64,000 bases of DNA from Vandammella animalimorsus (GTDB taxonomy: Bacteria; Pseudomonadota; Gammaproteobacteria; Burkholderiales; Burkholderiaceae_C). The notes under the pieces were generated by a model that made no database searches, had not been told where the DNA came from, and worked only from the letters and a program-made list of their open reading frames with translations. The stretch is from contig NZ_NSJB01000001.1 of the NCBI RefSeq assembly GCF_002285265.1, positions 682,001 to 746,000 of the forward strand. Reading direction: 5' to 3'. Both the position numbers and the translations under genes were made by a program. This document shows, one piece after another, positions 1 to 64,000 of the stretch (the stretch's first letter is position 1; every line of letters begins with the position of its first letter).

Positions 1-515
1 AAATTGCCCTCACGAGGCAACAGCTTCCCGAACAGCATGGCAACTCCCTTGAAAAACTGGTCTGGCCGTCATGGCGGAGCCAACCACCGGCACGCTGCCA
101 GGCGGCTGGAAACATTGATACAAAATTGTAAACGAAGCCTTGCCGGGCACCTGCACTCAGCCTGTCTGGCATGCGGCACGCCCCCAGGCACAGGTCTTGT
201 GGCATTGCCTTGCAGCGCCGGCAGCTTCACTCTGGCGATACTATCGCACAGCTTGGCTATCACAATTTCAAAAGCCCTGCAAGGCAGGGCACATAAGGCA
301 AACGGATTATTCCTTTTTGTGCCGGTTTGTATTCAAATGTAGCAATCGCTGCCAGGGGTGCATTGCACACATCCGACGGCCCGGTGAGCGCCGCGTGATT
401 CGTGCAGGGCATCCCTTGAGCCCATGGCCACCCGGCCAGCAGCGGCGCAGGGCGACTGCGCCGCTGCTGGCTGGTCTGGCGCCGGGCATTCAATCTGAAG
501 AAGAAGGGACTGACC
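1..515. other. Leader/intergenic region, no gene seen
   Basis: I see no convincing coding sequence here: the open frames are short, have low-quality starts and overlap one another on both strands. The stretch probably carries the promoter and 5' leader of the operon that starts at 516. It includes a small hairpin (CCCTGC/GCAGGG, 276-290) and a much stronger one at 435-471, which is listed separately. The end of the preceding gene lies outside the window. Confidence 0.5.
435..471 (+). other. Perfect 15-bp hairpin in leader of Roadblock operon
   Basis: GCCAGCAGCGGCGCA (435-449) pairs perfectly with 457-471 around the 7-nt loop GGGCGAC. It ends 44 nt before the first start codon of the operon. 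No T-run follows, so it is not an intrinsic terminator. It could stabilise the mRNA 5' end or bind a regulator; either role is inference. Confidence 0.6.
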
Positions 516-878
516 ATGCGTACCGACATGCTCCAGCAGGTGCTGGAAGAACTCAAGGGCTCCTCGGCCGATGTGGAGGCTTCCGCGCTGATCTCCACCG
601 ACGGGCTGATGATTGCCTCCGCGCTGCCCAATGGCATGGACGAGGACCGCGTGGGCGCGATGTCTGCGGCGCTGCTCTCGCTGGGCGACCGCGCCGTGCG
701 CGAGCTGGCGCGCGGCACGCTCGAGCGCGTGCTGCTGCAGGGCGATCGCGGCTACGTGATCATGAGCTCCTCGGGCACGGAGGCGGTGCTGACCGTGCTG
801 GCCAAGCACAACGCCAAGCTCGGCCTGCTGTTTCTGGACATCAAGCGCGCAGCCGAAGCGCTGTCCAAGCTGGTTTGA
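516..878 (+). CDS. Roadblock/LC7 domain protein (CvnB/MglB-like)
   Basis: A 120-residue single-domain Roadblock/LC7 protein. The pattern ALISTDGLMIAS (about residues 23-34), a central helix rich in Ala/Leu and the strand GYVIMSSSG match the family. Roadblock proteins act as dimeric partners or GTPase-activating proteins of small Ras-like GTPases (MglB for MglA; CvnB in actinobacterial conservons). A purine-rich ribosome site (AAGAAGGGA) lies just upstream of the ATG. It is the first gene of a seven-gene run that also contains a matching GTPase (4512-5060), which supports a partner role. Family call is firm; the exact function is inference. Confidence 0.85.
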   Translation: MRTDMLQQVLEELKGSSADVEASALISTDGLMIASALPNGMDEDRVGAMSAALLSLGDRAVRELARGTLERVLLQGDRGYVIMSSSGTEAVLTVLAKHNAKLGLLFLDIKRAAEALSKLV

Positions 879-896
879 CGCAAGGAGGGCCGGCCA

Positions 897-1391
897 ATGG
901 CATTTCCCCCCATGCAGCCCGCTGCCGATGCGCAGCAAACGCATACGCTGCACTTTCATGACGGCAGCAGCCGCACCGTGCAGGTCAGCCAGCGCGAAAT
1001 CCCCTACCCGGACGGGCGGCTGATCATCTCCCGCACCGACTTGCAGGGCATCATCACCCACGCCAACGAGGCCTTCGTCGAGCTCTCGGGCTACACGCGC
1101 GAGGAGCTCATCGGCCAGCCGCACTGCGTGCTGCGCCACCCGGACATGCCCCGCGCGGCCTTCAAGGATTTGTGGGACACCGTCGCCGCCGGCAAGAAGT
1201 GGCACGGCTACGTGAAGAACCTGCGCAAGGACGGCGCGCACTACTGGGTCTACGCCACGGCCGTGCCCAATGTGCGCAACGGCCAGATCGTGGGCTACAC
1301 CTCGGTGCGCCGCAAGCCATCGCGCAAGAAGATTGCCGAGATGAGCGCCTTGTACCAGCAATGGCTGGCCGCCGAAGGGAGCGCGTCATGA
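897..1391 (+). CDS. PAS domain sensor protein (Aer-like PAS)
   Basis: A 164-residue soluble protein consisting of a short N-terminal tail and one PAS domain (about residues 35-145). Motifs typical of Aer/redox-type PAS domains are visible: ITHANEAFVELSGYTREEL, RHPDMPRAAF, then WHGYVKNLRKDGAHYWVYA. No transmembrane segment, kinase, GGDEF or methyl-accepting output domain is present, so it must signal through a partner, perhaps the neighbouring Roadblock/GTPase pair. It may bind FAD or haem, but no ligand can be assigned from sequence. It lies 18 bp after the Roadblock gene, and its stop overlaps the next start (ATGA). Confidence 0.85.
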   Translation: MAFPPMQPAADAQQTHTLHFHDGSSRTVQVSQREIPYPDGRLIISRTDLQGIITHANEAFVELSGYTREELIGQPHCVLRHPDMPRAAFKDLWDTVAAGKKWHGYVKNLRKDGAHYWVYATAVPNVRNGQIVGYTSVRRKPSRKKIAEMSALYQQWLAAEGSAS

Positions 1392-2140
1392 CACTGAATC
1401 TGCTGATCGCGCCCGATTTCGCCCCCGAGCGCTTTGCCGGCTGGCACATGCTCAACACCTTGCTGCAGAAGAAATCGGGCCTGCAGCTGCACCTGCTGAC
1501 CCCGGCCTCGGCGGCCGAGCAGGCCGAGCTCATCGCCCAGGGCCAGGTGCACCTGGTCTATGCCAACCCGTTCGATGCCGCCTCGATGGTGCGCCAGGCC
1601 GGCTACCGCGCCATTGCGCGGCCCGTGGGCAAATCCGACGAAATGGTCATCGCCACCAGCGCCGGCTCGGCGCTGAACAGCGTGGAAGACCTGCAGCCCG
1701 GCGCGCGCATCGCGCTGACCGACAACAAGGACGTCAAGCTCATCGGCCTGCGCCTGCTCGAGCCTGCCGACCTGCTCGAGCCCGACGTGCAATGGCAGCT
1801 GGTGGACAACTACCAGGCCGCCGCGCGCCTGGCCATCAAGGGCGAGGTCGATGCCAGCTTCTTCCTGGCCGAGGCCTACCACTCGCTCTCGCGCCTGACG
1901 CGCTCGCAGCTCAAGCCGCTGATCGAAAGCAAGCTGGCCGACATCACCCATGTGCTGCTGGTGCAAGGCGGCATCGAGCCGGATGCGGCCCAGCGCATCA
2001 GCGCGGCGCTGCTGGATCTGAAAGGCACGCCCGATGGTCAGCCCGTGCTCGATGAACTGGGCATGGGCGGCGGCTTTGAAGCCATGAGCGAGGAAGATGC
2101 CGAGTTCATGATCGACTTGATGAACACCTTGCTGGACTGA
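1388..2140 (+). CDS. PhnD-like substrate-binding-fold protein, apparently cytosolic
   Basis: A 250-residue protein of the phosphate/phosphonate-type periplasmic binding protein fold (PhnD/SsuA-like). The pattern MLNTLLQKKSGLQL, then YANPFDAASMVRQAGYRAIARPVGKSDEMV, then GEVDASFFLAEAYHSL follows the family layout. The protein starts directly with the first beta strand (MTLNLLIAPDF) and has no signal peptide or lipobox, so it should stay in the cytoplasm, unlike transporter-linked relatives. No ABC transporter genes are adjacent. The start overlaps the PAS gene by 4 bp (ATGA), implying translational coupling. It may be a ligand-sensing subunit of this operon; that role is inference. Confidence 0.75.
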   Translation: MTLNLLIAPDFAPERFAGWHMLNTLLQKKSGLQLHLLTPASAAEQAELIAQGQVHLVYANPFDAASMVRQAGYRAIARPVGKSDEMVIATSAGSALNSVEDLQPGARIALTDNKDVKLIGLRLLEPADLLEPDVQWQLVDNYQAAARLAIKGEVDASFFLAEAYHSLSRLTRSQLKPLIESKLADITHVLLVQGGIEPDAAQRISAALLDLKGTPDGQPVLDELGMGGGFEAMSEEDAEFMIDLMNTLLD

Positions 2141-2156
2141 AACGGCGGCACACCCC

Positions 2157-2834
2157 ATGACCGCGCAACAGCACCCGGCCAGACTGCCCCAGACCGCCCA
2201 GGCCCAGGGCGCCACGGCCACACACATGGCGCAGGCATCCGGCAGCCCAGCGGCCTCGGCTGCGCAGGCCCACGCTGCCAGCGCCCGCTTGCGTCAGGCC
2301 AGCCGTCTGGTGCTGCAAGCGCCAGCAGACTTGGCCTTGCATGCCCAGCGCATCCAAATGGCCCTGGCCTTGCCGGGTACAGAGCCGCTGCAAGCGGCCC
2401 TGGTGGACATGCTGTGCGGCTGCAAAGCCCCGCCCCAGGCACTGTGCGAGGTGCTGGCCCAGCCGGCTGTGCGCGAGCGCCTGCCCGCCCCCGCCTGGCA
2501 GGCGCTGCACGCCCAGGCGCAAAGCGGCCGGCCGCTGCCGCGCGTCACGCCGCTGGCCACCCGCTGGTGCATACTGGCCAGCCCCTCACTGGATGTGCCG
2601 CAGCGGGCTTGGCTGTGCGGGGTGGACGATTCGCGCAACATTGCCGCGCACGCGCTGGCCCCATTGCAGGCAGGCGACGCAGAAGCCGAGCAAGACTTTC
2701 TGGCGCACTGCCTAGGCTCGCACGACACCCTGGCCTTCATGCTCGCGCGCCGTGCATTGCAACGCCAGAGCATCGTGCTGTCCCCGCAATGGGAGCACAC
2801 CATGCAGGCGCTGCAGCAAAGGATGGATGCATGA
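2157..2834 (+). CDS. Hypothetical protein, Ala/Gln-rich N-terminus
   Basis: A 225-residue protein I do not recognise. The first 45 residues are low-complexity Ala/Gln/His. The rest is predicted mainly helical, with repeated Leu/Ala heptad-like stretches, several cysteines (LCGCKAPPQALC around residue 82-93) and a C-terminal helix ending QQRMDA. No signal peptide or membrane segment is seen. It sits 16 bp after the PhnD-like gene and overlaps the next gene by 4 bp (ATGA), so it is clearly part of the Roadblock-GTPase operon. An adaptor or scaffold role is possible but unproven. Confidence 0.65.
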   Translation: MTAQQHPARLPQTAQAQGATATHMAQASGSPAASAAQAHAASARLRQASRLVLQAPADLALHAQRIQMALALPGTEPLQAALVDMLCGCKAPPQALCEVLAQPAVRERLPAPAWQALHAQAQSGRPLPRVTPLATRWCILASPSLDVPQRAWLCGVDDSRNIAAHALAPLQAGDAEAEQDFLAHCLGSHDTLAFMLARRALQRQSIVLSPQWEHTMQALQQRMDA

Positions 2835-4501
2835 ACGACAACTGGGTATTGCTGGCCGGGCTGACCGACCACGAGGCCGCCGCCATCGAGATCATGATCA
2901 ACATGACTTGGCGCGACCAGCGCTGCATTACCCTGCGCCGCGACCTCTCGCTGAGCATCCCTGAGCAAACTGCGCAGGCCAAAGCCTGTCGCTACTGCGT
3001 CATCGACCTGTTCAGCCTGGGGCTGCGCAAGCATTCGCCCGACAACGAAGTGCTGCTGCTGCAGTTCCTGGCCGGTCGCTCGGCCGTGCTGCTGGTGCGC
3101 GGCAGCGGCAGCGGCTGGTTCGACGCCCTGCTGCCGCTGCAGCCTGGCCAGCACATCACCTGCCTGAGCATGCCCTACAGCAGCATCGCCCTGCGCGATG
3201 CCCTGCAGAAAATCAAAAACGCCAACGCCGCCGATGCGCAGCGCACGCCTGCCGCAGTCCAGCCCAACGCTCGCCAGCCTGTGCATGCCGCCGCATCAGC
3301 GCCATCTGCCTCGTCCGCAGGAGCAACCCAACGCCGCGTCACTGACGACGCAGCGGCTGACAGGCCGCGCGCGGAGGCCATGCCGTCGCGCTCTGCACCT
3401 TCCCCCGCGCCTGCTCCTGCCACGGCGCCCGCGCCCGCGCCCATGCCCGCCTGGCGCCGCGCCCTGCAATTGGCCGAGCGCCTGCACGCCGAGCGCAGCG
3501 CGCGCCAGCCCGCTGCCGCCCAGCAGCCCGCCCAGCCCCCAGCGCCAAGCGCTCGACCAACCCCGAACCCGCCGCGCGAGCCCATCGCCCCCACCCCCCC
3601 ACAGCCAGTGGCCAATCGCCCGGCCAGTCACCCGGCCCGCAGCGCCCAGGCGCCTGCCAGCAGCATCGCAGCAGCCCCGCCAAGCCAGACAGGGGCAGCC
3701 GAAAGCCTGTCCGTGGCCCCGCCAGCCGTGCCTTTGTCCGCCCAAGCCATGGGCCTGCGCACAGGCGCCTGGACCCAGCTGCTGCGCACCCTGCCAGCCC
3801 TGAAGGGGGTTGCGCTGGCAGACTTTATCGGCCAAACGCTGCAGGACACACTGGGCGAAGGCCTGCAACTCTGGCGCATTGGCCCAGTCGTTTGCCTGGT
3901 GCATGTGCGCCAGGGCTGGATGGCCACGACAGCTCCGGCGGCCACCTTGCAAAAAATGGTGCATACCCCCGGCCTGCTGCAACGCGTGCAGCGCCAATCC
4001 CTGCCCGCCGACGAGTTGCCCAATGCAGTCCAGCAGTTCTTTGGGCAGTCTTTCGAGCGCATGCAAAGGCCGCTGGATGTGCTGGCCTGGGATTTGCTCA
4101 GCGAATCGCTGGACGGCCTGACGCTGCAGGCGCAGGACGATTTCACGCTGCAACTGCGCAGCTTTCCCAACTTCCCGCATCTCACGCGCAGCGATCCACT
4201 GGACGTGCAGCTGGCAGCCATCTGTGCCCGCATCCCCCAATCCGTGCATGACCTGTTGCGCGCTTTCCCCCGCCATGAACAGGCCGTGCTGCGCTTTATC
4301 ACGTTGAGCGTGGCCTGCGGTCTGGCAGTGGTGCTGGACACGCCCGCCTACCAGCACAAAGACACCCCAAGCCCCGATCAGGCTGCCACGGCAAAGCCCA
4401 CACCTGCAGCAGCGCCCCCGGCAGCTGCGCCAGCCCCCGCCAGCGGCGCCACCAAGGCGCGGCGCGGCTTCTTCAAGTCCTTGCTGGACAAGCTCTTCTG
4501 A
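2831..4501 (+). CDS. Large two-domain hypothetical protein with Pro/Ala linker
   Basis: A 556-residue protein with three zones. Residues 1-125 form a compact alpha/beta domain (begins MNDNWVLLAGL; CRYCVIDLFSLGL) that may be a receiver-like fold. About 130-310 is a very Pro/Ala-rich disordered linker. About 315-510 is a second folded domain (ALADFIGQTLQDTLG, WRIGPVVCLVHV). It ends in another disordered stretch and a basic amphipathic tail, RRGFFKSLLDKLF, which could touch a membrane or partner. The ATG overlaps the previous stop (ATGA), and the GTPase gene follows after 10 bp. I do not recognise the family. The architecture resembles a scaffold linking sensor and GTPase, which is inference only. 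Confidence 0.7.
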   Translation: MNDNWVLLAGLTDHEAAAIEIMINMTWRDQRCITLRRDLSLSIPEQTAQAKACRYCVIDLFSLGLRKHSPDNEVLLLQFLAGRSAVLLVRGSGSGWFDALLPLQPGQHITCLSMPYSSIALRDALQKIKNANAADAQRTPAAVQPNARQPVHAAASAPSASSAGATQRRVTDDAAADRPRAEAMPSRSAPSPAPAPATAPAPAPMPAWRRALQLAERLHAERSARQPAAAQQPAQPPAPSARPTPNPPREPIAPTPPQPVANRPASHPARSAQAPASSIAAAPPSQTGAAESLSVAPPAVPLSAQAMGLRTGAWTQLLRTLPALKGVALADFIGQTLQDTLGEGLQLWRIGPVVCLVHVRQGWMATTAPAATLQKMVHTPGLLQRVQRQSLPADELPNAVQQFFGQSFERMQRPLDVLAWDLLSESLDGLTLQAQDDFTLQLRSFPNFPHLTRSDPLDVQLAAICARIPQSVHDLLRAFPRHEQAVLRFITLSVACGLAVVLDTPAYQHKDTPSPDQAATAKPTPAAAPPAAAPAPASGATKARRGFFKSLLDKLF

Positions 4502-4511
4502 CCCTGCTGCC

Positions 4512-5060
4512 ATGGCCAATACCTACAAGCTCGTTTTCGCCGGCCCCGTGGGCGCGGGCAAGACCACGGCCATCCAGTCCCTGTCGGACATCGAGGTCGT
4601 GCGCACCGAAGCCAATGCCTCCGACGAGGTGCGCCTGCTCAAGCAAACCACCACCGTGGCCATGGACTACGGCCTGATGAAGCTCGCCAGCGGCGACCAG
4701 GTGCGCCTGTACGGCACGCCCGGGCAAAAGCGCTTTGACTTCATGTGGGACATCCTCACCGAAAACGCGCTGGGCCTGGTGCTGATGATCAAGGCCAGCG
4801 CTCCCGACCCGGTGGCCGACCTGCGCAGCTACACCCAGGCCTTCCGTCCCTTCATCGACAAAACCTCGCTGGTGGTGGGCATCACCCACAGCGAAAGCCG
4901 CAGCCCGCAGGTGCGCCACACCCTCTCGCGCACGCTGCTGGAGCTGGGGCTGCCGCCCACAGCCATGGACACCGACGCGCGCAACCGCGCACACATGGCC
5001 ATCCTGGTCAAAGCCTTGATCTACGGCATTGACCCCTTCAACGGCTCGCACCAGGGCTGA
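4512..5060 (+). CDS. Ras-like small GTPase, conservon CvnD type
   Basis: A 182-residue GTP-binding protein. The P-loop GPVGAGKTT is at residues 11-19, a Thr-rich switch I segment with TTTVAMDYG at 46-54, and the G3 motif appears as GTPGQ at 68-72. The usual NKxD specificity motif is replaced by THSE at 125-128. The combination of TTTVAMD(Y/F)G, YGTPGQ(K/D)RF and FMWD is characteristic of the CvnD-like GTPases of actinobacterial conservons and related bacterial proteins. It lies 10 bp after the two-domain protein and 5 bp before a Roadblock-like gene. It is probably the switch of this operon, with the Roadblock protein (516-878) as partner. Confidence 0.88.
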   Translation: MANTYKLVFAGPVGAGKTTAIQSLSDIEVVRTEANASDEVRLLKQTTTVAMDYGLMKLASGDQVRLYGTPGQKRFDFMWDILTENALGLVLMIKASAPDPVADLRSYTQAFRPFIDKTSLVVGITHSESRSPQVRHTLSRTLLELGLPPTAMDTDARNRAHMAILVKALIYGIDPFNGSHQG

Positions 5061-5065
5061 CCACC

Positions 5066-5701
5066 ATGGATGACGCCTTTCTCATGCTCACCCCCGCAGG
5101 CGCCTTGCACAGCCATGCGCTGCGCCAGCCTGACGAAGCCTGCGAAGCCTTGCAAAGCCTGATGCGCGGCGAGCAAACGCCGCGCCGCAGCGCCTGGCTG
5201 GCGCAATCGCCCGCACACCGCGCCGTATTGGCGCGCGCGCTGTACGAGGGCTGGGTGGACGAGCTGCCGCGCAGCCTGCCCGCGCCCACGCTCAAGCTCG
5301 ACCACTACCTGCCGCACGCCATCGCCGGCCTGTCCAGCACGCGCACCGCCGCGCTGGCCTCGGACCAGGGCTTTTGCCTGGCGCGCGTGGGCTACGACGA
5401 GCGCCAGGCCGAAACCCTGTGCGCCGTCGCGGCCGATTTCAGCGACTTCATGCAGCGCCAGCAGCAACGCGGCTGGCACAACAGCGGCCGCGCCGTCTCT
5501 TTTTTTCAGGGCATCGACATGCTGATGCCCGACACCTCGCTGGCCCTGTTCTGGGTGGACGGCGTGGGCTACTGGCTCATCCTCGGCGGCGAGCCCCTGC
5601 TCAACAACCGCGCCCTGGTGGAGCTGATCTGGGGCATTCACGCCGCAGGCAGCAAATTCGCCCGCAGCAGCTTGGCGCTGCAACGCTGGCAATCCCGGTA
5701 A
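5066..5701 (+). CDS. Hypothetical protein, possible divergent Roadblock domain
   Basis: A 211-residue protein, last gene of the operon and only 5 bp after the GTPase gene. Residues about 90-200 (AALASDQGFCLARVGYDE, a helix, then SLALFWVDGVGYWLILGG and a final helix) have the strand-turn-strand-helix order of Roadblock/LC7 folds and resemble the DGL segment of the first gene. This similarity is weak and is my inference. The N-terminal about 85 residues are helical and unrecognised. A second Roadblock-like partner would fit a GTPase-centred complex. Confidence 0.6.
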   Translation: MDDAFLMLTPAGALHSHALRQPDEACEALQSLMRGEQTPRRSAWLAQSPAHRAVLARALYEGWVDELPRSLPAPTLKLDHYLPHAIAGLSSTRTAALASDQGFCLARVGYDERQAETLCAVAADFSDFMQRQQQRGWHNSGRAVSFFQGIDMLMPDTSLALFWVDGVGYWLILGGEPLLNNRALVELIWGIHAAGSKFARSSLALQRWQSR

Positions 5702-5734
5702 GCACGCCTTCTTTCTATTTCCAATCAAGGCAAA

Positions 5735-5752
5735 GGCGCGGCCTCCCGCGCC
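5735..5752 (-). terminator. Weak hairpin between convergent genes
   Basis: GGCGCGG/CCGCGCC with a 4-nt loop lies between the stop codons of the Roadblock operon (5701) and lolA (5759). On the minus strand it is followed only by TTTGCC, so termination strength is uncertain. It could serve both convergent transcripts. Confidence 0.4.
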
Positions 5753-5758
5753 GCAGCT

Positions 5759-6403
5759 TCACTGCGCCGGATCGCGCACCACGTCCACGCCTGGCGGCGG
5801 CGTGAACTCAAAGCGCTTGGCCGGCAGGGCGACGTTCTTCTCGAAGCCCTCAAAGCGCAGCGCCGAGCGCTGGCCGAAGTTGTCCTCGATCTCCAGCGCC
5901 GCCAGGGCATCGCCGGCAAAGCCAATGCGCACGCTGCGCAGCGTGCCATCGCTGGCCTTGGGCGTGGCCAGCACCCATTGCAGGCCGTCGGCATCCGGGG
6001 CGCTCTCCAGCTTGAAATCGCGCTCCAGCGCCGCGCGCGTGCTGGCCGAGGAGACGATGGCCGCCGGCGTGCTGCTCAGCGCCCGCTGCTGATCGCGCGC
6101 CGTGACCTGCTCCAGATCGGGGTCGTAAATCCACAGCGTCTTGCCATCGCCGACGATTTGTTGCGCAAACGGCTTGAGGTAATCAAAGCGGAACTGCCCT
6201 GCCGGGCGCGCAAAGGCAAACGTGCCGCTGGAGCGCGTCACGCGGCCGGCCTCGCCATCGCGCGGCGGCGCCGTCACCGTCTGCGTGAAACTGGCCTGGC
6301 CCGACTGCACCTGCTGCACGAAACGCTCCAACGCCTGCAGGCCATCGGCCCAGGCCCAGGGCGCCAGCAAGGCCAGCGCCAGGGAAACTGCGGTTTTCTT
6401 CAT
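5759..6403 (-). CDS. lolA: Outer membrane lipoprotein carrier protein LolA
   Basis: A 214-residue periplasmic chaperone that takes lipoproteins from the LolCDE complex to LolB at the outer membrane. The signal peptide MKKTAVSLALALLAPWAWA is followed by LERFVQQVQSGQASFTQTV, SSGTFAFARPAGQFRFDYLKPF and the C-terminal VRIGF/FGQRS/FTPPPGVDVV strands typical of betaproteobacterial LolA. A second in-frame ATG 15 bp upstream (6418) would add MKAFP, and neither start has a strong ribosome site. In many relatives lolA directly follows ftsK; here it lies about 20 kb away and a thioredoxin gene occupies that place. Confidence 0.88.
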   Translation of the reverse strand: MKKTAVSLALALLAPWAWADGLQALERFVQQVQSGQASFTQTVTAPPRDGEAGRVTRSSGTFAFARPAGQFRFDYLKPFAQQIVGDGKTLWIYDPDLEQVTARDQQRALSSTPAAIVSSASTRAALERDFKLESAPDADGLQWVLATPKASDGTLRSVRIGFAGDALAALEIEDNFGQRSALRFEGFEKNVALPAKRFEFTPPPGVDVVRDPAQ

Positions 6404-6590
6404 AGGGAAAGCTTTCATCAGAAACAGGCCCGGCGCAGCGCCAAGCCTTGTGAACAGACTCTTGAGAATAGGCTGGCCTGCATTGTGCCCAAGCCAGCCA
6501 CGGCCAAAAACTTCCCTTGGAGGCAGGCGCGCCCGCACAGTTCAACGCCCCAAGCGGCAATTACCCTTTTTTGCAGATGCCAGGCCGTGG

Positions 6591-6660
6591 CCCGTTGTGC
6601 CTCGTTGTGCCTCGTTGTGCCTCGTTGTGCCTTGCGGTGCCTCGTGGTGGCACATCGTGC
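6591..6660 (+). repeat. Decamer tandem repeat upstream of amn
   Basis: Seven consecutive 10-bp units run from 6591 to 6660. The first is CCCGTTGTGC, the next three are identical CTCGTTGTGC, and the last three decay (CTTGCGGTGC, CTCGTGGTGG, CACATCGTGC). The array ends 75 bp before the amn start. The period is close to one DNA helical turn, so repeated sites would face the same side of the helix. Confidence 0.85.
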
Positions 6661-6735
6661 CCATGCAGACCATTGTCACCATCGCCGGGCATACTCCTGG
6701 GTTTGCCCCATACCAGAAAACCCCTGCGCCCCGAC

Positions 6736-8337
6736 ATGCCCGAACCCCGCCTGCACGACAGCCCCGAACCCGATACGCCCGCCGCCACCTCCTGGAGCCT
6801 GCACACCGATGCCGACAGCGCGCTGGCTGCCGTGGCCGCGCTGTACCAGCAGCAAACCAGCCTGCTGCGCCACGGGCTGCAACGCTTTCTGGCCGGTGAG
6901 GACACCGGCCCCGTGCGCGCCTGCTACCCCCAGGTGCGCATCGTGCCGGCCAACACCGTGGACAGCGCCCTGGCCTCCTTCAACACCCAATCGGCCTATG
7001 GCTTCGTGGCCGGGCCGGGCTGCTACCAATCCACCCTCACGCGCCCGGACCTGTTTGCCGACTACTACCGCGAGCAGTTCTCGCTGCTGCTGCAGCACCA
7101 CCGCGTGCCGCTGCAAGTCGGCCTGAGCGGCGAGCCCATGGCGCTGCACTTTGCCGACGTCGAGCAGGCCCTGGCCGATGCGCCACTGAGCCCGCAGCGC
7201 AAGCAACTGCTGCACCTGTACTTCGACGCCCCCGACCTGCTGCGCGTGGACGACGACGTGGCCAACGGCACGGCCCGCTTCGCCCCTGGCGAGCCCCAGC
7301 CCCTGTCGCTGTTCACCGCCCAGCGCGTGGACCTCTCGCTGCAGCGCCTGCGCCACTACAGCGGCACCGCGCCCGAATGCTTTCAGCACTACGTGCTGTT
7401 CACCAACTACCAGTTCTACATCGAAGAATTCCTGCGCACCGCGCAGGCCGAGCTGGCCCGCGAAGGCAGCGCCTACACTGCGCTGATCGAGCCGGGCAAC
7501 CGCATCAGCTGGCGCAGCGGCCTGGGCCCGGCCAGCGCCCAGGTCGAACCCTGGCTGGCCGCACTGGCCGCCGCCCAGGACGCCCAGGACGCCCAGGCTG
7601 GCGGCAGCGCCAACCACGCCGCCAGCGGCCCCAGCACCGGCCGCCTGCCGCAAATGGCCGCCTACCACCTCGTGCAGCCCGGCGGCCAGGGCATCACCCT
7701 GGTCAACATCGGCATCGGCCCGGCCAACGCCAAAACCATGACCGACCACATCGCCGTGCTGCGCCCGCACGTGTGGATCATGCTCGGGCACTGCGCCGGG
7801 CTGCAAAGCAGCCAGCAACTGGGCGACTACGTGCTCGCGCACGGCTACATCCGCGACGACCACGTGCTCGACGAAGACCTGCCCATCTGGGTGCCCATCC
7901 CCGCGCTGGCCGAAGTGCAGCAGGCGCTGGAGCAGGCCGTGGGCCAGGTCTGCGGCGTCAGCGGCCTGCAGGTCAAGCGCATCATGCGCACCGGCACCGT
8001 GGCCAGCACCGACAACCGCAACTGGGAGCTGCTGGACTACCAAACCCCGCTGACGCGCTTCAAACAAGGCCGCGCCATCGCCCTGGACATGGAAAGCGCC
8101 ACCATCGCCGCCAACGGCTACCGCTTCCGCGTGCCCTACGGCACCTTGCTGTGCGTGAGCGACAAGCCCCTGCACGGCGAGCTCAAACTGCCCGGCATGG
8201 CCAACCAGTTCTACCGCGGCCGCGTGCTGCAACACCTGCAAATCGGCATCCAGGCCATCCAAATCCTGCAAGCGCAGGAGCACGCCCGCCTGCACAGCCG
8301 CAAACTGCGCAGCCACGCCGACGTGGCGTTTCGCTGA
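6736..8337 (+). CDS. amn: AMP nucleosidase
   Basis: A 533-residue enzyme that hydrolyses AMP to adenine and ribose 5-phosphate in purine salvage. The N-terminal regulatory domain (about 20-200, with VDSALASFNTQSAYGFVAGPG) precedes a nucleoside-phosphorylase-like catalytic domain. Visible landmarks are HYVLFTNYQFYIEEF, NIGIGPANAKTMTDHIAVLRPHVW-type segments, GHCAGL, and LDMESATIAANGYRFRVPYG with CVSDKPLHGE near the C-terminus. It is somewhat longer than the E. coli enzyme. I chose the ATG at 6736 because homology begins soon after it and the frame upstream runs through the decamer repeat. It stands alone, convergent with the nuclease gene that follows. Confidence 0.93.
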   Translation: MPEPRLHDSPEPDTPAATSWSLHTDADSALAAVAALYQQQTSLLRHGLQRFLAGEDTGPVRACYPQVRIVPANTVDSALASFNTQSAYGFVAGPGCYQSTLTRPDLFADYYREQFSLLLQHHRVPLQVGLSGEPMALHFADVEQALADAPLSPQRKQLLHLYFDAPDLLRVDDDVANGTARFAPGEPQPLSLFTAQRVDLSLQRLRHYSGTAPECFQHYVLFTNYQFYIEEFLRTAQAELAREGSAYTALIEPGNRISWRSGLGPASAQVEPWLAALAAAQDAQDAQAGGSANHAASGPSTGRLPQMAAYHLVQPGGQGITLVNIGIGPANAKTMTDHIAVLRPHVWIMLGHCAGLQSSQQLGDYVLAHGYIRDDHVLDEDLPIWVPIPALAEVQQALEQAVGQVCGVSGLQVKRIMRTGTVASTDNRNWELLDYQTPLTRFKQGRAIALDMESATIAANGYRFRVPYGTLLCVSDKPLHGELKLPGMANQFYRGRVLQHLQIGIQAIQILQAQEHARLHSRKLRSHADVAFR

Positions 8338-8382
8338 GCCAGCGCAGCAGCTCCTGGGGGTGGTTGAGATTGGGTTTGCGAA

Positions 8383-8492
8383 GCGGTTTTTCGAGGCAAA
8401 AGCCGCAAATGCAAGGCGAAAGCGCGCGCAAGGTTGGACACCTTGCAAGCGTTTTCAACGCAGCAGTTGAGGGTTTTGACCGAAAACACCGC
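8383..8492. repeat. Nested inverted repeat between amn and nuclease gene
   Basis: An imperfect outer inverted repeat (arms about 8383-8403 and 8471-8492, both containing GCGGT and a CGAAAA/TTTTCG block) encloses a perfect inner hairpin (GCAAGGT/ACCTTGC, 8428-8446). It fills the gap between two convergent stop codons. It may act as a two-way transcription stop or belong to a dispersed repeat family. Confidence 0.45.
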
Positions 8493-8516
8493 CGCAACAC
8501 TCAATCTCGACAAGCC

Positions 8517-9455
8517 CTAACGCATGGCCAGCGTGTTCCTGCAGCGCGGGTAATTCACACAGCCCCAGAAGCGCTGCCCCGTCTTGCCGTGGGCGCGCTC
8601 GGCCATCTTCACGCCACAACTGGCGCAAGTGGGGCGCCAATACTCCCCCTCAAAGGCCACCGCCAGCAGTGCAGCCTGCTGCTCGGGCGTGCGCGAGGCG
8701 ATCAATTTCAACAAACCCGCGCCATCCTGCGCGTTGATGCCGTGGGCGCGGGCAAAAGCCAAGGCATCGGCCGTAAAGCGCGAGCTGGTCGCGTAGGTGC
8801 CACGCTTCAGACCATGCGAAGCCATCACGCCGAAAAACTCCCGCATGGCTGATACCGGCACGGGCCTGCCCTGCCAATGCTTGCACTGCACCACACTTAC
8901 CAGCGCGCCGCCTGCATGGCGCGAATGCAGCCAGATATCGACCCCGCCATCGGCCCCGTGCGATTGCGAGCGCGCCTCAAAACCCGCCTGTGCGAACAGC
9001 GCTTGCACCACCGCCTCGAAGCGCCGCCATTCGATGGCAGCAAAAACTTCGGGGCTCCATTCGCGCAGGCGCTCGTGGGCAGGTATTGAAGGGCGCGCCT
9101 GGGTGGTGGGCATCACCGATTCGCCCTCTTTGGGCTGATCTGCCTGCCAGGCAGGCTGCAAGCAGACCCCCCTTTTGGCCTGCTCAGCAACAGCCGTTGC
9201 ACCGTGCTCGACAGCCGCTGGCACTGCAGCAGCCCGAAAAGCCGCACCCTGCTGCTTGCGCCATTGATGAAGCCCCAGCAACAACAGCCCCAGGCCCAGC
9301 GCCATCCCCCCTGGCCAATACAACGCAGCCTTCAACCCCGCCACTGCGGGGTGGGAGCCCGACAAAGCAGGCACAAGCAGCAAAACACTGCCCACGATCG
9401 CCAGTCTGAGGCCAAGCTCAAACAGGCTGCTGGCTTTGGATGGATGGCGTTTCAT
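8517..9455 (-). CDS. Membrane-anchored Mrr-type nuclease with zinc ribbon
   Basis: A 312-residue protein with three parts. Two hydrophobic segments (about residues 13-30 and 46-61) form a membrane hairpin. Residues about 140-250 are a restriction-endonuclease-fold Mrr domain: W(R)RFEAVVQALFAQAGF, then ADGGVD and the QCKHW catalytic segment. The C-terminus is a topoisomerase-type zinc ribbon (CASCGVKM ... CVNYPRC). The D...QxK residues expected for catalysis are present. Such membrane-Mrr-zinc-ribbon proteins are found widely as solitary genes; the substrate is unknown and no methylase is adjacent. DNA quality control or defence is plausible. Confidence 0.85.
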   Translation of the reverse strand: MKRHPSKASSLFELGLRLAIVGSVLLLVPALSGSHPAVAGLKAALYWPGGMALGLGLLLLGLHQWRKQQGAAFRAAAVPAAVEHGATAVAEQAKRGVCLQPAWQADQPKEGESVMPTTQARPSIPAHERLREWSPEVFAAIEWRRFEAVVQALFAQAGFEARSQSHGADGGVDIWLHSRHAGGALVSVVQCKHWQGRPVPVSAMREFFGVMASHGLKRGTYATSSRFTADALAFARAHGINAQDGAGLLKLIASRTPEQQAALLAVAFEGEYWRPTCASCGVKMAERAHGKTGQRFWGCVNYPRCRNTLAMR

Positions 9456-9622
9456 GCATTCCGACCGATGAGAAGTTAATTTTTGCCTGCAGATTGTGTA
9501 AGCAATTCGCTTCTACTTCCCTGGATCGCGTTGTGGTTGGTCTATTGGGCGTGCCAGAGTAGGGCCACTCAGGGAATACCGACCACAGCTATAAGAATCT
9601 GCCATCAAAACCTCTTATTTCC

Positions 9623-10018
9623 TCAAAGATCAAGCAATATGAACTGCAGGGCGTAGATTTCAATCTTGCTGTGCGTAGCTTCCGTCACGAATGAAAAGCA
9701 CAGCAGTGAAGCAAGATCGACCCCAATGCGCGCCCACTTTTGCAGGAATTGCTCGTCTTTGTCCTTTACAGAAACTGCATCGGCATGCAGCAGTTTTTCT
9801 TCGGCAATGACGCCCATGTTCATCGCAATATTGCATTGATAGCAGTCGGAAAATACCAGCCTTTGTCGCCTGCCAGAGCCCCAGGCGATGTCAATGCCGA
9901 TTTCATCCTGATGCCCTGGGCGGCTTCTGTCGATGTGCAAGCCCATCAAACAGGCATCATCCCAAGGTAAATCATTGAATTTCACTTTCACTCTTGGAAG
10001 ATTCATTGCTTTTTTCAT
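9623..10018 (-). CDS. Hypothetical protein
   Basis: A protein of about 131 residues (start MKKAMNLPRVKVKFND) that I do not recognise. It is soluble, with an acidic N-terminal half (DDACLMGLHIDRS, HQDEIGIDIAWG) and a cysteine pair in SDCYQCN. An in-frame ATG farther upstream (10051) and another at 10006 are alternatives. Its codon use is less GC-biased than the surrounding genes, which may mean recent acquisition. It lies just downstream of the HlyD gene on the same strand but has no obvious link to export. Confidence 0.6.
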   Translation of the reverse strand: MKKAMNLPRVKVKFNDLPWDDACLMGLHIDRSRPGHQDEIGIDIAWGSGRRQRLVFSDCYQCNIAMNMGVIAEEKLLHADAVSVKDKDEQFLQKWARIGVDLASLLCFSFVTEATHSKIEIYALQFILLDL

Positions 10019-10066
10019 CCAATCCCGGCCATCCAAACAATGGGGGCGCAAAGCTCATGGCACGCG

Positions 10067-11284
10067 CTAAACAGCCCCATTCCCACTGCTGCGCACGCGT
10101 GCGCCGTCGTGCAGTTGGCTGTCGGGCTGCAGCACCACGATGTCGCCCGCTTGCAGGCCTTGTTCGATTTGCACGGCGCTGGCTGCACGCAGGCCGATTT
10201 GCACCGGGGTGTGGCGGGCGCGGCCTTGTTCGATGCGGTAGACGGCCCAGCCCTCGGCGCTGCGAAACAGGGCGCTGGCGGGCACTTGCAGCGCTTGCTC
10301 GCGCTGCTGGGTGATGAATTCGACCTCGACGTGGAAGGCGTCGCCCAGCGCCTGCCATTGCGCGCGTGGGCTGGTGATGTCCAGCAGCACGCGGGTGCGC
10401 TGCTCTTGCACGCCCAGGGCCGAGACTTTGGTGAAGCCCGCCGGCTCGATGCGGCGCACGCGCGCCTGCAGTTGGCCGGGGCCGCCCCAGCGCAGCACTT
10501 GCGCGGCCATGCCGGGGGCCAGTTGCACGGCGTCGGCCGAGAGCACCTCAACTTCAAGCTCCAGATCGCTCAGATCGCCGATTTCCAGCAGGGCCTGGCC
10601 GGCGGCCACGGGCGTGGCGCTTTCCTGCATGCGGCGCAGCACTTGCCCGTCGATGGGCGCGCGCACGGCCAGCACTGGCGCGGCGCTGCCATTGGGGGCC
10701 TGGCTGCTGCCTTGTTGCAACTGGGCGCGGGCCGCTTCGATGCCTTGCTGGGCCACGCGCTCTTCGGCGCGGGCGGCGGCGAGCTGGGCGCGCGCCGTTT
10801 CGGCGCGGCTGCGGGCCTGGTCGAGCTGCCCGGCGCTGGCTGCGCCTGCGGCCTGCAGCGGCGTCAGGCGCGCCAGTTCGCTGCGCGCCAGTTGCAGCTC
10901 GGCCTGGGCGGCGGCGCTGCGCTGGCGGCTGGCGGCCAGCGTGGCCTGGGCGCCGCGCAGCTGGGCCTGCAGCTGGCTGCGCGTGCGCGCGTCCAGCAGG
11001 CCGGAGGTGGCCGGCTCGATTTCCGCCAGGGTTTGCCCGGCCTGCACGGCATCGCCCACCTGCAGGGCGATGCGGCGCAGCTGGCCGGCCACCGGCGCGC
11101 TGAGCACGTAGCGCTGGCGGATGCGCGTGCGCCCTTCTTCGGTGAAGCTGACGGTCAGCGGCCCCTGGCTGGCGCTGGCCGTGGCCACCAGTTGCGTGGG
11201 TTCGCGCAGCGCCACAGCCAGCAGGGCCAGCACGGCGGCGGCGGCCAGGATCACGAGCAGGATTTTGCGAAGCATGGGGGTCAC
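10067..11284 (-). CDS. HlyD/MacA-family periplasmic adaptor of ABC exporter
   Basis: A 405-residue membrane-fusion protein: one N-terminal transmembrane helix (LRKILLVILAAAAVLALLAVA), a beta-barrel/lipoyl segment (VLSAPVAGQLRRIALQVGDAVQAGQ), a long coiled coil of Ala/Gln/Arg heptads (about 90-210), then the return lipoyl half (VRAPIDGQVLRRMQE) and barrel. It links the inner-membrane permease to an outer-membrane channel or substrate. The GTG start overlaps the permease stop (GTGA); an ATG three codons later (11275) is also possible. It is the last of three genes (ATPase, permease, adaptor) of one exporter. Confidence 0.88.
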   Translation of the reverse strand: MTPMLRKILLVILAAAAVLALLAVALREPTQLVATASASQGPLTVSFTEEGRTRIRQRYVLSAPVAGQLRRIALQVGDAVQAGQTLAEIEPATSGLLDARTRSQLQAQLRGAQATLAASRQRSAAAQAELQLARSELARLTPLQAAGAASAGQLDQARSRAETARAQLAAARAEERVAQQGIEAARAQLQQGSSQAPNGSAAPVLAVRAPIDGQVLRRMQESATPVAAGQALLEIGDLSDLELEVEVLSADAVQLAPGMAAQVLRWGGPGQLQARVRRIEPAGFTKVSALGVQEQRTRVLLDITSPRAQWQALGDAFHVEVEFITQQREQALQVPASALFRSAEGWAVYRIEQGRARHTPVQIGLRAASAVQIEQGLQAGDIVVLQPDSQLHDGARVRSSGNGAV

Positions 11285-13641
11285 TCCCGGGTTTTCAGGA
11301 CTTCGATGAGGTCGAGGCGGCGCAGGCGCCAGACGATGACCAGGGCGGAGAGCGCGGCGCTGGCCAGGGTCGTCAAGGCGGCGATGGCGTAGGTGCTGGG
11401 CTCGACGACCAGCGGGATGCGGTAAAGGTCGTTTTGCAGCCCGGCGATCATGGCGGCGATCAGCCCGTAGCCCGCGGCCATGCCCAGCGGCAGCGAGAGC
11501 AGCACCAGCACGGCCATTTCGCCCAGCAGGATGTAGGCCACCTCGCCCTGGCTCAGGCCCAGCACGCGCAGGCTGGCCAGCTCGCGGCCGCGCTCGGACA
11601 GGGCCATGCGCATGGCGTTGTAGACCACGCCGACGTTGACGATCATGCCCATGACGATGGCGATGGCCGAGAAGGTGCCGCTGACGCGGGCCATCATGTC
11701 GAGAAAGGCTTCGATGGCGGTGTGGCGCTGATCGGTGCCCACGACCTTGGGGCGCGCATCGAGCGCGCGCAGCACGCCCAGCTCATGGCCGGGCAGCACG
11801 GTGAGCACGGCGCTGTTGACCAATGGGCCTTCGCCCAGGCTGCGGTTGAGCGTGCCCAGCTCCATGTAGGCCGAGCTGCCGTTGAGGTCGTAGATGGTTT
11901 GCACCACGGGCAGTTGCAGCATCTTGCCGCGGCCTTCGAGCACTTCGACCCAGATGCGATCGCCCACGCGCAGGCCAAACCACTGGGCAAAGTAATCGCC
12001 CAGGATGATGCCGCCGGGCTGCGGCGCCACCGGCTGCAGCGCGGGGCTGAGCAACTGGCGCAGCCGCGCATCGCCGGCCAGGCCTTCGAGCATCAGCAGC
12101 TTTTGCCGCCCATCCAGATGCAGGCGCACGGGCACGCTGCGCTGGCCTTCGACCTGCTCAACGCCCGGCAGCGCCGCCAGCTCGTGCAGCGCGCTGCGCG
12201 GCATGGCCTCGACGAAGGCCACCGAGACATCGTGGCGGCGCGCCAGGCGGTACTCCACGTCCAGCATGTGGCGCACCGAGGCGCTTTGGAAGTTGCCCAC
12301 CACGACGATGCCGCCTGCTGCGGCCAGGCCCAGCAGGCTCAGCAGCGCCTTGCCGGGGCGGCGCTCAAGCTGGCGCCAGATCATGCGCGTGGGCTGGGAG
12401 AGAAAGCGCGCCAGGCCCAGACGCTCGAGCACGGTGCGGCCAAAGCGCTCGGGCGCGGGCGGGCGCATGGCCTGGGCCACGGGCTCGCGCGCGGCCGCAT
12501 ACACCGCATGGCCGCTGCCCACCAGCGCCGCCAGCAGGCTGATGCCCGCGCCAATGGCCACCACGTGCGGGTTCAGGCTGAAGCGCAGGTAGGGAAAGTG
12601 GAAGTTGATCTGGTAGAGCCCGGCCATGCCCTGCCCCAGCCAGATGCCGACGGCCACGCCGATGAGCGTGCCCAGCGCGCAGATCAGGCCGACGATCAGC
12701 CCATAGTGCAGCGCCACCTGCGCCGTGCTGTAGCCAAAGGCCTTGAGGATGGCCACCTGATCGCGCTGCAGGCTGATCAGGCGCTTGAACACCATGTTCA
12801 GCAAGAAGGCGGCCACGCCCATGAAGATGGCCGGGAACATCCAGGTCATGGTCGCCAGCTGGCGGAACTCCTCATGCAGGATGCGGTGCGAGAGCTGCTC
12901 CATGCGGCCGGTGGCCACGCTGCTGCCGTGGCGCGCCAGCTGCCGGTTGAGCGCGCCGATGACGGCCTGCTCATTACCGCCGGGGGCCAGGGCGATGGTG
13001 GCCTGGTTGAAAGCGCCCTTCATGTCCAGCGCCGCCGCCAGGCTGCGCTCGGGCATCCACAGCACGGTGTAGCGCGCCTCGTCGGGGAACATGGCCCCAG
13101 GCTTGACCTGGTAGATGTGCTCGGCGGACATGGCAATGCCGCTGATGCGCACGCGCTGCGCGCGGCCTTGCAGCGTCACGCGCAGCGCATCGCCCGGGCC
13201 CAGCCGGTGCGCCTTGGCAAAGGCCTCGCCGATCAGCACCTCATCGGCCGCGCTGGGCAGGCGCCCGGCGCGCAGGTACAGGCGGTTCTGGCGCGGCTGG
13301 CGGCCATCATCGGGCAGCGATTGCGCCAGCGCCTGGGCCGGCTCGCCAAAGCCGGGCACCTCCAGCTTGGCGCCAGCGGCCAGGCGGGTTTCCACCTCGG
13401 CCACGCCGGGGATTTCGGCCAGCTGGCGCGCCAGGCTTTGCGGCGCGCGCTTGAGCTGCACCCAGATGTCGGAAAAGCGGCTTTCCTGATAGATCTGCGC
13501 GCGCGTGCCGCGCAGCGATTCCAGCGTGGCCTGCGACATCACCAGCATGGCAATGCCCGAGGCGATGACCAGCGCAATGGCCAGCGCCTGGCCGCGCATG
13601 CGCCACAGATCGCGCAGGGCCTTTTGGTGCAGCGCCTTCAT
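11281..13641 (-). CDS. ABC transporter permease, duplicated FtsX/MacB type
   Basis: A 786-residue permease. It has an N-terminal membrane helix ([19 protein letters not shown]), a periplasmic domain to about residue 260, three helices near 265-375, another helix at about 430-450, a second periplasmic domain, and three C-terminal helices (from about 650). This is two FtsX-type halves in one chain, as in lipoprotein or lipid exporters of the DevC/LolC-like group. It overlaps the adaptor gene downstream and follows the ATPase gene by 43 bp. The substrate cannot be told from sequence; lipids, lipoproteins or a toxic compound are options. Confidence 0.88.
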
Positions 13642-13684
13642 CGCGGGCCTGCCCCTCCTGCACTGGCTGCCGCCATGCGCCGCA

Positions 13685-14503
<819 letters not shown>

Positions 14504-14689
14504 GGCTGTGTCTCTCCACCGCTGTGCTCGCGGCTGCGCCATTGTGCGCGAAAAACCGCAGGCCGCCGGCAGGCGCTGATGGGCACGGCAAGGCCACGGC
14601 GCAAAGCCTGCCCCTTTGCGGCCTTTCATGGCCTTTCGTGCCGCAGTGTGCGGAGCGGCTGCCGTACACGTTGCACTCATGCAGAGATC

Positions 14690-15161
14690 GCACTTGGTGG
14701 CTGCCGCCTGCGCCAGCTTTGAGTGCCGGGGCCGGGATGTGCGCCCGGCGGCGCAGTCACTTTCTTTTTTGTCGAAAAAAGAAAGTGACCAAAGAAAAAC
14801 GACCCTGCTGCCTGCGTCCCCGACGCTGCGCGCCGGGGCAACCTGTGCCGGTGGCCTGCCTGGTCGGATGCTGCGGAAACTCGCTGCGCGGCTTTGCCGC
14901 TACGCTCAAACAGCCGCAACGAAATTGGATGAACGAAGCAGGCCCACTGTGTGTGGGCCTGCCCGCCCAGGCAGACCACCGGCCCAGGCGCAAGCAGAAG
15001 GGGGCGCAGCCCGGGCCATCGCTGCGCTCGGCCTTGGGCTGTCGTGGCCCGAGCGCCTGCTCTCAACATGGCCGAGCAATAGCGATTGCGCCGGGCGCAC
15101 ATCCCGGCCTCGGCACTCAAAGCCGGTGCAGGCGGCAACCATTGAACGCCATCTCGTGCAG
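14690..15161. repeat. MITE-like non-coding element with long inverted ends
   Basis: Between the exporter operon and hrpA lies about 730 bp without a credible gene. Within it, 14703-14750 and 15089-15136 are inverted repeats matching at 45 of 48 positions, with weaker similarity extending outward to about 14690 and 15161. Just inside the left arm is a perfect 15-bp hairpin (GTCACTTTCTTTTTT, 14756-14770, with 14775-14789). The interior has no complete reading frame of transposase type. The structure fits a non-autonomous mobile element or a family of dispersed repeats. Target-site duplication could not be recognised. Confidence 0.65.
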
Positions 15162-15231
15162 GGACCAAACCACCCCACAAACCACCCCAATCCGCTTGCC
15201 TGGTCGCCGCGCCGCGGCTTTGCGCAGGCGC

Positions 15232-18200
15232 TCAAGCCACCACCTGCGCCCAGACTTTCTCCAGCCGCTTGACGGATACCGGCTGCGGGGTGCGCAACTG
15301 CTGGGCGAAAAAGCTCACGCGCAGTTCTTCCAGTAGCCAGCGATAGTCCTGCAAGGCCGCGTCTTGCTGGCCCTTGCGCTGGGCCAGCAGCTTCCAGTAG
15401 CGCGCCTCCAGCGGGGCGATTTCCCCTTGGCGGGCCTGGTCGCGCGCGGGGTCTTCGCGGTATTTGTCCAGCCGCATCAGCATGGCCTTGAGGTAGCGCG
15501 GGTAGTGCTTGAGCTGGGCCTGCGGCGTGGCCTGCACGAAGCGCTTGCCCATCAGGCGCTCGAGCTGCTGGCGCACGTCGGCCACGGCCTGCTCGGCGCC
15601 TTTCATGTCCTTGAGCTTGCGCACGATTTGCGCGTATTCGGCCAGGATTTGCCCCGCCAGGCGCGCCACTTCCTGCGCCAGCAGCGACAGGCGCGGGCGG
15701 CCGTCCTTGAGGCGCTGCTCGAATTGCTCGGCGTTGATGGGCAGCGGCTCTTGCAAGAAGGCCAGCTCGATGGCCACGGCGATGATTTGCGCGCGCAGCT
15801 CCTCCAGCGTGCCCAGCAGCATGTAGGCCACGGCCATTTTTTGCAGCTCGGGGATGTTTTTTTCCAGGTATTTGAGCGCGTCCTTGATGTGCAGCGCGAA
15901 CAGGCGCGCCAGGCCCTGGCGGTGGACCTGGGCGGCGGCCTCGGGTTCGTCAAAGACTTCGATGGTGACGGCGTCGCCTTGATCGACCAGGGCCGGAAAG
16001 CCGATGAGTTTGCGGCTGCCTTTGCCCCATTCCATGATTTCGGGCAGCTCGCCAAAGTCCCAACTGGTGTGGCGTTGCTCGGGTTCGCCCAGGGCGTTGG
16101 ACTCGCTCTGGGCGGCGGGCGTTTGCCCCTTGCCCTGCCCTGCCGCGCTGGCGGGGGTGGGCGTTGCAGCGGCGGCGGCGCGAGCGTTTTTGCCCGCGTC
16201 TTTGCCCGCTTTTTCGGCCGTTATTTCGCCCGTTTTTTCGCCACTGCTCTTGCCGCCCTCCTCGCTTTGCGCCAGTTTCAGCCCGGCCAGGGCCTGAAAC
16301 GCCCCGCGCGCCTGCTGGCCCAGCTCGGCCTTGAGGGCGGCGAGGTTGCGGCCCTGGCCGAGCTGGCGGCCGTGCTCGTCCACGACGCGGAAGTTCATGA
16401 ACAGGTGCGCGCTGAGCATGTCGGCCTTGAAGTCCGTGGGCTTGATCTCCAACCCGGTCTTGGCGCGCACCCATTGGCGCAGGCGCTCGTGCAAATCGCC
16501 CTGGGCGAAGCTGCCCTCCTCCAGCCAGGCCTTGGCGATGGCCCCTGCCGTCTCAGCCAGCGGCAACAGGCGCGAGCGCGGGCGCTGCGGCAGGCTTTTG
16601 AGCAGGGCCTGCACCTTGGCGCCCAACATGCCGGGCACCAGCCAATCGGCGCGCGCTTCCTGCACCTGGTTGAGGGCGTACAGCGGAATGGTGACGGTGA
16701 CGCCATCGCGCGGGTTGCCCGGCTCGTGCAGGTAGCTGGCGTTCAAATCCATGCCCGCCAGCTTGATGGTGGGCGGGAAGGCGGCGGTGGTGATGCCCGC
16801 GGCCTCGTGGCGCATCAGCTCGTCTTTTTGCAGCTCCAGCAGTTGCGGCTGCTGGCGGCGCTCCTGGCGGTACCACTGCTCAAGCTGGCGGCCGTTGCAC
16901 ACGGCCTCGGGGATGAGGCGGTCGTAGAAGGCATAAATCAGCTCCTCATCGACCAGCACATCCTGGCGGCGCGATTTGTGCTCCAGCTCCTCGACCTTGG
17001 CGATGCGCTTGCGGTTGGTGGCCAGGAAGGGGAATTTGCGCTCCCACTCGCTGGCGTAGTCGCCCTGCACCAGCGCCTGGCGGATCATGATCTCGCGCGC
17101 GGCGGCCGGGTCGATGCGGGCAAAGGGCACGCGCCGCCCGCTGTAGACGAGCAGGCCGTAGAGCGTGGCGCGCTCCAGCGCCACGGCCTCGCCCGCTTTT
17201 TGCTCCCAGTGCGGCTCCAGCAGTTGTTTTTTCAGCAGGTGCGCGCCCACTTCCTCCAGCCATTGCGGCTCGATGTTGGCCATGCCGCGGCCATACAGGC
17301 GCGTGGTTTCCACCAGCTCGGCGGCCACCACCCAGCGGCCGGGCTTTTTGCGCAGCCGCGCGCCGGGGTGGCGGTAAAACTTGATGCCGCGCGCGCCCAG
17401 GTAATGCTCGGCCTCGTCGGGCTTGAAGCCGACGTTGCCCAGCAGCCCCGCCAGCAGCGACAGATGCAGCGCCTCGTAGCTGGCCGGGCCGTTTTGCTCG
17501 TGCAGCTTCCAGCCCTGTTCGGCCACGGCGGCGGCCAGTTGCTGGTGGATGTCGCGCCACTCGCGCACGCGCCGCACGTTGATGTAGTGGCTGCGCAGCA
17601 GGTTTTCGTATTGGCGGTTGGAGAGGCGGTGCGTGGCCTGGGCAGGCGCTGCGCCCTCCGGCCCTGGCCCCGGCACTGCGGGCGCGGTGGCCGCTGCGGG
17701 CGAGGCGGGCGCGGCCACGGCGCGCTGCGCCACAGGCAGAGCCGCGTGGCCTCGCCCGGCTTTGCCGCGGCCCTGGGCCTGCGCGACGGCCTGGGCCTGC
17801 TGGCGCGCCGAGGGCAAGCTGGCGGCCTTGCCGCCGCGCGCGTCGTGAATCCACTGCCAGAGCTTGAGGTAGCTGGTGAATTCGCTTTTCTCGTCGTCAA
17901 AGCGCGCGTGGGCCTGATCGGCCTGGGCCTGCTTGTCCAGCGGGCGGTCGCGCACGTCCTGCACCGACAGGGCGGCGGCCACCACCAGCACCTCCTGCAA
18001 GGCGCCGCGCGCGCGCGCCTCGATCAGCATGCGCGCCACGCGCGGGTCCAGCGGCAGGCGCGCCATCTGGCGGCCCATCTCGGTCAGCTCGCGCTGCTCG
18101 TCCACCGCGCCCAGCTCCTGCAAGAGCTGGTAGCCATCGGTGATGGCGCGCTGCGAGGGCGCTTCCAGAAACGGGAACTCCTCCACCGCGCCCAGGCCCA

Positions 18201-19491
18201 GCGACTTCATGCGCAAAATCACCCCGGCCAGCGAGGAGCGCAGGATTTCCGGGTCGGTAAAGCGCGCCCGGGCGGCAAAGTCCGCTTCCTCATACAGGCG
18301 GATGGCCACGCCATCGGCCACGCGGCCCGAGCGCCCGCTGCGCTGGTTGGCCGCGGCCTGGCTGATGGGTTCGACCAGCAGTTGCTCGACCTTGCTGCGA
18401 TAGCTGTAGCGCTTGACGCGCGCCGTGCCCGTATCGATCACATAGCGCACGCCGGGCACGGTCAGCGAGGTTTCGGCCACGTTGGTGGCCAGCACCACGC
18501 GCGGCGGCCCGCCGGTCTCGAACACGCGGTCTTGCTCGGCCTGCGAGAGGCGCGCAAACAGCGGCAGCACCGTGCAGTGGCGGCGCACCGGGTCGTGCGA
18601 GAGGTGTTTGTGCACGTGATCGGCCGCCTCGCGGATTTCGCGCTCGCCGGGCAGGAACACCAGAATGTCGCCGCCCGGGCGGCCTTGCCACAGCTCATCG
18701 ACGGCATCGGCGATGGCGGTATTCAAGTCCGTCTCGCGGCTTTCCTCGAACGGCCGCCAGCGGATTTCCACCGGATAGGTGCGGCCCGAGACGTACAGCA
18801 CCGGCGCAGGCCCCTTGGCCGAGGCGAAATGCTGGGCAAAGCGCTCGGCATCGATGGTGGCCGAGGTGATGATGAGCTTGAGATCGGGCCGCCGCGGCAG
18901 GATTTGCTTGAGGTAGCCCAACAAAAAGTCGATGTTCAGGCTGCGCTCGTGCGCCTCGTCGATGATGAGCGTGTCGTAGGCCTTGAGCAGTGGGTCGGTC
19001 TGCGTCTCGGCCAGCAAGATGCCATCGGTCATCAGCTTCACGCGCGCGTTCGGCCCCAGCCGGTCGTTGAAGCGCACCTTGTAGCCCACCACCTCGCCCA
19101 GCGGCGTTTGCAGCTCCTCGGCAATGCGCTTGGCCACGCTGGAGGCGGCAATGCGCCTGGGCTGGGTGTGGCCAATCCACTGCCCGCGTCGCCCATCCTT
19201 GCCGCGCTGGCCGCGCCCCAGCCCCCGGCCCAGCGCCAGGGCGATCTTGGGCAGTTGCGTGGTCTTGCCCGAGCCGGTCTCGCCACAGACGATGACGACC
19301 TGGTGCGCGCGCAGGGCGCGCTCGATCTCGTGGCGCCGCACGGACACGGGCAGGCTGTCGGGGAAGCTGATGTGCAGCGGGGCCGGTGGCGCATTCGGCA
19401 CAGCGGGCGCAGCAGACGCATGGGGCGCGGCTGGCGGCGCGGCGGCAGGGCCGGATGCGGCGTCGGTAGCAGAGTCGGAGGCGGAATTCAT
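15232..19491 (-). CDS. hrpA: ATP-dependent RNA helicase HrpA
   Basis: A 1419-residue DEAH-box helicase, a little longer than E. coli HrpA. After an Ala/Pro-rich tail, motif I GETGSGKTTQLPKI (about 70-85), DEAHERSLNIDFLLGYL, SATID and QRSGRSGRVADG mark the two RecA domains. They are followed by the ratchet/OB region and the HrpA-specific C-terminal domain (W(A)DFGELPEIMEWG). Two low-complexity insertions rich in Ala/Gly/Lys lie at about residues 550-620 and 1070-1135. HrpA rescues stalled or collided ribosomes and remodels RNA. It stands alone on the minus strand. Confidence 0.93.
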   Translation of the reverse strand: MNSASDSATDAASGPAAAPPAAPHASAAPAVPNAPPAPLHISFPDSLPVSVRRHEIERALRAHQVVIVCGETGSGKTTQLPKIALALGRGLGRGQRGKDGRRGQWIGHTQPRRIAASSVAKRIAEELQTPLGEVVGYKVRFNDRLGPNARVKLMTDGILLAETQTDPLLKAYDTLIIDEAHERSLNIDFLLGYLKQILPRRPDLKLIITSATIDAERFAQHFASAKGPAPVLYVSGRTYPVEIRWRPFEESRETDLNTAIADAVDELWQGRPGGDILVFLPGEREIREAADHVHKHLSHDPVRRHCTVLPLFARLSQAEQDRVFETGGPPRVVLATNVAETSLTVPGVRYVIDTGTARVKRYSYRSKVEQLLVEPISQAAANQRSGRSGRVADGVAIRLYEEADFAARARFTDPEILRSSLAGVILRMKSLGLGAVEEFPFLEAPSQRAITDGYQLLQELGAVDEQRELTEMGRQMARLPLDPRVARMLIEARARGALQEVLVVAAALSVQDVRDRPLDKQAQADQAHARFDDEKSEFTSYLKLWQWIHDARGGKAASLPSARQQAQAVAQAQGRGKAGRGHAALPVAQRAVAAPASPAAATAPAVPGPGPEGAAPAQATHRLSNRQYENLLRSHYINVRRVREWRDIHQQLAAAVAEQGWKLHEQNGPASYEALHLSLLAGLLGNVGFKPDEAEHYLGARGIKFYRHPGARLRKKPGRWVVAAELVETTRLYGRGMANIEPQWLEEVGAHLLKKQLLEPHWEQKAGEAVALERATLYGLLVYSGRRVPFARIDPAAAREIMIRQALVQGDYASEWERKFPFLATNRKRIAKVEELEHKSRRQDVLVDEELIYAFYDRLIPEAVCNGRQLEQWYRQERRQQPQLLELQKDELMRHEAAGITTAAFPPTIKLAGMDLNASYLHEPGNPRDGVTVTIPLYALNQVQEARADWLVPGMLGAKVQALLKSLPQRPRSRLLPLAETAGAIAKAWLEEGSFAQGDLHERLRQWVRAKTGLEIKPTDFKADMLSAHLFMNFRVVDEHGRQLGQGRNLAALKAELGQQARGAFQALAGLKLAQSEEGGKSSGEKTGEITAEKAGKDAGKNARAAAAATPTPASAAGQGKGQTPAAQSESNALGEPEQRHTSWDFGELPEIMEWGKGSRKLIGFPALVDQGDAVTIEVFDEPEAAAQVHRQGLARLFALHIKDALKYLEKNIPELQKMAVAYMLLGTLEELRAQIIAVAIELAFLQEPLPINAEQFEQRLKDGRPRLSLLAQEVARLAGQILAEYAQIVRKLKDMKGAEQAVADVRQQLERLMGKRFVQATPQAQLKHYPRYLKAMLMRLDKYREDPARDQARQGEIAPLEARYWKLLAQRKGQQDAALQDYRWLLEELRVSFFAQQLRTPQPVSVKRLEKVWAQVVA

Positions 19492-19599
19492 CGGGGGCGG
19501 ATTATCCTGCAGGCACTGCCCATGCCCGCCTTGGCAGGCAGCGCTGCTCCATACAATGCCGCGCCTTCGTCATCCCATCCCCATCAACAGCCAAGCCCC

Positions 19600-20109
19600 A
19601 TGGACACCACCCCACAGCTTTTCATGTTCTACCTCGGCGGCAGCGCCGGGCGCTCCAACATCGAGGTGCACGACGTGCAATTCGTCGCCTGCCAGCGCAT
19701 GGAGGACGCCATCCCCGCCCTCAAGGCCGCCTGGTTTGGCGACCCGGACAAAGTCCACATCGACGGCTACCAGCGCCTGAACTGGGCCGATGGCCACGCC
19801 ATCACGCTGTCGCGCGAGCCCGCCGCCGCGCAGCCGCGCCTGTACTTCGTCAACGTGGGCGGCTACCTGCCCGAACAACTGGCCGAGGCCCATGCCTTTG
19901 GCCTGTTCGTCGCCCCCGATGCCGAGACTGCCAAGGCCAAAGCCAAGGCCACGCTGCTGGCCGGGCACGCACAGCACCACAAGGACAACCTGCTGAGCGT
20001 GGACGACTGCCTGCTGCTGGCCCAGGTCGATGGCTGGCACATCCACCTGCAGCCGCAACCGGGCGGCAGCGCCCTGCCCCCGCAAATGCAGGGCTACCAC
20101 CCCATTTGA
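19600..20109 (+). CDS. DUF1543 domain protein
   Basis: A 169-residue protein matching the DUF1543 layout: MFYLGGSAGRSNIEVHDVQFV, then IPALKAAWFGDPDKVHIDGYQ and a C-terminal repeat of the same fold ending HIHLQPQ. Function unknown for the family; it is cytosolic, without signal peptide. It is transcribed away from hrpA (108 bp apart) and ends 182 bp before the DUF11 surface protein gene. No operon partner is evident. Confidence 0.8.
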   Translation: MDTTPQLFMFYLGGSAGRSNIEVHDVQFVACQRMEDAIPALKAAWFGDPDKVHIDGYQRLNWADGHAITLSREPAAAQPRLYFVNVGGYLPEQLAEAHAFGLFVAPDAETAKAKAKATLLAGHAQHHKDNLLSVDDCLLLAQVDGWHIHLQPQPGGSALPPQMQGYHPI

Positions 20110-20291
20110 GCAACTGTGCGCGCCTTGCGCGGCAAAGCACCATCCATGCAGGGCATGCACAGTCGCGCATGTTGCAACTGTGTGGTTTTGCAAACAATGC
20201 AGCCCCTGGCTTCCAAGCTACGGGCAAGCCCGATATATTGCTTGTTCGCAACCTTTTACAACAGCTTCAATATTTCAGGGGGAACTTTCAC

Positions 20292-23200
20292 ATGAAAAAA
20301 AGAAGCAAGCATGCGCTGCGCGCCGTCGGCATCGCCGCCGCATGGGCCGCGATGGCCGGTGCCGCGCACGCCGACACCGTATTGCTGGGGATCAACCTGG
20401 ACCCCGGCTCGATCAACGGCCTGACGCTGGAGCCCCACCAGATCAAGGTGGTCATCAAGAATGAACCTTCGCTGCCAGGCACGGCCACCAACGCGCCGGT
20501 CGAGCTGAAGCTGCCCCCCAACCTTGGGGGCCTGAAGCTGGTCTCCAGCGGCGCGGCCAACTGCACCACTGCGCCCATCACCGTGCCGAGCAGCACGGGC
20601 GCTGGCCACACCGTCTCCTGGACCATTGCCTCGCTGGCACCGAACGCCAGCTGTGAATACGTCTTCGAAGCAGCGCCGTTGGCGGTCGGCTCTTACGCCT
20701 TTGCAGCGCAAGTGGCCACCGGCCCGGCAGACAGCCAGCAGGCCGGCGCCAGCGACCCGGTGCTGGTGGACAGCAACCGCACCGTGGCCGTCAAGCCCGT
20801 GGCGCTGAAGGTGGAAAAAACCATTGTGCAAATCAATGGCCAACCCGCCACGCCATCTGCCGATCCTGATCTGAATGGCATCAAGGCCTTTCAGGCCGGC
20901 TATGGCCAGCCTGTGCGCTACCAGCTGCGTTTCACCAACGCATCGGACGTGCCGCTGAACCTGGGCGAGCTCAACGACTACTGGGCCGATTACGAATACC
21001 CCATTGGCCGCGGCACCCGCTGGCTGAGTCACCACCGCCCGGTGAGCTCCACCACCACCAACGCCAGCTGCGCCGTGGAGCACAACACGCCTCAACCGCC
21101 GGGCACAGCCACGCAATCGGTCTGCCCTGAAGCGGTCGAGAACGACCCGAACATTGCCAACATCGTGCTCAATGGCGGCCAAGGCACAGACCTGCGCCCC
21201 ATCGAGGTGCCGCGCCCCATGAGCGGCGTGATGCTGGCCGCGGGCGAGACCATGGTGCTGGAGTACGACCGCACCTACCAGCCTTCGGACTGTGGCGAAT
21301 CGCTGCTGCGCAACGGCCTGGAGTGGGAAGTCAACAAATACTCCAACAGCGCCCAGTCCATGCAGGTGCAATGGCAAGGCAATGGCAATGGCACCGATGA
21401 GGTGTTCCTGGCCCTGCCCATGGGCGGCAGCGGGGCATGTGAGGCCGTCGAGCTGAACCTCCAGGCGACGAAAAAGCTGGTGGAAATCAACGGCCAGGCC
21501 GTCACCGGCACTGGCACGCAGGCCCTGCCCAACCCTGGCCCAGGTGCAGAGTCCACTGCGGTGTTTGAAATCAAGGTCACCAACGGGCACACGCCATCGC
21601 TGGAGAACTACCTGGCCCGGCCCAACACGCCCAATGACATTCTGTTCACGCTGTACGACCTGTACCGCACGGGCAACTTTGGCACAGCGCCGAGCTTCCA
21701 CCCCAACGACTCCCTGCAGGAGCAAATCAAGGTGGAAAGCTGCACCAGCAGCATCGCGGGCAAGGCCTGCGCACTGCGCAATCCGGCAGCGCATGGCTTT
21801 GCCCCCGGCAACCCGGACCACGGCAAGGACTGGGGCCCGACTGTCAGCGGCAGTGGCTCGGCCATGTGGGATCAGATTTCCCTGGAGCTGAACGAGACCG
21901 TCACGCTGCGCCTGGCCGTGAAATACCGCCACAACCCCGGTACCGCAGCCCCGCTGTGCCGCAAGAACATCAACACCTTGGTCAATGCGCTGAACGTCGA
22001 GGCCGTCAAGCGCCTGCCTGAGGACCAGGGCATTGTGTTCTCCGGCAAGATCGAATCCGACGGCGCGCCCGCCGACTCGCCCACCGGCACCCACCAAACC
22101 CCGCTGGAGCTGCTGGCCGATCTGCCCATTTGCGTGTCCATGACAGCGCAAAAGGACGCAGTGATCACCACCGCCCCGCACGATGTGGAGTTCAGGCTGA
22201 GATTCACCAACTCCACCAGCGCCAACACCGGCCTGATCAGCCCAGTGGGCAGCGCCGTCAACCCGCTCAAGCAGGTGGTGCTCAGCGATCCGCTGCCCGC
22301 CAGCTTCAAGGCCGATGCCAATGGCGTGAGCTGTCAGGTCATCAAAGGCAATGCCGTGCTGCCCAACCCGCCGGTCTCGGCAGCCAACATCGGCGCCAAC
22401 AACGAGTTCAAGGTCACCGTCCCTGAAATCGAGGATGGCGCAGAGATCAGCTGCACCATCACGGGCAAGGATCAGACTGCCGGCCTGCACGAGAACACCA
22501 CTCGCGCCGACGTCGATCCCCACAACGGTGCGGGCACTGGCCCCACTTACCTCGATCCATTTGGCTTCAACGCCAGCAAGGACACCTACCTGATCTCCGG
22601 CCCGCAGCTCAAGCTGGACAAGACCGTGCAAGGCCCGCTGCAGCCCGGCGGCGAGATCACCTGGACCATCGTGGCCAGCAACATCAGCGCTTCGCCCACC
22701 AACGGCACCATCAATGACACCGTGCCCGCCATGTTCGAGTCCTTCACCTGGACTTGCGCCAGCACCGGCACGGCCGGCGGCTCCTGCGCCACGGCCAATG
22801 GCGCGGGCGCAGGTGGCGAGACGATCTCGGTTGGCGCCGTCATCCCGGCGGCCACCAGCAGCACCGCCGTGGGTGAGATCACCCTGACCGTCAAGGGCAA
22901 GCTGCCCGCTGGCCAGTTGCCGACCCAGGTTGACAACAGCGCCACGCTGGAGCTGCCGCCAGGCGCTGGCTGTATCGACCCGGCCACCAACCAGTCCGCG
23001 ACCCCGCCTTGCAAGGCCGATGTCAGCATTGGCGCCACCTTGGTGGCACTGAGCAAGACGGCCCTGCCCGCTGGCACTACCAGCTACACCCCAGGCAGTG
23101 AGGTGAAGTTCGCCGTCGAGGTGCGCAACCTCAGCACCACCGGCCAGGCCTCCGTGCGCTTGCAGGATGCACTGCCCGCAGGCACCAGCGTGATGAGCTG

Positions 23201-24398
23201 GGAGTGCGTGGACCAAGCCAACAACGCCTGTGGCAATGGCGCAGGCGCCCTGGATCTGCCCGCCCTGGTGCTGGCCCCAGATGCGCGCCAGACCTACACG
23301 GTGACAGTGCAAGTGCCTGCCGGCTTCACCGGCAATCTGGAGAACATCGCACGCTTGACGCCGCCTGCAGACGGCTTCTGCCAGGTGGCTGGGGGCATCC
23401 AGCCTGCAGGCCAGGCTTGCGAGGCCCCGGTCAGCCTGACGCCAGCCGCCCTGCCGCCACCGCCGCCGGCATCCGTGCTGCGCATCACCAAGACCACCGC
23501 CAGCACACAGTTGCAGCCCGGCGGCACCGCCCAGTTCACCGTGCAAGTGCACAACACTGGCACTGCGGCAGTGAATGCGGTGCAACTCAGTGACGCCATG
23601 CCCACCGGCATTGCCAGCCAGACCTGGACCTGCGCGGCCGCCCCGGCTGGCAGCTGCTCCAGCGCCGCAGGCAGTGGCGCCATCAACCTGACGCTGGATC
23701 TGCCCGCTGGCGCCACGGCCACCATCGCCATCACGGCCACGGCCGAAGCCGCCAACTTGCCGGCCCAAGTCGTCAACACGGCCCGCATCACGCCCCCTGC
23801 TGGCGCGACTTGCGACCCCGCTTCCTGCGAGGCCAACGCCCAGGTGCCGACCTCCACTGGCCCTGTCCCCATCCCATCGGACGGCGTCGTGACCTTGAGC
23901 AAGACGGCCAGCAGCACCAGCGTTGTGGCAGGCGGCAAGATCACCTTTGACCTGGTGGTCTCGGCCAGCGGCGGGCGTGACTCGCACGGTGTGCGCATTC
24001 AGGACCCCTTGGCAGCAGGCATCGCCAGCCAGACATGGCGCTGCACCACAGCCACTGGCGGCGCCAGCTGCCCCACGCCCGATCAAGGCAGTGGCGCGCT
24101 CGATGCCGTGCTGAGCCAACTGCCCAGCGGCGGCCAGGTCCGCTTCCAGATCGAAGCCACTACCGATGCGGCCTTGCCTGTGGGCAGCCAGGTGATCAAC
24201 GTCGCCAGGCTGAGCAATCTGCCCAGCAACGTGACCTGCGCCCCAACGGCGACCTGCGAGGCCAGCAATGCTGCCGCGCCAGTCGTGATCGCTGCGCCCA
24301 GCCCCACGGGCACGGTGCCTGTGCCCGTGGGCGCGCCCTGGATGCTGGCCCTGCTGGCGCTGTGCATGGCCGGCCTGGCCCGCCGTCAGCGCCGCTGA
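20292..24398 (+). CDS. Large DUF11-repeat surface protein with C-terminal sorting tail
   Basis: A 1368-residue secreted protein. A Sec signal peptide ends at about residue 27 (AAWAAMAGAAHA). The body is made of immunoglobulin-like DUF11 repeats; the last four begin near residues 773 (LKLDKTV), 917 (LVALSKTA), 1062 (LRITKTT) and 1200 (VTLSKTAS), and each carries W-x-C and further paired cysteines. The end (VPVGAPWMLALLALCMAGLARRQRR) has the motif-hydrophobic helix-Arg cluster layout of IPTL/PEP-CTERM sorting tails, although the motif itself is atypical. The ribosome site is strong (AGGGGGA), and a strong terminator follows, so it is a single-gene unit. A cell-surface or exopolysaccharide-linked role is inferred. 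Confidence 0.8.
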   Translation: MKKRSKHALRAVGIAAAWAAMAGAAHADTVLLGINLDPGSINGLTLEPHQIKVVIKNEPSLPGTATNAPVELKLPPNLGGLKLVSSGAANCTTAPITVPSSTGAGHTVSWTIASLAPNASCEYVFEAAPLAVGSYAFAAQVATGPADSQQAGASDPVLVDSNRTVAVKPVALKVEKTIVQINGQPATPSADPDLNGIKAFQAGYGQPVRYQLRFTNASDVPLNLGELNDYWADYEYPIGRGTRWLSHHRPVSSTTTNASCAVEHNTPQPPGTATQSVCPEAVENDPNIANIVLNGGQGTDLRPIEVPRPMSGVMLAAGETMVLEYDRTYQPSDCGESLLRNGLEWEVNKYSNSAQSMQVQWQGNGNGTDEVFLALPMGGSGACEAVELNLQATKKLVEINGQAVTGTGTQALPNPGPGAESTAVFEIKVTNGHTPSLENYLARPNTPNDILFTLYDLYRTGNFGTAPSFHPNDSLQEQIKVESCTSSIAGKACALRNPAAHGFAPGNPDHGKDWGPTVSGSGSAMWDQISLELNETVTLRLAVKYRHNPGTAAPLCRKNINTLVNALNVEAVKRLPEDQGIVFSGKIESDGAPADSPTGTHQTPLELLADLPICVSMTAQKDAVITTAPHDVEFRLRFTNSTSANTGLISPVGSAVNPLKQVVLSDPLPASFKADANGVSCQVIKGNAVLPNPPVSAANIGANNEFKVTVPEIEDGAEISCTITGKDQTAGLHENTTRADVDPHNGAGTGPTYLDPFGFNASKDTYLISGPQLKLDKTVQGPLQPGGEITWTIVASNISASPTNGTINDTVPAMFESFTWTCASTGTAGGSCATANGAGAGGETISVGAVIPAATSSTAVGEITLTVKGKLPAGQLPTQVDNSATLELPPGAGCIDPATNQSATPPCKADVSIGATLVALSKTALPAGTTSYTPGSEVKFAVEVRNLSTTGQASVRLQDALPAGTSVMSWECVDQANNACGNGAGALDLPALVLAPDARQTYTVTVQVPAGFTGNLENIARLTPPADGFCQVAGGIQPAGQACEAPVSLTPAALPPPPPASVLRITKTTASTQLQPGGTAQFTVQVHNTGTAAVNAVQLSDAMPTGIASQTWTCAAAPAGSCSSAAGSGAINLTLDLPAGATATIAITATAEAANLPAQVVNTARITPPAGATCDPASCEANAQVPTSTGPVPIPSDGVVTLSKTASSTSVVAGGKITFDLVVSASGGRDSHGVRIQDPLAAGIASQTWRCTTATGGASCPTPDQGSGALDAVLSQLPSGGQVRFQIEATTDAALPVGSQVINVARLSNLPSNVTCAPTATCEASNAAAPVVIAAPSPTGTVPVPVGAPWMLALLALCMAGLARRQRR

Positions 24399-24443
24399 AG
24401 GCAGCGCCCCCCGGCAGGCCGCAGCGCCTGCCGGCTCTGATAC

Positions 24444-24475
24444 AAAACCCGGCCCTTTTCAGGGCCGGGTTTTTT
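24444..24475 (+). terminator. Strong intrinsic terminator after DUF11 gene
   Basis: A perfect 12-bp stem (AAAACCCGGCCC with GGGCCGGGTTTT) around a 6-nt loop runs straight into a six-T tract, 45 bp after the DUF11 stop codon. It is a textbook intrinsic terminator. Confidence 0.93.
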
Positions 24476-24622
24476 CATGCCTGCCGGCGCGCCTGCAAGC
24501 GGCTGCCCACCAGCTTGACAACGTGACAGCGCCACGCAGAAAAATCCATTACCCTTGCCGCCCGGCCGCTGGCGCATGGGCTTGTCCATCCGCACACGGC
24601 CCCATGACGGAAGAAACCCGCG

Positions 24623-25279
24623 ATGACTCTGCCCCCTCCCGCCCCCCGCCGCCTGGCCCACACCCGCCAGAGCACATTCCACGGCTATCAGCGCGACGAT
24701 GGCCTGTGGGACATCGAAGCGGAAATGGTCGACACCAAGCCCTTCGAGTTCGCATTGGCCGATGGCAGCGGCCTGCCGCCCGGGCAGGCGCTGCACCGCA
24801 TGCTGATCCGCCTGACCATCGACCACCAGCTGGTGGTGCGCGACATCGCCACGCGCATGGGCAATTTTCCGCACGGCTCCTGCCACGAGGCCGACCAGCA
24901 CATGCGCAAGATGATTGGCAGCACCATGGCCAAGGGCTGGCGCAAAAGCATCGACGCCCACCTGGGCGGCGTGCAGGGCTGCACGCACATGCGCGAGCTG
25001 CTCTACAACATGGCCACGGCGGCCTACCAAACCCTGGCCCCCATGGCATTGGCGCATTTCCACGGCCTGCCGCCCGATGCCAACCGGCCGCCGCCGCCAC
25101 ACCTGGGCGGCTGCATGACCTGGGATTTCAACGGTCAGGCCGTGGCGCAGCTGTACCCGGTGTACTTTCAATGGCCGGCCCGCATGGCCAACGCGGCCAG
25201 CAGCGCAGCCCACGGCGCGCAGCCGCAGGGCAATGCCCCAGCCCAGCCGCCGGATGCTGCGGATCTGGATGTGAGCTAA
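24623..25279 (+). CDS. DUF2889 family protein
   Basis: A 218-residue protein of the DUF2889 family. Landmarks are HTRQSTFHGYQRDDGLWDIE at residues 13-32, MLIRLTIDHQLVVRDI, and GCTHMRELLYNMATAAYQT. Conserved His and Cys residues (e.g. CxH-type GCTHM) suggest a possible metal or cofactor site, but no activity is known. The C-terminal 30 residues are Ala/Pro/Gln-rich. No signal peptide. It is a single gene after the DUF11 terminator. Confidence 0.85.
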   Translation: MTLPPPAPRRLAHTRQSTFHGYQRDDGLWDIEAEMVDTKPFEFALADGSGLPPGQALHRMLIRLTIDHQLVVRDIATRMGNFPHGSCHEADQHMRKMIGSTMAKGWRKSIDAHLGGVQGCTHMRELLYNMATAAYQTLAPMALAHFHGLPPDANRPPPPHLGGCMTWDFNGQAVAQLYPVYFQWPARMANAASSAAHGAQPQGNAPAQPPDAADLDVS

Positions 25280-25364
25280 AGCGCCGCGCGCCAGCGCATG
25301 CGCTTCTCGAACGTGGACAAATCCAAGCCTGGCCGCTGACTGGCATCGCCGTCTCGCAAGTGGC

Positions 25365-25490
25365 TCTCGTCATGCCCGCGAAGGCGGGCATCCAGCGACA
25401 CCCTCGCGCACGAGAAGGGGATTGGCCAACGGCAGCGCCGCCCTTGTCAGCGTCGCGGCTGGACACCCGCCTTCGCGGGTGTGACGAGAG
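25365..25490. repeat. Short inverted-repeat element (126 bp)
   Basis: The ends CTCTCGTCATGCCCGCGAAG (25365 onward) and the complement of 25455-25490 match closely over about 36 bp. Each arm also contains its own hairpin (CCCGC-GAAG-GCGGG and the mirrored CCCGC-CTTC-GCGGG). The element sits between the convergent DUF2889 and thioredoxin genes. It has the look of a small MITE or REP-like repeat and may also act as a two-way terminator. Confidence 0.6.
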
Positions 25491-25535
25491 AAGGCGGCGC
25501 TTGCAGGAGCTGTCTTCATGAGAATCGAAGCCGCT

Positions 25536-25982
25536 CTATACCTTACCCGGCTCGTTACCCGGCGCCTTACCCGGCTCGTTACCCGGCGCGTCACCCAGCA
25601 TGGCCTGCAGGGCGCGCCAGGCCTGTTGCTCCAGCGGCTGGGGGCTGCTGGGGCGCGTGGGCTGCGCGCCCAGGGCCGCGCCCTCTTGCAGCAAGCGGCT
25701 CAGCACGGCCGCCTGCGGCACGATGCTGCCCCAGAACAGCAGCTGCTGGCCGCGGCCCAGCGCAATGGTCGGGAAGGTGTCGATGTCCAGCGCGCCCAGG
25801 GCGTCGCTGGTGGCCGGCTCTTCCACGTCCAGCCAGGCCAGCTGCACCTGGGGATGGCTGCTGCGCAGCCGCTCAAAGACGGACTCGAACTCGCGGCACA
25901 CGCCGCACCAGGCGGCGCACAGGCCGATCAGGCGCAACGGCGCAGCGGCGGCGGCGCCATCCACATCGGGTTCATTCGCCAC
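25536..25982 (-). CDS. Thioredoxin-family protein (WCGVC)
   Basis: A 148-residue thioredoxin-fold protein. The redox motif is WCGVC (in [19 protein letters not shown]), and the cis-Pro strand is [11 protein letters not shown]. The Pro in the active site differs from canonical thioredoxin (WCGPC), which should raise or lower its redox potential. The C-terminus ends with two copies of a PGNEPGK unit encoded by a 24-bp DNA duplication (about 25541-25588). The likely start is the GTG at 25982, overlapping the ftsK stop by 11 bp. A function next to trxB would be logical but is not shown. Confidence 0.75.
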
Positions 25983-28596
25983 GGTGGGGCACCAGGATGT
26001 CGCGCTGGCCATTCCTGCCCAGCGCACCGACCAGGCCGGCGCTTTCCATGTCCTCCAGGATGCGCGCGGCGCGGTTGTAGCCGATGCGCAGCTTGCGCTG
26101 CACGTGGGAGATGCTGGACTTGCGGTCCTTGAGCACGATCTCCACGGCCTGGTCGTACATGGGGTCTTTCTCGCCGCCGCCTGCGCCGGCGGGCGTGCCC
26201 TCAAAATCCACGGCCCAGTCGCTTTCGCTCTCGCTGCCAACGCCCTCGAGCACGCCGTCGATGTATTCGGCCTCGCCCATGCTTTGCTTGATGAATTCGA
26301 CCACGCGGTGCACTTCGTCGTCGCTGACGAAAGCGCCGTGCACGCGCACGGGCAGGCCAGTGCCGCCTTTCATGTAAAGCATGTCGCCCATGCCCAGCAG
26401 GGCCTCGGCGCCCATCTGGTCGAGGATGGTGCGGCTGTCGATCTTGCTGGAGACCTGAAAGGCAATGCGCGTGGGCACGTTGGCCTTGATCAGGCCGGTG
26501 ATGACGTCCACGCTGGGGCGCTGCGTGGCCAGGATGAGGTGGATGCCAGCGGCGCGCGCCTTTTGCGCCAGGCGGGCGATGAGCTCTTCGATCTTCTTGC
26601 CCACCACCATCATCAAATCGGCCAGCTCGTCGATGATGATGACGATGTGCGGCAGCGCGTCCAGCGGCTCGGGGTCCTCGGGCGTGAGGCTGAAGGGGTT
26701 GCCGATGATCTCGCCGGCGTCCTGCGCGGCCTTGATCTTGGCGTTGTAGCCGGCCAGGTTGCGCACGCCCAGCTTGCTCATGAGCTTGTAGCGCCGCTCC
26801 ATCTCGGCCACGCACCAGTTCAGACCGTGCGCGGCCTGCTTCATGTCGGTCACCACCGGGCACAGCAGGTGCGGGATGCCTTCGTAGACGCTCATCTCCA
26901 GCATCTTGGGGTCGATCATCAGCAGGCGCACTTCGCTGGGCTCGGCCTTGAACAGCAGCGAGAGAATCATGGCGTTGATACCCACGGACTTGCCCGAGCC
27001 GGTGGTGCCGGCCACCAGGCAGTGCGGCATCTTGGCCAGGTCGGCCACGATGGGCTTGCCGATGATGTCCTTGCCCAGGCCCAGCGCGAGTTTGGATTTC
27101 TCGTCCTGGTACACGTCCGAGGAGAGGATTTCCTTGAGCTGGATGGACTGGCGGCGCGCATTGGGCAGCTCCAGCGCCATGTAGTTCTTGCCCGGGATGG
27201 TTTCGATCACGCGGATGGACATCAGCGACAGCGAGCGCGCCAAGTCCTTGGAGAGGTTGACGATCTGCGCGCCCTTGACGCCCGTGGCCGGCTCGATCTC
27301 GTAGCGCGTGACCACCGGGCCGGGCTGGGCCTCGACCACACGCACTTCCACGCCAAAGTCCTTGAGCTTTTTCTCGATCAGGCGGCTGGTCATCTCCAGC
27401 GTTTCGGGGGTGACGGTCTCCTGCTTGGCAGCGATCGGATCGAGCAGCGCCACCGAGGGCAGCGCGCCGCTTCTGGCGTCGTCGAACAAGTGCTTTTGAC
27501 GCTTGACGGGCGTGGAGATCAAAGCCGTCTCGTTGGCCGCAGCCGGGCTGGGGTCGTCCCACAGCGGCTCGATGCGCTCTTGCGGGCGCGTCGTGGCGTA
27601 GCTCTTGCCCGGCGCGGGCTCCTCGTCCCAGGGCAAGTCCACGGTTTCGCTGTAGGCCGGCGGCGGCGCTGCGCTCTCGGCGCCGGCCTCGCCGGCTGCG
27701 CTGCCGGGCGCAGCGCCGGCTTTGGGCAGTGCCGCCTCGGGCAGCTCCTGCAACTGCGGCAGTTGCTCCTCGGGGATGTCCGCCAGGTGCTCGGGCAGCG
27801 CATCGCTCAGGGCATCGCGCGTGAGCACGGCCTCCTTGCTGATTTGCTCCTCGCGCTCGCGCTGCGCGCGCCGCCCGGCGCGGGCATCGCGCAGGTGCTC
27901 GTGGCCCAGGCGCACGCGGTCGATCCAGCGCTCGATCCAGGCGCCGGTGCGCTCGGCCACCTTGCCCCAGGAAAAACCCAGCACCCACGACAGCGTCAGC
28001 AGCGCCAGCACCAGCGCCGCCACGGTCGAGCCGGTATAGCCCAGCCAGCGCACGGCCAGGGGCCCAACCCAATAGCCCAGCACCCCGCCGGAATGGTCGG
28101 GCAATTGGCCCTCGAAGCGGTACAGGCGCGTCCACTCCAGCACCGCGCAGGCGCACAGCAGCAGCAGCACGCTGCCCAGCCAGAACAGGCGCTTGCCCCA
28201 GATGCGCAGCATCATCAGCCGCCCGTCGCTGCGCACCTGGCTTTTGCCGCTGAGCCAGGCGCGAAAGGCCCACCACCACAGCAGCGCCAGCGCCGCCACC
28301 AGCACCCAGACCGTGTAGCCAAGCAGAAAGTAGCTCACATCCGACCAGTAGGCCCCCAGGCTGCCCAGCCAGTTGTGCGGCACCTGCGCGGCCGCGCCCT
28401 GCCCCGACGAGGACCAGGCCGGATCCTGCGGCGAATAGCTCAGCAGCGCCGCCACCCAGGCCGAGCCGACCACCAGGGCGATGAACAGCAGCACATCCTG
28501 GCCAAAACGGCTCAGAAAGCCCGGCCCGGCCTCCTGGGGCGAGGAATTGAAAGTGTTGCCAGAGGATCGGGAGCGAGAACGGGAACGGGAACTCAT
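25972..28596 (-). CDS. ftsK: DNA translocase FtsK
   Basis: An 874-residue septal DNA pump that clears and dimer-resolves chromosomes at division. A Ser/Arg-rich start ([12 protein letters not shown]) is followed by about four transmembrane helices to residue 195, a short linker, then the motor: [15 protein letters not shown] Walker [27 protein letters not shown] Walker B. The gamma winged-helix domain that reads polar DNA sequences ([23 protein letters not shown]) closes the protein. A longer start at 28653 is possible. Divergently transcribed from trxB 160 bp away, as in many Burkholderiales. Confidence 0.95.
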
Positions 28597-28719
28597 GGTG
28601 TTGAACAGGCCCTGGGCGCGCAGGCCATCAAAGCATTGCCACAGGCCGCCCATACAGGAAATCCCTACAATGGCACGCTCTCGGCAAACAAAGCCCGCAT
28701 TATCGCAAAGAGCGGCTGA

Positions 28720-29715
<996 letters not shown>

Positions 29716-29817
29716 AAAGGCCCGCCTGCGCAGTGCGGCTTGGGCGGACTGCAACGGCGGCGGCACGCCCAGGCCGATGCCTTGGCCGGCTGTGAAATTG
29801 CAAGCAGGCTCTCACTG

Positions 29818-29845
29818 ACGCCCCGCCATGCTGCGGGGCGTTTTT
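29818..29845 (+). terminator. Intrinsic terminator after trxB
   Basis: ACGCCCCGC pairs with GCGGGGCGT around a six-base loop and is followed by a T-run (29841-29845). It lies about 100 bp after trxB and before the convergent dtd gene. Confidence 0.8.
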
Positions 29846-29956
29846 GACGTATTGGATGCTGACTCTCGCCATCGAGCGTCAGTCTGATGATTCCCGATGA
29901 TTGGCCTCTATGCCATGCCTATGCCGACACGGCAGCCGCCAGGCTCTGCCTTTGCC

Positions 29957-30418
29957 TTATCCAGCGCCGGCAGCCGCCGGCGCAATGCGCAGGGGGATGG
30001 TCACGGGCCCGTCGTTGACCAGGGCGATTTGCATGTCGGCTGCGAAGATGCCTTGCGCCACATCGGCGTGGCGGGCGCGGGCCTGGGCCAGCAAGTAGTC
30101 GTAGAGCTGGCGCGCCAGCTCAGGCGCTGCGGCGGCGCTGAAGCTGGGGCGGTTGCCGCCGCTGCAGTCGGCCGCCAGCGTGAACTGGCTGACCAGCAGC
30201 AGGCCGCCCTGCAGGTCCTGCACGCTGCGGTTCATGCGGCCCTGGGCGTCGCTGAAGATGCGCAGCTTCAGCAGCTTGTCCAGCAGTTTGTCCGCCTGGG
30301 GCCGGCCGTCGCCGTGCTCGGCGCAGACCAGCACCAGCAGCCCCTGACCGATGGCGCCGACGGTGCGGCCATCGACCTGCACCTGGGCCTGCGCCACGCG
30401 TTGCACCAATGCGTGCAT
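29957..30418 (-). CDS. dtd: D-aminoacyl-tRNA deacylase
   Basis: A 153-residue enzyme that removes D-amino acids from mischarged tRNA. The family motifs LVQRVAQAQVQVDG, LVLVCAEHGD, LRIFSDAQGRMNRSV, the catalytic SQFTLAADCSGGNRPSFS and the late VNDGPVTIPL (Gly-Pro motif) are clear. The ATG at 30418 has an AAGGGG ribosome site. It begins 17 bp after the P1 peptidase stop, so the two are likely cotranscribed with the M14 gene upstream. Confidence 0.95.
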   Translation of the reverse strand: MHALVQRVAQAQVQVDGRTVGAIGQGLLVLVCAEHGDGRPQADKLLDKLLKLRIFSDAQGRMNRSVQDLQGGLLLVSQFTLAADCSGGNRPSFSAAAAPELARQLYDYLLAQARARHADVAQGIFAADMQIALVNDGPVTIPLRIAPAAAGAG

Positions 30419-30435
30419 GTGCCGCCCCTTGCCCT

Positions 30436-31506
30436 TCACGCGCCCAGCAGCGCGCGGCGCTGCGCCGCTGCCACGGCGGGGATGCGCAGCTGCGCATCGG
30501 CGTAGTCCTGCGCGTGCAACACGGCGCGCAGCGTGGCCAGGGCCACGGCCTCGGCGACCATGGCGCCCAGCACCATGGCGCCGGGCGAGCTGGCGGCCAG
30601 GCCGGTGGAGAGCATGAACAAGGTGTCGCCGTCGGACTGCGTGTGCACAGGCGTGATGCAGCGCGCCAGGCCATCGTGCCCCTGGCCGGCCAGGCGCAGG
30701 GCCTGGGGGCGGGTCAGCGGCGCATCGGTGGCGATCACGCCAATGGTGGTGTTGCTGCCGGCCAGCGCGGGCAATGGCGCCTGCCCGGCCAGCAAGGCGC
30801 GCAGCGCGTCGCAGGGCTGGGGGCTGCCTGGCGCGGCGCGCGCGCCGGCGAGGATGGCGCCCCGCTCGGGGTGGCGCACGTCGCCCACGGCATTGCAGGC
30901 GATCAACGCGCCCACGGTGACGCCGCCCACACGCACCGAGGCCGAGCCGATGCCGCCGCGCATGGCGCGCTCCAGACCAAACATCTTGCCCACGATGGCG
31001 CCGCTGCCCGCGCCCACATTGCCCTGCGCCAGCGGCGTGCGGGCGTTGGCCTGGGTCTGGGCGGCCACGCAGGCCGCATGGCCGCAGGCGGCATCGGGGC
31101 GGATGCGCACATCGCCAATGAGCAGATCGAACAGCACGGCCGCAGGCACGATGGGCACGCGGCACACGCCAGTGTCCAGGCCCTGGCCCTGCTCTTCCAG
31201 CCAGCGCACCACGCCGCTGGCGGCGTCCAGCCCGAAGGCGCTGCCGCCGCACAGGACGATGGCGTGGACTTTCTCCACCAGGTTGCCGGGGGCGAGCAAG
31301 TCGGTCTCGCGCGTGCCGGGCGCGGCGCCGCGCACGTCCACCGCCGCGATGGCGCCCTGCCCGCCCGGCGCGGCATGGGCATGGCCGGCGGCCAGCACCA
31401 CGGTGCAGCCGGTGGCGCGGCCGGCCATCTGGGCATGGCCTGCGGCAATGCCGGGCACATCGGTGATGCAGCTGGGGCGCTGCAGGCGCTGGGCCAGGTC
31501 GTCCAT
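30436..31506 (-). CDS. P1 (DmpA/S58) family N-terminal-nucleophile peptidase
   Basis: A 356-residue member of peptidase family S58 (DmpA-like aminopeptidases/amidases). Seen motifs: ITDVPGIAAGHAQ, GNLVEKVHAIVLCGGSAFGLDAASGVVRWLEE-type helix, GNVGAGSGAIVGKM, and the processing site GSNTTIGVIATDAPL near residue 248, where self-cleavage is expected to expose the catalytic nucleophile. No signal peptide. Substrate unknown; relatives cleave D- or beta-amino peptides. It sits between dtd and a carboxypeptidase lipoprotein, a group that may all touch unusual amino acids. Confidence 0.88.
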   Translation of the reverse strand: MDDLAQRLQRPSCITDVPGIAAGHAQMAGRATGCTVVLAAGHAHAAPGGQGAIAAVDVRGAAPGTRETDLLAPGNLVEKVHAIVLCGGSAFGLDAASGVVRWLEEQGQGLDTGVCRVPIVPAAVLFDLLIGDVRIRPDAACGHAACVAAQTQANARTPLAQGNVGAGSGAIVGKMFGLERAMRGGIGSASVRVGGVTVGALIACNAVGDVRHPERGAILAGARAAPGSPQPCDALRALLAGQAPLPALAGSNTTIGVIATDAPLTRPQALRLAGQGHDGLARCITPVHTQSDGDTLFMLSTGLAASSPGAMVLGAMVAEAVALATLRAVLHAQDYADAQLRIPAVAAAQRRALLGA

Positions 31507-31528
31507 GCGTGCGTGCTCCAGGCCGGGC

Positions 31529-33289
31529 TTATTCGACTTCTTCAAAAACCAGCGCCGGCGGCTCGACGACGCGCACCAGGCTGCCCAGGTCGTGCTGGAT
31601 GCGGTTGGCGAAGTAGCTGTTTTGCGTGTCGGGCTCCAGCGCGGCAATGGCCAGGTTGGCCAGCGGCTGGCCCATGGGCACGTAATAGCTGCCCGCCGGC
31701 ACGGTGACGCGCTCGCGCGCCAGTTGCACCTGCACGCGCAGGATCTGCGCCTCGCTGCCCATGGGGCCGAGCACGTCCTGGCGCTGGCCTTGCTCACGGG
31801 CCGTTTCCTGATAGCGCTCGACCTGCAGGTCGCCGGCCTCGGCCACGCGCAGCACGTTCACGCCCAGCATTTGCAGCCGGGCCACGGCATCGCCCTCGCT
31901 GTGCGCCAGCAGGTAGCCGCAGGGGCGGTTGCGCTGGCGCGTGCTTTGCAGCTGCAGCGAGGATTTCCAGGGCAGCTTGCGCACCACGTCGGCGCCGGTG
32001 TTCGCATCCAGCAGCAGCACTTCCTTGTGCTCCTGCGTCTGCGCCGCCTCGATGACGACCTGGCCGTTGCAGGCCGAGGACGCGGCCTCGCGCTCGACAT
32101 AGCTCTTGACCTGCTGCAGGTGCGAGGCGCGCACGGCGGCCTGCTCCAGCACCTTGCGCACCAGCACCACGTGCGTGTGCACGCGCCGCTGGATGTGGTG
32201 GCGGCCGATGCCCACGCCGCGCGTCTCGATCAGCAGGCTCACGGCGTTCTTCAGGCCGTTGACGTTGCGCCCCGTGTCCGGGCGGATGCCGCCCATAGCC
32301 AGCGACTGGTCCTGCATGTCGCTGGAGGTCGTGAAATACCACTGCGCGCGCAGGTCGTGGCGCTTGAGCTCCTGGAACATGGGCTGCACGAACCACTCAT
32401 TGGCCGCCTTGATGGTGAAGTCGCCGATGTTGGGCGTATTGGCGTACTGCAGCATGGCGTCGTAGGCCTGCACGAGCTGGAACTTCTGCTGCACGCGCCC
32501 CATGACGCTGAACTCGTGGCTGTCGACGATGACCAGCGGCCGGTAATCGCGCACCAGCTGCGCCAGCGCGCGCGCCTCGGGCGTGCGCAGCAGCAAATGG
32601 TCGCGGTTGAGGTCGATGTCGTTGCCCAGCGCGCGCCGGCCCGCCAGCGCGCCATCGGGGTTGGCGCGCGGCACGATGATGACGTTGAGCTGGTTCAGCG
32701 CCGAGGCCCATTGCCCATTGAGCAACTGCTCAGCGGCCACCAGCAGGGCCTCGCCCGCGGCCGGCTCATTGCCATGCTGCTGGCCGATGAGCAGCACCGT
32801 GGGCTTGCCCGAGCGCGCAAAGCCCGCCGGATCCAGCGTCACGCCCTTGCCCAGCAGCAGCGCATGGATGGGCGCGCCGGCCTGCGAGCGGCCAATCACC
32901 AGCGGCTGCGCAGCAACGCCGGCCACGGGCCGGGCCGCCAGCTGGCCCAGGAAGGTCTGGATTTCCTCATTGCTGGTGAACTGCTCGCGCCCTTGCTGCA
33001 GGCCCGGCGTGGCATAGCGCACGGCCGGCTCGGCAAAGCGCGCCGCCACGGCCGGACTGTAGGGCGCTGCCGCCTCGCCCTGCACGCCCATGGGCATCGC
33101 CTGACCAGGCGGCAGGCGGTGCACCTGGCCGGCCTGCACAGCCTGGCCCTGCTCCCACGGCGGCAAGGGCGTGCTGCTGCACGCCGCCAGCAGGCCGGCC
33201 AGCAGCGCGCTGGCCATGCCGGCTCCCAGCCTGCGGCCTGCGGGGGCGCTCGAAGATGATGGGGCGATGGTTCGGTTCCTTGGGTGCAT
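31529..33289 (-). CDS. M14-family zinc carboxypeptidase, lipoprotein
   Basis: A 586-residue predicted lipoprotein (signal ends at lipobox LLAAC near residue 37). The M14 zinc ligands are visible as HGNEPAAGE (H and E) and VDSHEF (second H); an acidic residue in SLLIETRGVG is the expected general base. The C-terminal 200 residues form an additional domain not found in minimal carboxypeptidases. The ATG at 33289 has AGAGAGG upstream. It probably trims peptides in the periplasm, perhaps cell-wall peptides. It leads the short operon with the P1 peptidase and dtd. Confidence 0.87.
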   Translation of the reverse strand: MHPRNRTIAPSSSSAPAGRRLGAGMASALLAGLLAACSSTPLPPWEQGQAVQAGQVHRLPPGQAMPMGVQGEAAAPYSPAVAARFAEPAVRYATPGLQQGREQFTSNEEIQTFLGQLAARPVAGVAAQPLVIGRSQAGAPIHALLLGKGVTLDPAGFARSGKPTVLLIGQQHGNEPAAGEALLVAAEQLLNGQWASALNQLNVIIVPRANPDGALAGRRALGNDIDLNRDHLLLRTPEARALAQLVRDYRPLVIVDSHEFSVMGRVQQKFQLVQAYDAMLQYANTPNIGDFTIKAANEWFVQPMFQELKRHDLRAQWYFTTSSDMQDQSLAMGGIRPDTGRNVNGLKNAVSLLIETRGVGIGRHHIQRRVHTHVVLVRKVLEQAAVRASHLQQVKSYVEREAASSACNGQVVIEAAQTQEHKEVLLLDANTGADVVRKLPWKSSLQLQSTRQRNRPCGYLLAHSEGDAVARLQMLGVNVLRVAEAGDLQVERYQETAREQGQRQDVLGPMGSEAQILRVQVQLARERVTVPAGSYYVPMGQPLANLAIAALEPDTQNSYFANRIQHDLGSLVRVVEPPALVFEEVE

Positions 33290-33326
33290 GGCCAACCTCT
33301 CTTTGCTTTGTTCTCGTCGGGGCTTA

Positions 33327-33374
33327 GAGCGTGTGATGCACTTTGCGCCCCCGCGCAAAGTGCATCACACGCTC
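33327..33374. repeat. Perfect 22-bp inverted repeat (CCCC loop)
   Basis: GAGCGTGTGATGCACTTTGC... (22 nt, 33327-33348) is repeated exactly in reverse complement at 33353-33374 with only CCCC between. It lies in the gap between the EI24 gene and the M14 lipoprotein gene, both on the minus strand. No T-run follows either side, so it is not a simple terminator. Confidence 0.9.
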
Positions 33375-33502
33375 CAGAACAGATCAATTCGCCACCAGCC
33401 CCAGGGCCTCCCGTGCGGGCGGCGGCAAAACGGCCTGCGTGTGCAGGCCGGCGCAAACCATACCATAGCTGCGCGCCCTGCCCAGCGGCGCCGGGCGGGC
33501 TT

Positions 33503-34735
33503 TCAGGCAGATGGCGCGGCGCTGGTCGGGCCTGGCTGCGGCCCTGGCCCGGCGGCGGGCTGACCGGGCTCCTGCGCAATGGGTTGCGCAGCGGCGCTGG
33601 CCCGTGGTGGCGCTGGCGTGGGCGGCAGTGGCGCTGGCGTGGCCGCCGCACCCGCAACGTCCGCTGCGCCTGTCGCGCCCTGCACGGCTTGCTGGGCAGG
33701 CCCAGCCCCGGCATCGGGCTGGGCGCTGGCTGAAGGGCCAGGGGCCGCAGCGCCAGCCACGGGCGCAGGCGCAGGGCCCGCGCTGCGCGCCCCGTCAGCA
33801 GCGGCATCGGGCGTCGCGCCAGGGGCGGCATCGCCCACGTCGCCAGCAGATGGCAGCGCCGGGGTGGCAGGTGGTTGAGTCGGCTGGGGCGGCGCAGGGC
33901 GGGGCAGCGCCGTGGCGGGCGGGGCCGGCGGCACCATCGCCAGCGGGCCGCGCTGCGCGGCCAAGACCTCCAGGCAGTAATGCGCATACCACAGCGAGGT
34001 CAGCGCAAACACCCAGGTGAACAGCCAGACGGCCAGCGGGATCAGCACCACGAAGGCCACGGCAAAGATCAGGCCCGAGGCCCAGAGCACGCTGGGCGCA
34101 GCGCTGAGAAAGCCGCACAGCACGCCGATGAGCAGCAGCGGCCAGCGGTGCCGGGCCATGATCTGGCGCCGCTCGGCAGGGCTGGCGTACTGCGCCAGCG
34201 CATCGAAGCTCAGGATGCGATAGGCCAGCCAGCCCCAGATCAGCGGCGGCAGCACCAGCGCCAGCGGCGGGATCAGCCACAGCACCAGCGTGGCCAGCAG
34301 CGCCATGCAGGCCATGGCGGTGGACAGCAGCGACCAGCCCAGGCTCTGAAAGAACTGGTTGCCGCCGCGCCGCTCCAGCCCCGGAAAGCGCCGCCCGGCC
34401 ACATCCTTGGCCATCATCGGCGTCATGAACAGGCTCACCAGCAGCAGGCTGAGCACGATCAGCAGCGGCGTGACCAGCATCACCACCAGCAGCTGGGCAA
34501 AAAACGCCGTGGCATTGGCAAAGCCCAGCTCGACCAGCCGCGCATCGAACCAGCCCCAGATGCTGCTGCCCTCCATCCAAGTAGCCATGGCAGCGGTGGC
34601 GCTGTCCCAGTACAGATAGCCCAGCAACAGGCTGGCGGCAATAATCAGCCCCAGCGGCAGCAGCGACAAGGCGATGATGCGCGGCCGAAAGCTATCGACC
34701 AGGGCGCGCCAGAACGATTCCAGAATGCGTGTCAT
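33503..34735 (-). CDS. EI24-domain membrane protein with Pro/Ala tail
   Basis: A 410-residue protein. Residues 1-260 match the EI24/CysZ-like family: FWRALVDSFRPRIIALSLLPLG, about six transmembrane helices, and RRFPGLERRGGNQFFQSLGWSL. The last 140 residues are a Pro/Ala-rich low-complexity tail, probably cytoplasmic and disordered. Relatives include the sulfate transporter CysZ, but substrate specificity cannot be claimed. The ATG at 34735 has an AAGGAA ribosome site. The tail's DNA contains internal GGCGCTGGC-type near repeats. Confidence 0.82.
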   Translation of the reverse strand: MTRILESFWRALVDSFRPRIIALSLLPLGLIIAASLLLGYLYWDSATAAMATWMEGSSIWGWFDARLVELGFANATAFFAQLLVVMLVTPLLIVLSLLLVSLFMTPMMAKDVAGRRFPGLERRGGNQFFQSLGWSLLSTAMACMALLATLVLWLIPPLALVLPPLIWGWLAYRILSFDALAQYASPAERRQIMARHRWPLLLIGVLCGFLSAAPSVLWASGLIFAVAFVVLIPLAVWLFTWVFALTSLWYAHYCLEVLAAQRGPLAMVPPAPPATALPRPAPPQPTQPPATPALPSAGDVGDAAPGATPDAAADGARSAGPAPAPVAGAAAPGPSASAQPDAGAGPAQQAVQGATGAADVAGAAATPAPLPPTPAPPRASAAAQPIAQEPGQPAAGPGPQPGPTSAAPSA

Positions 34736-34874
34736 CTCATTCCTTTCCAAAAGCCTGTGGCGGCACTAAAAAACACACACCAACCAGTGGCACACCCTCG
34801 CCCTTGCAACGGCCCCAATCCGCTCGCTCTTTCTGTGCGCTCAAAAAAAGCACCGTTGCTTCATCTGATGGTGC

Positions 34875-35483
34875 TCAAAACCCTGCCTTGTTCAAACGGG
34901 CGTATTCGTCGCAGCCATCTTGATCGCCGCTGTCACAGGCTTGGCCGTACCATTCTTTGGCTGTAGCGGTGTTTTGCCCAACTCCACGACCGTGCTCGTA
35001 CATCCGCCCCAGGAAAAACCGTGCGCCTGAATTTCCTTGCTGCGCCGACTTGAGGAACCACTCCGCGGCCTTGGCGTAGTCCTGGCGCACGCCTTGGCCT
35101 AAGTAGAAACTCATCCCTAAACTGAATTGCGCGCCCGCGTGCCCCTGCTGCGCCGCTTTGCGGAACCACTCCACTGCTTGGGTATCGTCCTGACGCACGC
35201 CCACGCCGATGTCATACATCACCCCCAGGCTGAATTGCGCATTCGCCTCCCCCTGCTGCGCGGCTCTGCGGAACCACTCCACTGCACGGGCATCGTCCCG
35301 GCGCACGCCTCGGCCTAAGCCATACATCAATCCCAAAACGTACTGCGAATGCGCAACCCCTTTCTGCGCTTCGGCCTGGATGGCGGCAAAGTCCAACTTC
35401 GGCTCCTCGGCCTGCGCCCAGGGCGAAAAGGCCAAGCTGGCTGCCAGCAGCGCGACGATGCGGGCGATGCAGTTCAGGCTCAC
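34875..35483 (-). CDS. Sel1-repeat (TPR-like) periplasmic protein
   Basis: A 202-residue secreted protein with a signal peptide (IARIVALLAASLAFSPWAQA) and four Sel1 repeats of 36 residues (A(Q)FSLGVMYDIGVGVRQDD-type, with AVEWFRRAAQQG). Two repeats are almost identical at DNA level 108 bp apart, pointing to recent internal duplication. The start is the GTG at 35483 with AAAGGGA upstream. Sel1 proteins scaffold partners; the partner here is unknown. It lies on the same strand as the EI24 gene. Confidence 0.85.
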   Translation of the reverse strand: MSLNCIARIVALLAASLAFSPWAQAEEPKLDFAAIQAEAQKGVAHSQYVLGLMYGLGRGVRRDDARAVEWFRRAAQQGEANAQFSLGVMYDIGVGVRQDDTQAVEWFRKAAQQGHAGAQFSLGMSFYLGQGVRQDYAKAAEWFLKSAQQGNSGARFFLGRMYEHGRGVGQNTATAKEWYGQACDSGDQDGCDEYARLNKAGF

Positions 35484-35552
35484 GGCAGGTCCCTTTCTTT
35501 CGTTTAAACAGAGAGACTCATCAGGGCACACGAGGCCAGGTACAAGCGCCCA

Positions 35553-36026
35553 TCACCCCAACGCCGCAATCACCTCCGGCGGGGCCTGCACCAGTTCGAT
35601 CAGCACGCCTTCGCCCGAGATGGGGAATTCGTCGTTGGCCTTGGGGTGCAGAAAGCAGATGTCGTGGCCGGCTGCGCCCTTGCGGATGCCGCCAGGGGCA
35701 AAGCGCACGCCCTGGCTGCTGAGCCATTCGACGGCCTTGGGCAGGTCGTCGATCCACAGGCCCACGTGGTTGAGCGGCGTGGCGTGCACGGCCGGTTTGC
35801 CTTCGGGGTCGATGGGCTGCATCAGATCGACCTCGACCTTGTAGGGGCCCTGGCCCATGCTGAGGATGTCTTCGTCGACGTTCTCGCGCTCGCTGCGGAA
35901 GTGGCCGGTCACTTGCAGCCCCAGGGCGTCAACCCACAGCTGGCGCAGTTTGTCCTTGCTCAGCGCGCCGATGGCGATTTGCTGGATGCCCAGCACCTTG
36001 AAGGGGCGTGTTGCTTGGGTGCTCAT
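35553..36026 (-). CDS. VOC-family protein, probable methylmalonyl-CoA epimerase
   Basis: A 157-residue glyoxalase/VOC protein. The pattern [59 protein letters not shown] and FLHPK places it near methylmalonyl-CoA epimerases, which convert (S)- to (R)-methylmalonyl-CoA. The metal ligands expected of the fold (H/E pairs in beta strands) are plausible (HVGLW, LIELV). It follows bioB by 28 bp on the minus strand. With mcm, meaB, pccA and pccB close by, it would complete the propionyl-CoA pathway; other VOC activities cannot be excluded. Confidence 0.75.
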
Positions 36027-36054
36027 GTGTTTTTTCTCCTTGAAAGCCTTGGCG

Positions 36055-37167
36055 TCAGCGGGCTGCGCCCTGCTGGATGTTCAGATGGGCGTGGCTGTGG
36101 GCGTGGCGCTCGTCCTCGACCTGGGTGTGGCGGCCGTTGATGCCCAGCTTGGCCAGCAGGCGGGCGTCGTCGCCGGCCTCGGGGTTGCCGGTGACCAGCA
36201 GCTTGTCGCCGTAGAAGATGGAGTTGGCCCCGGCCAGAAAGCACAGGGCCTGCACGGCCTCGCCCAGTTGCTGGCGGCCAGCCGAGAGGCGCACGCGCGC
36301 CTTGGGCATGGTGATGCGGGCCACGGCGATGATGCGCACGAAGTCCAGTGGATCGACGGGCTCGGAATCGGCCAGCGGCGTGCCGGGCACGGGCACGAGG
36401 CTGTTGATGGGCACGGATTCAGGATACGGATCGAGGTTGGCCAGCTGCGCGATCAGCCCGGCGCGGTGCACGGGCGCTTCGCCCATGCCGATGATGCCGC
36501 CGCAGCAGACGCTGATGCCCGCATCGCGCACGGCCTGCAGGGTGTCGAGGCGATCCTGGTAGTTGCGGGTATCGACCACCGATTCGTAGTACTCGGGCGC
36601 GGTGTCAAGGTTGTGGTTGTAGTAGTCCAGCCCGGCGGCGCGCAGGGCCTTGGCCTGGTGCGGCTGGAGCATGCCCATGGTGGCGCAGGTTTCCATGCCC
36701 AGGCCTTTGACGGCGGCAATGAGCTCGACGACTTTTTCGATGTCGCGGTCCTTGGGCGCGCGCCAGGCCGCGCCCATGCAAAAGCGGGTCGCGCCCGCGT
36801 CCTTGGCGGCCTGGGCGGCGGCGCGCACTTCGTCCACAGCCATGAGCTTCTGCGCCTTCACGCCCGTGTCGTACTCGGCCGATTGCGGGCAGTAGCCGCA
36901 GTTCTCGGGGCAGCCGCCGGTCTTGACCGACAGCAGCGTGGCCAGCTCCACATCGCCCTTGGGCCAGTGCTGGCGGTGCACGGTCTGGGCCTGGTAGAGC
37001 AAGTCCATGAACGGCAAATCCAGCAGTTGCTGGACGGCCTCCACGCTCCAGCGCTGGGGCTTGGCATCGGCCGGCACTTTTTTGCTGCGCGGCGTGTGAA
37101 AGACCAGCGGCTGGCCGCCATCGAACTGCGCGGCGGGGGCCTCAAGTGGTGTGGTGTAGTTTTCCAT
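36055..37167 (-). CDS. bioB: Biotin synthase
   Basis: A 370-residue radical SAM enzyme that inserts sulfur into dethiobiotin. The radical SAM cysteines [10 protein letters not shown] (about residue 83-92), FCMGAAWR, the second cluster region around [11 protein letters not shown] and the C-terminal [11 protein letters not shown] are present. The C-terminus carries a His-rich tail ([15 protein letters not shown]). The ATG at 37167 has AAGGAC upstream. It lies between a MAPEG gene and the epimerase-like gene. Biotin is the cofactor of PccA encoded nearby. Confidence 0.96.
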
Positions 37168-37383
37168 CTCCGTCCTTTTTCTCATGGCCGCGCCGCGGCG
37201 GGGCGCAGCCTTTGGTGTGCGTTGCAATGCCTGGTGCTGCATTCAGGGGGCGTCTGTGCCTGCGGCCTGCAGCCCGGCCCGATTGTTCTTTGCCTGGGCC
37301 GCGCCGGCACGGGTCTGCGCGCCAGATGGGTCGCACTTCATGCCAAAGCGCGGGCCAATGGCCATCGGCGCAGCCCCCACCAA

Positions 37384-37776
37384 TCACGCTGGCTGGCGCA
37401 ACAGCGCCCCGGCCAGCGCCGCCAGCAGCAGCGCCATGTTGGGGATGACGCTGAGCAAAAAGCCAGGCGCGCGGCTGGCCGGATCGGCCAGGTACTGGCG
37501 GCAGTACAGCAGCCGCCCTGCCAGGTAGACCACGCCAATGCCGGCGATCACGGCATTGGGCCAGTACAGGCTGGCAATCAGCAGCGCGGGCAGAAAGCAC
37601 ACCAGCTGCTCCAGCGTGTTCATCTGCACGCGCAGCGCGCGCTCGAACATCTCATGCCCGGTCATGGCCGGCGCCTTGACGCCGTACTTTTCGCGCATAC
37701 GGCCCACCAGAACGCCAAAAGCCAAAAACTGGGCGATGGCCAGCAAGGCGACGATGTGCACATAGTTCATGTTCAT
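37384..37776 (-). CDS. MAPEG-family membrane protein
   Basis: A 130-residue membrane protein with four hydrophobic helices, matching the MAPEG (microsomal glutathione transferase-like) family: ERALRVQMNTLEQLVCFLPALL and YLAGRLLYCRQYLADPASRAPGF. Bacterial MAPEG proteins conjugate or bind glutathione or fatty-acid derivatives; the substrate here is unknown. The ATG at 37776 has GGGGGGAAGAA upstream. It lies 125 bp after pccA on the same strand. Confidence 0.85.
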   Translation of the reverse strand: MNMNYVHIVALLAIAQFLAFGVLVGRMREKYGVKAPAMTGHEMFERALRVQMNTLEQLVCFLPALLIASLYWPNAVIAGIGVVYLAGRLLYCRQYLADPASRAPGFLLSVIPNMALLLAALAGALLRQPA

Positions 37777-37900
37777 GGCGATTCTTCCCCCCCAGGCAGG
37801 CAATGGGCCCCGGGCACAGCCGCAGGGCACAGGGCGCTGGGCGCTGCGCCATGGCCTGGTGCGCAAGCCATGGCGCATGCCCATGCAGGTCAGCGGTGCA

Positions 37901-39958
<2,058 letters not shown>

Positions 39959-39972
39959 ATTCAACGGGCCTT

Positions 39973-40086
39973 TCAGCTAATAACCGACACCGAAGCGGCG
40001 AAATCGCCTGCTTGCGCTGCGCGCACCTGGCAGTTTGGCGAAACCGCGATTTCGCCGCAGTTGGCAATGGGGATTTTTTTGAACAT
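39973..40086 (-). pseudogene. 37-codon leader ORF duplicating the pccA start
   Basis: A short frame, MFKKIPIANCGEIAVSP..., runs 37 codons to a TGA 14 bp before the pccA ATG. Its first 14 codons match PccA (MFKKILIANRGEIA) except for two residues, and the DNA match is clear over about 40 bp. It has a strong ribosome site (AAAAGGAAACCACT before the ATG), stronger than that of pccA itself. The 13-bp sequence GCGGCGAAATCGC (39995) and its exact complement (40046) lie inside it and could form a hairpin. It looks like a partial duplication; translation as a leader peptide is possible. Confidence 0.65.
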
Positions 40087-40115
40087 AGTGGTTTCCTTTT
40101 GATGTTTTCATTCCG

Positions 40116-40961
40116 TCAGGCTTTGTCCCAGCCTGTGTCGAAGTAATCACTGTCTACATGTTGAATGGCCAGCGTCTTGACTGTGGACACACCCACGCCG
40201 TGCTCCACCATCAAACGTGCCAACTGCGCGCCGTCGATCAAGGCCACTTTCTGGTTTTGCAACCGAGTAACAAAATCACGCGCATCGCGCGAAAACTCAG
40301 CGCTGGTGATGAATACGCCCTTGTTGGCGCCTGCACCCGTCAAGGCGCCCAGGAATTGTTGCACTTCGGGACGGCCCACACTTTGTGCGGTGTAACGCTT
40401 GGCCTGAATGTAGATGCTGCTCAGGCCCAGCTTGTCTTCATGCACCAGGCCATCCACACCGCCGTCGCGGCTATAGGGCGTGACGCGGCCAGAGGATTCG
40501 TCAAAGCCGTAGCCCATGGCCAGCAGCACATCGACCACCAGGCGTTCAAAGTGCTGCGGCTGCATTTGCTTGACACGCTCCAGCACATCCGCACGCAAGC
40601 GTTCAGTCAGTTGCGCGATTACGGTTTCAAGCGCCTCTTGCGGGTCTTGTTGCTGCTGTTGATTGGGTGGCGCAAGGGGCTGCCCGGCACTGAGCGCGGC
40701 TTTTCCCTTAGGAGTAATTTGCACCACACCGCGTTTGGGTGAATCCAGCAAACCCTCTTGCTTCAGGTAATAGCGCGCCCACCAAACCATGTTGGGAAAT
40801 TTGAGCTCCCCACTGCTGGCATAGCGGGCGCTTGTGTCTTCTGCCGTCAAAGCCAGCGCCTGCTCCAGTGCAGACACCACATCAGACATGCGGTGTTCTT
40901 GCCCGTCAGCCAGCGCGGTCAGCAGGGCTTGCTTGATCGTAGGGGTATCGGGTATTGCCAT
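40116..40961 (-). CDS. mrr: Mrr-type restriction endonuclease
   Basis: A 281-residue protein. Residues 1-95 are an Mrr N-terminal winged helix (IKQALLTALADGQEHRMSDVVSALEQ, MVWWARYYLKQEGLLDSPKRG). Residues about 140-270 are the nuclease domain (HFERLVVDVLLAMGYG, SRDGGVDG, IYIQAKRY), with the D...QxK catalytic set intact. Such enzymes cut methylated or foreign DNA and need no partner methylase. The ATG at 40961 has AAAAGGACGG upstream. It sits between hipA and pccA, inside the propionate locus. Confidence 0.9.
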   Translation of the reverse strand: MAIPDTPTIKQALLTALADGQEHRMSDVVSALEQALALTAEDTSARYASSGELKFPNMVWWARYYLKQEGLLDSPKRGVVQITPKGKAALSAGQPLAPPNQQQQQDPQEALETVIAQLTERLRADVLERVKQMQPQHFERLVVDVLLAMGYGFDESSGRVTPYSRDGGVDGLVHEDKLGLSSIYIQAKRYTAQSVGRPEVQQFLGALTGAGANKGVFITSAEFSRDARDFVTRLQNQKVALIDGAQLARLMVEHGVGVSTVKTLAIQHVDSDYFDTGWDKA

Positions 40962-40990
40962 GTGTGTTGTCCGTCCTTTTCTACTCAAAC

Positions 40991-42325
40991 TCAAGCACTG
41001 CCCTGCACCGCCTGCCACACCGGCGTCAAGGCTGCGCGCATCTGCTGCATCGTCGTGGCGCAGATGGGTAAGTCCTGCAAAAGATCAGGCGCCGGTTGCA
41101 GGGCTTGCAGCCAGTGCTCAATGACGCGCTCGGCGTCCTTGGGCTTGATGCCGCCTTGGCGCGCCACTTGCAGCAGCTGGCGGCGGCCGGGGGTGCGGCC
41201 TTCGCCGGCTACGCTGGTGCTGTGCTCGGCGCCGGGGCCGTGGCTGAACGTCATGTCGAACGCGGGCGAGAGGCGCCAGCGGCCATCGGCGTCCATCAGG
41301 TAGGCAAAGTTCTTGGCGTGGTCGTCGCGGTTGTGGGTGAGCACGTTGAACACGCAGCGCTCGAACGCCTTGAGGGTTTCGCGGTAATCGCCCGTCAGGC
41401 GCGCGGTAGCCAGCAGCACGGTGCTGTAGTCCAGCGCAGGCAGGCGGTGGTCGGCGTGCAGCGCGGCGGCCAGGCTGAGCATGGGCACGCGCACTTCAGC
41501 GCCGCTGCCGGGCAGGCGCAGGCGGTCGAAGCGCCGCACGCCAAAGGCGGCGTGGCCGCCAGACAGAGCAAAGTGGCGCGGCTCGGGCATGTCCATGCCG
41601 CCGGCGCGGGCCAGGCGGGCGTACAGGGTTTCCATGGCGCAGACTTCGCTGTGCTCGCCCTGGGCCGGGAATTTGACCAGCCAGGGTTCGCCCTGGGCCT
41701 GGGCGGCTGACGCATCGGACGTGACAGGCGTGTCGGCCATGAAACGCGCTGCCTCTGGCATCCAACGCAGCAAGGCCTTGGGGCGTGCGCCCTGGGGCGA
41801 GCCGCCCACCAGCAGCAGGCGCTGCAACTGGGCCTCGGGCGTGGCATCCGGCCCTTCTTCCACGCTGGCCAGCAGGCTTTGCACGTCGCGCGCCAGCGCG
41901 GCCAGGCTGATGCCTGCGGGCAAGGGCTCGGCCAAGGGCTGCGCCGGCTCGAAAGACCATGCGCCCACGGCCGAATCCCCCAGCATGGCCAGGCGCTCCA
42001 GCACGGAGACGGCGCGCGGATCGCGCCCCTGGCGGCGCAGGGCGCGGTCCATCAGCAGCATGCCCCAGCCGTCGGGCAGGGCATCGGCAATGAAGCCGGG
42101 CAAGCCATGCGCATGGGCCGGCCCGATCAAGGCCGCAGGCGCAGCGCCCGCGCGCGGCAGAGGCGCGTGCAGGGGCGAGAACTCGCGCCCGCGCTCAATG
42201 GCCTCGCGCGAATACTCGAACAGCAGGCGGCCACCCACCTGCGCCAATTGCCCGGCCAGCCAGCGCTCGCCCCAGCCGCCATAAAAGACGTTCAGGCGCG
42301 TGATGGGCGACAGGCTCAGGTTCAT
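40991..42325 (-). CDS. hipA: HipA-family serine/threonine kinase toxin
   Basis: A 444-residue HipA-fold kinase. Visible are PLPAG-type AHGLPGFIADALPDGWG, LLVGGSPQGARPKALL (nucleotide-binding loop), WLVKFPAQGEHSEVCAMETLY, the catalytic FNVLTHNRDDHAKNFAYL (about residue 320-337) and SPAFDMTFS. HipA of E. coli phosphorylates glutamyl-tRNA synthetase to cause growth arrest; the target here is unknown. The start overlaps the hipB stop (ATGA), the usual antitoxin-first order. The N-terminal HipA_N domain is in the same chain. Confidence 0.9.
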   Translation of the reverse strand: MNLSLSPITRLNVFYGGWGERWLAGQLAQVGGRLLFEYSREAIERGREFSPLHAPLPRAGAAPAALIGPAHAHGLPGFIADALPDGWGMLLMDRALRRQGRDPRAVSVLERLAMLGDSAVGAWSFEPAQPLAEPLPAGISLAALARDVQSLLASVEEGPDATPEAQLQRLLLVGGSPQGARPKALLRWMPEAARFMADTPVTSDASAAQAQGEPWLVKFPAQGEHSEVCAMETLYARLARAGGMDMPEPRHFALSGGHAAFGVRRFDRLRLPGSGAEVRVPMLSLAAALHADHRLPALDYSTVLLATARLTGDYRETLKAFERCVFNVLTHNRDDHAKNFAYLMDADGRWRLSPAFDMTFSHGPGAEHSTSVAGEGRTPGRRQLLQVARQGGIKPKDAERVIEHWLQALQPAPDLLQDLPICATTMQQMRAALTPVWQAVQGSA

Positions 42326-42669
42326 GCACCCGCTCCGCCAGATGCACCGGATGCACCGGATGCGCCCCGCACGCGCTTGCTGGCGCGCTGGCGCTGGGCG
42401 GCGGCGGCCTGCTGCTCGGCCTGGGCGATGGTTTGCGGCACATGCACGAACAAGGCATCGAGCTCCTGCGCCACCTGCAAAGCCTGCGCCACGCGCACCA
42501 GCAGCTCCAGCGAGGCCTGGCCCGAAGCCTCCAGCCGCCGGATGGACGACAGCGAAGCGCCTGCCATCGCAGCCAGCTCCTGCTGCGAGATGTTGCGCGC
42601 CAGCCGCAGCGCGCGCAGGCGCTCGCCCAGCACTTGGCAGACGGATTCGGGGGGCACGAGAGACAACAT
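42322..42669 (-). CDS. hipB: HipB-like helix-turn-helix antitoxin
   Basis: A 115-residue Xre-type regulator. The HTH is ISQQELAAMAGASLSSIRRLE (about residues 28-48). The C-terminal tail is Ala/Gln-rich and ends in a GAS triplet series encoded by three 9-bp units (GATGCACCG twice, 42341-42358, then GATGCGCCC). It should bind HipA and repress the operon through the AT-rich stretch just upstream (42670-42720). It overlaps hipA by 4 bp. Confidence 0.88.
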   Translation of the reverse strand: MLSLVPPESVCQVLGERLRALRLARNISQQELAAMAGASLSSIRRLEASGQASLELLVRVAQALQVAQELDALFVHVPQTIAQAEQQAAAAQRQRASKRVRGASGASGASGGAGA

Positions 42670-42810
42670 TCAACACATCAAATATGAACCGTTAAGGTCA
42701 ATTATTACACTCAATCATTCAAATAAGAGCTTTTAAGAAAAGCCACTCGCAAGCCGCTCGCCTCGACCACCAAAGCATTCGGCAGTGCAACAGCTGGCTT
42801 CGGATGGTTT

Positions 42811-43113
42811 TCACGCATCGCCTCGCCGAGTTTGTGCCAGCAACGCCTTGCGCTGCGGCGTGAAGGCCCACCAGGGTTGGGCGCGGCCACCGTTCATGAA
42901 GTCGTGTGCGGCCATGAACACATCGAGCACGCAAGGGTCATGGCGTTGGGTCGTGGAGGCGCACAGAGCCTCGTAAGCGGCCAGCGGGTTCATGCGGCGC
43001 ACGTCGTCTGGCGTGGCAATGCCCAGGCCGCGCAGGTCAGCCGCGATCGACAGGCCGACGTTGGGAATGTCGGTCAGTTTCGTGACCTGATCGGCGCTGG
43101 CGGCTTTGGGCAT
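42811..43113 (-). CDS. Cdd1-family helix-hairpin-helix protein
   Basis: A 100-residue protein with LTDIPNVGLSIAADLRGLGIATPDDV, a helix-hairpin-helix-like start, and RHDPCVLDVFMAAHDFMNGG, WWAFTPQRK, the signature of the Cdd1 family. The family is sometimes labelled mitomycin-resistance or pathogenicity-locus protein, with no proven activity. The ATG at 43113 is used; a TTG directly after the pccB stop (43131) is also possible. Close spacing suggests cotranscription with pccB. Confidence 0.8.
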   Translation of the reverse strand: MPKAASADQVTKLTDIPNVGLSIAADLRGLGIATPDDVRRMNPLAAYEALCASTTQRHDPCVLDVFMAAHDFMNGGRAQPWWAFTPQRKALLAQTRRGDA

Positions 43114-43131
43114 GGGCAAAAGCGGCTGCAA

Positions 43132-44664
<1,533 letters not shown>

Positions 44665-44766
44665 GGTCTTCCTTTGGGTCGATCGAATGGCTTGCGGCTG
44701 GAGCCCCCAGGGCGGCAACCGCGCATTGTCTACGGTTTGCACACACTGCCATGGCAGTGTGCGGCG

Positions 44767-45843
44767 CTATGAAGAGGCCGGGCGATCAGCGCCCGCGCTG
44801 TCTGAGGTGTTGTCTGCGGCCTTGGCCACGGTGGCGGTCGAGGCAGCGCCATAGGCGTCGAGCAGCTGGCGCGCCGCTGTGGAGGCCGCCAACTGACCGC
44901 CCAGCACTTGCTGCTGCAGCTGCGGCAGGCGCTGGCGCACAGCCTCGTGTTGGCGGAAGGCGAGCTTGAGGCCGGCGTCGATGCGCTCCCACATCCAGGC
45001 CATGTTCTGGCGCTGGCGGCGCTGTGCCAGCTCGCCATTGTCGGTCTGCAGCTGGCGGTATTCGCTCACTGTGGCCCAGAAGTTCTCCACCCCCTGGCCC
45101 AGCAAGGCGCTGATCTGGATCACCTTGGGCGACCAGTGCCGCCCATCGTGCTGCTCGGCCGTGCCGTGCATGCCCAACAGCCGCAGCGATGAAGTGATTT
45201 GCGCCTGCGCCCGCGTGGCTGCTTTGGGGTCGATGTCGGCCTTGTTGATGACCACCAGGTCGGCCATTTCCATCACGCCTTTTTTGATGGCCTGAAGATC
45301 GTCGCCCGCGTTGGGCAGTTGCAGCAGCACGAACATGTCGGTCATGCCCCAGGCGGCGGTTTCGCTTTGGCCCACGCCGACGGTTTCCACAATCACCACG
45401 TCGTAGCCCGCAGCCTCGCACACCAGCATGGCCTCGCGGGTTTTTTCTGCCACGCCGCCCAGGTTGCCGCCGCTGGGGCTGGGGCGGATGTAGGCGTTTT
45501 CGTTGACGGAGAGCTTTTCCATGCGCGTCTTGTCGCCCAGGATGGAGCCGCCCGAGACGCTGGAGGACGGATCGATACTGAGCACCGCCACGCGGTGGCC
45601 TTGCTCAATCAGGTGAATGCCCAGGGCCTCGATGAAGGTGGACTTGCCCACGCCCGGCACGCCGCTGATGCCCAGGCGCAAGGCTTTGCCGGTGTGCGGC
45701 AGCAGTTGCGTGAGCAGCTCATCGCCCTGCGCGCGGTGGTCAGCGCGGGTCGATTCCAGCAGCGTGATGGCCTTGGCCATGGCGCGGCGTTGCTGCGCGG
45801 CGTTGCCGTGCAGGATGTGATCCTGCATGAGGGTATTCATCAT
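44767..45843 (-). CDS. meaB: Methylmalonyl-CoA mutase-associated GTPase MeaB
   Basis: A 358-residue G3E-type GTPase that chaperones cobalamin loading and repair of methylmalonyl-CoA mutase. P-loop GISGVPGVGKSTFIEALG (about 58-75), switch SIDPSSSVSGGSILGDKTRM, ETVGVGQSE, and NKADID. The C-terminal 50 residues are Ala/Thr-rich. The start overlaps the DUF4260 stop (ATGA). mcm lies about 1.2 kb upstream; a toxin-antitoxin pair and the DUF4260 gene separate them. Confidence 0.94.
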   Translation of the reverse strand: MMNTLMQDHILHGNAAQQRRAMAKAITLLESTRADHRAQGDELLTQLLPHTGKALRLGISGVPGVGKSTFIEALGIHLIEQGHRVAVLSIDPSSSVSGGSILGDKTRMEKLSVNENAYIRPSPSGGNLGGVAEKTREAMLVCEAAGYDVVIVETVGVGQSETAAWGMTDMFVLLQLPNAGDDLQAIKKGVMEMADLVVINKADIDPKAATRAQAQITSSLRLLGMHGTAEQHDGRHWSPKVIQISALLGQGVENFWATVSEYRQLQTDNGELAQRRQRQNMAWMWERIDAGLKLAFRQHEAVRQRLPQLQQQVLGGQLAASTAARQLLDAYGAASTATVAKAADNTSDSAGADRPASS

Positions 45844-46274
45844 GCCCGCTCCTCTTGAGCCCGCTTTTTCCCCAAGCCGCGCAAGCCGATGACACCCAAG
45901 TGCGTCACATGAAAGCCTAGCCCGTATTTCAGGCCGTAGCCCAATGCTCGGTCAAAGCAGGCATGAGCAAACCAGATCAGGCTGGCTTGCAAGAGCACGG
46001 GCATATTCCAAGCCAACGCCATCACCCCCAGCAGCGCAGCGCCTATGGTGTTGTGGGTCAGGTTATAGAGCCAGGCCGCGTAATGCGCATTGCAGAAGAG
46101 GTAAGCCAGCAAGGCCACATCCGGAAGCAAAAAGTACAGGGCAAACTTGCCCCAGGCAAAGTCCATATGGGCATAGAGCCCGAGCGCCAGCAACAGGCCC
46201 GTGAGTGCCTCCCAACGCAGCCATGCGGTGATTGGCGGCGCAACGGCATATTGAGCGCCTCGAATTTCTTGCAT
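45840..46274 (-). CDS. DUF4260 membrane protein
   Basis: A 144-residue membrane protein with about four helices, matching DUF4260: FLLPDVALLAYLFCNAHYAAWLYNLTHNT and IWFAHACFDRALGYGLKY. Function unknown. The ATG at 46274 has GAAGAGAA upstream; 46310 would add 12 residues. Its stop overlaps the meaB start. DUF4260 genes usually stand alone, so this placement looks like insertion into the propionate operon. Confidence 0.82.
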   Translation of the reverse strand: MQEIRGAQYAVAPPITAWLRWEALTGLLLALGLYAHMDFAWGKFALYFLLPDVALLAYLFCNAHYAAWLYNLTHNTIGAALLGVMALAWNMPVLLQASLIWFAHACFDRALGYGLKYGLGFHVTHLGVIGLRGLGKKRAQEERA

Positions 46275-46320
46275 GTCAAAGTTCTCTTCTCGTGCCAAAG
46301 GAGTGCGCATGGCAGATGCC

Positions 46321-46740
46321 TCACAAAATCTCGAACGCCCGTCCATCGGGCAGCCGATAGCGTGAAAAATCGCGCTTGTCCAGCGTCATGATGCGGGTGA
46401 TGCCCGTGTCGGCCGCCAGCCAGTAAAGCGACGCATCGGCCAGGTCCATCTCGGTGCGGGGGCGCTCGGTGTAGCGCCGCATCAGCGGCACAAAATCCAG
46501 CAATGCCTCCTGGCCGAATGGGAAGACCGAGACCGCCCCCTCGCCCAGCCAGTTGAGCATGTCAAAGCGCTGCGGCGGCGCCAGCAGATAGCTGGCTTCC
46601 ACTACGCAAGGCCAAGTGGTGGAGAGCACCCAGCGCTCCAGACCGGCGAGCTCCAGCAGGTCGCGGTAGCGCTCGCCGTGCGGCTGGCCCGGGCCGAACA
46701 TGGCCACCAGGGCGCTGGCGTCAATCAAGGCTGATGCCAT
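46321..46740 (-). CDS. PIN-domain toxin (VapC-like)
   Basis: A 139-residue PIN-domain ribonuclease. The acidic metal ligands are D7 (ALIDASALVA), E48 (VVEASYLL), and D99 and D102 (EMDLADASLYWLA), with a further acidic pair in TLDKRDF. VapC toxins cleave tRNA or rRNA and arrest translation. The start overlaps the antitoxin gene by 20 bp. The pair sits between mcm and the DUF4260 gene. Confidence 0.85.
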   Translation of the reverse strand: MASALIDASALVAMFGPGQPHGERYRDLLELAGLERWVLSTTWPCVVEASYLLAPPQRFDMLNWLGEGAVSVFPFGQEALLDFVPLMRRYTERPRTEMDLADASLYWLAADTGITRIMTLDKRDFSRYRLPDGRAFEIL

Positions 46741-47014
46741 GCTTGGCTTTCAGCTTGGCGATCAACGCGGCGCGTGCGGCCTCGGTGTCGTAGGGCACGC
46801 TAGGCTCAGCCACGAAAGCCTGGGCCAGTCTTTGCGCGTCAGGATCCTGCGCAGACTCAGCCTTCACCTTGAGAAAAAGCTGGTACGGGTCCTTGCGCCC
46901 CAGCGCACGCTCTACCGCGTCGATGATGAATTGCGACTTGGTGATGCCTTTGCGCTGAGCGGCCAGCTCCAGCTCTTTTTCCAGCAGCGGTTCCATGCGA
47001 ACAGATACGGCCAT
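46721..47014 (-). CDS. Ribbon-helix-helix antitoxin partner
   Basis: A 97-residue protein with a ribbon-helix-helix N-terminus (MAVSVRMEPLLEKELELAAQRKGITKSQFIIDAVERALG), followed by a charged, flexible C-terminal half that would wrap the toxin. It is followed by the PIN gene with a 20-bp overlap, the normal order for VapBC-type systems. Its promoter must lie in the 52 bp after the mcm stop, which is AT-rich (around 47040-47055). Confidence 0.8.
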   Translation of the reverse strand: MAVSVRMEPLLEKELELAAQRKGITKSQFIIDAVERALGRKDPYQLFLKVKAESAQDPDAQRLAQAFVAEPSVPYDTEAARAALIAKLKAKHGISLD

Positions 47015-47066
47015 GATGCAACTCCCAAAAGATCAATTGCCGTATTACTGTATCACGAGAGCTACT

Positions 47067-49226
<2,160 letters not shown>

Positions 49227-49381
49227 GGGCTTTCCAAAGGACGGCAGGGTCAAACAATTCGTAACCCGCCGAGTGTACAAGCAAGCATCCGCAGCCATTT
49301 CAAATTCTGGGCAGGGCAAACTCCAATCCCCGGGGTCTGCCTCCGGCAAGAGCTGCACCCTGCTCATGCCAGCGGCGCAAA

Positions 49382-49411
49382 AAAACGGCACCGCAAACGC
49401 GGTGCCGTTTT
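49382..49411 (-). terminator. Intrinsic terminator after acnB
   Basis: A perfect 13-bp stem (AAAACGGCACCGC with GCGGTGCCGTTTT) around AAAC lies 40 bp after the acnB stop. On the minus strand it is followed by a run of T, so it ends acnB transcription and insulates mcm. Confidence 0.9.
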
Positions 49412-49450
49412 ACTCATTGCTGGGCATCAAGGCCTCAGCGCGCACTCAGC

Positions 49451-52060
49451 TCAAGGGTGCTGCTCCAGCGCGTTCTTCACGCCTTCAGCCACTTCCGCGT
49501 ACTCGGGGATTTGGTCGAAGTTCATGTAGCGGTACACGCTGGCCTTGTCGGCGTCGATCACGCCCATTTCCTTGAGGTATTCCTCGGGCGTGGGCAGGTA
49601 GCCCAGGCGCGAGGCGATGGCCGCCAGCTCGGCGCTGCCCAGATAGACGTTGGTGTTCTTGCCCAGGCGGTTGGGGAAGTTGCGCGTGCTGGTGGAGATC
49701 ACCGTCGCGCCCTCGCGCACCTGCGCCTGGTTGCCCATGCACAGCGAGCAGCCGGGCATTTCGGTGCGCGCGCCAGCGGTGCCGAAGGCGGCGTAGTGGC
49801 CTTCCTTGATGAGCTCGTTCTGGTCCATCTTGGTGGGCGGGGCCACCCACAGCTTGACGGGGATGTCGCGCTGGCCGCCCAGCAGCTTGGCCGCGGCGCG
49901 GAAGTGGCCGATGTTGGTCATGCACGAGCCGATGAAGGCTTCGTCGATCTTCTCGCCGGCCACTTCGGAGAGGAACTTGGCGTCGTCCGGGTCGTTGGGG
50001 CAGCAGACGATGGGCTCCTTGATCTCGTTCATGTCGATCTCGATCACGGCGGCGTATTCGGCGTCGGCGTCGGCCTCCAGCAGCTCGGGCTTGGCCAGCC
50101 ATTGCTCCACTTTCTCGATGCGGCGCGCCAGGGTTTTGGCGTCCTCGTAGCCATCGGCGATCATGTTTTTCATGAGCACGATGTTGGAGGTCAGGTACTC
50201 GATGATCGGCTCTTTGTTGAGCTTGATGGTGCAGCCAGCGGCCGAGCGCTCGGCGCTGGCGTCGGAGAGTTCAAAGGCTTGTTCGACCTTCAGGTCGGGC
50301 AGGCCCTCGATCTCCAGGATGCGGCCGGAGAAGATGTTTTTCTTGCCAGCCTTGGCCACCGTGAGCAGCCCGGCCTTGATGGCGTACAGCGGGATGGCGT
50401 GCACCAGGTCACGCAGGGTGACGCCCGGTTGCAGCTCGCCCTTGAAGCGCACCAGCACGCTCTCGGGCATGTCCAGCGGCATCACGCCGGTGGCGGCGCC
50501 AAAGGCAACCAGGCCGGAGCCTGCGGGGAAGCTGATGCCGATCGGGAAGCGCGTGTGGCTGTCGCCGCCCGTGCCCACGGTGTCGGGTAGCAGCAGGCGG
50601 TTGAGCCAGGAGTGGATCACGCCATCGCCCGGGCGCAGGGCCACGCCGCCGCGGTTGCTGATGAAGGCGGGCAGCTCGCGGTGGGTTTTCACGTCCACAG
50701 GCTTGGGATAGGCAGCGGTGTGGCAGAAGGACTGCATCACCATGTCGGCGCTAAAGCCCAGGCAGGCCAGGTCTTTGAGTTCGTCGCGCGTCATGGGGCC
50801 GGTGGTGTCCTGGCTGCCCACGGTGGTCATGCGCGGCTCGCAGTAGGTGCCGGGGCGGATGCCCTGGCCTTCGGGCAGGCCGCAGGCGCGGCCAACCATT
50901 TTCTGCGCCAGCGTGAAGCCCTTGCCGGTGTCGACCGGCGCCTTCGGCAGGCGGAATTCGGTGGAGGCGGGCAGACCCAGGGCCTCGCGGGCCTTGGCGG
51001 TCAGCGAACGGCCGATGATCAGGTTGATGCGGCCGCCGGCCTGCACTTCGTCCAGCAGCACCTGGCTCTTCAGCTCGAAATCGGCGATCTTTTCGCCATC
51101 CTTCTCGATGCGGCCTTCATAGGGGAAGATGTCGATGACATCGCCCATCTCCATCTTCGAGACATCGACCTCGATCGGAAGCGAGCCGGAGTCTTCCTGC
51201 GTGTTGAAGAAGATCGGGGCGATCTTGCCGCCCAGCGTGACACCGCCGAAGCGCTTGTTCGGCACATAGGGGATGTCCTGCCCGGTGGCCCAGATCACGC
51301 TGTTGGTGGCCGACTTCCGGCTGGAACCGGTGCCCACCACGTCGCCGACGTAGGCGACCAGGTGGCCTTTCTTCTTCAGATCCTCGATGTACTGGATCGG
51401 GCCGCGCTTGCCGTCTTCTTCGGGCTTGAAGGCCGCGTCGGGACGGGTGTTCTTCAGCATGGCCAGGTAGTGCAGCGGGATGTCCGGGCGGCTCCAGGCG
51501 TCGGGGGCGGGGGAGAGATCGTCGGTGTTGGTCTCGCCCGGCACCTTGAAGACGGTGACGGTGATCTTCTCGGGCACCTTGGGGCGGCTGGTGAACCACT
51601 CGGCATCGGCCCAGCTTTGCATGACTTCCTTGGCCTTGGCGTTGCCGGCCTTGGCTTTTTCGGCCACGTCGTTGAAGAAGTCGAACATCAAGAGCGTCTT
51701 CTTCAGCGCCTCGGCGGCCACATCGGCCACGTCGGCGTCGTCCAGCAGCTCGATCAGCGGGTGCACGTTGTAGCCGCCCACCATGGTGCCCAGCAGCTCG
51801 GTGGCCTTGGCCTTGGAGATTAGGCCAACCTGCACGTCGCCATGCGCCACGGCGGCCAGAAAAGATGCCTTGACCTTGGCCGCATCGTCCACGCCCGGCG
51901 GCACGCGGTGCGTGAGCAGCTCCATCAGGAAGTCTTCCTCGCCGGCAGGCGGGTTCTTGATGAGCTCGATCAGCTCGGCGGTCTGCTTGGCGTCCAGCGG
52001 CAGCGGCGGGATGCCGAGCGCGGCGCGCTCGGCGGCGTGTTGGCGGTACTCAGTGAGCAT
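49451..52060 (-). CDS. acnB: Aconitate hydratase B
   Basis: An 869-residue bifunctional aconitase B, which interconverts citrate, cis-aconitate and isocitrate. N-terminal HEAT-like domain ([37 protein letters not shown]), swivel domain ([23 protein letters not shown]), and 4Fe-4S cluster cysteines in the C-terminal domain ([36 protein letters not shown]). The chain is close to the usual AcnB length. Last of the mdh-tam-lyase-lipoprotein-acnB series on this strand. Confidence 0.97.
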
Positions 52061-52145
52061 GTTTTTTTCTCCTGGGGCTATTGATTGGTTTCGTCTTGGG
52101 GGTGTTTTGGATTTTTTTGGCCATGGCTGCGCATGCAGCCAGGCA

Positions 52146-52661
52146 TCAGGTCTTGGCCAGACACTCAGCGGCCATGCGCTGGCCTTTTTTCTGGTTCATC
52201 AGCATGGCGCGGTTGGCCACCTGCAGCCAGATGACGCCTTTGGCCTCGTTTTCCAGCCGCACTGCGCCGCTGGCGGTGACCACAGGCACCATGCGGAACT
52301 CAAAGCCTTTGCTCTTGATGACGAACTCGCGCGGGTTGTCGGCCGCATCGCTGACGTTGATCGTCACGGCGCCTGCGCAGAGGAAGTCGCCGCGCTTGAC
52401 CCGGCTGATGACGTAGTCGATCCCGGTCAGCGGTGCGGGCTGGGGTTGCTGCGCCGCCTGCTGGGCGGCCGGGGCCTTGCCGAATTGCCCTGGCGCAGGC
52501 GCCGGGGGATCGGCGATGGCGCGGTCCTGCTGGCCAGCGGCCTGGGCCACGGGCATGGCCGCGCCATTGCCCTTGCCCAAGAACGGCAGCGTGCCCTTGT
52601 CACAGCCCGCCAAGGCGCATGCGGCCAAGGCCAGTACGGGGAGTTTCGATAACACTCGCAT
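52146..52661 (-). CDS. Hypothetical lipoprotein
   Basis: A 171-residue predicted lipoprotein: signal [17 protein letters not shown] with lipobox LAGC near residue 20, a Pro/Gln/Ala-rich spacer, then a folded domain from about residue 80 ([26 protein letters not shown] ... [11 protein letters not shown]). Not recognised. It lies between the CoA ester lyase and acnB on the same strand but with gaps of 150 and 85 bp, so cotranscription is uncertain. Confidence 0.75.
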
Positions 52662-52811
52662 GGTGGTTCAATCGTTGGGGTGAGTTGAAGAAAGGGCTGC
52701 GCAATCACCGTGCCATCTGCCCGCAAAGTTCACGCGCACCGCGCCATGGGCCGTATTGGAACGTATTCGAAGCCAACTGCGGAAAAACAAGACAAAGCCC
52801 CTGCACAGACA

Positions 52812-53810
52812 TCAGGCCGCCAGCCAGGCACGCACCGCGTGCGGCAATGGCTGGCCAGTGCGCCAGGCGCGCTCCAGCACCTGCCAGTAATAGCGGTAGC
52901 TGGCGCGATCATGCAGCACGCCCTGGTGGCTGATGGGCGCCCATTGCGCCGCCTGGGCCGCTTCAATGATCTGGCATGCGGCTTCGATTTCGGCCGCATC
53001 GGGCGCAAATGCCTGCAGGATCGGGCGGATCTGCGCCGGGTGGATGCTCCACATGCGCGTGTAGCTCAGCTCGCCGCTGGCCTGGCGTGCGGCCTGGGCC
53101 ATGGCCTGCGCATCGGAGAACTCGGTCACGACGCAGTGCGAAGGCGTCTTGCCGTGCGCGTGGCAGGCGGCGGCCATGTCCAGCTTGGCGCGCAGCACCA
53201 TCGGGTGGCGGAACTGCCCGCTCGCACCCATGGCATCGGCGCCAATGGCCCCGCCGTGGGCCGACACAAAATCCATCAGCCCGAAGCTGAGCGACTGCAC
53301 GCGCGGATGCGCGGCAATCTCGAACGCGTTGTGCACCGCCAGCGGCGACTCGATCAGCACATGCAGCGGCAGCGCCGTGCCGCCAACCGCATCGACCTGG
53401 GCCACGGCGCGCTGCACGTCCTGCAGGCTCTCGACCTTGGGCACCATCACATGGCACAGGCGCTGGTGCGCCTGGCCGACGATCTGGGCCACGTCCTCGG
53501 CAAAGCTGGGGTGATCGACGGCATGCACGCGCGCCGCAACCCGCATGCCGGGGGCGGCGCCCTGCAGCAACTCCACCACCAAGGCGGCGTGCTCGCGCTC
53601 GCCGCCCACGGGTGCGCCATCCTCGCAGTCCAGCGTCACGTCGAACACGCAGGCGCCAAACTCCTGGGCCATCTCGGCCTGCAGCTGCAGGCTTTTGCGC
53701 ATGCGCGCCTCCACGCCGCTGTAGTGGTCGCACACGGGCAGCACATGGCTGGCGGCCTGGGCGCCCAGCAAGAGCTGGCGCGGGGATGCTTGGCTGGGGC
53801 TGAGGGTCAT
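52812..53810 (-). CDS. HpcH/HpaI (citrate lyase beta-like) CoA ester lyase
   Basis: A 332-residue TIM-barrel lyase of the CitE/malyl-CoA lyase group. DVTLDCEDGAPVGGE (metal/substrate loop), VMVPKVESLQDVQRAV, LHVLIESPLAVHNAFEIAAHPRVQSLSFG-type segment and MWSIHPAQIRPI are typical. Substrate could be malyl-CoA, citramalyl-CoA or a related ester. It overlaps tam (ATGA) and is near mdh, as in TCA-linked clusters of other Burkholderiales. Confidence 0.87.
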   Translation of the reverse strand: MTLSPSQASPRQLLLGAQAASHVLPVCDHYSGVEARMRKSLQLQAEMAQEFGACVFDVTLDCEDGAPVGGEREHAALVVELLQGAAPGMRVAARVHAVDHPSFAEDVAQIVGQAHQRLCHVMVPKVESLQDVQRAVAQVDAVGGTALPLHVLIESPLAVHNAFEIAAHPRVQSLSFGLMDFVSAHGGAIGADAMGASGQFRHPMVLRAKLDMAAACHAHGKTPSHCVVTEFSDAQAMAQAARQASGELSYTRMWSIHPAQIRPILQAFAPDAAEIEAACQIIEAAQAAQWAPISHQGVLHDRASYRYYWQVLERAWRTGQPLPHAVRAWLAA

Positions 53811-54598
53811 GACGGGCGCCTTGCCACGAGAAAGAGACGGGGATAGGCCAGCAGACGCGTGCCATCGCTGCGCGCTGGGTACAGCTTTGCGATGCGCTGC
53901 TCGTAGGCGCTCAGGTAGCTGGCGCGCAAGTCGGCAGGCAGCGCCTGGACGAAGGGGCGCAGGCCACTGCCTTGCAGCCATTGGACGATGGCCGCAGGCG
54001 AGGCCATCGGATGCTGGTAGATGGTGTGCCACACGTCCACGCTCTGGGCCTGTGGGGCCAGCAGATCGTAGTAGCCGGCCGCCGTCAGCAACGGCGTGCG
54101 CGCCGCTTCGGGCTGGCCGATGATGGCCTGCCAGGGCGCCTGCGCCGCCAGCTCGCACATGGCCTGATGCGAGGGCTCGGCCAGGTTGTCGGGCATTTGC
54201 ACGGCCAGCACGCCACCGGGCGCCAAGGCGGCGAACAGGCGCGGCAGCAGGCGCGCATGCTCGGGCACCCAGTGCAGGCTGGCGTTGGCGAAAATCAGCT
54301 CGGGCGGCTCGTCCGGCGCCCAGGTGGCGATGTCGCCTTGAGCGAATTGCACGTTGGCAAAGCGCTCCTGGGGCAGGCGCGCCCGCGCACTGGACAGCAT
54401 CTGGGCGCTGTTGTCCAGGCCCAGCAGACGGGCCTGCCCAAAGCGCTGCAGCAGCAGCTCAGTGGAGTTGCCCGGCCCGCAGCCCAGATCGACCACGCTG
54501 CGCGCCTGGGCCAACGGCACCCGCGCCAGCAGCTCTGCGGCCGGGCGCGTGCGCTCCTGCTCGAAGCTGCGGTACAGCGCGGGATCCCAGGGCTTCAT
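53807..54598 (-). CDS. tam: Trans-aconitate 2-methyltransferase
   Basis: A 263-residue SAM-dependent methyltransferase: SAM site [54 protein letters not shown]-type motif, and [12 protein letters not shown]. It methylates trans-aconitate, a spontaneous isomer of cis-aconitate that inhibits aconitase. The nearby acnB gene fits this detoxifying job. Its stop overlaps the lyase start by 4 bp; mdh is 74 bp upstream. Confidence 0.92.
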
Positions 54599-54672
54599 GC
54601 GACGGGTGTGTGCGGCGGGGTGTGCGGGCGGGGTGCGATGCAGGCCAGTGCCTTGTCGTCAGCGGCAGGCGC

Positions 54673-55659
54673 TTACAGCAGGTGCTTGACGCCGTCTTGC
54701 TCGCCCTGCAGCTCGGCCAGGGTCTTGTCCAGGCGCTCCTGGCTGAAGGCGTCGATCTCCAGGCCTTCGACGATCTTGTACTTGCCGTTCTCGGTGGTCA
54801 CGGGGAAGCCGAAGATCACATCCTTGGGGATGCCGTATTCGCCGTTGGAGGGCACGCCCATGGTGACCCACTGGCCCTTGGAGCCCAGCGCCCAGTCGCG
54901 CATGTGGTCGATGGCGGCGTTGGCGGCCGATGCGGCCGAGGACAGGCCGCGCGCCTCGATGATGGCAGCGCCGCGCTTGCCCACGGTGGGCAGGAACACG
55001 TTGGCGTTCCATTCCTGGTCGTTGATGGTGTCCTTGACGGACTTGCCGCCGATGGTGGCAAAGCGGTAGTCCGCGTACATGGTGGGCGAGTGGTTGCCCC
55101 AGACGGTGAGCTTTTCGATCTCGCCGACCTTGCCGCCGGTCTTGGCGGCGATCTGGCTGGCCGCGCGGTTGTGGTCCAGGCGCAGCATGGCGGTGAAGTT
55201 CTCGCGCGGCAGGTCGGGCGCGCTCTTCATGGCGATGTAGGCATTGGTGTTGGCCGGGTTGCCCACCACCAGCACCTTCACGTCGCGGCTGGCCACCTTG
55301 TTCAGGGCCTTGCCCTGGGCGGTGAAGATCTGGGCGTTGGCGGCCAGCAAGTCGGCGCGCTCCATGCCGGGGCCGCGCGGGCGGGCGCCCACCAGCAGGG
55401 CGTAGTCGGCGTCCTTGAAGGCCACCTCGGGATCGCCCGTGGCCACGATGTCCTCCAGCAGCGGGAAGGCGCAGTCCTGCAGCTCCATGATCACGCCCTG
55501 CAAAGCCTTCTGTGCCTTCTCATCGGGGATTTCCAGCAGCTGCAGGATCACCGGCTGGTCCTTGCCCAGCATTTCGCCGGATGCAATGCGAAACAGCAAG
55601 GCGTAACCAATTTGCCCGGCAGCGCCGGTCACCGCGACACGAACGGCTTTTTTACTCAT
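54673..55659 (-). CDS. mdh: Malate dehydrogenase
   Basis: A 328-residue NAD-dependent malate dehydrogenase. Rossmann start [21 protein letters not shown], the active-site loop [37 protein letters not shown] and the catalytic His in [12 protein letters not shown]. It oxidises malate to oxaloacetate in the TCA cycle. The start is the ATG at 55659. A palindrome (55823-55834) lies in the divergent promoter region shared with the tetrathionate sensor gene. Confidence 0.96.
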
Positions 55660-55822
55660 ACGAAAGCTCCACTAGGTTTGAAGGAAAACGGTGCGTTGCG
55701 CCGCTGCCGCGCAACCGGCAGGGCTGCAGGCGGCGGGGAAAGGGGCGCTCCAAGGCGCAGCAGGCGCAAACCAACGCAACCCGGCATTCTACCCGGGTTT
55801 ACACCCATCCCAAATTCTTATG

Positions 55823-55834
55823 TCTTATATAAGA
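55823..55834. promoter_or_regulatory. Perfect 12-bp palindrome, possible operator
   Basis: TCTTATATAAGA lies in the 257-bp gap between the divergent mdh and ttrS genes, in an AT-rich patch of otherwise GC-rich DNA. It looks like a regulator binding site or overlaps a -10 element. Which gene it controls is unknown. Confidence 0.5.
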
Positions 55835-55916
55835 GTTTGCGGTTTTTGACTGCAGGCAAATCGGCAGCTTGGGCTTGGCGCAAGTTTTGTTGCGTATCAT
55901 CGCCCGCTGCCCCGCC

Positions 55917-57842
55917 ATGCCCGACCACAACCATCGCCCCCCAGCCCGTGCCGTGCCCAGCGCCACAGCCCAGGCCAGCACCCTGCCCTGGTCGCACTGG
56001 CGGGCCTGGCTGGCTGCGGGCTGCCTGGCGCTGGCCCTGCCCATGCTGCTTGGCGCAGCGCAGGCGGCACCCGGGCCTGCGCCAGAGGGGGCAGCGGCCA
56101 CGGCTCCCGCCGCATCGCCCGGCACAGCCCATGCGCCTGCTGGCCCCCACGCGCCTGCGGGCGATTCCATCGTCCACATCGGCATCCTGGCCTATCTGGG
56201 TGAAGCCGCCGCTGCGCAGGAGTGGCAGCCCCTGGCCAACTACCTGCAAACCGCCCTGCCGCAGCATCAGGTGATGCTGCAGTACCTGGGGCTGGAGCAG
56301 CTGCGCCAGGCCGTGGCGCAAGGCAGCGTCGATTTCGTGCTGACCAATCCGGGCCAGTATGTGGAGCTGGAGACGGCCTTTGGCCTGCGGCGCATTGCCA
56401 CGCTGGAGCACGGCCGCTCGCCCACCTCCAGCCTGGCCGTGGCGGCCACGGTGGTGGCCCGGCACGACCGCAGCGACCTGCAGACGCTGGAGGATCTGCG
56501 CGGCAAGACGCTGGCGGCCATCTCCTCCGAAGGCTTTGGCGGCTACCAGATCCTCTGGCGCGAACTCGACGATTTGCGCATCGACCCACGGCGCGACCTG
56601 GCGCAGCTGCTGTTCGTGGGCTACCCCATGCCACAGGTGCTGCACGCCATCGACGAGGGGCGCGCCGACGCCGGCGTGGTGCGCGCCTGCCTGCTGGAGA
56701 CCCTGCCCGACTGGCGCCAGCGCTACAAAGTGCTCTCGGGCCAGTTCGTGCCTGCGCTGGGCTGCTCGGTCTCCTCGCGCCTGTACCCCAACTGGCCCAT
56801 GGCCGGGCTGCGCAACACGCCCACGCAGCTGGCGCGCGCCATGGCCATTGCCCTGCTGCAAATGGATCCCGCCCGGCACGGCATCGGCTGGACGGCCCCG
56901 GCCGACTACCAGCCCATCCACGATGTGTTCCGCCAGCTGCAACTGGGCTCCTACCAATACCTGCAAAGCAGCCACCTGCAGCGCATCGCGCAGCAATATT
57001 GGCCTTTCGCGTTGCTGGCCCTGCTGTCCTGGGCGGCCTACACGCTGCACGTGAACTACCTGGTGCGCAGCCGCACCGCCGCGCTGGAGCGCGCCCTGCA
57101 CGAGCGCGAGACCTTCGAGATGCGCATGCGCTCCAACCAGGAGCAGGCCGAGCACCTCTCGCGCCTGTCGGTGCTGGGCGAGCTCTCCACCACCTTGGCG
57201 CACGAGCTCAGCCAGCCGCTGGCCGGGGTGAGCAACTACGCCCAAAGCCTGCTGCGCCGCCTGGACAACGGCCGCCTGACCGACGAGGCCGTGCGCGAGG
57301 CCTCCTCCAGCATCGTCACGCAGGCCCACGCCGCCGCCGAAATCCTCAAGCGCATCAAAGGCTTCGTGCGCAAGCGCACCAACGTGCGCGAGCCCTGCGC
57401 CGTGCCCGCGCTGGTGCAGGACGCCATCGCCCTGTTCCAGGGCATGCAGCGCAACGCGCCCTACATCCAGGTGCTCGACCGCCTGCCCCCGCAGCTGCGC
57501 GTGCAGGCCGACCCGCTGCAAATCCAGCAAATCCTGCTGAACTTCTTCAAGAACGCGCAGGACGCCATGCAAACCGTGCCCGCAGGCGAGCAGCACATCC
57601 GCATCGAACTCGAACAAAGCGAGGGCTGGGTCTGGATCCATGTGCGCGACTACGGCATCGGCATGACCGACGCGCAGCTGCAGCGCCTGTTCGAGCCCTT
57701 CTACACCACCAAGGACGACGGCCTGGGCCTGGGCCTGTCGATCTGCAAAAGCATCGCCGAGGCCCATGGCGGACAGCTGCAAGGCCAGCGCCCCGCCGAG
57801 GGCCCCGGCATGGTGTTTTCCCTCAGCCTGCCCGCCCCATGA
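55917..57842 (+). CDS. ttrS: Tetrathionate sensor histidine kinase TtrS
   Basis: A 641-residue membrane kinase. An N-terminal hydrophobic segment (about 24-50) and Ala/Pro stretch precede a PhnD-like periplasmic binding domain (IVHIGILAYLGEAAAAQEWQPLANYL, DFVLTNPGQYVELE, CSVSSRLYPNWPMAGL), a transmembrane helix near 362-380, then a kinase core: H429 in LAHELSQPLAGVSNYA, N-box FFKNAQDAM, DYGIGM and GLGLGLSICKSI. The same layout defines TtrS, which senses tetrathionate and activates ttr genes. The overlap with ttrR (ATGA) and the adjacent ttrBCA genes make the assignment strong. Confidence 0.9.
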   Translation: MPDHNHRPPARAVPSATAQASTLPWSHWRAWLAAGCLALALPMLLGAAQAAPGPAPEGAAATAPAASPGTAHAPAGPHAPAGDSIVHIGILAYLGEAAAAQEWQPLANYLQTALPQHQVMLQYLGLEQLRQAVAQGSVDFVLTNPGQYVELETAFGLRRIATLEHGRSPTSSLAVAATVVARHDRSDLQTLEDLRGKTLAAISSEGFGGYQILWRELDDLRIDPRRDLAQLLFVGYPMPQVLHAIDEGRADAGVVRACLLETLPDWRQRYKVLSGQFVPALGCSVSSRLYPNWPMAGLRNTPTQLARAMAIALLQMDPARHGIGWTAPADYQPIHDVFRQLQLGSYQYLQSSHLQRIAQQYWPFALLALLSWAAYTLHVNYLVRSRTAALERALHERETFEMRMRSNQEQAEHLSRLSVLGELSTTLAHELSQPLAGVSNYAQSLLRRLDNGRLTDEAVREASSSIVTQAHAAAEILKRIKGFVRKRTNVREPCAVPALVQDAIALFQGMQRNAPYIQVLDRLPPQLRVQADPLQIQQILLNFFKNAQDAMQTVPAGEQHIRIELEQSEGWVWIHVRDYGIGMTDAQLQRLFEPFYTTKDDGLGLGLSICKSIAEAHGGQLQGQRPAEGPGMVFSLSLPAP

Positions 57843-58471
57843 ACACTGCCCAAGACCTGTCCATCTACCTGGTGGACGACGACGCCGCCTTTCGCCGCTC
57901 CGTGGCCTTTTTGCTCGACTCCGTGGGCTGGCGCGTCGTGCAATACGACAGCGCCCAGGCCTTCCTGGCCGCACACGAGCAGCCCCCCGCTGACCTGGGC
58001 TGCCTGCTGCTGGACATCCGCATGCCCATCATGAGCGGCCTGGTGCTGCAACAGCACCTGCGCAGCCGTGGCTGGAGCGCGGCCATCGTCTTCATGACCG
58101 GCCACGGCGATGTCGAGCTGGCCGTGCAGGCCATGAAGGCCGGTGCCTGCGACTTTCTGGAAAAGCCCTTCAAGGACCAGGCCCTGCTCGACGCCGTGGA
58201 CCAGGCCGTGCAGCGCACGCGCGAGCTGCAACACCACAGCCAGCGCCAGGCCGGCGCCCGCGCGCGGCTGCAGCGCCTCTCACCGCGCGAGCACGAAGTG
58301 GCGCGCCTGGTCGCACAAGGCCACCCCAACAAAACCGTGGCCCGCCTGCTGGACATCAGCGAAAAAACCGTGCACGTGCACCGCCAGCACGTGCTGGAGA
58401 AAACCGAAGTCGCCAACGCCGCCGAGCTCACCAGGCTCATGCTCGCCGCCGATGCGCGGGCGCTGGATTGA
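57839..58471 (+). CDS. ttrR: Response regulator TtrR (receiver plus LuxR HTH)
   Basis: A 210-residue two-domain regulator. The receiver has the acidic pocket VDDD near the start, the phosphorylation site D59 (LLLDIRMP), T in FMTGHGD and K in LEKPF. The LuxR-type HTH is LSPREHEVARLVAQGHPNKTVARLL ... EKTVHVHRQHVLEK. Partner of TtrS (4-bp overlap). It should activate the reductase genes downstream. Belongs to the FixJ group. Confidence 0.92.
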   Translation: MNTAQDLSIYLVDDDAAFRRSVAFLLDSVGWRVVQYDSAQAFLAAHEQPPADLGCLLLDIRMPIMSGLVLQQHLRSRGWSAAIVFMTGHGDVELAVQAMKAGACDFLEKPFKDQALLDAVDQAVQRTRELQHHSQRQAGARARLQRLSPREHEVARLVAQGHPNKTVARLLDISEKTVHVHRQHVLEKTEVANAAELTRLMLAADARALD

Positions 58472-58574
58472 GGGCTTGTCTTGGTCCGCGAGGCCTGCTC
58501 TTTGGCTTTTGCCGGCGGCTGACTCAGGAAGGCGGGCCGGCGGGGGCTTCACATTGAAAAGCACGGAAAAGCCC

Positions 58575-58976
58575 ATGCGGCAAAGTGAACTGATTCGTCC
58601 AGCAGATGTTGCGGTATTGATATCGCTGGAAGAAGCCATGTGGCGAGCAGAAACCCGGTTCGACTTGGAGTTCATGGAACAACATTTGGCTGCCGACTTC
58701 ATCGAGCTGGGCCGCTCCGGGCGCACCTATACCCGAGCGCAGTGCCTGGCCGCAGCACCGCAGCCCATCGTCTGCCGCTTGCCCCTGCCCAATCTGCAGG
58801 TGCGTCTTTTGGATGCCGATACCGCGCAGTTGCTGTACGACAGCATCGTGACGCGAGAAACAGGAGAACTTGAGCACACGCACCGCTCCTCCCTGTGGAC
58901 ACGCACGGCAGCAGGTGGCTGGGTCATGCGCTTTCATCAGGGCACGCCATTCGTGCCCGATGTACTCGGTGCATGA
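58575..58976 (+). CDS. NTF2-like (DUF4440-type) small protein
   Basis: A 133-residue protein of the NTF2-like fold: ISLEEAMWRAETRFDLEFMEQHLAADFIELGRSGRTYTRAQC, then strands to TAAGGWVMRFHQGTPF. Such proteins bind small ligands or act as unknown enzymes. The ribosome site is GGAAAAG. It sits between ttrR and ttrB with gaps of 103 and 275 bp; it is not part of known ttr operons, and its role is unknown. Confidence 0.8.
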   Translation: MRQSELIRPADVAVLISLEEAMWRAETRFDLEFMEQHLAADFIELGRSGRTYTRAQCLAAAPQPIVCRLPLPNLQVRLLDADTAQLLYDSIVTRETGELEHTHRSSLWTRTAAGGWVMRFHQGTPFVPDVLGA

Positions 58977-59044
58977 GCTGGGGTGCGAATTGCTTGCAGG
59001 CATCGCGCCAAGTTTTTTGCTGGTGGGCAAGTGTCCCAATGCCG

Positions 59045-59138
59045 CCCAATTGTGGCGCGGCCGATCGAGGGCAAGGCACACCTCGGCAGCGATGCAATAG
59101 GTAATTTCATCTAGGCAACTGGCCAAAGCCCCCAATTG
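59045..59138. promoter_or_regulatory. Two CCCAATTG octamers upstream of ttrB
   Basis: The octamer CCCAATTG occurs at 59045-59052 and again at 59131-59138 in the 275-bp gap before ttrB, where the ttrBCA promoter should lie. They are candidates for TtrR or another regulator, but chance is not excluded. No other gene is seen in this gap. Confidence 0.35.
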
Positions 59139-59251
59139 AAAAATGGTCAATGGGCACGTACTCTGCAAGCCATGAGATTTGCAGCAAGTACCACGATGAC
59201 CAAGACTTCGATTTCCCACCCGGGCGCCGCCTGTCTGCTGGAGGCGCGGCC

Positions 59252-60031
59252 ATGAAAAACACCTCTTCTCCCTGCGCGTCTGCCGCCCAGCCCAGCCGTG
59301 GCAAACGTGGCTTTCTCAAGGGCCTGCTGGGCCTGAGTGCCACGGCCACGGTCATCCCCATCCTGCCGGCGCGCGCTGGCATCAACGATCAGCCCAAGCG
59401 CCGCCCTGGCATGCAGGGCAAGCGCTTTGGCATGCTGATCGACATGCGCAAGTGCATCGGCTGCCAGGCCTGCACGGTCAGTTGCTCGGCCGAGAACCAG
59501 CCGCCCATTGGCCAGTTCCGCACCACGGTGCTGCAGTACGAGATCGACCGCAACGACGGCACAGCCCCGGCGATGGTGAGCCTGCCGCGCCTGTGCAACC
59601 ACTGCGACAACCCGCCCTGCGTGCCTGTCTGCCCCGTGCAGGCGACCTTCCAGCGCGAGGACGGCGTGGTGCTGGTGGACAACACCCGCTGCGTGGGCTG
59701 CGGCTATTGCGTGCAGGCCTGCCCCTACGACGCGCGCTTCATCAACCACGAGACGCAAACGGCCGACAAGTGCACGTTCTGCGAGCACCGGCTGGAGGTG
59801 GGCCTGTTGCCCGCCTGTGTGGAGAGCTGCGTGGGCGGCGCGCGCGTGATTGGCGATTTGATGGATCCCAACAGCGAGATCAACCGCCGCATGGCCGAGT
59901 CCAAGGAGGAAATCAAAGTCCTCAAGCCCGGCATGAACACCGCCCCGCGCGTGTTCTACATCGGCCTGCCCGATGAGTTCGTCAATGGCATCGATGGGCA
60001 AGCCAGCGTGCGCCTGATTGCCGAGCACTGA
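59252..60031 (+). CDS. ttrB: Tetrathionate reductase iron-sulfur subunit TtrB
   Basis: A 259-residue subunit with four 4Fe-4S clusters (CIGCQACTVSC, CNHCDNPPCVPVCP, CVGCGYCVQACP, CTFCEHRLE with later CVESC). The N-terminus SRGKRGFLKGLLGLSATA is a Tat-like signal with a KR pair, as in Salmonella TtrB. The sequence of the central 100 residues is very close to known TtrB. It passes electrons from TtrC to TtrA in the periplasm. The ATG at 59252 has a GGAGG ribosome site. Confidence 0.96.
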   Translation: MKNTSSPCASAAQPSRGKRGFLKGLLGLSATATVIPILPARAGINDQPKRRPGMQGKRFGMLIDMRKCIGCQACTVSCSAENQPPIGQFRTTVLQYEIDRNDGTAPAMVSLPRLCNHCDNPPCVPVCPVQATFQREDGVVLVDNTRCVGCGYCVQACPYDARFINHETQTADKCTFCEHRLEVGLLPACVESCVGGARVIGDLMDPNSEINRRMAESKEEIKVLKPGMNTAPRVFYIGLPDEFVNGIDGQASVRLIAEH

Positions 60032-60083
60032 GCGGCCTGCCGCGACCAACGCAGATTCGATCCATCCCCGAAGGACTTCCATC

Positions 60084-61127
60084 ATGGAGATCATTGAGCT
60101 TTTGACCCCGTACTACGAAGCCGCCTGGCTGCCCTGGGCCGTGCAGTACTTTTTCCTCATCGGCATGGCCACGGGCGCGGCCATGCTGGCCGCCTGGGGC
60201 GCCTGGGCCCCGGCTCAGCATCCGGCGGCCAAGGCCCTGCCACTGGCCGTGGTGCTGCTGGCGGTGACGGCCATCAGCGCGCCCGTGGCCCTGCTGGCGG
60301 ACTTGCACCAGCCGGCGCGCTTTTGGCATTTCTATGCCCACTTCACCCCTTGGTCTTGGATGTCGCTGGGCGCCCTGCTGCTGCCGGTGTTCGTCACGCT
60401 TTCGCTGGGCGTATGCCTGACCTGGTGGCTGGGCTGGCACCGCTGGATGCGCTGGTTGGCGCTGGCGCTGGTGTTCTCGTCCATCTCGATTGCGGTCTAT
60501 ACCGGCGCCGAGATCGCCATCGTCCGCGCCCGCCCGCTGTGGAGCAACCCCTGGGTGCCGCTGAACCTGACGCTGACGGCCTGGCTGGCGGCCGTGGGCT
60601 GCGCGCTGGGGCTGACGCTGTGGATGCAAGCCGGGCGCGATGTGGCCGTGCGGGCTTGGCTGGGCAAGCTGGGACTGGGGCTGAGCGTGGCGCTGCTGGC
60701 CGTGGCCTGCGCCTGGGCCATCGGCGGGCACTGGCTGCAAACCCCGTCGTTCCTCGCTGCCAAGGAGCTGTATGCCAACTTCCCGATCTGGCGCATCAGC
60801 CTGTGGCTGTCGGTGATCTTCGGGGCGTTGGTGATGGCGCTCTGGCTGCGCCCTGCATGGTGGCTGCATTCGCCGGCCATGATCGCGGTGCTGGGCACGG
60901 CCGTGTGCGCCGCCGCCTGGGGCTTTCGCTGGGCCTTGTTCATGGGCGTGCAGGGCGTGCCCAAGTACGGCGCCGGGCTGTACGTCTACCACATGCCGCT
61001 GGGCGGCGAGGGGCTGATGGGCATCGTCGGGGTGTTCGGCCTGTGCGTCGCGGTGCTCACGCTGGTGCTGTGGGCGCTGGAGCTGTGGCCGCAACGCCAG
61101 CCCGCTGCCGTCTTGCGCGCAGCCTGA
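60084..61127 (+). CDS. ttrC: Tetrathionate reductase membrane subunit TtrC (NrfD type)
   Basis: A 347-residue membrane protein with about nine helices, of the NrfD/PsrC family: MEIIELLTPYYEAAWLPWAVQYFFLIG, LLADLHQPARFWHFY, FSSISIAVYTGAEIA. It oxidises quinol and feeds TtrB. The ATG at 60084 has AAGGA upstream; 52 bp after ttrB. Confidence 0.93.
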   Translation: MEIIELLTPYYEAAWLPWAVQYFFLIGMATGAAMLAAWGAWAPAQHPAAKALPLAVVLLAVTAISAPVALLADLHQPARFWHFYAHFTPWSWMSLGALLLPVFVTLSLGVCLTWWLGWHRWMRWLALALVFSSISIAVYTGAEIAIVRARPLWSNPWVPLNLTLTAWLAAVGCALGLTLWMQAGRDVAVRAWLGKLGLGLSVALLAVACAWAIGGHWLQTPSFLAAKELYANFPIWRISLWLSVIFGALVMALWLRPAWWLHSPAMIAVLGTAVCAAAWGFRWALFMGVQGVPKYGAGLYVYHMPLGGEGLMGIVGVFGLCVAVLTLVLWALELWPQRQPAAVLRAA

Positions 61128-61238
61128 GCCACATTGCCGAGCCCATCCGGGGCGGTAGCGCCGCAGGCGGCCCGCCCCCTTCTAAAAAAATCGTGAGCCA
61201 CGCAGCCCGATCTGGCTGCATCGCCAAAGGATTTCCCC

Positions 61239-64000
61239 ATGACGGACAAGAAAAAACCCTCTTCCCCCGATGCCAGCCGCCGCAACCTGCTGCGCGGCGG
61301 CCTGGTCGCCGGCGGCGCGGCGGCCTTTGCCGCAGGCTATGGCGAAACCCTGGTCAAGGGCGCCAAGGGCCTGCTGACCGGCACTTCCGGCGCGCCCACG
61401 GCCAATGCCACGCGCGGCAATTCGCTGCTGCCCGAGTTCCGCATCCACCCCGACACCGGCCTGCTGGACACCCAGCCCGGCCAGGTCGTCAGCCCTTCGA
61501 GCTGCCTGGGCTGCTGGACGCAGTGCGGCATCCGCGTGCGCGTGGATACGCAGAACAACAAAATCCTGCGCGTGGCCGGCAACCCCTACCACCCGCTGGC
61601 CACCACCCGCCATGCGCCGATGGAAACGCCCGTGCGCGAGGTGTACGCCATGCTGGGCGGCGACAACGGCCTGGAAGGGCGCGCCACCTCCTGCGCGCGT
61701 GGCTCGGCCATGTTCGAGCACCAAACCGCGCCGCACCGCGTGCTGGCGCCGCTCAAGCGCGTGGGCCCGCGCGGCTCGGGCCAGTGGCAAACGATTTCGT
61801 TCGAGCAGCTCATTGAGGAAGTCTGCGAAGGCGGCGACCTGTTCGGCGAAGGCCATGTGGAAGGCCTGCGCGCCATCCGCGACCTGAAAACGCCCATCGA
61901 CCCCGACAACCCCGAATATGGCCCCAAGGCCAACCAGTTGCTCTTCACCGATGCCTCCAACGAAGGCCGCAAGCCGCTGATCAACCGCTTTGCCAAACAA
62001 TCCTTTGGCACCAACAACGTGGCCAACCACGGCGCCTACTGCGGCCAGTCCTACCGCGTGGGCACGGCCGCGGCGCTGGGCGACATCCCGGCCATGAAGC
62101 ACGGCAAGCCCGATTGGAAGAACTCGCGCTTTGGCCTGTTTCTGGGCACCGCGCCCGCGCAGGCGGGCAACCCCTTCCAGCGCATGGGCCGCGAGCTGGC
62201 CGAGGCGCGCTCGCGCGATGAGAAGACCTACCAATACGTGGTCGTCTCGCCGCTGCTGCCCACCTCCTCCAGCCACGCTGCGGGCGACAACAACCGCTGG
62301 CTGCCCGTCAAGCCTGCCACCGACCTGGCGCTGGCCATGGGGCTGATCCGCTGGATCATCGACAACGAGCGTTTCGACGCCCAATTCCTCGCCCAGCCCG
62401 GCCCTGCGGCCATGAGCGCTGCGGGCGAAGCCTCGTGGAGCAACGCCACCCACCTGCTCATCAACGACCCCAAGCACCCGCGCTACGGCCAGTTCCTGCG
62501 CGGCGCCGACATGGGCTGGCCCATGCCCGCGCCCAAGGACGAGAAAACCCCGGCCGAGGACGTGTACGTCGTGCAACTGGCCGATGGCACGCTGGCGCCG
62601 CACACCGTGGCCCAACCTGCCGAGCTGTTCGTCGAGCGCACCGTGGAAATCCTGCCGCCCGCGCCAGCCCCCGCGCCTGCTGCCGCTGCCGCCACTGCCG
62701 CCGCAGGCCAGGCCGGCGCGCCTGCCGCCCCCGCCAAGCCTGAGGCCGCAGCCACCGCAACCGCAGCCGCAGCGCCCCTGCCGCCCGTGCCCGTGGCCGT
62801 GTGCAGCTCGCTGTTCAAACTGCGCGAGCAGGCCCAGCTCAAAACGCTGCAAGAGTATTCCGAGCTGTGCGGCGTGCCGGTCAAGGACATCGAAGATCTG
62901 GCGCGCGAATTCACCAGCCACGGCAAGCGCGCCGTGGCCAACTCCCACGGCGGCACCATGAGCGGCGCGGGCTTTTACACCGCCTACGCCATTGCCATGC
63001 TCAACAACCTGATCGGCAACCTCAACGTCAAAGGCGGCTGGGTGCTCGATGCAGGCCCCTTTGGCCCCTTCGGCCCCGGCCCGCGCTACAACTTCGCCAA
63101 GTTCGAGGGCATGGCCGCCGCCAAGGGCGTAACCCTCTCGCGCACGCGCTTTCCCTACGAGAAAACCAGCGAATTCAAGCGCAAGAAAGAAGCGGGCGAA
63201 AACCCCTACCCGGCCAAGGCCCCCTGGTACCCCGCGCCCGGCCCCATGAGCAGCGAAATGCTCGCCGCCGGCCTGATGGGCTACCCCTACGGCATCAAGG
63301 CCTGGATCAACCATATGAGCAACCCGGTGTACTCGATCTGCGGCTTCGAGCAGGCCCTGGTCGATGGCGTCAAGGACACGAAAAAGCTGCCGCTGTTCAT
63401 CTCCGTCGATCCCTTCATCAACGAGACCTCGGCGCTGGCCGACTACATCGTGCCCGACACCGTGACCTACGAAAGCTGGGGCATCGGCGCGCCCTGGGCC
63501 GACGTGATCGCCAAAACCTCCACCGTGCGCTGGCCGGTGGTGGAGCCGGCCACGGCCAAGACCGCCGATGGCCGCGCCATCAACTTCGAGACCTTCCTCT
63601 TTGCCGTGGCGAAAAAGCTCGGCCTGCCCGGCTTTGGCAAGAACGGCATGTCCACCAAGGACGGCCAGCCGCTGGATCTGGACACGCCCGAGCAATTCTT
63701 CCTGCGCGGCATGTGCAACATCGCCTACCAGGCCGGCAAGCCCGTGCCCGAGGCCAGCGACGACGACATCGCCATCACCGGCCTGACACGCTGGATGCCC
63801 GAGCTGGAGCAAAGCCTCGCGCCCGAGGAAGTGCGCCGCGTGGCCATGGTCATGAGCCGCGGCGGGCGCTTTGACAGCATCGACGCCGCCTGGAAGGACG
63901 ACCACATCAAGGCCGCCTACCTCAAGCCCGTGCAAATCTGGCACGAGCCACTGGCCAAGATGCGCCACTCCATGACCGGCGAGCGCTACAGCGGCTGCCC
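61239..64000 (+). CDS. ttrA: Tetrathionate reductase catalytic subunit TtrA (partial, runs off window)
   Basis: The frame stays open from the ATG at 61239 (AAAGGA upstream) to the window end, giving 920 residues; known TtrA is about 1020, so the C-terminus is missing. A Tat signal (SRRNLLRGGLVAGGAAAFAAG), the Fe-S/molybdopterin start SPSSCLGCWTQCGIRV, then molybdopterin-oxidoreductase blocks (GTNNVANHGAYCGQSYRVGT, FLGTAPAQAGNPFQRMGREL, MSNPVYSICGFEQAL). It reduces tetrathionate to thiosulfate in the periplasm. Residues about 470-515 are an Ala/Pro-rich low-complexity insertion (62654-62790). Confidence 0.94.
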   Translation, partial: MTDKKKPSSPDASRRNLLRGGLVAGGAAAFAAGYGETLVKGAKGLLTGTSGAPTANATRGNSLLPEFRIHPDTGLLDTQPGQVVSPSSCLGCWTQCGIRVRVDTQNNKILRVAGNPYHPLATTRHAPMETPVREVYAMLGGDNGLEGRATSCARGSAMFEHQTAPHRVLAPLKRVGPRGSGQWQTISFEQLIEEVCEGGDLFGEGHVEGLRAIRDLKTPIDPDNPEYGPKANQLLFTDASNEGRKPLINRFAKQSFGTNNVANHGAYCGQSYRVGTAAALGDIPAMKHGKPDWKNSRFGLFLGTAPAQAGNPFQRMGRELAEARSRDEKTYQYVVVSPLLPTSSSHAAGDNNRWLPVKPATDLALAMGLIRWIIDNERFDAQFLAQPGPAAMSAAGEASWSNATHLLINDPKHPRYGQFLRGADMGWPMPAPKDEKTPAEDVYVVQLADGTLAPHTVAQPAELFVERTVEILPPAPAPAPAAAAATAAAGQAGAPAAPAKPEAAATATAAAAPLPPVPVAVCSSLFKLREQAQLKTLQEYSELCGVPVKDIEDLAREFTSHGKRAVANSHGGTMSGAGFYTAYAIAMLNNLIGNLNVKGGWVLDAGPFGPFGPGPRYNFAKFEGMAAAKGVTLSRTRFPYEKTSEFKRKKEAGENPYPAKAPWYPAPGPMSSEMLAAGLMGYPYGIKAWINHMSNPVYSICGFEQALVDGVKDTKKLPLFISVDPFINETSALADYIVPDTVTYESWGIGAPWADVIAKTSTVRWPVVEPATAKTADGRAINFETFLFAVAKKLGLPGFGKNGMSTKDGQPLDLDTPEQFFLRGMCNIAYQAGKPVPEASDDDIAITGLTRWMPELEQSLAPEEVRRVAMVMSRGGRFDSIDAAWKDDHIKAAYLKPVQIWHEPLAKMRHSMTGERYSGC

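Follow-up and report, generated by a model that had tools for sequence, protein, structure and literature searches.

A seven-gene Roadblock operon with an Aer-type PAS protein, a PhnD-family protein and an MglA-family GTPase that is missing from many relatives

RESULTS

Gene content of the operon

The window analyzed here is a stretch of 64,000 nucleotides from Vandammella animalimorsus (contig NZ_NSJB01000001.1, positions 682,001 to 746,000 of the forward strand), and close to its beginning lie seven genes, g1 to g7 (Table 1), that form a real, closely packed set conserved among relatives. A tightly packed operon had been proposed here from the sequence alone, and this was confirmed, as was the presence within it of a Roadblock protein, a PAS protein, a PhnD-like protein, a GTPase (all by Pfam) and a second Roadblock protein (g7, by fold comparison). 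The familiar role of Roadblock proteins is to partner small GTPases, with examples that range from bacterial MglB to human Ragulator. In this operon, a bacterial Ras-like switch and Roadblock regulators are combined with two further proteins that probably sense, one a likely flavin-based redox sensor and the other a binding protein.

Table 1. Genes and domains of the operon (positions within the window)
Feature	Position	Strand	Description	Basis
g1	516..878	+	Roadblock/LC7 protein (MglB-type), 120 aa	Pfam Robl_LC7, E 7.8e-17
g2	897..1391	+	164-aa free-standing PAS protein of Aer type, predicted to bind FAD	E. coli Aer, E 5.6e-42
g3	1388..2140	+	250-aa binding protein of the PhnD family; by eye, no export signal	Pfam Phosphonate-bd, E 2.4e-42
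g4	2157..2834	+	TPR-related protein, 225 aa	TPR match of a distant member
g5	2831..4501	+	556 aa; receiver fold followed by a disordered linker, a C-terminal domain and a conserved tail of basic/hydrophobic type	
g5 receiver-fold domain	2831..3250	+	About aa 1-140	
g5 C-terminal folded domain	3743..4345	+	About aa 305-505	High pLDDT over most of it
g5 C-terminal tail	4460..4498	+	RRGFFKSLLDKLF type	Similar tails in divergent relatives
g6	4512..5060	+	182-aa small GTPase of the MglA family	Motifs of Group 3 type
g7	5066..5701	+	Helical N-terminal region (winged-helix-like by eye) and Roadblock domain, 211 aa	
g7 Roadblock domain	5288..5656	+	aa 75-197	Fold comparison

The first Roadblock protein, g1, has 43 invariant columns out of 121 in an alignment of 11 rows. 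Fold comparisons, which spanned only residues 75-197 of g7 and 2-141 of g5, matched the modeled g7 segment to the Roadblock fold and the modeled N-terminus of g5 to the receiver fold, while a profile-profile comparison of g1 with g7 (hhalign) gave a Probab of 0.34 on a 0-100 scale and thus no support for kinship between the two. The C-terminal domain of g5 is well folded in the structure model, and a Pfam search with 20 g5 rows returned zero families at E≤0.01. An amphipathic helix was considered for the g5 tail and rejected; its hydrophobic moment was not above that of shuffled versions, so a role as membrane anchor is unsupported.

For the window copy of g4, zero families scored above the Pfam cut-off. 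Within the g4 family, a distant member (L138) matched TPR_19 at E 5.3e-7, and this protein and a further one (L145) matched a TPR protein encoded upstream of g5 in loci with the core (g5, g6, g7 and g1). Of the two proteins first described as unrecognized, g5 thus shows a receiver fold, and g4 belongs to a family in which TPR repeats are seen in one distant protein. When the g4 profile was compared with PDB sequences, the outcome was a single weak row, a designed protein, at E 0.13. A FimV label for the core-locus TPR protein was discarded, being unsupported for the protein of locus L036; a lone relative of g4 reached no better than E 0.065.

The GTPase and its partners

The window GTPase carries the motifs TTT, GTPGQ, VGITHSES and DAR. 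Among 40 GTPase rows including that of the window, TT[VI]A is found in 40, GTPGQ in 37 and D[AG]R in 39, with [NT]KxD in only 9. This corresponds to the signature of Group 3 MglA (Thr for the Arg finger, GTPGQ, a deviant G4 and DAR in G5), and g6 has neither the Arg finger in G2 nor the TVPGQ in G3 that mark the Myxococcus-type proteins of Group 1. The neighboring genes agree with this assignment, as g5 has the receiver-like N-terminus and variable-length linker of the Group 3 partner, and g1 and g7 provide the one or two coupled MglB proteins. In a quick tree, built without named Group 3 reference rows, the window and core GTPases fall in one starred set of 58 rows, inside which long branches from Deinococcus and from BLUF-linked loci are also placed.

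The core corresponds to Group 3 MglA systems as published rather than to a conservon. These systems have been reported in beta- and gamma-Proteobacteria with the same receiver-like partner, an MglA with GTPGQ and DAR, and one or two MglB (Wuichet & Sogaard-Andersen 2014, PMC4316618); they differ from the window operon in that no PAS, PhnD-like or TPR partner is named in the text consulted, and a term search of the main text found neither PAS nor phosphonate, Psychrobacter or Moraxella. Three components of the window operon were not found described as additions to Group 3 in the literature searched: the free-standing PAS protein of Aer type (g2), the PhnD-family protein, taken to be cytosolic (g3), and the TPR-related g4. 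The operon, first taken to match no described system in its exact content, is thus not wholly without precedent, since its core fits Group 3.

The PAS and PhnD-like proteins

The Aer residues reported to contact FAD are R57, W70, N85, R115 and H53 (PMC9668731). The first four are kept in all 78 PAS rows of the module and the equivalent of H53 in 64 of the 78; the window g2 has all five, so we infer that it binds FAD. The Pfam search of g2 gave only PAS matches and one sub-threshold row, with no HAMP or methyl-accepting signaling domain on the chain. As for g3, 22 rows of the module were selected and aligned with E. coli PhnD. Inspected by eye, they lack anything that corresponds to the PhnD signal region, consistent with the soluble protein that had been predicted, and the STSG loop, which we take to be the loop that holds the phosphonate, falls in a gap in all 22. 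A PDB sequence search with the g3 profile returned zero rows at E≤0.01.

Distribution of the operon and absence of the GTPase

All seven genes are present in the window order in 18 of the 80 named relatives and in a rotated order in 4; in 47, of which 39 are Psychrobacter, the set consists of g1-g2-g3-g4-g7 and lacks both g5 and the GTPase. The order is thus conserved in several genera, as expected from the original prediction, and among these 80 relatives it was neither unique to the strain nor were the genes mostly unlinked. At least 5.5 kb of downstream sequence is available for 73 named loci, and g2, g3, g4 and g7 are near g1 in 70 of these. The genes g5 and g6 tend to be present or absent together (of 46 dereplicated loci, 20 have both, 24 have neither and 2 have a single one), and the gap between g4 and g7 measures 65-170 bp in every one of the 47 GTPase-less loci. 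From a single sequence, the lack of the GTPase in many relatives could not be seen.

Among 48 genomes with a GTPase-less locus, an MglA-type GTPase went undetected in 26 (E≤1e-5; draft assemblies) and was found elsewhere in the genome in 21, where it could serve the complex. A relocation of the module GTPase was rejected: in the 5 of these 21 genomes that were opened, each GTPase adjoins its own weakly matching Roadblock gene, in two cases with a BLUF gene beside it as well, which is unlike the same gene having moved. Twelve of the 48 genomes were searched for g5, and it was found elsewhere in none of them, with positive controls recovered in 4 of 4.

The gene sets of Psychrobacter are under strong purifying selection, with a dN/dS of at most 0.024 for g1 in six Psychrobacter pairs. 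The changes appear to be losses, probably four or more in the case of the GTPase. Relatives that kept the rest without the switch suggest that the sensor complex can work without the GTPase, and given its absence from many loci, the GTPase cannot be the sole output. Lineages of this kind, in which Roadblocks and two sensors persist under such selection, offer a route to Roadblock function without a GTPase. In the order sample, only 2 of 18 core loci (g5-g6-g7-g1) have a PAS gene and 7 a PhnD-like gene; the sensors are thus no general feature of Group 3.

Pili and flagella as possible outputs

Among genomes selected because they carry the module or its core, PilT scored above the cut-off in all 49. 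It was also found in 30 of 30 genomes with a module- or core-type GTPase vs 219 of 270 without one (Fisher p 0.004, uncorrected for kinship); across the order sample it occurs in 249 of 300 genomes, and because PilT is common in the order anyway, the link to pili is weak. Flagellin was detected in 8 of 30 genomes and not in that of the window, which has one MCP-domain gene. GTPase-less loci occur in 5 of the 8 flagellin-bearing genomes, where flagella could also be a target. The genes flanking five loci, inspected by eye, vary between genera and include no pilus genes.

In Snodgrassella, whose Group 3 mgl locus likewise has mglA and two coupled mglB, mutation of a third, orphan Group 3 mglB changed the flares at the colony edge, interpreted as pilus-dependent, and all three mglB genes were reported as beneficial in a bee-gut Tn-seq (PMC11112851). 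That system differs from the window operon in that the main text makes no mention of a PAS domain, PhnD or a receiver. The operon is also a candidate link of respiration to type IV pilus behavior, in bacteria that mostly have no flagellin.

DISCUSSION

Proposed mechanism and alternatives

We favor, with a probability of roughly one half, a soluble redox- and ligand-sensing Roadblock complex with an optional GTPase arm that probably tunes type IV pili. The two Roadblock proteins would form the base of this sensory complex, with g4 as a TPR-related scaffold. Through its FAD, g2 would report cellular redox or respiration, and g3 would bind a cytosolic ligand, which is probably no phosphonate bound in the manner of PhnD. 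The g1/g7 pair would receive both signals. Where the output arm is present, this pair would regulate g6, possibly as its GAP, and the receiver-fold protein g5 would work with g6 as RomR does with MglA in Myxococcus. This output would most likely act on the type IV pilus, such that twitching, adhesion or DNA uptake would follow the redox state. In lineages without g5 and the GTPase, the remaining sensor-Roadblock set, kept by selection, would act on another partner. More tentatively, the Aer-type PAS protein, the PhnD-like protein and the two Roadblocks could be a self-sufficient sensor that controls a cell-surface machine directly, the Ras-like switch being an add-on that was lost several times.

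Alternatively, the operon could be an ordinary Group 3 MglA/MglB polarity system that exists for the sake of its GTPase, with the PAS, PhnD-like and TPR-related proteins as accessories of minor importance. The published Group 3 definition (PMC4316618) speaks for it, and so does the core occurring without PAS in 16 and without a PhnD-like gene in 11 of the 18 core loci of the order sample; however, the 47 named loci that keep Roadblock-PAS-PhnD-g4-g7 without GTPase and g5, together with the low dN/dS of g1, make it unlikely. In species with a GTPase-less locus, the system could still be GTPase-driven if the Roadblock set served a GTPase encoded elsewhere, as the 21 of 48 genomes with one outside the locus would allow, but this is improbable considering the 26 in which none was detected (at the above threshold, in draft assemblies) and the separate Roadblock genes adjoining the five GTPases that were opened. 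We also regard as rather unlikely a transcriptional regulator in which winged-helix parts of g5 and/or g7 bind DNA, gated by the Roadblock, PAS and PhnD proteins. A wHTH-like region was predicted in the g5 family by authors who suggested gene regulation (PMC4316618), and the modeled N-terminus of g7 is helical and looks winged-helix-like; against this, g5 is absent from the GTPase-less lineages.

Finally, the operon was originally taken to be conservon-like with a CvnD-type GTPase, and it does resemble the actinobacterial conservons (CvnA-D) in uniting a Roadblock protein and an MglA-family GTPase with GTPGQ. Nevertheless, the Pfam search of the seven genes found no histidine kinase (CvnA) and no DUF742 protein (CvnC), whereas three control conservons fetched for comparison do show these expected partners, with a sensor/ATP-binding protein at the place of CvnA and a DUF742 protein, and their GTPases fall on another branch, outside the 58-row set. 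Conservon membership was thus rejected, and the transfer of an actinobacterial-type conservon into betaproteobacteria is hardly credible.

Comparison with known systems

The favored sensory complex shares elements with several described systems. The Myxococcus polarity module (MglA/MglB/MglC/RomY/RomR) also has a GTPase and more than one Roadblock protein, and its RomR resembles g5 in having a receiver domain, a disordered linker and a terminal helix (PMC12719032, PMC9481161). It differs in the Arg finger and TVPGQ of its GTPase, which the window GTPase lacks, and no Aer-type PAS or PhnD-like partner was found in the available text of the two papers. An FAD-type PAS is common to Aer and to the split CetA/CetB, of which CetB is likewise a separate PAS protein (PMC9668731, PMC2628428), but there the partner is a chemoreceptor, whereas in the window operon it would be the Roadblock/GTPase proteins. 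The globin-Roadblock fusion HGbRL of Methylacidiphilum, unlike the operon, is a single fused heme chain, with no PAS or PhnD-like protein described in the available text; as in the operon, a ligand-binding sensor has been proposed to signal to a Roadblock domain (PMC4476040).

Organization of the operon and identity of its core

The operon comprises seven plus-strand genes (window positions 516-5701) with successive gaps of 18, -4, 16, -4, 10, and 5 bp. In a blastn comparison, the first 9 kb of the window shared 94.9% identity across 8.7 kb with a Vandammella animalimorsus contig, and the Roadblock proteins were 100% identical, placing the genome within or next to this species. Family searches assigned g1 to Robl_LC7, g2 to PAS, and g3 to Phosphonate-bd, the GTPase g6 gave weak matches only, to P-loop GTPase families, and no family scored above the cut-off for g4 (TPR-related), g5 (receiver fold), or g7 (N-terminal helical region and Roadblock domain). 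The operon is best read as a variant Group 3 MglA system whose sensor arm consists of Aer-type PAS, PhnD-like, and TPR-related proteins, rather than the conservon-like system of the original prediction. Group 3 systems, described in 2014 from beta- and gamma-Proteobacteria, contain one MglA, one or two MglB, and a partner with a receiver-like N-terminus and a wHTH-like C-terminus (PMC4316618). Control conservons instead have the gene order sensing or ATP-binding protein, Roadblock, DUF742, and GTPase, and their GTPases fall outside the set containing the window GTPase (quick tree, long branches). Among 40 GTPase rows, including that of the window, GTPGQ occurs in 37 and D[AG]R in 39, with [NT]KxD in just 9. 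The main text of PMC4316618 does not mention PAS, phosphonate, Psychrobacter, or Moraxella (term search), and full-text literature searches returned no description of Roadblock/GTPase genes combined with Aer-type PAS and PhnD-like proteins. That a Roadblock domain can be coupled to a sensor has a precedent in the globin-Roadblock fusion (PMC4476040).

Distribution of the module

A scan of named genomes with the Roadblock profile gave at least 458 confirmed relatives from at least 590 stretches, and the best 80, a sample biased to close relatives and Psychrobacter, were kept. Among these best 80 loci, 47 have the layout g1-g2-g3-g4-g7, 18 the same layout as the window (g1-g2-g3-g4-g5-g6-g7), four that order rotated (g4-g5-g6-g7-g1-g2-g3), and 11 other layouts, part of them at contig ends; where at least 5.5 kb lay downstream, g2, g3, g4, and g7 were near g1 in 70 of 73. 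In the same-order sample, counting the window's own genome, 30 of 300 genomes had a GTPase match (E<=1e-10). Its 18 core loci (core being g5-g6-g7-g1) all contained g6 and g1, with g7 in 17, g5 in 15, a PhnD-like gene in seven, g4 in three (with this profile), and PAS in two. Since g7 was found in 5/398 genomes of the phylum sample, own genome included, the system is patchy and uncommon.

Persistence of the sensor and Roadblock proteins without the GTPase

The most interesting property of the module is the retention of its sensor arm and Roadblock proteins where the GTPase is absent: both g5 and g6 are missing from 47 of the best 80 of at least 458 relatives. The g4 and g7 matches lie 65-170 bp apart in every one of these 47 loci, and therefore the two genes are gone rather than just diverged. 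Both or neither were present in 44 of 46 loci. The draft assemblies of 48 genomes with a g6-less locus (these 47, plus L083, a locus retaining g5) were searched for a GTPase elsewhere with the MglA profile (E<=1e-5): 26 had no match, one a 26-bit fragment, and 21 a GTPase at another site. In each of the five inspected, this GTPase belongs to a separate locus that has a Roadblock-type gene of its own. A search for g5 recovered it in 4/4 controls and in none of 12 g6-less genomes.

The five shared proteins of 46 loci gave a tree, midpoint rooted and with long branches joining in the rotated, GTPase-bearing group, that contains five changes of GTPase state (at least four by starred branches), one of the five lineages being L084, whose organism label is doubtful. 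If the rotated group is taken as outside, these changes may be read as losses. dS was frequently above 1, making the dN/dS values rough: six Psychrobacter pairs gave 0-0.024 for g1 and <=0.08 for g2, g3, g4, and g7 (one g4 pair saturated), two GTPase-less Lysobacteraceae pairs 0 and 0.06-0.24, and seven GTPase-bearing pairs 0-0.05 and 0.01-0.54 where computable. The values in the GTPase-less pairs indicate that selection maintains the sensor-Roadblock set even without the GTPase.

Two placements in the tree concern labels. L084, labelled Streptomyces cinereus JCM 3040 and 2.8 Mb in size, clusters with Moraxella rows with full support, and its assembly is probably mislabelled or contaminated. 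The five proteins of L089 and L091 (labelled Lysobacteraceae NML95-0200 and NML07-0707) cluster with Comamonadaceae rows, apart from Luteimonas and Xanthomonas, through either transfer or a label problem.

Sensor proteins and candidate target

The g2 protein aligns with the PAS domain of Aer, the aerotaxis receptor (E 5.6e-42), and has none of the remaining receptor parts (family search); CetB of Campylobacter is a known example of such a PAS protein on its own chain (PMC2628428). In the Aer structure, R57 bridges to an FAD phosphate oxygen, W70 stacks the adenine, R115 lies near N5, and flavin interactions are also made by H53 and N85 (PMC9668731). R57, W70, N85, and R115 are kept in 78/78 module PAS rows and H53 in 64/78. 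As for g3, it belongs to the PhnD family, but none of the 22 module rows chosen for alignment has the export-signal region or STSG loop found in E. coli PhnD, so the g3 ligand probably differs.

Type IV pili are favored as the target because of gene counts and one published phenotype. PilT was above the cut-off in 49/49 genomes chosen for the module or core, and in 30/30 GTPase-bearing versus 219/270 other order-sample genomes (p 0.004, uncorrected for kinship). Flagellin was found in 8 of 30 module genomes, five of these with GTPase-less loci, and not in the window's genome, which has one MCP-domain gene. Mutation of an orphan Group 3 mglB in Snodgrassella produced motile flares on soft agar, which the authors interpret as a change in pilus-dependent motility (PMC11112851). 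For the mechanism, we put at slightly better than even (roughly 0.52) a soluble Roadblock sensor complex with an optional GTPase arm, probably tuning type IV pili.

Other sensors and further loci

In other fetched Roadblock/GTPase loci, different proteins linked to redox, oxygen, or light are encoded close by: an ODP protein in six (Pfam E 4e-69 in L036), V4R in two (E 3.7e-12), a 2Fe-2S/FAD oxidoreductase in three (Fer2 E 1.2e-12), of which the one scanned also had a globin-type match (Bac_globin E 1.1e-5), and BLUF in two (E 2.3e-22 and 6.1e-20). Judged by gene neighborhood, these observations would be best explained by a Roadblock core on which soluble sensors are interchangeable. The BLUF arrangement occurs in two Psychrobacter genomes and an Agarilytica plasmid (there by annotation), possibly a light-controlled relative. 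The L155 and L156 genomes are labelled Lysobacteraceae, and a relative of this 2Fe-2S/FAD protein lies near the GTPase locus L037.

Features at individual loci (L-numbers) related to the module
Feature	Locus and coordinates	Context
ODP-family protein	L036 12077-12844; also L039, L040, L041, L043, L050	Upstream of TPR gene and Group 3 core
BLUF gene	L157 6271-7950; L158; L166 3264-4940	Directly before MglA-type GTPase and Roadblock gene
Protein with 2Fe-2S, FAD, NAD, and globin-type matches	L155 6503-9831; L156	Adjoins Roadblock/GTPase locus
Pkinase (Pfam E 1.5e-33) and GTPase in one 592-aa open frame	L044 7937-9715	Between g5 and g7; V4R protein at opposite locus end
Second mgl-type locus, divergent GTPase and Roadblock (Pfam E 5.4e-11)	L033 5784-8737	Window's own genome, contig C18
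Small extra gene, Roadblock-like by eye, no Pfam match	L033 6286-6687	
Two Roadblock-PhnD pairs and two GTPases	L135 2650-9552	One cluster, Ottowia bin
Phosphate transporter (PHO4 E 4.2e-98) and DUF47/PhoU-like gene (E 6e-34)	L069 4281-6039	Just upstream of operon, opposite strand

No PAS gene was found in the Ottowia cluster, and the PHO4 and DUF47/PhoU-like genes were not beside the operon in four other loci viewed by eye. In L152, from a 2.17-Mb Neisseria gonorrhoeae record that is filed as a plasmid but has the size of a chromosome, the frames of the core GTPase, g7, and TPR genes are interrupted and that of g1 is open.
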